Positions 1 to 21,568 of a DNA stretch of 21,568 bases are shown piece after piece. Location of the stretch: the IMG/VR virus record IMGVR_UViG_3300023284_002194, positions 1 through 21,568 of that record; one strand, 5' to 3'. The position numbers were made by a program, and so were the translations under genes. Numbering within the stretch: position 1 is the stretch's first letter; each line of letters starts with the position of its first letter. The DNA is from a virus. Under the pieces are notes generated by a model. The model was not told the origin of the DNA. It did no database searches and worked only from the letters and a program-made list of their open reading frames with translations.

Positions 1-67
1 AGTAAATCCGGGTTATGCTATCGGGATCGGTGTAGCTGGCATCGGTGATATTAAACGATGGAAAGCA

Positions 68-268
68 CTATCCCCGGATAAGGTTATTCCCATAATTGAT
101 GGTGGTCGTGGTATCGTTTACGTCCGCATCTATGGAAATGCTTTGAACGCCTCTTACTTTGGTGTTGTTGGCTGCAATTATAGATCTCGGATTAACTGCC
201 CTAAAACCCATATATCCAACAAACAACAGGGCCGTAAAAATAATACCTATGAAAAATCCAGGTTTCAT
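68..268 (-). CDS. Small membrane-anchored protein, possibly truncated, 66 aa
   Basis: I chose the ATG at 268 because AAGGAG lies eight bases before it. An upstream ATG at 316 overlaps the beta-helix gene and lacks a site. The product opens MKPGFFIGIIFTALLFVGYM (helix about 5-24) and continues GFRAVNPRSIIAANNTKVRG, then a Thr/Asp-rich end (DVNDTTTTINYGNNLIRG) before TAG. After this TAG the same frame stays open to the left edge and reads CFPSFNITDASYTDPDSITR, similar in composition. The gene may therefore be a truncated or interrupted part of a longer exported protein, or simply end here. Function unknown. Confidence 0.6.
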   Translation of the reverse strand: MKPGFFIGIIFTALLFVGYMGFRAVNPRSIIAANNTKVRGVQSISIDADVNDTTTTINYGNNLIRG

Positions 269-290
269 GATTTGTTCTCCTTTTTTAAAT

Positions 291-2462
291 CTAATTAAAA
301 GGCTTTCGATTATCAAATACTCTTGTCCTATTGAAAGCTTTTAAGGTATCGGTGCCGCCTCTAAAAAAGGGTGGCCTATTAAATCCAAATTCCCTGGGAA
401 AAAGATCCACAGCCTCCAAAAATTCATCGGCCCCAACATACCATACACTTCGTGTGTCTAAATCAATATCGTCCGAAAAAGCTATATCCACATCGGCACT
501 CAAATCAATCCCTCCGCTTGTTTTTGAGGTATCGGCTACGGCCAAATGGAAGTCATCACTTGCTGAATCTGCAAAAGCCAAACTATCAAAAAACTCTGGT
601 CCTGATTGTGGTCCTGTGCTGTCATCAGTTAAATTACTTGTAGAGGCGACATCAAAGGTTCCAATATAACAGGCCGATCCGCAATCCTGGATTATATTAT
701 TCTTTACAGTCATTGTACCATTCGCAACGCTAATACCTGTATCGCTATTAATAATTGTGTTATTATACATGAAACTGGTCATTCCAGCATCACCCGCACG
801 AATACCAAAACCAAAAGGACCCGGTAAATCATAAATAATATTATTAAATATAAAAGCTCTGCCATTGCTAACATCTTCTATGGATATTCCTTTATGATGA
901 CCATTTGAAGGATTGTCGGATTTAAAAATACAATAAGAGGCAAACCATCTCACCCCGCCTGCACTTCCGCCAGCATCAAATTCTATACAGTCTATAATAT
1001 TTGTATTTGAATTATCAGTAGTAATTTGGAGACCTTCTATACGGACATGGCTTTCTATCACTTGCAAAGCTCCTCTTTTATCGTCTCCTCCGCTTTGGGT
1101 AACAGTAAGCCTGTATTTTGTAGTATCAAATATTCCATTATGTCTATTGTCTTGAGTGGTTAGAATATGGATATAGGCATCTTGCCCGGTGGTCCATCCA
1201 TCGATTTTAAAATTTGCAACATCAGCCGTCACTCCATCACAAAATACTTTCATGGTATCCGGCCCCGTGGTAAGATCTCTTTGCTCGGCGGCTTCCCATT
1301 CATTTAATGAGCTATATGCCCTTCCAACGCCTACGGTATCGTTTGTTTTCCCATTTCCACCGGAGGTAGAAGCTGTATTTACAAATCGAATAATAGTTTT
1401 TCCACCCTGTTCATCAGCACCTATATCCCATTCATTTCCCTGTGGTCTTGCTTGACCTTCGATATCAACCGCAAAAGCCAGATCGGCATCGGCGCTTAAA
1501 TCCTGGCCGCTATCAATAGCTTGGGTGTCTGCAATGGCTAAACGAAAATCATTATTTGCGGAATCAATAAAGGTTATAAGCTTATTTCTAAAGGCTACAT
1601 TCGGGCCCGTGGCATCACTTGAGATATTGTTGGTTGTATCGAATGGATCGAGGCCACTCCAATCTTTAAAATTAGCAGCACTAAAATTATCACATTGTAC
1701 TAAATTATTTCTGTAGATATCCCTATCCGCCCCGGCCGCATCGGCGATCCCTGTTTGAGATCTCGCAATTGTATTATTATAAATAATACCATCTCCATTT
1801 GAGACTTCTATGGCTTCATGGCCACAACCAAGAGTCGTTCTGTCATAAAAATCATAGATTATATTATTGAAAACAAACGTTGTTATTGAATCCACAGAGC
1901 CATCCAAACTAATCCCGACTCCGCTTCTACAAGCGCCCGAACCATCTATGTGAGCGAAAATCATATTATTTGAATAATAATGTACTCCCGTGGCTATAAC
2001 TCCGGATGTTTGTTTGATTGCGGTTCTACCACTCCCGCTCGTAAAACTGGGGAGAAATACTTGCAATCCATCAACCCGCACAAAATCTTCTTGAAGATGT
2101 AGCACAGTTCCGTTTGTATCGGCTACAACAAATTTAGTAAAATCAACCACTCCGTTATGCCTTCTGCCATTTGCCGAATCGGTTGTAACAAGAATAAAAT
2201 TTGTAGCGGTTGTTGTCCATCCCGAAACAGTAAGTCCGCCAGCACCTTGTATATCGTCACCATCACAAAAAACTCTATGAGTATCAGTTAAGACTGTTTG
2301 CTCGGCGGCTTCCCATTCTGGCAAATCGGCATAGGCTCTATTGGCTCCGGTAGTATCATTCGTGGTCCCATCGCCCCCGGCCGTGGAATTGGTATTTACA
2401 AATCTGGTAATCAATCCAAAGGAATTTGTAATGATGAATAGTAATAATATTAGGATTTTCAT
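291..2462 (-). CDS. Exported protein with two right-handed beta-helix domains, 723 aa
   Basis: The N-terminus MKILILLLFIITNSFG is a short signal-peptide-like stretch (Lys2, hydrophobic core 3-11, cleavage probably after Gly16). The rest is two related domains of about 325-335 residues (about 18-350 and 357-679). Each begins with RFVNTxSTxGGxGxTNDTxG and RAYxxLxEWEAAEQ, has repeated NNIIYD and YNNTI turns of a parallel beta-helix, and ends W-D-I-G-A-D-E or Y-V-G-A-D-E. The 'Rp...DIGADE' ending is typical of bacterial surface beta-helix proteins. A short tail (NRPPFFRGGTDTLKAFNRTR) follows. It could be a depolymerase-type spike or a secreted surface protein (moron). No catalytic residues can be named. 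Confidence 0.8.
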   Translation of the reverse strand: MKILILLLFIITNSFGLITRFVNTNSTAGGDGTTNDTTGANRAYADLPEWEAAEQTVLTDTHRVFCDGDDIQGAGGLTVSGWTTTATNFILVTTDSANGRRHNGVVDFTKFVVADTNGTVLHLQEDFVRVDGLQVFLPSFTSGSGRTAIKQTSGVIATGVHYYSNNMIFAHIDGSGACRSGVGISLDGSVDSITTFVFNNIIYDFYDRTTLGCGHEAIEVSNGDGIIYNNTIARSQTGIADAAGADRDIYRNNLVQCDNFSAANFKDWSGLDPFDTTNNISSDATGPNVAFRNKLITFIDSANNDFRLAIADTQAIDSGQDLSADADLAFAVDIEGQARPQGNEWDIGADEQGGKTIIRFVNTASTSGGNGKTNDTVGVGRAYSSLNEWEAAEQRDLTTGPDTMKVFCDGVTADVANFKIDGWTTGQDAYIHILTTQDNRHNGIFDTTKYRLTVTQSGGDDKRGALQVIESHVRIEGLQITTDNSNTNIIDCIEFDAGGSAGGVRWFASYCIFKSDNPSNGHHKGISIEDVSNGRAFIFNNIIYDLPGPFGFGIRAGDAGMTSFMYNNTIINSDTGISVANGTMTVKNNIIQDCGSACYIGTFDVASTSNLTDDSTGPQSGPEFFDSLAFADSASDDFHLAVADTSKTSGGIDLSADVDIAFSDDIDLDTRSVWYVGADEFLEAVDLFPREFGFNRPPFFRGGTDTLKAFNRTRVFDNRKPFN
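426..1394 (-). repeat. Beta-helix domain copy 2 of the 723-aa protein
   Basis: The second homologous repeat covers about residues 357-679. It starts IRFVNTASTSGGNGKTNDTV and ends WYVGADE. The DNA has diverged more than the protein, which suggests an old duplication. Confidence 0.8.
1413..2411 (-). repeat. Beta-helix domain copy 1 of the 723-aa protein
   Basis: The first of two homologous protein-level repeats covers about residues 18-350. It starts ITRFVNTNSTAGGDGTTNDT and ends NEWDIGADE. Its opening 35 residues align with those of copy 2 without gaps. Confidence 0.8.
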
Positions 2463-2896
2463 TTTAGAGCTATATTTTCAAATCGCATTATTCCGAACGA
2501 GGCACTATCCAAGTTTACTTTGTGCTTACGCCTTAGAATCCCGTCTTGGTTTTCTTCACAAAAATATTTCACATCCGCCGCCGTTTTCCCAAATACTTTT
2601 ATGATTTTAAATTTTGGGTTTATGGTTTCCAACATATCGGCTTTGCTGCGAATAGGAAGGATTTTCACACAATCGCCTTTGCGGTATCCGCCGGAATCGG
2701 CATTTAGATTATCTGGCCCATTCCACACAAGGATTTCTATTCCTGGGATGGCCAAAAGGGAATCGACTTGAGCCTCTGTAAGTGTAATACCAGTACCCGA
2801 AAATTGGATGGTACCGCTCACAACGACCAGTCCGGCAACTATGCCCCCGGTAATCCACCCGCCTAATTGTTTGATCTTATCTGTTAAGGTAGCCAC
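2459..2896 (-). CDS. Membrane-anchored protein of unknown function, 145 aa
   Basis: This ORF starts at GTG with an AAAGGA site eight bases upstream, located inside the preceding small gene. The product reads MATLTDKIKQLGGWITGGIV, with one membrane helix at about 13-30 (GWITGGIVAGLVVVSGTI). A soluble part follows with VDSLLAIPGIEILVWNGPD (about 44-62), SGGYRKGDCVKILPI (about 68-82) and CEENQDGILRRKHKVN. The stop overlaps the next start (ATGA), so it is coupled to the beta-helix protein. I do not recognise a family. A membrane-bound partner for the exported beta-helix protein is one idea. Confidence 0.75.
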   Translation of the reverse strand: MATLTDKIKQLGGWITGGIVAGLVVVSGTIQFSGTGITLTEAQVDSLLAIPGIEILVWNGPDNLNADSGGYRKGDCVKILPIRSKADMLETINPKFKIIKVFGKTAADVKYFCEENQDGILRRKHKVNLDSASFGIMRFENIALK

Positions 2897-3048
2897 GAGT
2901 TAGGTCCTTTCTTTCTGTAGTTTTTTGTCCATAAACTTTTTTTAGGTTTTCGTCTAAATCCAACATACTTATTTAGTTTGTAAATAAGCCAGAGGATAAA
3001 GAGTCCTCCGGCTAATATCCACAAAGTTTTAAAGACGAGTTCAATCAT
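2884..3048 (-). CDS. Single-pass membrane protein with basic tail, 54 aa
   Basis: The ORF starts three bases after the holin candidate's stop and overlaps the next start by 13 bases. The product opens MIELVFKTLWILAGGLFILW, has one strong membrane helix (about 4-24), then a basic C-terminal tail (FRRKPKKSLWTKNYRKKGP). The positive tail suggests that the C-terminus stays in the cytoplasm. It may be an antiholin, a spanin-like part or an anchor; I recognise no family. The start lacks a good ribosome site, so translational coupling is likely. Confidence 0.6.
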   Translation of the reverse strand: MIELVFKTLWILAGGLFILWLIYKLNKYVGFRRKPKKSLWTKNYRKKGPNSWLP

Positions 3049-3050
3049 TT

Positions 3051-3257
3051 TTATTTAGGACGTGAAAACATATCGTAGCCACCATTAAGGACCATTAAGC
3101 CCCCAAGGGTAACGACAAACGTCCCAATCGGATCAAGCCAAGGGATTTGGCTCGCATAGGCTTTAATCAAAACACCAATCGCGCTAACCAAGCCACCGAT
3201 CTTTGTGGTTGAATTACCGCTTCCGTTGGGTCGTTTTAGTGATAATGGATTTGCCAT
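3051..3257 (-). CDS. Holin candidate (two membrane helices), 68 aa
   Basis: This 68-residue protein starts MANPLSLKRPNGSGNSTTK, followed by a hydrophobic helix (about 20-36, IGGLVSAIGVLIKAYASQ), a short polar turn (IPWLD) and a second helix (about 43-60, PIGTFVVTLGGLMVLNGG), ending YDMFSRPK. Two helices, small size and the place directly after the endolysin fit a class II holin. A good AAAGGA site lies before the ATG. It could also be a membrane protein of another kind. The holin family cannot be named from the sequence alone. Confidence 0.65.
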   Translation of the reverse strand: MANPLSLKRPNGSGNSTTKIGGLVSAIGVLIKAYASQIPWLDPIGTFVVTLGGLMVLNGGYDMFSRPK

Positions 3258-3276
3258 GATTTCCTTTCGTTAATGG

Positions 3277-3786
3277 TTAATAAACTTTACGCGCCCGGCC
3301 AAAATCGCCGTGCACGTGTTTTTTGATAGGATGCGGATCGGCTGCGGGAAATCCACAATATTTCATTACCTTTGCCAATAATTCCAGATTAAATTTGGTC
3401 CTTAACTTTCTATTTGAATAGGTCACGTCCACAGCATCATTAAATAAATGTCTGGATTTGGTTGTAACCTTAACGGTTTTTTTCCCTAATTTTCTTCTTA
3501 GTTGATTGATTTCGGCATAAGTTTTTAAATGATGCTCCCAAGTCCGATATGCGGAATTGATTGTTAATGCGACTTCATCCAATCCTTTTAAATTGAAAAC
3601 GCCCTTCATAACATTTAAAGCATCCCGTGTATATTGCAATATCTCAACCATTTTGACAAAATTCCCATATCGTTTATAAATAAAAGATCCCTTAGAATCC
3701 TTACATACAAATTCATCCAAATAAAAATCTGTAGTTATTGGAATCCGATCAGCATTTTTATATCTGGGATGAATAGGCTTTTTCAT
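3277..3786 (-). CDS. Endolysin, M15-family peptidase-like
   Basis: This 169-residue protein matches the peptidase M15 (VanY/M15_3-like) fold of zinc-dependent D-Ala-type endopeptidases that cut peptidoglycan cross-links. It has FYLDEFVCKD near the start (21-30), the SAYR motif at 78-81, SRHLFNDAVD at 111-120 (the S-x-H-x-x-G-x-A-x-D motif with Asn in place of Gly), and HVHGDFG at 157-163. His113, Asp120 and His159 (or His157) are the probable zinc ligands. No signal peptide or cell-wall binding domain is present, so export needs a holin. The neighbours with membrane helices fit a lysis cassette. Confidence 0.85.
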   Translation of the reverse strand: MKKPIHPRYKNADRIPITTDFYLDEFVCKDSKGSFIYKRYGNFVKMVEILQYTRDALNVMKGVFNLKGLDEVALTINSAYRTWEHHLKTYAEINQLRRKLGKKTVKVTTKSRHLFNDAVDVTYSNRKLRTKFNLELLAKVMKYCGFPAADPHPIKKHVHGDFGRARKVY

Positions 3787-3908
3787 TCTGCGGGTTTAAA
3801 GACATTGATAACGTGTTGTAAATCCATTCTCATTTCAACCGTATAATTACAGAGCAACCAAAGGAAATAGGCGATTAAAATTATTGATAACGTTTGAGTG
3901 AAACACAT
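3783..3908 (-). CDS. Small membrane peptide upstream of the endolysin (holin-like candidate), 41 aa
   Basis: This 41-codon ORF reads MCFTQTLSIILIAYFLWLLC and then NYTVEMRMDLQHVINVFKPAE. It has one hydrophobic helix (about residues 6-22) and a polar tail. It starts five bases after the previous stop and ends in an ATGA overlap with the endolysin start, so it is probably translated with it. The ribosome site is weak. Position and membrane helix make it a candidate holin, antiholin or signal-arrest-type accessory, but its size is small for a holin. Confidence 0.55.
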   Translation of the reverse strand: MCFTQTLSIILIAYFLWLLCNYTVEMRMDLQHVINVFKPAE

Positions 3909-3913
3909 TACTT

Positions 3914-4396
3914 TCAACCAGTGTCCTCTTTTGGTTCGGAAATAATAGGATCTAAAACGCTTTGGATTTCTCCCAATCCATCGGGCAATGACTCAAATGG
4001 AATCATATAGGGTTTGTAATCCGCGTCCTCATCAAGTAGTCTTTTAATCTGATCCAATGCATCCTTGTGTTTTTCAGTTAAATCGTCATATGCTTTTTGG
4101 GCTTCTTTGACTCTTTTCGGATCCATTTTGTAAGACATCCCGCCATTTAATGGGATTGGTTTACCCTTGTCGTTTTTATCAGCGTACTTTTGGATAATGT
4201 CTTTTTCACCTTTGGAGAAATCACTTAAAATTTGCCGCGCTGTTCCAATTGCCTTTAGTTCTCCATTCATTTGATCTTTGTTTCTATCCAAGGCGTAAGT
4301 GAATTTAGCTTTGACTGGATTACCAGCCGGATCAGTCCTTTCGTTGATTACCAATTGAATCGCTCCGGCAATTTGTTCTAATTCACGCTTTTTCAT
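3914..4396 (-). CDS. Uncharacterised helical protein after the fibre gene, 160 aa
   Basis: I chose the ATG at 4396 because AAGGAG lies four bases before it. An earlier ATG at 4426 would overlap the fibre gene and lacks a site. The product is charged and helical (MKKRELEQIAGAIQLVINER...). It has IIQKYADKNDKGKPIPLNGG (about 78-97), YKMDPKRVKEAQKAYDDL and an acidic C-terminus ending EPKEDTG. The pattern Y-A-x-K-x-D-x-G-K-P followed by a Lys/Glu helix recalls the DUF1617-type proteins in Gram-positive phage tail-to-lysis regions, but I cannot confirm this. No membrane segment or catalytic motif is seen. Confidence 0.75.
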   Translation of the reverse strand: MKKRELEQIAGAIQLVINERTDPAGNPVKAKFTYALDRNKDQMNGELKAIGTARQILSDFSKGEKDIIQKYADKNDKGKPIPLNGGMSYKMDPKRVKEAQKAYDDLTEKHKDALDQIKRLLDEDADYKPYMIPFESLPDGLGEIQSVLDPIISEPKEDTG

Positions 4397-4409
4397 TTTT
4401 CTCCTTTTT

Positions 4410-6257
4410 TTATGGCTCAATTGCAATCTGTTGAGCTATTCCGGTTTGAAAGATTACCATTAATCTTGTTTTAGCGCCACTAACATCCATAAAAATTCTA
4501 CCTTGATTGGTTCCAGCATTTCCGGGAGCGGTGATTTCATCCATTGTGATAAATCCCTGATTTGCTCCACCCGCAGCACCAGCTATAAATAAACCACCAT
4601 CAACACTTGTCGAACCCATAGAGACTTTCCCCGCATTGTTTATCTGCATTCTAATAAATGATGTGACACCGCCATCGAGTGTGGTCAAAAATTGAAGCAA
4701 TCCGGGCATATCATTGCTTGCGGGTGTTCCGTCTACTCTTGAAATAATGGATGCCGCGGTTTCATAATTTACACCATCGGAACCTTGAAAATTTATGCTT
4801 CCTAAAAGTTGTGTACTTCCGACAATTGTATGTGATCCCACGGATGTTGCCTGAGTTTTTCTTAAATGTAATTCTGGGCCTTGGGCAAAAGTTCCGAATC
4901 CCTCTAAAGCTGCGACCCTGACCGCCGCGTCTATATCTAATCCTATGTGTAATTTATCAGTTGAGGCGGGGCTCGCATTGTTAATGCCTACATTTTGATT
5001 TGAGGCAAGCGTAAGCATTTCATTGGCATTGGCATTTGTGAAGAACGCAATGGAGTTGTCGGCGTTATCATGTTTGATAATGCTGATATTTGGATCGGCT
5101 GCATCACCCCAACTAATTAATGCTTCCCCTGCGGCATCACCCACCAAATTAAGTTCGGCATCACTGCTTGCCCCTGTGGATTCTATTTTCAAAGTGCAAA
5201 GTGTGGCTTCTTTTATATGGAGTCTTGTATCCGGTGAGGTCTCACCAATACCAACATTTTGACTTGAGTCAATCACTATAGCCTGTAAGGTATTAACCTT
5301 GAATGTCATTTCATTGGCGGCGTGATTTCCCTTGATCTGCATGACATCTTCATCCCCTGAAACACCCGCATCTGCAAAGTTTAAAATTGAATCTCCGCTA
5401 TCTTCCGCAACAATAACGACAATACAGTCATCAGCCTCACCCGCACTGTTATCAAAAACTGCGACAACTTGACTGCTATAAGTAAGGGGTGAGGCATTTT
5501 CCCCATCCGGTCCTATAACGTGTAAAAAAACATTAGGACTTGTGGTATTAATTCCAATAAACCCGTTTTTACTAATCCTCATTCGTTCGGCCAATGCGGC
5601 TGAACCCGGTCTTGTTTTAAAAACCATTTCGGCTGGCATATCACCAAGTGACGGGGTGCCATCTATACATACTCCGATTTCGGCGGCATCCTCAAGATTG
5701 GTGCCATCAGAGGCTCTAAATTGAAAAACCCCCACTTGATCATTATCAATAACTGTGGCATGAGCCCCTTGTGTTGCGCCTCTGGTTTTTGAAAAAACAA
5801 TAGAGGTGGAGTTTGCGCTGGCCCCAAAACCTTCTACGGTTAAGGCTTTTTCTGTGAGTACATCTTGTCCTATATATACCCTGGAAACAGATCCAAAAGG
5901 TAAAGTGGTCGCGTTTACATTTAATCTAACAAGCGGACCTAATTCAAATTTTGTTCCTGTGACTTTATATTGGGTTACACCTAAAAATTGGATATGAAAT
6001 TCGTCATCAGGTACCCCAGCATCACGATCATTTAAGATTATTAAATCCCCATCAGTATCCATAATGAGATTGAATCCATCGAGATCAAAATTTGTGCTCG
6101 GAAATCCAAGGGCTGCATAAGAGAAAACCGTACCCCCTGGGGCTTTAAATTTTATGAGTTTGGTGTCGGTTTCAAATCCGAGCTGTTTTTCCCTTAAAGT
6201 CGCATTGATAGAAGACGCCGCCGCTATTCTAAGTACATCTTTTAGTTCATTTGCAAT
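4410..6257 (-). CDS. Tail fibre / receptor-binding protein (ATT start), 615 aa
   Basis: The first in-frame ATG is at 6062, but the frame upstream is clearly coding and preceded by AAGGAGG, so I place the start at the ATT at 6257. That gives 65 more residues, opening (M)ANELKDVLRIAAASSINATL and then REKQLGFETDTKLIKFKAPG, which resembles the E-x-G-x-E-T-D-T-x-x-L start of phage fibre domains. The body has repeated fibre signatures: FIGINTTSP, NVGIGETSPDTRLHI and NVGINNASP...KLHI. Two long blocks of the type FQGSDGVNYETAASI...DGTP...DMP...F.T are also present. No S74 chaperone domain is seen at the C-terminus. It should form trimers on the tail tip and bind the host surface. The fibre role is inferred from repeats and position. 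Confidence 0.78.
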   Translation of the reverse strand: MANELKDVLRIAAASSINATLREKQLGFETDTKLIKFKAPGGTVFSYAALGFPSTNFDLDGFNLIMDTDGDLIILNDRDAGVPDDEFHIQFLGVTQYKVTGTKFELGPLVRLNVNATTLPFGSVSRVYIGQDVLTEKALTVEGFGASANSTSIVFSKTRGATQGAHATVIDNDQVGVFQFRASDGTNLEDAAEIGVCIDGTPSLGDMPAEMVFKTRPGSAALAERMRISKNGFIGINTTSPNVFLHVIGPDGENASPLTYSSQVVAVFDNSAGEADDCIVVIVAEDSGDSILNFADAGVSGDEDVMQIKGNHAANEMTFKVNTLQAIVIDSSQNVGIGETSPDTRLHIKEATLCTLKIESTGASSDAELNLVGDAAGEALISWGDAADPNISIIKHDNADNSIAFFTNANANEMLTLASNQNVGINNASPASTDKLHIGLDIDAAVRVAALEGFGTFAQGPELHLRKTQATSVGSHTIVGSTQLLGSINFQGSDGVNYETAASIISRVDGTPASNDMPGLLQFLTTLDGGVTSFIRMQINNAGKVSMGSTSVDGGLFIAGAAGGANQGFITMDEITAPGNAGTNQGRIFMDVSGAKTRLMVIFQTGIAQQIAIEP

Positions 6258-6263
6258 GATAAC

Positions 6264-6270
6264 CCTCCTT
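6264..6270 (-). promoter_or_regulatory. Strong ribosome binding site (AAGGAGG) for a rare ATT start
   Basis: AAGGAGG lies six bases before ATT at 6257-6255, the best-spaced in-frame codon of the fibre gene. No ATG, GTG or TTG is in frame until 6062. The out-of-frame ATG and TTG nearby open only two to four codons before TAA. Confidence 0.75.
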
Positions 6271-6287
6271 ATGAAAAGGTCTTCTAT

Positions 6288-6434
6288 TTAAATTGCTTTT
6301 GCACCACAATCGCAAGCACACATCCAACATTCAATCAATTTGCCATTGGTCCCAACATTTTTGTACCCAACCATTTTTAAAAGAATTAATCTTGTGAATC
6401 TGGCCCCTTTAAAACATCGTCTTGTTTTACTCAT
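6288..6434 (-). CDS. Cys-rich small protein, possible truncated homing-endonuclease zinc-knuckle remnant, 48 aa
   Basis: This 48-codon ORF starts two bases after the tip protein stop (TAGTTATG). The product opens MSKTRRCFKGARFTRLILLK and ends KLIECWMCACDCGAKAI. W-x-C-x-C-D-C-G after a G-x-R-F-x-R-L beta start is the pattern of the N-terminal zinc-knuckle segment seen in phage HNH/AP2 homing-type proteins. There it continues to a SCGC motif, which is absent here: the frame stops right after CDCG. It may be a decayed remnant or a tiny independent protein. It stays in frame with the fibre gene downstream, separated by one TAA and ten codons. Confidence that it is translated is moderate; the family reading is tentative. 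Confidence 0.5.
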   Translation of the reverse strand: MSKTRRCFKGARFTRLILLKMVGYKNVGTNGKLIECWMCACDCGAKAI

Positions 6435-6436
6435 AA

Positions 6437-9400
6437 CTATACACCATCTTCGGTAATTGTGTCAGGCTGCGATCCGCTTTCCGTGATCGTGTCAGGCGCC
6501 GATCCCGTTTCTTCAATATCCGCAAAATCCTCTGGTATGGTATCATTTGGCTCAATCAACGATCCGACTTTAATCTGATCATTGCTTAAATCATACTCTA
6601 AAAGATAAATGTTCCCATCCAGATTTACATCATTTGTATAAATAGTATCCCCAAATTTAACGGGATCGGTAAGTTCAATTAAGACATTGGTCGCATCCAT
6701 TGGGATTTTATAGGTTACATCCCTGTGTTGACGGGTCAACCATTCGACCGCATTTTGTAGAAATTTGAATGCGGCTCGCTCCGTTTTCCCAACACCTACC
6801 TTCACGGCGTCATCGGTATTATACCATCTCTCACGGTCATTAAACCATTTGAGATTTTTTCTAAATTCCCTTATTGTGCCATATTCCTTAAATGCAGCGT
6901 TTGCAATATCCCATAGAGATCTTAATTCGGATGGATGTGCATTTCTTTCAGTGGTCCCCCCATCAACATTTTTAATCTGTAATTGCGAAAAGAATTTTCC
7001 TCCACCTGGATCAGGACTAAAAAACATAGTAAAAGTATTGGATAGTCTGTCAAGTCTTGTCAATTTCCAATTGGTTATACTTCCCCTTACCACCGTGGTT
7101 TCATCATGAACATGAGGCGTGTCTGTCCGATCCCGCCATGCCGAAAGACCAAGCTTGCCTTTACGCGTATTAAATACAGCCACAAAACTATTTTCTGCTA
7201 ATTCCTTTATATAATCAAAGGTTCCTTTTTTCTCCATGACTTGGCGGCCCACAAACCAATCATTTCTTTTAGTGGGCAAGTTTCCAAAATCAATATCGTT
7301 GCTGGCAATTAAATCATAGGTTTCAAGCATTAACTGAAAAGCTCGGTATACATTGTTGGCCTCTGCGCTGCCTGTGGTTTTCTCTCCGCTTACTCTGGTA
7401 TAAATGTTATTGTCATTCAAGTCTACTTTCTGAGTTGACCAGAAACCGATTTCGTTTAAGGTGAGTTTTATTTTGCTGGATCCAAAACCGGCTGCGGTTG
7501 TTACAAGCACAGTAACCCTTACTCTGCTTGCTAAAGAACCCGCTTTTATTTGACTTACAATATCATCATCAAGTTGAAAGGCTTTTCCAATAACACCAAA
7601 AGAGGCGTCCCGTATCTGTCCAAAGTGACTGTCTTCACTGTTGTCGCCATTTCCTGAGGTCGCGATTTTATAATATTCATTTGGTAAAGTATTTAGAAAG
7701 TTTGCGGGATCGGTTCCGGTGGATCCGGATGGGTCAGGATACTCAATTACTTTAGCAAAAGTTCCGGTCTGCCTGTCATATAAATCGAAGAAATCTAAAA
7801 AATATCTGATTCTATAGGCCCCAAGATCTCCGCCTGCCACTTTTACAAATTCAGCATCAACGCCAAACCAAATGTCATCGAGTTTGTTGTTGGTATTGTT
7901 AATATCAAGTTTAACATCAACTGATAAACCAAGGGATTTTATATCTCCTACTATGCTTGTGTTTTCTGCAATGACTCCCGTGGATCTATCGAAGTCTTGG
8001 ATATCCGCAACGGATCCACTGATTATGCTGGGTCCGGCACTACTTCCGCCTGCAATAACCAGATTTGTCATAGTTACCGGCACGGCAACCGCATAAGAAA
8101 ACTCACCGGCTTTTGTGATATTGGTTGATAAAATATTTATTGTGGCCGGTGATGTTGATGGGCTTGTACTGTTTATTGTGTATTTAACATCCTCATAAAG
8201 GCCTGTGTTTGTATTATAATTGAAAATTTGAATAAGGCCTTGGGAATTCAATTTAAATATCGTGATTGCTTTGGCGCTTATTAAATTGGTAGTGCCTAAT
8301 TTTGCAATTTTAAATAACCAGGTTTCTTTTTGTGTTTGGGCGACTGCAAATCCATGAGTACCCAAAAGAAAACCAATGAGCGGCTCAGCCAATTCCAAAA
8401 CAAGATTTGGAGCCACTCCAAAACTTCCGGTAATCCTAATGCCGCGCTCGGTATCCGCCGCATCTCCAACAATTACAAATAAATATGAGTCTACTAATTC
8501 CGTATCGTCGGATACAAAAGGATGGCCCCTGGCTTCAAGTTGAACGCGTGGATCCGTTGCGGCTTCAACATATTGACTTGCCATAGCAAATTCAGAATCA
8601 TTAGGCACTAAAGGATTTTTATTTAAAATTAAAAAACTCGGATCCCCATCGGAATTGAAAAGCTTTGCAAATTCAACTTCCCCAAAACAAACGGGTATTG
8701 GTTTGTCTCTGGACTCATCCCTTGCGTCGGGAAAAGCTTCCTCATCAATGACATCCGGAGGGAAATTTTTATGGATGGCCTTATGATCTGATTTGCAAAT
8801 AAATGAGAAATCCGTTTCTGTCATTGGGTTATTATTGACTCGACCCGCCCAAATCTGATTAAACACACCGCCTATTACAGCCCAAACCCGGACTTTTTTA
8901 TTGGGTAAAAACACATTGTTTGTGCGCAAAACCTGCCAAATGGGCGTATCGGTTCCTGCAATTATGGAGTTATCAATACGAAATTTAAATCCAGATAGGG
9001 TACCATAGTCGCCGGTGTGAGAAATATCTGTGCGCCTATTTGGATTTGACATCCCGCGTTTTGTTATGAAGTCCTCAAACCATTTGTTGATCCCCGCATA
9101 TGTCACGGCCTCGGATCCGCCGGTATTGTTAGTGACCTCAAAGAGATCACCTTCAGCCGGTGCGCTACCTTTGGCGGCCGCAAGCTCTCCTCCGGTAAAG
9201 TCGCTGGTATCCAAGACCGTGAATCTATCGCCGACATTTATCACAGTGCTTGCACTCTTGAATATTCCATTTGAAGCCAAGAAAATTTGGCCCGATTGAA
9301 AGCTTGTGCCTATGCTCTCAAGCCCATCCAGATTGATTTTGATTACTGAATTGTCGCCGGTGGGGATTGTCGAAGGTGAGGTATCGGTTCCGTTAAAATC

Positions 9401-9508
9401 CGGTCTGTCTGTGATATATCGGAAGAATCCCTTTGTGATTCCAAAGTTAGCGTTATCAAATGTTGTGGCTTTGCTCTCAACCTCAACCGCGTAAAAATTA
9501 GTGGCCAT
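6437..9508 (-). CDS. Tail tip / hub protein (Tal or gpJ-like), 1023 aa
   Basis: This large beta-rich protein follows the distal tail candidate. In this spot phages carry the central tip or baseplate hub, which contacts the host and opens the tube. The first 500 residues are Gly/Asn/Thr-rich. The later part has a hub-like region: GTFDYIKELAENSFVAVFNT (about 735-755), KGKLGLSAWRDR, FRKNLKWFNDRERWY, and strands ending FGDTIYTNDVNLDGNIYLLE (about 955-975) and DLSNDQIKVGS. The C-terminus has a tandem repeat (see the repeat entry). No lytic domain is seen. It ends TAG, two bases before the next ATG. The position is well supported; the exact family is not. Confidence 0.72.
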   Translation of the reverse strand: MATNFYAVEVESKATTFDNANFGITKGFFRYITDRPDFNGTDTSPSTIPTGDNSVIKINLDGLESIGTSFQSGQIFLASNGIFKSASTVINVGDRFTVLDTSDFTGGELAAAKGSAPAEGDLFEVTNNTGGSEAVTYAGINKWFEDFITKRGMSNPNRRTDISHTGDYGTLSGFKFRIDNSIIAGTDTPIWQVLRTNNVFLPNKKVRVWAVIGGVFNQIWAGRVNNNPMTETDFSFICKSDHKAIHKNFPPDVIDEEAFPDARDESRDKPIPVCFGEVEFAKLFNSDGDPSFLILNKNPLVPNDSEFAMASQYVEAATDPRVQLEARGHPFVSDDTELVDSYLFVIVGDAADTERGIRITGSFGVAPNLVLELAEPLIGFLLGTHGFAVAQTQKETWLFKIAKLGTTNLISAKAITIFKLNSQGLIQIFNYNTNTGLYEDVKYTINSTSPSTSPATINILSTNITKAGEFSYAVAVPVTMTNLVIAGGSSAGPSIISGSVADIQDFDRSTGVIAENTSIVGDIKSLGLSVDVKLDINNTNNKLDDIWFGVDAEFVKVAGGDLGAYRIRYFLDFFDLYDRQTGTFAKVIEYPDPSGSTGTDPANFLNTLPNEYYKIATSGNGDNSEDSHFGQIRDASFGVIGKAFQLDDDIVSQIKAGSLASRVRVTVLVTTAAGFGSSKIKLTLNEIGFWSTQKVDLNDNNIYTRVSGEKTTGSAEANNVYRAFQLMLETYDLIASNDIDFGNLPTKRNDWFVGRQVMEKKGTFDYIKELAENSFVAVFNTRKGKLGLSAWRDRTDTPHVHDETTVVRGSITNWKLTRLDRLSNTFTMFFSPDPGGGKFFSQLQIKNVDGGTTERNAHPSELRSLWDIANAAFKEYGTIREFRKNLKWFNDRERWYNTDDAVKVGVGKTERAAFKFLQNAVEWLTRQHRDVTYKIPMDATNVLIELTDPVKFGDTIYTNDVNLDGNIYLLEYDLSNDQIKVGSLIEPNDTIPEDFADIEETGSAPDTITESGSQPDTITEDGV
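6456..6515 (-). repeat. 30-bp tandem repeat at the 3' end of the tip protein gene
   Basis: Two imperfect direct copies of a 30-bp unit (6456-6485 and 6486-6515) share GTGTCAGGC-x-x-CGATCC and encode the peptides GSAPDTITES and GSQPDTITED. The frame is kept, so the copies add ten residues each to a flexible acidic C-terminal tail. Confidence 0.7.
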
Positions 9509-10278
9509 TAATTCACCTCTGAGAATCTAAGCCGGATACGCCTAAATAACAGGCCAAAAAAGCCTAAATCTTCCCATTCAATCAGTTTAACCGTAAATGG
9601 ATAACTGTTTCCTGAGCGTGTGCCAAAGGGGAAATCCACGCCAAAGGTATCTGATAAGGTGAAATTCCCTGTCCGGGTTGTTCGGATAAAGTTTCTCAAA
9701 AGAATCATTTTAGCCACTGTCAGCGTAAAGATCCCCTCGAAGATACCCGAATCGGATTGGTGATCATGGTATGAAAATACCCCTGTGTATGAATCAAATT
9801 TATTTATTGTATATGAGCTGTCAGCGCGTACCCCCGTATCCACACAGTCAAGGGTAGGGAATGAGGAGGCACCGGTAAAAGCAGGGGTCAAGGCCCTAAT
9901 CCTCATTTGAAGACCCCACCCGTTTAAACTCTCCTGCCTGCGCCTCTCCGTGGATAACACCGTCGCGCTAATTGAAACATCATGATCCACGTTTTCCCCG
10001 AAAATGCGCTCTGTATCAGTGTTAAAAACTGACAGGGTGATCACATTGCTCCCATTGTCCCGATTAGCCTTAATTTGGTCGATAATATTATTTATGGGGG
10101 CTTCCTTTTCTTTGAAGCCTATTGTGGTTTCATATGTGTCCTGGGCCGATCCGCGATCCAGGCCTGCCCAATTCCCTGAAGCCAATTCCCGCCATTTAAG
10201 AGAAAGCCTTGTTGTGGGCTTAAATCCAGGTAAAACCCTTGCTGTGAATGTGCTTATCCCGGGCCCTGAAATGTCCAT
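9508..10278 (-). CDS. Distal tail protein candidate
   Basis: This 256-residue beta-rich protein is encoded between tape measure and tip protein, the place of distal tail (Dit-like) or gpM/gpL-like proteins. It has an early LSLKWRELASGNW segment (about 25-37), repeated short strands with RRRQESLNGWGLQMRIRALT (about 112-131), and ends WEDLGFFGLLFRRIRLRFSE. It should connect the tube to the tip and fibres. AGGCGG lies before the ATG at the end of the tape measure gene, and the stop overlaps the next start (TAATG). The family is not certain by eye. Confidence 0.6.
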   Translation of the reverse strand: MDISGPGISTFTARVLPGFKPTTRLSLKWRELASGNWAGLDRGSAQDTYETTIGFKEKEAPINNIIDQIKANRDNGSNVITLSVFNTDTERIFGENVDHDVSISATVLSTERRRQESLNGWGLQMRIRALTPAFTGASSFPTLDCVDTGVRADSSYTINKFDSYTGVFSYHDHQSDSGIFEGIFTLTVAKMILLRNFIRTTRTGNFTLSDTFGVDFPFGTRSGNSYPFTVKLIEWEDLGFFGLLFRRIRLRFSEVN

Positions 10279-10281
10279 GTT

Positions 10282-12168
10282 TTAGGCCGCCTGTGGGAAT
10301 TGACCCGCCGATTGGAGATCAATGATTGACTCCCTAAGATCTTGAAGTTGTTGTTCCCTTGTGGCCGCAATGGAAGCCAGCGCCGCCTCATCAGCATTGC
10401 CATTTATTACGATGGTATCCCCACCGATATTGACATTGGTTCCGGTTATACCTCCACTTATGGCATTGAATAAATTGGATTGTTGGGTCCTATTTAAAAT
10501 CATTTCTCCTGAGTTTACCCTGGCTGCAACACGATCCCCAGAGGTTTGATTGCCTTCGACAATTCCACCCCCTTGAAATGCTGGAGCTTTTGCCGTTGCG
10601 ATTCGTGCAACATTCGCCGCCGCTATGGCCGCCGTGAGTGCCACTGTGGGAGCATTAAGAGGAAAGCCTGGGGGGTTCCCCAATGCAAATTGAACCGCCG
10701 CAATACCTCTAATTGTGGCCTCTGCCAAAGAAAGCGCCTGAGTGATTTTGAAACTTTTCTTTGAAGATTCCCCTTGAAATTGTCCAGCAATAGCGATTAA
10801 ATCTGCTGTCTGGCTTAGGGATTGTCGTTTTAAAGCTGCCTCTTCGCGAGCGGCCTTTTTTGCACGTGCTTTGTCTTTGGCCGCCGCCGCATCTTTCAGT
10901 TTGGCAGCCTTTTCCTCTTCATCAAAAAGCCCCTGTAAAAAATTTTCAGTATTTTCCTCTCTCAATACCGCCAACTTATCATTAACTTCTTGTTGAAATA
11001 AAACTTCCTTTTCCCTTGCGGCCTCGGCGGTCAAAGTGGTTTCTTTGGTTTTTTGATCTCTTTCTTCCTCTGCTTTGACTTGACCTGATATAATATCACC
11101 ACGCTTTAGCATTACGGCTTGAAGACGCTTTTCAATACCTTCTCTTTCAAGAACTAATTTTTTGAGATCGATTTGTTTAACGACCTCACCATCAATTAAC
11201 TTTGCAGTTGTTTTGACAGCTTCCTGTTGTGCCACTACCTGATCATTGACAGCCTGCCACTTTTCAGAAAGATCGTCGATTATATCAGTAGCTTCTTCAA
11301 CGCTTTTAAAATTAAGAGCCTCCTGCAAGGCGTCATCAGTTAAGAAATCCGTCATAAATTGAAGACCTTCATTTATACTTTTTAATGCGCCTTGAATTAC
11401 AGGGGAATTGGTTATAAATGTTCCCAATTGTGCATTGAAATCCCCCCATCGTGAATTTAGGGCAACCAATTGATTATTAAAACTCTCCGATGTCCGGGCA
11501 AAATCTCCAATGGCATCACTGGACCCCTCCATAGTTAGGCTCAGTATTGCCAGGGCTTTTGTGGTGGGGGTAAGCTCATTTTTGTTTGCGATTAATCCAT
11601 CTTCTAAAGCCTTTTGCTCGATGGTGGCTTGATTCAAGGCAACCCCATATTTTCTAAGGGTTTCGACATTACCGACCAATGCGCTTTGAATGTCCGTTAC
11701 TACTTGCTCAGTCGGGAGATTGTTAAATGAGGCCAAATCCCTGGCAAGTTTGACCACTTCAAAGGACATTTGCCCGGCTCTGTCCCTGGCAATCCCAAGG
11801 GGTACAAGGGTATCTTGAATTGTACTGGTAAACCTCGCGGATTCAACACGGGATAAAGCGAACTCCTCTTGAAGTGTTTTATTAAATCCAGCGACTTCGA
11901 TCTCAAGTCCCCTGAAAACAGTACGTTGTTTACTTAGTGCTTCATCCAGATCACCGGCGGCAAGTGCGGCCCTGGCCATAAATCCAATAGACGCCTGTAT
12001 GCCTCTAAATCCTACATATGCAGCGACCAAACCCTTAACAGTACTCGAAAGCTTGTTAAGGGCACCCGACATTTTTTTGGATTCTAAATCGGTAACACGC
12101 CGGGCCCTGGCCATTTCCTCAGCCACATTGGAATCAAGAATTAATTGTACTTCTATTTTTTGTGCCAT
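10282..12168 (-). CDS. Tail tape measure protein
   Basis: This 628-residue protein is the longest after the tip protein and sets tail length. The N-terminus is helical with a hydrophobic stretch (GLVAAYVGFRGIQASIGFMA, about 46-65). The region with LAIARDLASFNNL-like sequence (about 135-175) matches tape measure domains (KLARDLASFNNLPTEQVVTD). A coiled coil rich in Glu/Lys/Ala spans about 345-455. The end carries the familiar AFQGGGIVEG, SGDRVAARVNSGEMILNRTQ and QSNLF motif (about 545-585). At the usual 1.5 Angstrom per residue the tail would be near 95 nm, a short siphovirus tail (inference). The start lies three bases after the chaperone stop with only a weak GGGAT site, so coupling is likely. 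Confidence 0.93.
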   Translation of the reverse strand: MAQKIEVQLILDSNVAEEMARARRVTDLESKKMSGALNKLSSTVKGLVAAYVGFRGIQASIGFMARAALAAGDLDEALSKQRTVFRGLEIEVAGFNKTLQEEFALSRVESARFTSTIQDTLVPLGIARDRAGQMSFEVVKLARDLASFNNLPTEQVVTDIQSALVGNVETLRKYGVALNQATIEQKALEDGLIANKNELTPTTKALAILSLTMEGSSDAIGDFARTSESFNNQLVALNSRWGDFNAQLGTFITNSPVIQGALKSINEGLQFMTDFLTDDALQEALNFKSVEEATDIIDDLSEKWQAVNDQVVAQQEAVKTTAKLIDGEVVKQIDLKKLVLEREGIEKRLQAVMLKRGDIISGQVKAEEERDQKTKETTLTAEAAREKEVLFQQEVNDKLAVLREENTENFLQGLFDEEEKAAKLKDAAAAKDKARAKKAAREEAALKRQSLSQTADLIAIAGQFQGESSKKSFKITQALSLAEATIRGIAAVQFALGNPPGFPLNAPTVALTAAIAAANVARIATAKAPAFQGGGIVEGNQTSGDRVAARVNSGEMILNRTQQSNLFNAISGGITGTNVNIGGDTIVINGNADEAALASIAATREQQLQDLRESIIDLQSAGQFPQAA

Positions 12169-12170
12169 TG

Positions 12171-12940
12171 TTATCCCAAATCACTAAATCCCTTTGTGGG
12201 TTTTTCCTTTTCTTTAAGAACCTGTTTTACAAATCCGCGAAATTCGTACAAAGCCTCCAAATATTTATTCGATCTGTCATCATATAAAATATCTGTTCCG
12301 AATTCCTTTTCATATTGATAAATTTCATACCATTCGAAAACATTTTGTGGAATGAAAGCCGATGGACAATTATAAAAAATATCCCCGTTTTCACTCGGCC
12401 AGACCACCCTCTGCTCTGGATTATAACATTCAGAAAAGATTTCTCCCTTCTGGACTCGCTCTCGACATACCCAACATTGACTCGGTAATATGCCAGCGAG
12501 GACGGCGGCTAAGAGGTTAAACCCCGTTTTTCAACAAAAACCAAACCACTTATTTTCATTGCGTTTTCAAATATATTTTTTTGAATGAGAGGCGGTATTA
12601 AATCCCATTTTTCAGGTTTGGGATTACCGTTTTCGTCGCCTTCAAAATCAATTGGCTCATCCGTGGCCAAATCAATAATTCCTTCCCATGCCTTGATACT
12701 TTTTCGTCCCCATTCTAAAAACATGGGATCGCCAGTCTTGGCCTTTCCGTCAAGCTTATCCATTATTTCATTAAACTCTTTGCGAGTATAGGCTCGCTGT
12801 GTGAATTTAGGACAGGCATCCAATGGAATACCTTTATCAATGTAGGCTTCTGGAATAATTGAAACCGTCCCTTTTTGGCTGAAGGGCATAAGTCCCATTA
12901 AATCTTTTTTAATTTCGGGAGTTAATTTATACTCAGACAC
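12171..12940 (-). CDS. Tail assembly chaperone, long form by -1 frameshift (gpGT-like)
   Basis: Ribosomes slipping -1 on GGGTTTA (12518-12524) after codon 141 continue as NLLAAVLAGILPSQCWVC and read 115 more codons to TAA at 12171, for about 256 residues. The -1 frame is open from just before the heptamer to 3 nt short of the tape measure gene and has no own ribosome site. A GTG at 12407 is a poor start that would cut off conserved-looking Cys residues. The extension has C-W-V-C, then SECYNPEQ, then NCPSAFIPQNVFEWYEIYQY, a four-Cys pattern that could bind metal. In known phages the G/GT ratio is conserved, and T recruits the tape measure to the tube protein. The frameshift is inferred from sequence. 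Confidence 0.8.
12455..12500 (-). other. Possible stem-loop downstream of the frameshift site
   Basis: CTCGCT (12495-12500) can pair perfectly with AGCGAG (12455-12460). Inside it GGCATA can pair with TATGTC, with one G-U pair and a 3-nt bulge. Such a structure could pause ribosomes at the heptamer. The spacer is 17 nt, longer than the usual 5-9, so the role is uncertain. Confidence 0.35.
12509..12940 (-). CDS. Tail assembly chaperone, short form (gpG-like)
   Basis: This 143-residue acidic protein lies directly between tail tube and tape measure, as lambda gpG does. It begins at GTG (AAAGG upstream) and reads MSEYKLTPEIKKDLMGLMPF..., with a helical middle (TRKEFNEIMDKLDGKAKTGD, about 52-71) and a hydrophobic end (IFENAMKISGLVFVEKRGLTS). 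It should bind the tape measure protein during tail assembly and is not expected in the finished virion. Three codons before the stop lies a GGGTTTA slippery heptamer in the correct frame, so a fraction of ribosomes would shift -1 and make the long form listed separately. Confidence 0.8.
   Translation of the reverse strand: MSEYKLTPEIKKDLMGLMPFSQKGTVSIIPEAYIDKGIPLDACPKFTQRAYTRKEFNEIMDKLDGKAKTGDPMFLEWGRKSIKAWEGIIDLATDEPIDFEGDENGNPKPEKWDLIPPLIQKNIFENAMKISGLVFVEKRGLTS
12518..12524 (-). promoter_or_regulatory. Programmed -1 frameshift slippery site GGGTTTA
   Basis: On the minus strand the short-form frame reads CGG GGT TTA ACC TCT TAG. The heptamer G-GGT-TTA fits X-XXY-YYZ and lets both tRNAs re-pair one base back (GGG TTT). 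The zero frame stops three codons later, while the -1 frame runs on for 115 codons. The site lies in the only gene pair where such a site is expected. Confidence 0.85.
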
Positions 12941-13010
12941 AATGCCGCCTTTCTTTTGTGGGAATCCTTTTGATCGGGATCGCCATCATTATCTTAGACG
13001 GTATTATCGA

Positions 13011-14051
13011 TTATACGCGGACGCCTTGCAAGAGTTCCCAAGTGTCTTCTAAAGTCAAACCACTATCCGCCAAAGTACCTGGGACACCGTTTTGTTTGCC
13101 TTTGAATACCAGATCCCAATTTACCAGACCTTCACGGGTTGCAAGTGCTGGGCCCATTGCTTGAGAATCTAACATGGTTAATCTTAAATTGGTACCAATT
13201 GGAATTTGAACCGGGCTTGTGACCTCAGTCAATATCTCATTTAACCAATCGCGGGTTGCCACTTTAACGGCTAAGGGATTAACAGCCAAACGCGGCTTTG
13301 CATTGGTGGCCGTAAAATGTAAAATGCCCGTTCCTTCTTTCTGGCACGGAATAGGAGTAATAACATTTCCTAAATCAAGGGAATAGGCATCTATCTTTTC
13401 AGAGGCTCCCCCCGATACTGCACCGGTGGATCCCGTAATAGTTCCGCCTATGGTGACATCAGAACTTAAAAATACTTCGCCAAGCTGTGTTTGAACGGCC
13501 GCATCCAAATCAAATGGTGATCCGTCCACAATGTCAATAAGCTTTCCATTGAATGTAAAATTAGCCATATGTGGGGCACCCGTTGCTTCGGCTGCCATGA
13601 TCATATTACCCATGACACCGGCCAATTGATAAATAGTTGCTACGGGTGAACCCTCCCCGATTTCCACATCATAAATGTCCATGCTATAACTCTGAGCATC
13701 ATTGGCCTTACGCCTTAGAAGACCAAGCCCAACCGTAGTATATGTTTTAACCTCACATCCGCAAGCCTTGGCAAGCTCCCACCATTTCGGTTCAACCGCT
13801 ACGGCTCCGCTAAAAGTCATTTTTACTGCGGTGGTAAATTCCCCTCGTTGAATACCGGATAAAGATTCATCCTCTGCATGGCTTCCATTTGCGTGCTTGC
13901 TACCCTCGTCATCAAAGGCAATGTTAGGATTAAAAATTGGTTCTCGTAATCTGATTACATGATCAGCCGCGACGGGTGGGATTCTGGTTCCCGGGGTAGT
14001 CTCCTTTTTGACGACCGCAAATCTTAGATTTATACTTTGTTGTACGCCCAT
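13011..14051 (-). CDS. Major tail (tube) protein candidate
   Basis: This 346-residue beta-rich protein is placed after the tail terminator candidate and before the chaperone/tape measure pair, the usual place of the tail tube gene. Near the N-terminus it has FAVVKKETTPGTRIPPVAAD (about 11-30), a pattern found at the start of many tube proteins ('E-x-T-x-G-T'). Then comes a segment with GEFTTAVKMTFSGAVAVEPK, and WWELAKACGCEV follows. The C-terminus carries beta strands and ends DTWELLQGVRV. It should polymerise into the tube around the tape measure. GAGGTG lies five bases before the ATG. The size is larger than lambda gpV, so an extra surface domain is possible. Confidence 0.75.
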   Translation of the reverse strand: MGVQQSINLRFAVVKKETTPGTRIPPVAADHVIRLREPIFNPNIAFDDEGSKHANGSHAEDESLSGIQRGEFTTAVKMTFSGAVAVEPKWWELAKACGCEVKTYTTVGLGLLRRKANDAQSYSMDIYDVEIGEGSPVATIYQLAGVMGNMIMAAEATGAPHMANFTFNGKLIDIVDGSPFDLDAAVQTQLGEVFLSSDVTIGGTITGSTGAVSGGASEKIDAYSLDLGNVITPIPCQKEGTGILHFTATNAKPRLAVNPLAVKVATRDWLNEILTEVTSPVQIPIGTNLRLTMLDSQAMGPALATREGLVNWDLVFKGKQNGVPGTLADSGLTLEDTWELLQGVRV

Positions 14052-14218
14052 TATTTCACCTCGCTTTTAATGGTGGGTTTTTTGTCTGGACCGGGCTTAG
14101 CGGTTTTTTTTGGTTCATCCTCTAACGAGGGCCCTTTATAATCCTTGGGAAGCTCGTCGCCCCCCCTATACTTTTTGCGTTCCCAGTAAATTGATTTGTT
14201 TAATGGAACGGTTTTCAT
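14051..14218 (-). CDS. Small charged protein before the tail tube gene, 55 aa
   Basis: This 55-codon ORF is preceded by a good ribosome site (AGGGGG, 4 nt before the ATG) and ends in a TAATG overlap with the tail tube gene. The product opens MKTVPLNKSIYWERKKYRGG, continues with DELPKDYKG, and ends in a Lys/Pro-rich tail (PKKTAKPGPDKKPTIKSEVK). It looks unstructured except for the first 30 residues. The position before the tail tube and the Y-x-G-G-D-E-L-P motif suggest a small tail or neck accessory protein. Similar short 'GGDELP'-like segments occur in small phage proteins, but I cannot assign a family. Confidence 0.65.
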   Translation of the reverse strand: MKTVPLNKSIYWERKKYRGGDELPKDYKGPSLEDEPKKTAKPGPDKKPTIKSEVK

Positions 14219-14226
14219 GATGCCCC

Positions 14227-14712
14227 CTAATTTGCGTTTACTGTGGGATCAAAACGATCCTGTGAATATCTGACCATCCAAGTGGTAATCATATTGCCTG
14301 GGATAAAAACATCACCATTTAATTTAGTTTCTCTTATCATGCCTTGGTATAAAATACTATTCGCGGTGTCACTGAGGTGTGGATTCCTGCCAAATAATTC
14401 TTTCAAATCTACAAGTGACTTATTGTGCTCTGTATCAATTCTGAAATTTGGATCAGTATCGACGGCGGTTAATTTATTTCTTACAGTGATTTGAAAAGTA
14501 AGCCGATTGGAATATGCTTGAGAATGGCTTGCCCCTTCTGGGTCATCGTTCTCTTCACCTGAAACCAGAATCACTGCGGCCGGAAATTTATCAACTCTGG
14601 CCAAATCCATTTGATTAGATTTTCCCCAATCGAAATTGAATCCACCCGCTATGGTCATCCCATTGATTAGGGTTTCAATGGCCACCTCAATATTTTCAAC
14701 GCCGGTTGCCAT
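14227..14712 (-). CDS. Tail terminator / tail completion candidate
   Basis: This 161-residue protein is encoded between the connector genes and the tail tube candidate, where tail terminator (gpU-like or minor capsid) proteins lie. The opening MATGVENIEVAIETLINGM is an N-terminal helix. A central beta region follows with DKFPAAVILVSGEENDDPEG (about 36-55) and SNRLTFQITVRNK, then a helix (SLVDLKELFGRN) and a final beta pair ending in TTWMVRYSQDRFDPTVNAN. The alpha-beta-beta-alpha-beta layout, with 'FPAAVIL' and a C-terminal Y-x-R-strand, fits tail terminators, which stop tube growth and join the tail to the head. No family-specific motif can be checked by eye. It ends in TAG. Confidence 0.6.
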   Translation of the reverse strand: MATGVENIEVAIETLINGMTIAGGFNFDWGKSNQMDLARVDKFPAAVILVSGEENDDPEGASHSQAYSNRLTFQITVRNKLTAVDTDPNFRIDTEHNKSLVDLKELFGRNPHLSDTANSILYQGMIRETKLNGDVFIPGNMITTWMVRYSQDRFDPTVNAN

Positions 14713-14921
14713 TATTTTTTAGAATTCGCTTGTTTGGCTTCTGCTTGGGCGGCGGCTATAAAGGCGTTATACATATATTCCACTTGTTTCTCGATAGATT
14801 TGGGAGCATAAAGTCTATCTCCTATGGCTATCCCTCCACCAATTATTCCAAATATGGCGATGAAGATTTTAAATAAATCTGTAATTGAAATATTGAATTT
14901 ATTCATGCTTTTTTTAATCAT
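14712..14921 (-). CDS. Single-pass membrane protein in the connector cluster, 69 aa
   Basis: This short protein has one clear transmembrane segment at about residues 16-37 (LFKIFIAIFGIIGGGIAIGD). A basic N-terminal tail (MIKKSMNKFN) should be cytoplasmic, and a polar Ala/Gln/Lys-rich helix forms the C-terminus. AGGA upstream favours the ATG at 14921 over the internal Met6. The stop overlaps the next gene's ATG (TAATG), so it is made together with the tail terminator candidate. A membrane protein in this spot is not standard. It could be a lysis or injection protein, or an unrelated passenger gene. I do not recognise a family. Confidence 0.65.
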   Translation of the reverse strand: MIKKSMNKFNISITDLFKIFIAIFGIIGGGIAIGDRLYAPKSIEKQVEYMYNAFIAAAQAEAKQANSKK

Positions 14922-14923
14922 GA

Positions 14924-15322
14924 TTAAGTCCTGAAGAGAACTCCTGTCATAACCGTGGCTCTATCTCTTCGGCCATCGACAACACCGGCGATCATAGCGG
15001 CGGTGATAAGCTTTTCGGTTTCGGCCAACAATTCATTATACAAATCATATTTAATTTTGTATTTCTCGATGTCTGCCACATCAACATTGTTTTTGCCAAG
15101 ATGATCTAAACAAATTTCTCGGCCTACCCAATATGTAGCCCATCGTATAAGCTGCCAATGAACCGGACTCAATTCAATTTCACTAACTTCTAAATCTCTG
15201 CGTTCTGCTAAATCCTCTACGGCCTTATCTGACAAATCAAGTTTTGCTTGGACAACGGTGACTCCGAAATCATTAATAACTTGGTCTGTGATGTCTGTGG
15301 TTTGAATGTATTTGCTTGCCAT
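14924..15322 (-). CDS. Head-tail connector (adaptor) candidate
   Basis: This 132-residue mostly helical protein is encoded in the connector cluster. The order of elements (short N-terminal DITDQVINDFG, helices around residues 30-45, LSPVHWQLIRWATYWVGREI at about 52-71, then a long helix to GVVDGRRDR) fits the adaptor or gp6/gp15-like proteins that sit under the portal. No single diagnostic motif is present, so the call rests on size, predicted fold type and position. It begins within the TAATG overlap with the gp10-like gene, and its stop lies two bases from the next ATG. It could instead be a head completion protein of another family. Confidence 0.5.
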   Translation of the reverse strand: MASKYIQTTDITDQVINDFGVTVVQAKLDLSDKAVEDLAERRDLEVSEIELSPVHWQLIRWATYWVGREICLDHLGKNNVDVADIEKYKIKYDLYNELLAETEKLITAAMIAGVVDGRRDRATVMTGVLFRT

Positions 15323-15717
15323 TATTTTAACCCCGCTTTTATAATTGCTTTGCCAATTGCCCTATTAATTAAATTAATTACTTCTGCGGTTTTTTTCTTG
15401 GCCGCTTCAAATAAAAACAGATCCATCCGCCAAGTCCCAAAACCTCTGTGGATTCTTGAGCCATAAAGGGCGATTCCAATATCAAGGAAAACTCTTCCTA
15501 TTTTTTGAAACAATATTGGATTGTCTACTTGAACGGATCTCTCAAGGTTTCCGGATCTCGTTATAAATCTATGATTTCGGCGGGCGTCTTCTTGAATAAC
15601 TGTTAATCCCTGTTTGGCGCCGATGGTAAGCTCCCTTAGAAAGATCCTGGGAGATCGTGCGAGGGCATTGGAAACAGCCCGAGCGTCAATTTTTGCACGT
15701 AATCCAAATCTGGCCAT
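15322..15717 (-). CDS. Neck / tail completion protein, HK97 gp10-like
   Basis: This 131-residue basic protein resembles the HK97 gp10-like family of head-tail joining proteins. The helical N-terminus (IDARAVSNALARSPRIFLRE) is followed by TRSGNLERSVQV (about 53-64), a beta section (RVFLDIGIALYGSRIHRGFG), then a WRMDLFLFEAAKKKT helix. R-x-G-x-L-x-x-S followed by YG...H-G-T-W-x-x-D-F is the usual pattern of this family. It lies in the connector cluster after the capsid gene. The stop shares one base with the next start (TAATG), implying translational coupling. The ribosome site is weak (TTAGAG). In many siphophages the adaptor gene precedes gp10; here the helical connector candidate follows it. 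Confidence 0.75.
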   Translation of the reverse strand: MARFGLRAKIDARAVSNALARSPRIFLRELTIGAKQGLTVIQEDARRNHRFITRSGNLERSVQVDNPILFQKIGRVFLDIGIALYGSRIHRGFGTWRMDLFLFEAAKKKTAEVINLINRAIGKAIIKAGLK

Positions 15718-15778
15718 GATTAACTCTAAAGCTTTGGGAAGATCCTAAAATCCTCCCATCGCTTTTTAGATTCGTCGC

Positions 15779-15931
15779 TTACTTTTTGGTCCAGCCTGTA
15801 GTTTGGTAGTTACCCACTTCATCTGGATGGACATCGGCGGTGGTCGGACCCTCCTCGCCTTCTTTTAATTTCCTGACCATTTTAATGGTTTTGCTTTTGG
15901 TTTCGGCTTCATTTTCTTCTTTCTTTGCCAT
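15779..15931 (-). CDS. Small protein with HPDEV...GW motif, 50 aa
   Basis: A 50-codon ORF lies between the capsid and neck genes. It has a good ribosome site (AAGGGAG, spacing about 5) before ATG and ends in TAA. The product is Lys/Glu-rich in its N-terminal half (MAKKEENEAETKSKT), followed by TADVHPDEVGNYQTTGWTKK. The ending HPDEV-x-N-Y-x-x-x-GW resembles a short motif found in several small phage proteins encoded near capsid genes, where it is often N-terminal or the whole protein. The role is unknown; head decoration or a connector accessory is conceivable. It fills the only room between the capsid gene and the gp10-like gene, which supports its being real. Confidence 0.72.
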   Translation of the reverse strand: MAKKEENEAETKSKTIKMVRKLKEGEEGPTTADVHPDEVGNYQTTGWTKK

Positions 15932-15980
15932 GAGTCTCCCTTGTAAATTTTGAACGTATACAGGATTAAATACTTAAATA

Positions 15981-17129
15981 TTATCCCAGCAAGAGGGCCA
16001 AATGTTCGGCTTTCCCGATTGCAAAACCGTACAAAATCGAAACCCTATATTGCCTTGCATGGAAACCGCCATACTCACTGACCAAGAAAGAAAGTCCGGA
16101 AATGGGATCGGTTACCACTTCCTCGGCATCAGCACTATCCCCACCGATTGGTTTCTGTGGCACCCGTGTCGCCAAACGTAAGGCGTTTCTTGAAAATGCC
16201 ATGTTGGCCACATAGTCGGCGGCCAAAGTTACGGCATTGTTATCGGGAACGGTTACCCCTCGGATACCCGGCAAATTTATTGCAAAGCTTCCACCTGAAA
16301 GCGCGGTTTTCACAACATACTTGAGGCTGGTATCGACGGCGAAATCCACAACATCACCCGCCAATATTGTACCTGTTCCTGTATCGACTGCCACCGTGGT
16401 GGTACCCTTTACAAGTCCAGCGCCATTGTTCACCAAATAACTGGCACCAGTTCCTGCGGTCTGTGTTTTGATTCCTTCGCTTTCTCCCATATTAAAACCG
16501 AAAACGGGCAATCCAAGCATACCCCTGCGCAAAAGTTCCGGGTCACCTGCCTCATTGACATTTGTTAACTGGGTCAAGCTCCTTATGTTTACTCCTGCGG
16601 CGGTATCCACGACAAGGTGACGATCACCTTTGGGCGCGCCGTTATCATCGAGAATTTTTTTCAGTTCTGCGGCATCACCCAACTTATTGGTTCCAAAAGG
16701 TGTGGTGCCTGCGATTCCAAAAGCTCGGGAAGCGTTGACAAAAAGACTGGCAAGGTCTGCCTCGATCTCATTTACCAAAACACGTATGGATTGCTCCATT
16801 TGCTGTTGGAAAATTGAAGTAAAGGTTGTCGCATTTTGGAGACCCTTTTGCTCCTCACCCGTGTAATGAAAACCAGTATCGCGGAGTTTGTTTAAAGTGA
16901 TTGTGAGGTTTCCGATAGTAGAATCGGGCAATGCTGGGGGAATATTTGAAGGGGTGACATCCCCTGCGGTCTGCGCTGGGGTCACGGGCCAGCGAATGGT
17001 TTCATCCTTTGCGGCTCGTTCTTCGGTTGAGTCTCTTCCTACACGTGGGATAAAGCCCACTAATTCACGGGATACGACGTCAATCGCCCCGTATATATCT
17101 GGAAATAAATTGGTAAGTGTGTTGGCCAT
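15981..17129 (-). CDS. Major capsid protein, P22 coat-like
   Basis: This 382-residue protein matches the P22 coat-protein-like family of HK97-fold capsid proteins. Its N-terminus MANTLTNLFPDIYGAIDVVS, followed by RELVGFIPRVGRD, is the family's typical opening. DTGFHYTGEEQKGLQN follows at about residues 86-101. A Gly-rich insertion with AGDVVDFAVDTSLKYVV sits in the middle, as in the family's inserted domain. The C-terminus SEYGGFHARQYRVSILYGFA is also typical. It forms the icosahedral shell around the scaffold encoded just upstream. Translation should be strong: AAGGAG lies eight bases before the ATG. P22 itself has a short tail, while this phage carries long-tail genes, so this capsid type is paired with a siphovirus-like tail here. 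Confidence 0.88.
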   Translation of the reverse strand: MANTLTNLFPDIYGAIDVVSRELVGFIPRVGRDSTEERAAKDETIRWPVTPAQTAGDVTPSNIPPALPDSTIGNLTITLNKLRDTGFHYTGEEQKGLQNATTFTSIFQQQMEQSIRVLVNEIEADLASLFVNASRAFGIAGTTPFGTNKLGDAAELKKILDDNGAPKGDRHLVVDTAAGVNIRSLTQLTNVNEAGDPELLRRGMLGLPVFGFNMGESEGIKTQTAGTGASYLVNNGAGLVKGTTTVAVDTGTGTILAGDVVDFAVDTSLKYVVKTALSGGSFAINLPGIRGVTVPDNNAVTLAADYVANMAFSRNALRLATRVPQKPIGGDSADAEEVVTDPISGLSFLVSEYGGFHARQYRVSILYGFAIGKAEHLALLLG

Positions 17130-17152
17130 GATTTTAACTCCTTAATGACGTG

Positions 17153-17866
17153 TTAATCGACGACCTGGACCTCACCCTTTTTTATGATTTCCATTCGGGC
17201 ATCCGGCCTCAGGCTGTTAAATTCGCCTTTACTCATGGTCTTACCAGCCTTTGGTTTCCCTCCGGGCTTTCCGCCTGGGCCAGGTCTTTGGTCGTTTATT
17301 ACGTCATCTGGGTGACTATCGAGATAAGCTTTAATTCCCACATCCAGGTCCTTAAGCTCATCCCCGTCTTTCCATTTGACGGTTTTATTATCTTCCTCCA
17401 AGACCACTGAACCTTCGCGAATTATGTCTTTCGCATGAATATCAGCGCTAAAGATCTTACCTCCCAGCTTTGAGTTTAGCGCTTCTTTAAGAATCCCATG
17501 TTTATAGGATTTCTCAAATTTCGTCGCTTTCTCATTGCTTGTGGTAAGCTGGTTCGTCAAATTCGTGAGGGATGTTTCCAGATTTTGGAGCCGGGCATCT
17601 TTACCGGTAAGCTCTTTACCGTTTTTTTCTCCGTTTGCCAGTTTTCCTTTTAAGTCCGTTTGAAACGTGCTTAAATCATTGGTTACCGGGTTAAAGCCCA
17701 ATTCTTTTAATACTGAATCAACTACCTCAAGTTTCTGTTGAACCGCCTTTACAAGTCCTTTCCCGCGTTCCCTCTCTTGGTGGATCGCGTTAGAAACTAC
17801 CTCGTAAAGTTCTGTGCCGTCGGCATCCTTCATAAGGAGTGCTTTTACGTCATCAAGTGTTTTCAT
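17153..17866 (-). CDS. Capsid scaffolding protein
   Basis: This 237-residue highly charged protein is placed immediately before the major capsid gene, the position of scaffold genes. The N-terminal two thirds are helical and Lys/Glu-rich, with a coiled-coil-like stretch around residues 90-125 (LQNLETSLTNLTNQLTTSNE). A flexible Gly/Pro/Lys linker follows (GPGGKPGGKPKAG). The C-terminal tail MSKGEFNSLRPDARMEIIKK resembles the helix-turn-helix coat-binding end of many scaffolds. It should guide coat assembly and then leave or be degraded; no protease motif is visible in it. The ribosome site is AAAGGTG upstream of the ATG, and the gap to the capsid start is 23 nt. It could be annotated as a minor structural GP20-like protein. 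The call rests on composition and position. Confidence 0.75.
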   Translation of the reverse strand: MKTLDDVKALLMKDADGTELYEVVSNAIHQERERGKGLVKAVQQKLEVVDSVLKELGFNPVTNDLSTFQTDLKGKLANGEKNGKELTGKDARLQNLETSLTNLTNQLTTSNEKATKFEKSYKHGILKEALNSKLGGKIFSADIHAKDIIREGSVVLEEDNKTVKWKDGDELKDLDVGIKAYLDSHPDDVINDQRPGPGGKPGGKPKAGKTMSKGEFNSLRPDARMEIIKKGEVQVVD

Positions 17867-17920
17867 TTTTACACCTTTCTATTAAGTTAAAAGAAAAACT
17901 GAAAAAAAACAACTTTTTTG

Positions 17921-19060
17921 TTATGCGGCCTTCAACCCTTTTATTTCTCTGAGGGTATTTATATCACGGTGTCTCTCAAATCCACGGAGTTCATCACGCC
18001 ATTTTGAATTTGATCTCTTGAAATTCTTGGCACCTTGTACACCCAAAATTGACTTTTGCCTTTTGTCCGAAAGCCCATTAATAAAACGAATGGCGCCTTT
18101 GTTCACCTGTTGTTTGGTTTCACCCTCGAATACATAAGACATTACACAGGTACAATGGGGGTGGAATGGATAGCGCGGCAATTTATTTAGGGGATATACG
18201 CCTTTGCCCAAACCAAACAAATTGGCCTCTGTATTGAAATCACAAATATCAAATTGAGCGTGGCGGGAGGAAAGCCGATAGCGGATCCCCACCACATCGG
18301 GATCGTCAATGGCGCCTTGATATTGACCTTGGCTATATGCTTTTGCAATTTCTGTTCGTGCGATACGCTCAGAATTGAATCGGGATTTGGCACGTATGGC
18401 CCGGTCCATAGCTTTGTTGAGGGCCTGTTCCGATGTTCCACGTGAAACATTGATAACGTTTTGGTATGACTTTTTCAGGCGTTGGGTGGGCGCCTCGGCT
18501 TGGGCTAATCTTTCGACTTTCCGCATGGATTGCCTAATATCCCTTTGAAATTCCCGGAATCCGGTTTTATCACCGCGCATTAACCGCCGAGCCTGGGCAT
18601 CAAGCTGGGTGATATGGCTTGCCAAATCCGCCTTTTGTAGATTCTGCTTTCCAAGCGCACTGGCTAAACCCGTCCAGGATTTGGCCTGCTTTAGGCTTTC
18701 TTTGATTGTGGATTTGATGTCCGCCAATCGAGTTAAATCACTGATTCTGTTTGAAAGTTTGAGATCATCACCTGACCAGAAATTATTAAGCCAGAATTTA
18801 CGAAAGCCCACTTCGTCATCAAGCTGATCAATATTAATCACGCGCTCAACAATTTTCACGGATCGATTAACAATTCGGTCAGTAAGAATAACACCCAAAC
18901 CAATTTCGGCCACGGATAGGCGAACTGCCTCATCCACAGACTGCCCAGCATTAACTCTCTTTCTTATTTCACGGGAAAGCCTATTAAATGTGGGTTCCAT
19001 TTGGCTTGCGAAAATATCAATTTCCCGGTGAGTCGGTTGCGGTGGGGCTCTTTCTGCCAT
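17921..19060 (-). CDS. Minor head morphogenesis protein (Mu gpF / SPP1 gp7-like)
   Basis: This 379-residue protein belongs to the Mu F-like minor head family, which is found inside or near the portal and assists prohead assembly or DNA ejection. The C-terminal domain is clear: SERIARTEIAKAYSQGQY (230-247), then RHAQFDIC (266-273), LGKGVYPLNKLPRYPFHPHC (284-303) and CTC. The conserved His267, Asp271, Cys273, His300, His302, Cys303 and Cys305 look like the putative metal-binding set of this family. The N-terminal 200 residues are charged and helical. The gene follows the portal by about 10 nt. Codons 204-209 (NVSRGT) encode a perfect parS-like 16-mer, listed separately. The family call is confident; the exact role in this virion is inferred. 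Confidence 0.92.
   Translation of the reverse strand: MAERAPPQPTHREIDIFASQMEPTFNRLSREIRKRVNAGQSVDEAVRLSVAEIGLGVILTDRIVNRSVKIVERVINIDQLDDEVGFRKFWLNNFWSGDDLKLSNRISDLTRLADIKSTIKESLKQAKSWTGLASALGKQNLQKADLASHITQLDAQARRLMRGDKTGFREFQRDIRQSMRKVERLAQAEAPTQRLKKSYQNVINVSRGTSEQALNKAMDRAIRAKSRFNSERIARTEIAKAYSQGQYQGAIDDPDVVGIRYRLSSRHAQFDICDFNTEANLFGLGKGVYPLNKLPRYPFHPHCTCVMSYVFEGETKQQVNKGAIRFINGLSDKRQKSILGVQGAKNFKRSNSKWRDELRGFERHRDINTLREIKGLKAA
18434..18449. promoter_or_regulatory. parS-like site (ParB/Spo0J recognition sequence) inside a head gene
   Basis: The plus strand reads TGTTCCACGTGAAACA, identical to the common bacterial chromosomal parS variant (consensus TGTTNCACGTGAAACA). It is a near-perfect inverted repeat with one asymmetric pair. 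It lies wholly within the minor head gene, spanning the codons for V-S-R-G-T. At equal base frequencies an exact 16-mer on either strand is expected about 1e-5 times in a window of this size, so chance is unlikely. No second copy and no parA/parB gene are in the window, so any binding protein would come from the host or from elsewhere in the phage genome. Function is inferred from sequence identity only. Confidence 0.75.
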
Positions 19061-19070
19061 TTAATATTAA

Positions 19071-20609
19071 TTAACCATCCGTTCCGTTTTTTTCGCGGTC
19101 CTCAAGATCCGTCCGAGATTGATCTTCCCCTATTTTTTCAAATTCCTCAATGGCTTCCATGACCTTTGGATCATCTTTTTTCTTTTCAACTTTGGTTTCG
19201 AAGGCCATCCGTTTTATTAAAAGTGTTGCCTTTGCTGGTAATTCCATGAGCAATAATTTATCAAAATCTTCGAGCTCTTGTGCATCGTTTTCCGGTGCAA
19301 AGCTGTCTGGATATTCGACGATATATTCGAAGGGTTCATTTGGGGTGTATAGTTTAAAAATTTCAATGATTTTATGCTCCAAGGTAGAGGCAATCATGGA
19401 GGTTTTTTTAAGACTGGTTTCATGTGCGATAAAATCCCATTGTTTGGCAATGCCGGATTCCTTTTTTTCAATCGCGATCACACCTTTTTGTCCGGCGATT
19501 CTAAAAAGATCGTCTCTTAATTTTTCATTACTATCAATAAGTCCAGCCAATATCGCGGGGTCCGGACTTGCAAAATCTGGGGGGATAGTAGTGCCCATAG
19601 GTAACCAAACGATATTATGTGTGCCAATGGATGTATCACCGGGCTTATCAGATTGCATATAAAATACTGCGAATCCCTGGGCCCGTTCCTGATCCCTAAT
19701 CTCAGAATCTTTATTAAACATTGCGGTATTTATTCTGGCTAAATCATAAAATGGTGGTTGTACTTCAATCTCTCTAACATTTCTACGCACGGTTGAAAAA
19801 ACAGGTATTACCGGAATCACATCCAGGCCATGCTCAAATGAATCAATGAGAAAACGTTCGCCTTTGGTATTAATTCCAAATAGTTGCCATTTCTCATTAT
19901 CCCAACGGGAGATCCTTTTTTCTTTTCGGACTATTTTATTTTTGAAAAAGAGAAATCCTTCAATGCCTTCGACATCAACCGGGTCCTCATTGAATTCAAT
20001 CCATATTAAATTGCCGAAATCGTCGGTCTTAAAATCATTAAGAACACTTGCTCGTTTGATGTGTACATATGGAAAATTTCTTTGAGCAATAGCTGTTTTT
20101 TTGTCAGGTGGTTGTTCCCTGAAATTATCAACTATAACAAAAGTAACACCGTGGAGTCTTGCCGCCGTGGTGGCCTCATCCATAAATTTATGTAATTTAT
20201 GACCTGAGTTATCTGCGTTTTTAATAAAGCCATGTATAAACATTCCATCTTCAACTACTTTATCAAGCACCCTGACTTCTCGTTTGATTTCTTCGCCAAA
20301 AACAGGATCCAGCATAGCATTGATAATCGAGAACAAATAATTTTTATAAAACACGTTTTGGCGCCGGTCCTCATAAAAAATCTCTCTTGTGTGTGGGACC
20401 AAATAGCGGCCATCAAAAAAACCACCCTCTCCATAATAGGCGTCGTCCATGAACTCATAAATGTTTTTCTGAAGGATTGGGGTATAATTGACATTATCCC
20501 GGGTTGTGGGCCTCCAAGTTTGTTCCGTTAATATTTTGCTATTGTCAGTATCGGATCCGACTCTTTGTTTTGCTCCGCTTGCGGGTATTCCGCCTTGTGT
20601 CAGTGGCAT
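19071..20609 (-). CDS. Portal protein
   Basis: This 512-residue protein should form the dodecameric ring at the capsid vertex through which DNA enters and leaves. The length is usual for siphovirus portals, and the gene sits directly between terminase and the minor head protein, the standard order. Supporting features are an N-terminal region rich in YxxF/aromatic turns, a central stretch with DLARINTAMFNKDSEIRDQE (about residues 290-310) resembling the stem-helix region of portals, the downstream IAGQKGV segment, and an acidic, disordered C-terminus (DQSRTDLEDREKNGTDG). The region from RINTAMFNKDSEIRDQ on looks like the DUF4055-type portal family, but I could not run a profile search. The ribosome site is GGGGG, six bases before the ATG, immediately after the terminase stop. 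Confidence 0.88.
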   Translation of the reverse strand: MPLTQGGIPASGAKQRVGSDTDNSKILTEQTWRPTTRDNVNYTPILQKNIYEFMDDAYYGEGGFFDGRYLVPHTREIFYEDRRQNVFYKNYLFSIINAMLDPVFGEEIKREVRVLDKVVEDGMFIHGFIKNADNSGHKLHKFMDEATTAARLHGVTFVIVDNFREQPPDKKTAIAQRNFPYVHIKRASVLNDFKTDDFGNLIWIEFNEDPVDVEGIEGFLFFKNKIVRKEKRISRWDNEKWQLFGINTKGERFLIDSFEHGLDVIPVIPVFSTVRRNVREIEVQPPFYDLARINTAMFNKDSEIRDQERAQGFAVFYMQSDKPGDTSIGTHNIVWLPMGTTIPPDFASPDPAILAGLIDSNEKLRDDLFRIAGQKGVIAIEKKESGIAKQWDFIAHETSLKKTSMIASTLEHKIIEIFKLYTPNEPFEYIVEYPDSFAPENDAQELEDFDKLLLMELPAKATLLIKRMAFETKVEKKKDDPKVMEAIEEFEKIGEDQSRTDLEDREKNGTDG

Positions 20610-20620
20610 AATAAACCCCC

Positions 20621-21568
20621 TTAGGCTCTGATTTTTCCGAAGACAGCTACCTGAGCACGTACTATTTTGTCGCTATAACCATACCTCAAGGCATCGATGG
20701 CATTGTTAAAAGAATCTTCCGGGATTGGTAGGAATTTTCCTTCTTTATTTTTCATCCAAGAATAATTTCTCAATTCTTTAATGAGGTTTGTGCTACTGCG
20801 AGTTACCTTTAAATTAAATCTTTTAAGGAAGTCTATGCCAATTTTTATGGAATCTTTGCCTTTTGTGCATCCCTTGATATTAAATCCATGACCAAAAATT
20901 TCATCAATGGTTTTTGGTTCGGCGCAATCACCATAAATGAGAAAGATTTTAGGTACCCGTAATGCTCTCAGTTTATCAATAATCATTGGATTTGTCAGGC
21001 CACGATCATAAAAGTGCTCATGGGCATACAGGTCCCTGCCCTGGATTCCGGTTTCTATGAATGTTGTTGGGTCTATTGTGTATCCGAAGTCCATGCCTGC
21101 CCTGGTTTCAAGATCATCGGGAAGCTGATCAACGAGTTCAAAATCTGGAAATATTAATCCTTCGACTTGGCCGATTAGGCCCTGTCCATATATGCGCCAC
21201 CAATTTGAATCGCCCTTTCTGCTTTCGATTGATCGTACTATGTTTTCGTGCAAAAATTCATTATCAAGATATGTGCTCTGATAAAATCCTACACCCGATT
21301 TTTGCAAAAGCTCATGAGCCCAAAATTCTTTAGTCGGATTGAAATCATATATGATTTTTTCCTTGGTTCTAATTTCAAGCTGATCAGCCGTGTCCTTTGT
21401 GATATTGTTTACCTCATTGATAAAAAGCCAATCCCGTCGAGAGCCCAAGGCTTTTCTCATGTTGTCCACGGCAAAAAATTCTACAGCACTATGGCCGAAT
21501 GACATTTTTTGCTCGGTCTTATTGTGCATAGACTTTGAATATTTTGGACCAAGTATTTTTGTAAAGTC
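20621..21568 (-). CDS. terL: Terminase large subunit, C-terminal part (5' end outside window)
   Basis: This is the motor and nuclease of DNA packaging. It translocates DNA into the prohead through the portal and cuts the concatemer. The frame is open to the right edge of the window, so the ATG at 21529 is internal; 315 residues are visible. A Walker-B-like strand WLFINEVNN lies at fragment residues 47-55 with the catalytic-type Glu at 52, and a DFNP motif at about 75-78 fits the end of the ATPase domain. The C-terminal RNase H-like nuclease shows its three expected acidic positions: MDFGY (D160), IYGDC (D214) and NAIDALRYG (D292). The DALRYG ending is typical of PBSX/SPP1-type large terminases. 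The N-terminal half, with Walker A, lies beyond the window. The stop is followed after 11 nt by the portal ATG. The identification is strong. Confidence 0.95.
   Translation of the reverse strand, partial: DFTKILGPKYSKSMHNKTEQKMSFGHSAVEFFAVDNMRKALGSRRDWLFINEVNNITKDTADQLEIRTKEKIIYDFNPTKEFWAHELLQKSGVGFYQSTYLDNEFLHENIVRSIESRKGDSNWWRIYGQGLIGQVEGLIFPDFELVDQLPDDLETRAGMDFGYTIDPTTFIETGIQGRDLYAHEHFYDRGLTNPMIIDKLRALRVPKIFLIYGDCAEPKTIDEIFGHGFNIKGCTKGKDSIKIGIDFLKRFNLKVTRSSTNLIKELRNYSWMKNKEGKFLPIPEDSFNNAIDALRYGYSDKIVRAQVAVFGKIRA

What the first reader, a model, noticed from the sequence alone, without database searches (positions are those of the whole stretch)
291..2462. Signal-peptide-bearing double beta-helix protein in a phage late region
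A 723-residue protein with an N-terminal export signal and two homologous domains ending in DIGADE-type motifs looks like a bacterial surface or secreted protein, not a usual virion part. It is placed after the lysis genes in the same operon. It could be a secreted depolymerase, a surface-modifying moron or a spike that passes through the membrane.
Basis: partly seen in the sequence, partly recalled or inferred. Interest (0 to 1): 0.6.

Follow-up and report, generated by a model that had tools for sequence, protein, structure and literature searches.

The report
Exported tail-type beta-helix gene pair
A protein family that serves as a tail appendage in some tailed phages has, in this phage and at least three others, acquired an export signal together with its neighbouring partner protein, so the pair probably works outside the infected cell's cytoplasm rather than being built into the particle in the usual way.

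Summary
The gene is on the minus strand (2462 to 291): 723 aa, a Sec-type signal peptide (MKILILLLFIITNSFG), two tandem right-handed beta-helix domains (about 45% identical) ending DIGADE/VGADE, placed after an endolysin and small membrane genes.

It belongs to a family without Pfam or PHROG models. Pattern and profile scans found about 40 relatives in IMG/VR phages and a separate clade of multi-unit proteins in Patescibacteria and Bdellovibrionota. Most phage relatives have no signal peptide; one is fused to a tail-tube domain and one to collagen-like tail-fibre repeats, so the family's usual role looks virion-associated.

The gene follows a small conserved partner gene (here 2459-2896) in about two dozen phages. 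In four of them (window, L080, L083, L097) both genes carry an N-terminal export or membrane signal; in the 20 other distinct pairs neither does. The four do not form one clade (AU p = 0.023), implying at least two paired gains.

Best reading: a tail-appendage pair diverted through Sec to act in the envelope or attach to virions at lysis. Export is well supported by sequence, function is not. No catalytic site is evident. Novelty: new variant of a known kind; interest 0.55.

The parts
291..2462 (-). Signal-peptide-bearing tandem beta-helix protein, 723 aa (P0001)
2415..2462 (-). Predicted Sec signal peptide, residues 1-16 (MKILILLLFIITNSFG); relatives without a signal peptide start at the next residues (M-ITRYVNT)
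   Evidence: sequence
1410..2414 (-). Beta-helix domain 1, ends WDIGADE
414..1409 (-). Beta-helix domain 2, ends WYVGADE; best-modelled part
294..413 (-). C-terminal tail of about 40 residues, low-confidence in the model
2459..2896 (-). Partner gene, 145 aa, GTG start: N-terminal transmembrane segment (about residues 11-30) plus C-terminal partner domain (GGYRKGDCVKI...FKIIKV); overlaps the helix gene by ATGA
68..268 (-). 66 aa ORF with N-terminal hydrophobic segment, directly downstream of the helix gene; role unknown
   Evidence: sequence
2884..3048 (-). 54 aa ORF with one transmembrane segment and basic tail (lysis-type small membrane protein?)
   Evidence: read from sequence
3051..3257 (-). 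68 aa membrane protein, holin-like by position and hydrophobicity
3277..3786 (-). Endolysin, M15/VanY-like peptidase
   Evidence: PHROG endolysin E 1.6e-5; VanY 0.0041, below cut-off
4410..6062 (-). Conventional tail-fibre protein without signal peptide
   Evidence: phrog_9942 E 3e-40

Best explanation
The gene is the second half of a two-gene phage module (small partner + beta-helix appendage). In most phages that carry it the pair is made in the cytoplasm and, judged from fusions to tail-tube and tail-fibre parts, becomes part of the virion tail. In this phage both genes have N-terminal targeting signals: the partner a membrane anchor that should leave its domain in the periplasm, the helix protein a signal peptide cleaved near residue 16. 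The pair is therefore exported through Sec late in infection and meets outside the cytoplasm. There the tandem helices most likely act as a binding appendage, either coating the host envelope before lysis or attaching to virions and debris at lysis. Shown by sequence: family, pairing, matched signals, recurrence, fold. Inferred: export, cleavage, topology, and what it binds. The confidence given is for the exported two-gene module; the binding role on its own is nearer 0.3.
For: Domain homology across about 40 phage proteins and cellular multi-unit proteins. Partner gene immediately upstream in about two dozen phages; the window's partner is recovered by a profile built without it (E 9.7e-4 among 1411 proteins), and nearly all other proteins at that level are positional partners. 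Matched signals: 4 pairs with both, 20 distinct pairs with neither, 0 mixed (Fisher p 9e-5, not corrected for relatedness). SP-bearing viral members are not one clade (AU p 0.023), so at least two joint gains. In L080, L083 and L097 no start codon lies near the domain start, so the signal peptide must be translated. Tail association of SP-less members: L031 fused to a tail-tube domain (E 7e-12), L036 to collagen-like tail-fibre repeats; L040 next to a virion structural gene. More SP-bearing genes nearby: L097 glycine-rich tail-fibre-assembly type, L083 654 aa, L080 565 aa with tail-fibre-like C-terminus. Beta-helix fold, Z up to 21. A Moranbacteria genome carries a helix protein and a membrane-anchored partner homologue 1.4 kb apart.
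Against: No proteomics; the signal peptide is called by inspection and a simple rule, not SignalP. The window's partner is a remote homologue and its TM form differs from the cleavable signals in the other three. The TTG at residue 17 could be an SP-less start. Only four exported cases; branches are long and many nodes weak. Neighbourhood enrichment of SP genes is modest (11/226 near against 3/306 far, p 0.011) and driven by the same loci. Function outside the cytoplasm is not demonstrated.
Confidence: 0.6

Rival explanations
1. Moron-type envelope protein: the exported pair coats or modifies the host surface (blocking superinfection, adhesion, biofilm) and never joins the virion. This is one of the two end-states left open by the best explanation.
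For: Signal peptide and membrane-anchored partner; cellular relatives are multi-unit proteins that look secreted; position after lysis genes and separate from the conventional SP-less tail fibre at 4410-6062.
Against: Phage relatives sit in structural operons and two are fused to tail parts; in L080 and L083 the SP-bearing pair lies between terminase and portal/connector genes, not at an operon end typical of morons.
Confidence: 0.35
2. Virion spike with post-export assembly: the signal is cleaved, the protein waits in the periplasm and binds virions as they are released at lysis. This is the other end-state left open by the best explanation.
For: Tail association of SP-less homologues; co-exported fibre-like neighbours in L080, L097, L083.
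Against: No tailed-phage precedent found in the papers searched; no virion data.
Confidence: 0.3
3. Ordinary tail spike translated from the TTG at residue 17; the upstream hydrophobic stretch is an untranslated or incidental extension.
For: TTG-ITRF aligns with the start of SP-less relatives such as L040 (MITRYVNT).
Against: ATGA overlap couples translation to the SP start; the TTG lacks a spaced Shine-Dalgarno sequence; three other phages have signal peptides with no alternative start, each with an SP-bearing partner.
Confidence: 0.12
4. Secreted polysaccharide depolymerase released to degrade capsule or biofilm.
For: Best solved folds are polysaccharide lyases and glycosidases of the beta-helix class.
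Against: Conserved positions are mostly Asn/Gly/Thr ladder and cap residues; no evident conserved acid/base or metal cluster across 45 viral domains; the fold alone shows no function.
Confidence: 0.12

Closest known systems
Choice-of-anchor Q domain proteins (NCBIfam NF041518)
   Same: C-terminal DIGADE-type motif of a beta-helix unit; often on secreted bacterial proteins
   Different: Match is 23.8 bits against a cut-off of 25; only about the last 40 residues of the unit are covered; no known sorting anchor seen
Phage tailspikes and pectate-lyase-like beta-helix proteins (e.g. Sf6/HK620 tailspikes, Pam1 tailspike; PL9 Pel9A)
   Same: Right-handed parallel beta-helix (Z up to 21)
   Different: Signal peptide, tandem duplicated domain, export-signal-bearing partner, no evident catalytic residues, about 10-14% identity only
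Phage morons and superinfection-exclusion envelope proteins (from general knowledge: lambda Lom/Bor, T5 Llp)
   Same: Phage-encoded proteins exported to the host envelope
   Different: Those are small lipoproteins or outer-membrane proteins, not derived from tail appendages
SAR endolysins and spanins (general knowledge)
   Same: Tailed-phage late proteins using Sec
   Different: Lysis function; the partner's domain family occurs without TM in structural operons, which argues against a spanin

Membership tests
Choice-of-anchor Q domain protein | Match to NF041518 above its curated cut-off | tested here: not met
   23.8 bits against 25, E 3.9e-5
Choice-of-anchor Q domain protein | C-terminal cell-surface sorting anchor | tested here: inconclusive
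   by inspection: 40-residue basic/Phe-rich tail, no recognisable anchor; not modelled confidently
Right-handed parallel beta-helix fold | Beta-solenoid structure matching solved beta-helices | tested here: met
   (domain 2; domain 1 by homology)
Phage tailspike / receptor-binding protein | Part of the virion, attached through an N-terminal head- or tail-binding domain | not testable with these tools
   the N-terminus is a signal peptide; two SP-less relatives are fused to tail parts
Polysaccharide lyase / depolymerase | Conserved catalytic residues | tested here: inconclusive
   no conserved charged cluster typical of a catalytic site; sites specific to single members cannot be excluded
Sec-exported protein | N-terminal signal peptide (n, h, c regions) | tested here: met
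   by rule and inspection only
Partner family (defined here) | Gene immediately upstream of the helix gene and profile match | tested here: met
   E 9.7e-4 in 1411 proteins with a profile that excludes the window

The most novel reading that the evidence does not exclude
Some tailed phages route a whole tail-appendage module (partner, beta-helix and fibre-like neighbours) through the host's Sec pathway, gained repeatedly and in matched pairs, so that virion-type appendages are displayed on the host envelope or added to particles only at lysis.
Probability: 0.35. Interest if true: 0.8.

Novelty: new variant of a known kind. Interest (0 to 1): 0.55.

Why it matters
Structural appendages of tailed phages are, as generally understood, assembled in the cytoplasm. 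Repeated, paired gain of export signals on a tail-type module would mean that some phages either decorate particles outside the cytoplasm or reuse tail parts as envelope proteins. It also links a phage family to secreted-looking multi-unit proteins of Patescibacteria and Bdellovibrionota, and gives a testable two-gene unit that Pfam and PHROGs do not yet describe.

Tried and rejected
Direct tblastn of the protein in annotated phages and plasmids: no match; same with the relative L055. Viral scans with the single protein, the two-domain alignment, the partner and TerL gave nothing; the degenerate N-terminal motif GG[DN]G[TK]TN was what worked. Pfam and PHROG give no family for the helix protein; the weak Rrp44_S1 hit (E 0.044) is chance. 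The idea that only this phage has a signal peptide was rejected after L080, L083 and L097 were found. Spanin identity of the partner was considered and set aside: relatives without TM lie in structural operons. Partner fold: no PDB match (best Z 3.2, model pLDDT 64), so left open. A partner homologue was found in only 1 of 240 sampled genomes of the Moranbacteria genome's phylum, so the cellular pairing is rare. The host could not be assigned. Literature searches found no precedent, but only open-licence papers are held.

Full report
WHAT IS THERE. The reported ORF is real but lies on the minus strand (ATG 2462, stop 293-291), 723 aa. Its first 16 residues, MKILILLLFIITNSFG, have the layout of a Sec signal peptide. 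Two tandem domains follow, 45% identical in a full-length MAFFT alignment and 38.6% by BLASTP, ending WDIGADE and WYVGADE, then a tail of about 40 residues. The start codon overlaps the stop of the preceding gene (ATGA). The window is the late region of a tailed phage, all on the minus strand: TerL, portal, capsid region, tape measure, tail fibre, then an endolysin (3277-3786), small membrane ORFs (3051-3257, 2884-3048), a 145 aa gene (2459-2896), the helix gene and a 66 aa hydrophobic-start ORF (68-268).

FAMILY. Pfam and PHROGs have no model for it; NCBIfam choice-of-anchor Q matches the end of domain 1 at E 3.9e-5, slightly below its cut-off. A genome scan found relatives in Patescibacteria and Bdellovibrionota: long proteins with several units, each unit usually ending DIGADE or a close variant; several whose start is complete carry a signal-peptide-like N-terminus. 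The best viral query was the N-terminal motif GG[DN]G[TK]TN-T-G[AV]; two scans and profile searches gave about 40 distinct phage relatives, matching over the whole domain. No isolate phage in the annotated collection matched.

MOST PHAGE RELATIVES ARE NOT EXPORTED. They start directly at the domain (MA--TRYVNTASTAGGDGTTNATSGANRAY). Two fusions point to the virion: L031 carries a C-terminal tail-tube domain (PHROG 4542, E 7e-12) and L036 collagen-like tail-fibre repeats. L040 has a virion structural gene next to it, L061 and L062 have the major capsid gene a few genes away, and L054 has the tape measure immediately upstream.

THE PARTNER GENE. In about two dozen phages the gene immediately upstream encodes a small protein, mostly about 120-210 aa, with a shared core (ARG-YKRGDIVEV ... 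PF-LI-V-G ... RR-Y-I). The window's 2459-2896 product is a remote member: a profile made without it gives E 9.7e-4 among 1411 proteins, and at that level nearly all other matches are positional partners. It has an extra N-terminal stretch of about 50 residues with a transmembrane segment. A membrane-anchored homologue lies 1.4 kb from a helix gene in a Moranbacteria genome, though such homologues are rare in that phylum.

MATCHED EXPORT SIGNALS. Three other phages have a signal peptide on the helix protein: L080 (MKKYLLILILLFACSGYSA), L083 (MKKIVIFILLMLIPVRGFA) and L097 (MKKALLMLMLFPMLSFG). In each the partner also has one. Of 24 distinct pairs, 4 have both signals, 20 have neither and none is mixed (Fisher p 9e-5, without correction for relatedness). 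The four do not form one clade (AU p 0.023; in the tree they scatter, with weak support), so the paired state arose at least twice. The cellular units form one clade (SH-aLRT 99), and the two window domains are sisters (89), so the duplication happened in this lineage. In L080 and L083 the exported pair lies between terminase and portal/connector genes, so these are phage structural operons. Further SP-bearing genes lie nearby: a glycine-rich tail-fibre-assembly type protein in L097, a 565 aa protein with tail-fibre-like C-terminus in L080 and a 654 aa protein in L083. L050 has SP-bearing downstream genes although its helix and partner lack signals. Overall, SP-positive genes are enriched near the helix gene (11/226 against 3/306, p 0.011), with the same loci driving the result.

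STRUCTURE. Domain 2 is a confident right-handed beta-helix (Z 21 to a rhamnogalacturonan lyase, 20 to Pel9A, 18 to the Pam1 tailspike). Domain 1 is modelled poorly. Conserved positions are mostly cap and ladder residues without an evident catalytic cluster. The partner model is weak (pLDDT 64) and matches no known fold convincingly.

MECHANISM. Shown by sequence: family, gene pairing, matched signals, recurrence, fold. Inferred: Sec export, cleavage near residue 16, partner anchored with its domain in the periplasm, and an extracytoplasmic binding role, either on the host envelope before lysis or on particles and debris at lysis. The evidence does not separate these two. The main technical doubt is the TTG at residue 17, where SP-less relatives start; the ATGA coupling, the lack of a spaced Shine-Dalgarno sequence before that TTG and the three parallel cases without an alternative start argue against it.

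VERDICT. The larger point is that a tail-type module has acquired export signals on both genes more than once. New variant of a known kind; interest 0.55, higher if export is shown.

Noticed in passing
L079:4596-7592: 998 aa protein with N-terminal signal peptide and a hyaluronidase-type PHROG match (E 9e-10), upstream of an SP-less helix/partner pair
   Followed up: partly
L050:1107-2035: Two SP-bearing genes directly downstream of an SP-less helix gene; one shares 41% identity over 94 aa with the 654 aa SP-bearing protein of L083
   Followed up: partly
L036:1-6752: Phage contig of 182 kb with several paralogues of the helix protein in a row, at least two with collagen-like repeats
   Followed up: no
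L002:8261-8830: Moranbacteria 189 aa membrane-anchored homologue of the phage partner protein, 1.4 kb downstream of a multi-unit helix protein
   Followed up: partly
window 6063-6436: Gap of about 375 bases before the tail-fibre gene; it holds short frames, and the 550 aa fibre ORF may start further upstream at a rare codon or by another route
   Followed up: no
L029 and L030: Only relatives of this phage's portal/capsid block found (portal 38-42% identity), on short contigs that do not reach the helix position
   Followed up: partly

Follow-up and report, generated by a model that had tools for sequence, protein, structure and literature searches.

Phage P1 and the mycobacteriophages with parABS encode their own ParA, ParB and centromere, and a phage-encoded ParB usually acts on a centromere of its own rather than on the chromosomal parS. 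Extrachromosomal prophages with par genes are also known (PMC7157519). It is established that ParB slides from parS as a CTP clamp (PMC12704722); TGTTTCACGTGAAACA is taken as the parS consensus (PMC10197239), and GATGTTTCACGTGAAACATC is the 20-bp palindrome in a crystal structure of ParB with DNA (PMC7383237). The closest described phage is phi29, whose chromosome is trapped in spores via the host Spo0J (ParB), as stated in a source that cites Meijer et al. 2005 for it (PMC9437464); it is the only functional case met in the literature examined. The word phage is absent from a review of ParABS (PMC7333895). By title and abstract no survey of parS in phages was found, and one may exist among the subscription papers, most of which lie outside the search, or in bioRxiv, which lies outside it as well.

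The DNA analysed here (the window) is a linear IMG/VR fragment of 21,568 bp, off whose end the terminase gene runs. Its minus strand encodes the structural module of a tailed phage, with terminase, portal, MuF-like, scaffold and P22-type coat genes, followed by further genes, among them one for a tape-measure-like protein. The relevant features are:

15981..17129, minus strand: major capsid protein, P22 coat type (PHROG 283, E 6e-83; PF11651)
17153..17866, minus strand: probable scaffolding protein (PF06810, E 7e-6, below the curated cut-off; PHROG 194, E 7e-4)
17921..19060, minus strand: MuF-like head morphogenesis protein, 379 aa (PHROG 1657 'head morphogenesis', E 1.6e-27)
18431..18451, minus strand: 21 bases, AATGTTTCACGTGGAACATCG, identical to two phi29 sites by sequence comparison
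18432..18451, plus strand: extended 20-bp parS site, GATGTTCCACGTGAAACATT, which fits RATGTTNCACGTGNAACATY
19071..20609, minus strand: portal protein (PHROG 145, E 2.2e-37)
20621..21568, minus strand: terminase large subunit, its N-terminal part cut by the contig end (PF17288, PF04466)

The MuF-like ORF matches other head PHROGs as well and has no Pfam match at E 1e-3. Family searches of this 21,568-bp fragment of an incomplete genome return no match to ParB_N (PF02195) or to the ParA-type AAA_31 (PF13614), which agrees with the initial annotation in its statement that no partition gene is visible here. A tRNA search of the window finds none.

A motif search of the window locates an exact parS, TGTTCCACGTGAAACA, at 18434-18449 on the plus strand (TGTTTCACGTGGAACA in the minus-strand reading), a perfect match to the chromosomal-type parS TGTTNCACGTGNAACA. 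With up to 3 mismatches allowed, nothing else in the window resembles parS, and the second match is this place read on the opposite strand. The chance expectation for TGTTCCACGTGAAACA in the window is 1.0e-5 from base composition and 9e-6 under a first-order Markov model, and that for any of the four forms of TGTTNCACGTGNAACA is 1.9e-5. The initial annotation had described a perfect site, an expectation of about 1e-5 and a position in V-S-R-G-T codons of a Mu F-like gene, and all three hold on recomputation. In the frame of the MuF-like ORF the codons are AAT GTT TCA CGT GGA ACA TCG (N-V-S-R-G-T-S), and the parS codons have a probability of 8e-4 given the peptide NVSRGT and the codon usage of the fragment. 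In the alignment the site falls within a variable stretch of the protein, ahead of a RIARTE motif. The extended site GATGTTCCACGTGAAACATT equals the crystal palindrome at 18 of 20 bases. The parS observation is thus right, and it is not chance in any simple sense. The site lies in phage DNA, amid genes for terminase, portal, MuF, scaffold and coat; host contamination as its source is ruled out by its position within this run of head genes.

An overlapping out-of-frame ORF (18187..18450, minus strand) begins with MFHVEH at the parS (ATGTTTCACGTGGAACA). It is presumably a by-product of the motif and not a gene, and parS within phage genomes may yield further false short gene calls of this kind.

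Phage phi29 possesses four exact copies of the TGTTCCACGTGAAACA 16-mer, and Meijer et al. 2005 reportedly tied its trapping in spores to parS sites. The copy at the end of gene 10 (connector) has the same 21 bases AATGTTTCACGTGGAACATCG, the same frame and the same N-V-S-R-G-T-S as the window, in a gene unrelated to the MuF-like gene. The connector parS is exact in all 18 distinct phages with a connector at least 75% identical to that of phi29 (11 read by sequence, 7 from matches in which the 16-mer falls within that gene), including each of six connector genes added without prior view of the state of the site. The six parS codons are unchanged from phi29 in PZA, B103, Goe1 and Chedec 11, while outside parS only 85-96 of the 207-221 same-residue codons are identical between phi29 and B103, Goe1 or Chedec 11, so that it is the DNA and not the protein that is kept in the phi29 connector. 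Among 11 genomes of the wider phi29 family, with carriers partly known beforehand and KonjoTrouble read in part (21,541 of 26,061 bases), the exact site occurs in six and is lacking in five, the more distant members often being without it.

The TGTTCCACGTGAAACA 16-mer is present in 147 of 50,697 phage records (213 places), against about 2 places expected by composition, and the palindromic form TGTTTCACGTGAAACA in 286 of them (824 places, each palindrome counting once per strand); these counts are not independent because many records are close relatives. Reversed, arm-swapped (with the same core) and core-mutated control motifs each occur in none of the 50,697 records. The motif occurs in phi29-like phages, in Listeria phages such as P100, and in Otagovirus phages of Pseudomonas, where it lies in the terminal repeat. 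Further carriers include phages of Arthrobacter, Microbacterium, Gordonia, lactobacilli and Stenotrophomonas, microviruses, Spiroplasma phage 4 and an inovirus. Phages of Escherichia, Salmonella and Klebsiella do not appear among the matches listed (60 of the 147 records and a partly overlapping second 60 of them; 60 of the 286). These genera are heavily sampled as phage hosts and, to our knowledge, lack chromosomal ParB. The breadth of parS across phages is the surprise here, and the class is real. In Pseudomonas phage phiPsa267, as in several related Pseudomonas phages, parS lies inside the direct terminal repeat, and bajarodino virus 6 (Inoviridae, 5,910 bp) has six palindromic parS sites, mostly near gene ends.

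In IMG/VR the parS form is found in at least 120 loci in a first scan, 18 of which (of 120) have GA ahead of the motif; all 18 appear again among at least 120 GA-extended matches. The extrapolated parS total is roughly 800 at least, against about 36 expected by composition, a soft comparison because a mutated control, TGTTCDACGTHAAACA (nine 16-mers), also gives at least 120 matches. The reversed 16-mer ACAAAGTGCACCTTGT is unusually rare, with 1 match against about 63 predicted by composition. With parS and TGTTCDACGTHAAACA both at 120 or more and the reversed control itself rare, the case for enrichment is carried by the phage collection.

The first scan comprises 141 sites, 82 of them in mechanically called ORFs of at least 90 aa (67 sequence groups). 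The frame V-[PS]-R-x-T accounts for 50 of these 82 coding sites and is preceded by D or N in 33 of the 50. Both scans together amount to 222 loci with 284 sites, of which 189 are coding, 133 in the V-[PS]-R-x-T frame, in 120 groups; since 102 of the 222 loci were picked for GA in front, statements on the preceding D or N and on flanking bases are confined to the first scan. One representative protein per group over both scans, leaving aside six loci linked to dense arrays and two short proteins, gives a set of 97 with terminases, portals, a phi29-type connector, head and tail proteins, endolysins and replication proteins. Phage_Mu_F is matched by three of the 97, one of them with a score slightly under the curated cut-off. 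The peptide [ND]-V-S-R-G-T-S turns up again in proteins unrelated to each other, as expected if the DNA and not the protein is selected. Some of the parS-bearing genes look bacterial (CHASE2 and guanylate cyclase in locus L009), so some host DNA may be mixed into the IMG/VR sites.

Three long viral contigs are dense in exact parS: L045 (G027, 116,662 bp) with 24 sites, L357 (G086, 104,344 bp) with 25 and L408 (G087, 96,347 bp) with 9. Each has a terminase match, interrupted by internal stop codons in G027 and G087; a ParB_N domain is found in none of the three. In G027, 23 of the 24 sites have an identical asymmetric form and lie on the same strand, packed into two dense arrays.

The bases next to the motif are also biased in the first scan, with A before it and T after it. 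All four flanking bases (R-A before, T-Y after) are present at 19 of 73 distinct coding sites and 5 of 57 non-coding sites, and at none of 69 distinct mutated control sites. The window site has all four, an agreement of 1 in 64 at equal base frequencies. Lone coding sites in unrelated genes have them in 8 of 53 cases (first-scan groups) or 4 of 46 (groups of both scans), a share above 1 in 64 yet weaker than overall, and some lone sites may therefore be due to chance.

Relatives of this phage were collected with the capsid gene (210 relatives, the best 80 of the 210 loci being examined) and with the portal gene and portal alignment (25 relatives); the MuF protein alone as a query finds none. 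Nine portal relatives possess a MuF homologue that aligns along its length, the site included (L142, L203, L204, L206, L207, L209, L210, L211 and L220, of which L210 and L211 look like the same phage), with 29-46% identity to that of the window. At the position of VSRGT they have QTEKM, AAEGK, ITEEA, ATDKH, VSQET, QVEKL, TTEAA (twice) and ATKTF; neither the parS nor the VSRGT peptide is present in any of the nine, and L148, a partial MuF homologue outside this set, also has no parS. The best 80 of the 210 capsid loci contain no parS at up to 2 mismatches, and the 25 whole portal-relative records none beyond one poor place with 2 mismatches. The parS is so far private to this phage among the relatives compared, as judged from their sequences. 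The initial annotation looked to homologous head genes for conservation of the 16 bases and to related phage genomes for the same motif, and in these relatives neither is borne out. It also named V-S-R-G-T without conserved parS bases as the finding that would speak against a role for the site; none of the nine homologues has the peptide, so this case does not arise among them. With VSRGT not kept in the nine, protein constraint does not explain the parS, and it is ruled out as the cause by this together with the codon probability of 8e-4. As the homologues are distant, a recent gain and a loss of the site look alike in this comparison, and as no relative examined has it, nothing points to selection within this lineage itself.

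Alignment of the portal against bacterial genome contigs gives no match. The capsid protein has ten distant relatives in bacterial genomes (41-50% identity), which comprise an Anaerolineales MAG, Verrucomicrobia-type genomes, Gilliamella, a gammaproteobacterial MAG and a Peregrinibacteria MAG, and are too mixed for a host to be named. None of the ten capsid-relative loci contains parS, the closest place having 3 mismatches. Among these genomes a TIGR00180 ParB is present in 8 of 10 and an exact TGTTNCACGTGNAACA in 4 of 10, the backwards control motif being found in none of the ten, and hosts of such phages thus commonly have ParB/parS machinery. All four exact host-genome sites are TGTTCCACGTGGAACA, one base off the form in the window at a free position.

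The window's parS is probably a loading site, putative as yet, for the chromosomal ParB of the host, which would make the phage DNA a passenger of the nucleoid. In an infected cell, ParB of the host would load at 18434-18449 as a clamp around the phage DNA and, bound to CTP, spread outward from there. The phage genome could then share the ParABS/SMC handling of the host, be held near the nucleoid and be passed to daughter cells, dormant cells or spores when lysis is delayed. For this phage we infer ParB binding at the site, use of this parS form by the host and a benefit to the phage. Such capture, which the initial annotation suggested as serving placement, segregation, condensation or titration, is indirectly supported because parS is in excess over controls in phages, the same site and peptide arise in unrelated genes, the flanks agree and phi29 offers a precedent; what does not stand is conservation among the nine homologues. 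Against it are also the single site in 21.6 kb, compared with four in phi29 and up to 25 in some viral contigs, the weaker flank preference at lone coding sites, the one-base difference from all four candidate-host sites, the bacterial look of some parS-bearing IMG/VR genes, and the 5 of 11 wider phi29-family genomes that have no exact site. The general pattern is strong, and the window, with its single and so far private site, illustrates it modestly.

A neutral 16-mer without function, arisen by chance in the variable MuF stretch, would fit a single site that no examined relative shares, the weaker flanks at lone coding sites and the roughly 36 exact matches that composition predicts for IMG/VR. 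Those 36 are, however, set against an extrapolated total of at least 800, and all four flanks of the window site also fit, which leaves chance an unlikely account. Still more doubtful is a ParB that the phage itself encodes outside this fragment and that uses the site in a phage-plasmid lifestyle. Extrachromosomal prophages with par genes do exist (PMC7157519), and a ParB_N domain is present in 4 of the 50 parS-bearing viral records searched; the other 46, though many are fragments, have none, nor does the fragment analysed here. Phage ParB proteins, moreover, usually recognise their own centromeres. Just as improbable is a use against the host, in which replicated sites titrate ParB/SMC and stop chromosome segregation, or spreading ParB blocks transcription or defence on the phage DNA. 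Sites that are single or many per phage, with up to 24-25 per contig where ParB_N is not detected, would suit such a role, but a single copy per genome would draw little ParB at the start of infection, and phi29 is reported as a case of retention (PMC9437464).

With capture of host ParB as the preferred reading of the window, we lean slightly towards a wider one, in which host parS would be a widespread, repeatedly evolved phage part. It would occur in 1-25 copies in unrelated tailed, filamentous and microvirus-type phages of ParB-bearing hosts, fitted into any gene or gap that tolerates it. Such phages, most of which would lack their own ParB, could then ride on host ParB while infection is delayed or dormant, and the MuF site of the window would be an independent recent gain. 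If true, host ParB would be a shared machine of phage biology, even virulent phages could persist in dividing or dormant cells, and parS should be confined to phages of ParB-bearing hosts.

Among known systems, phage-plasmid ParABS has parA and parB beside its centromere, unlike the window with no match to PF02195 or PF13614. The parABS of P1 and of mycobacteriophages resembles the present proposal in that phage DNA is partitioned through a ParB-type clamp, and differs in that these phages bring their own genes and centromere, whereas the window presents only a host-type site. Chromosomal ParABS agrees with the window in the parS sequence and its extended palindrome; the window's parS, in contrast, is situated in a phage head gene, with no parAB detected in the fragment. 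Phi29 differs in its four sites and sporulating host, compared with one site in 21.6 kb of an incomplete genome, and its virion is of a kind unrelated to that of the window (P22-type coat, MuF, portal of PHROG 145). Both have the exact 16-mer in a structural gene and in the same frame, and the annotated phi29 genes include no ParB. Capture of host ParB by a phage parS is a known and thinly studied phenomenon, to which the window adds a probable new instance.
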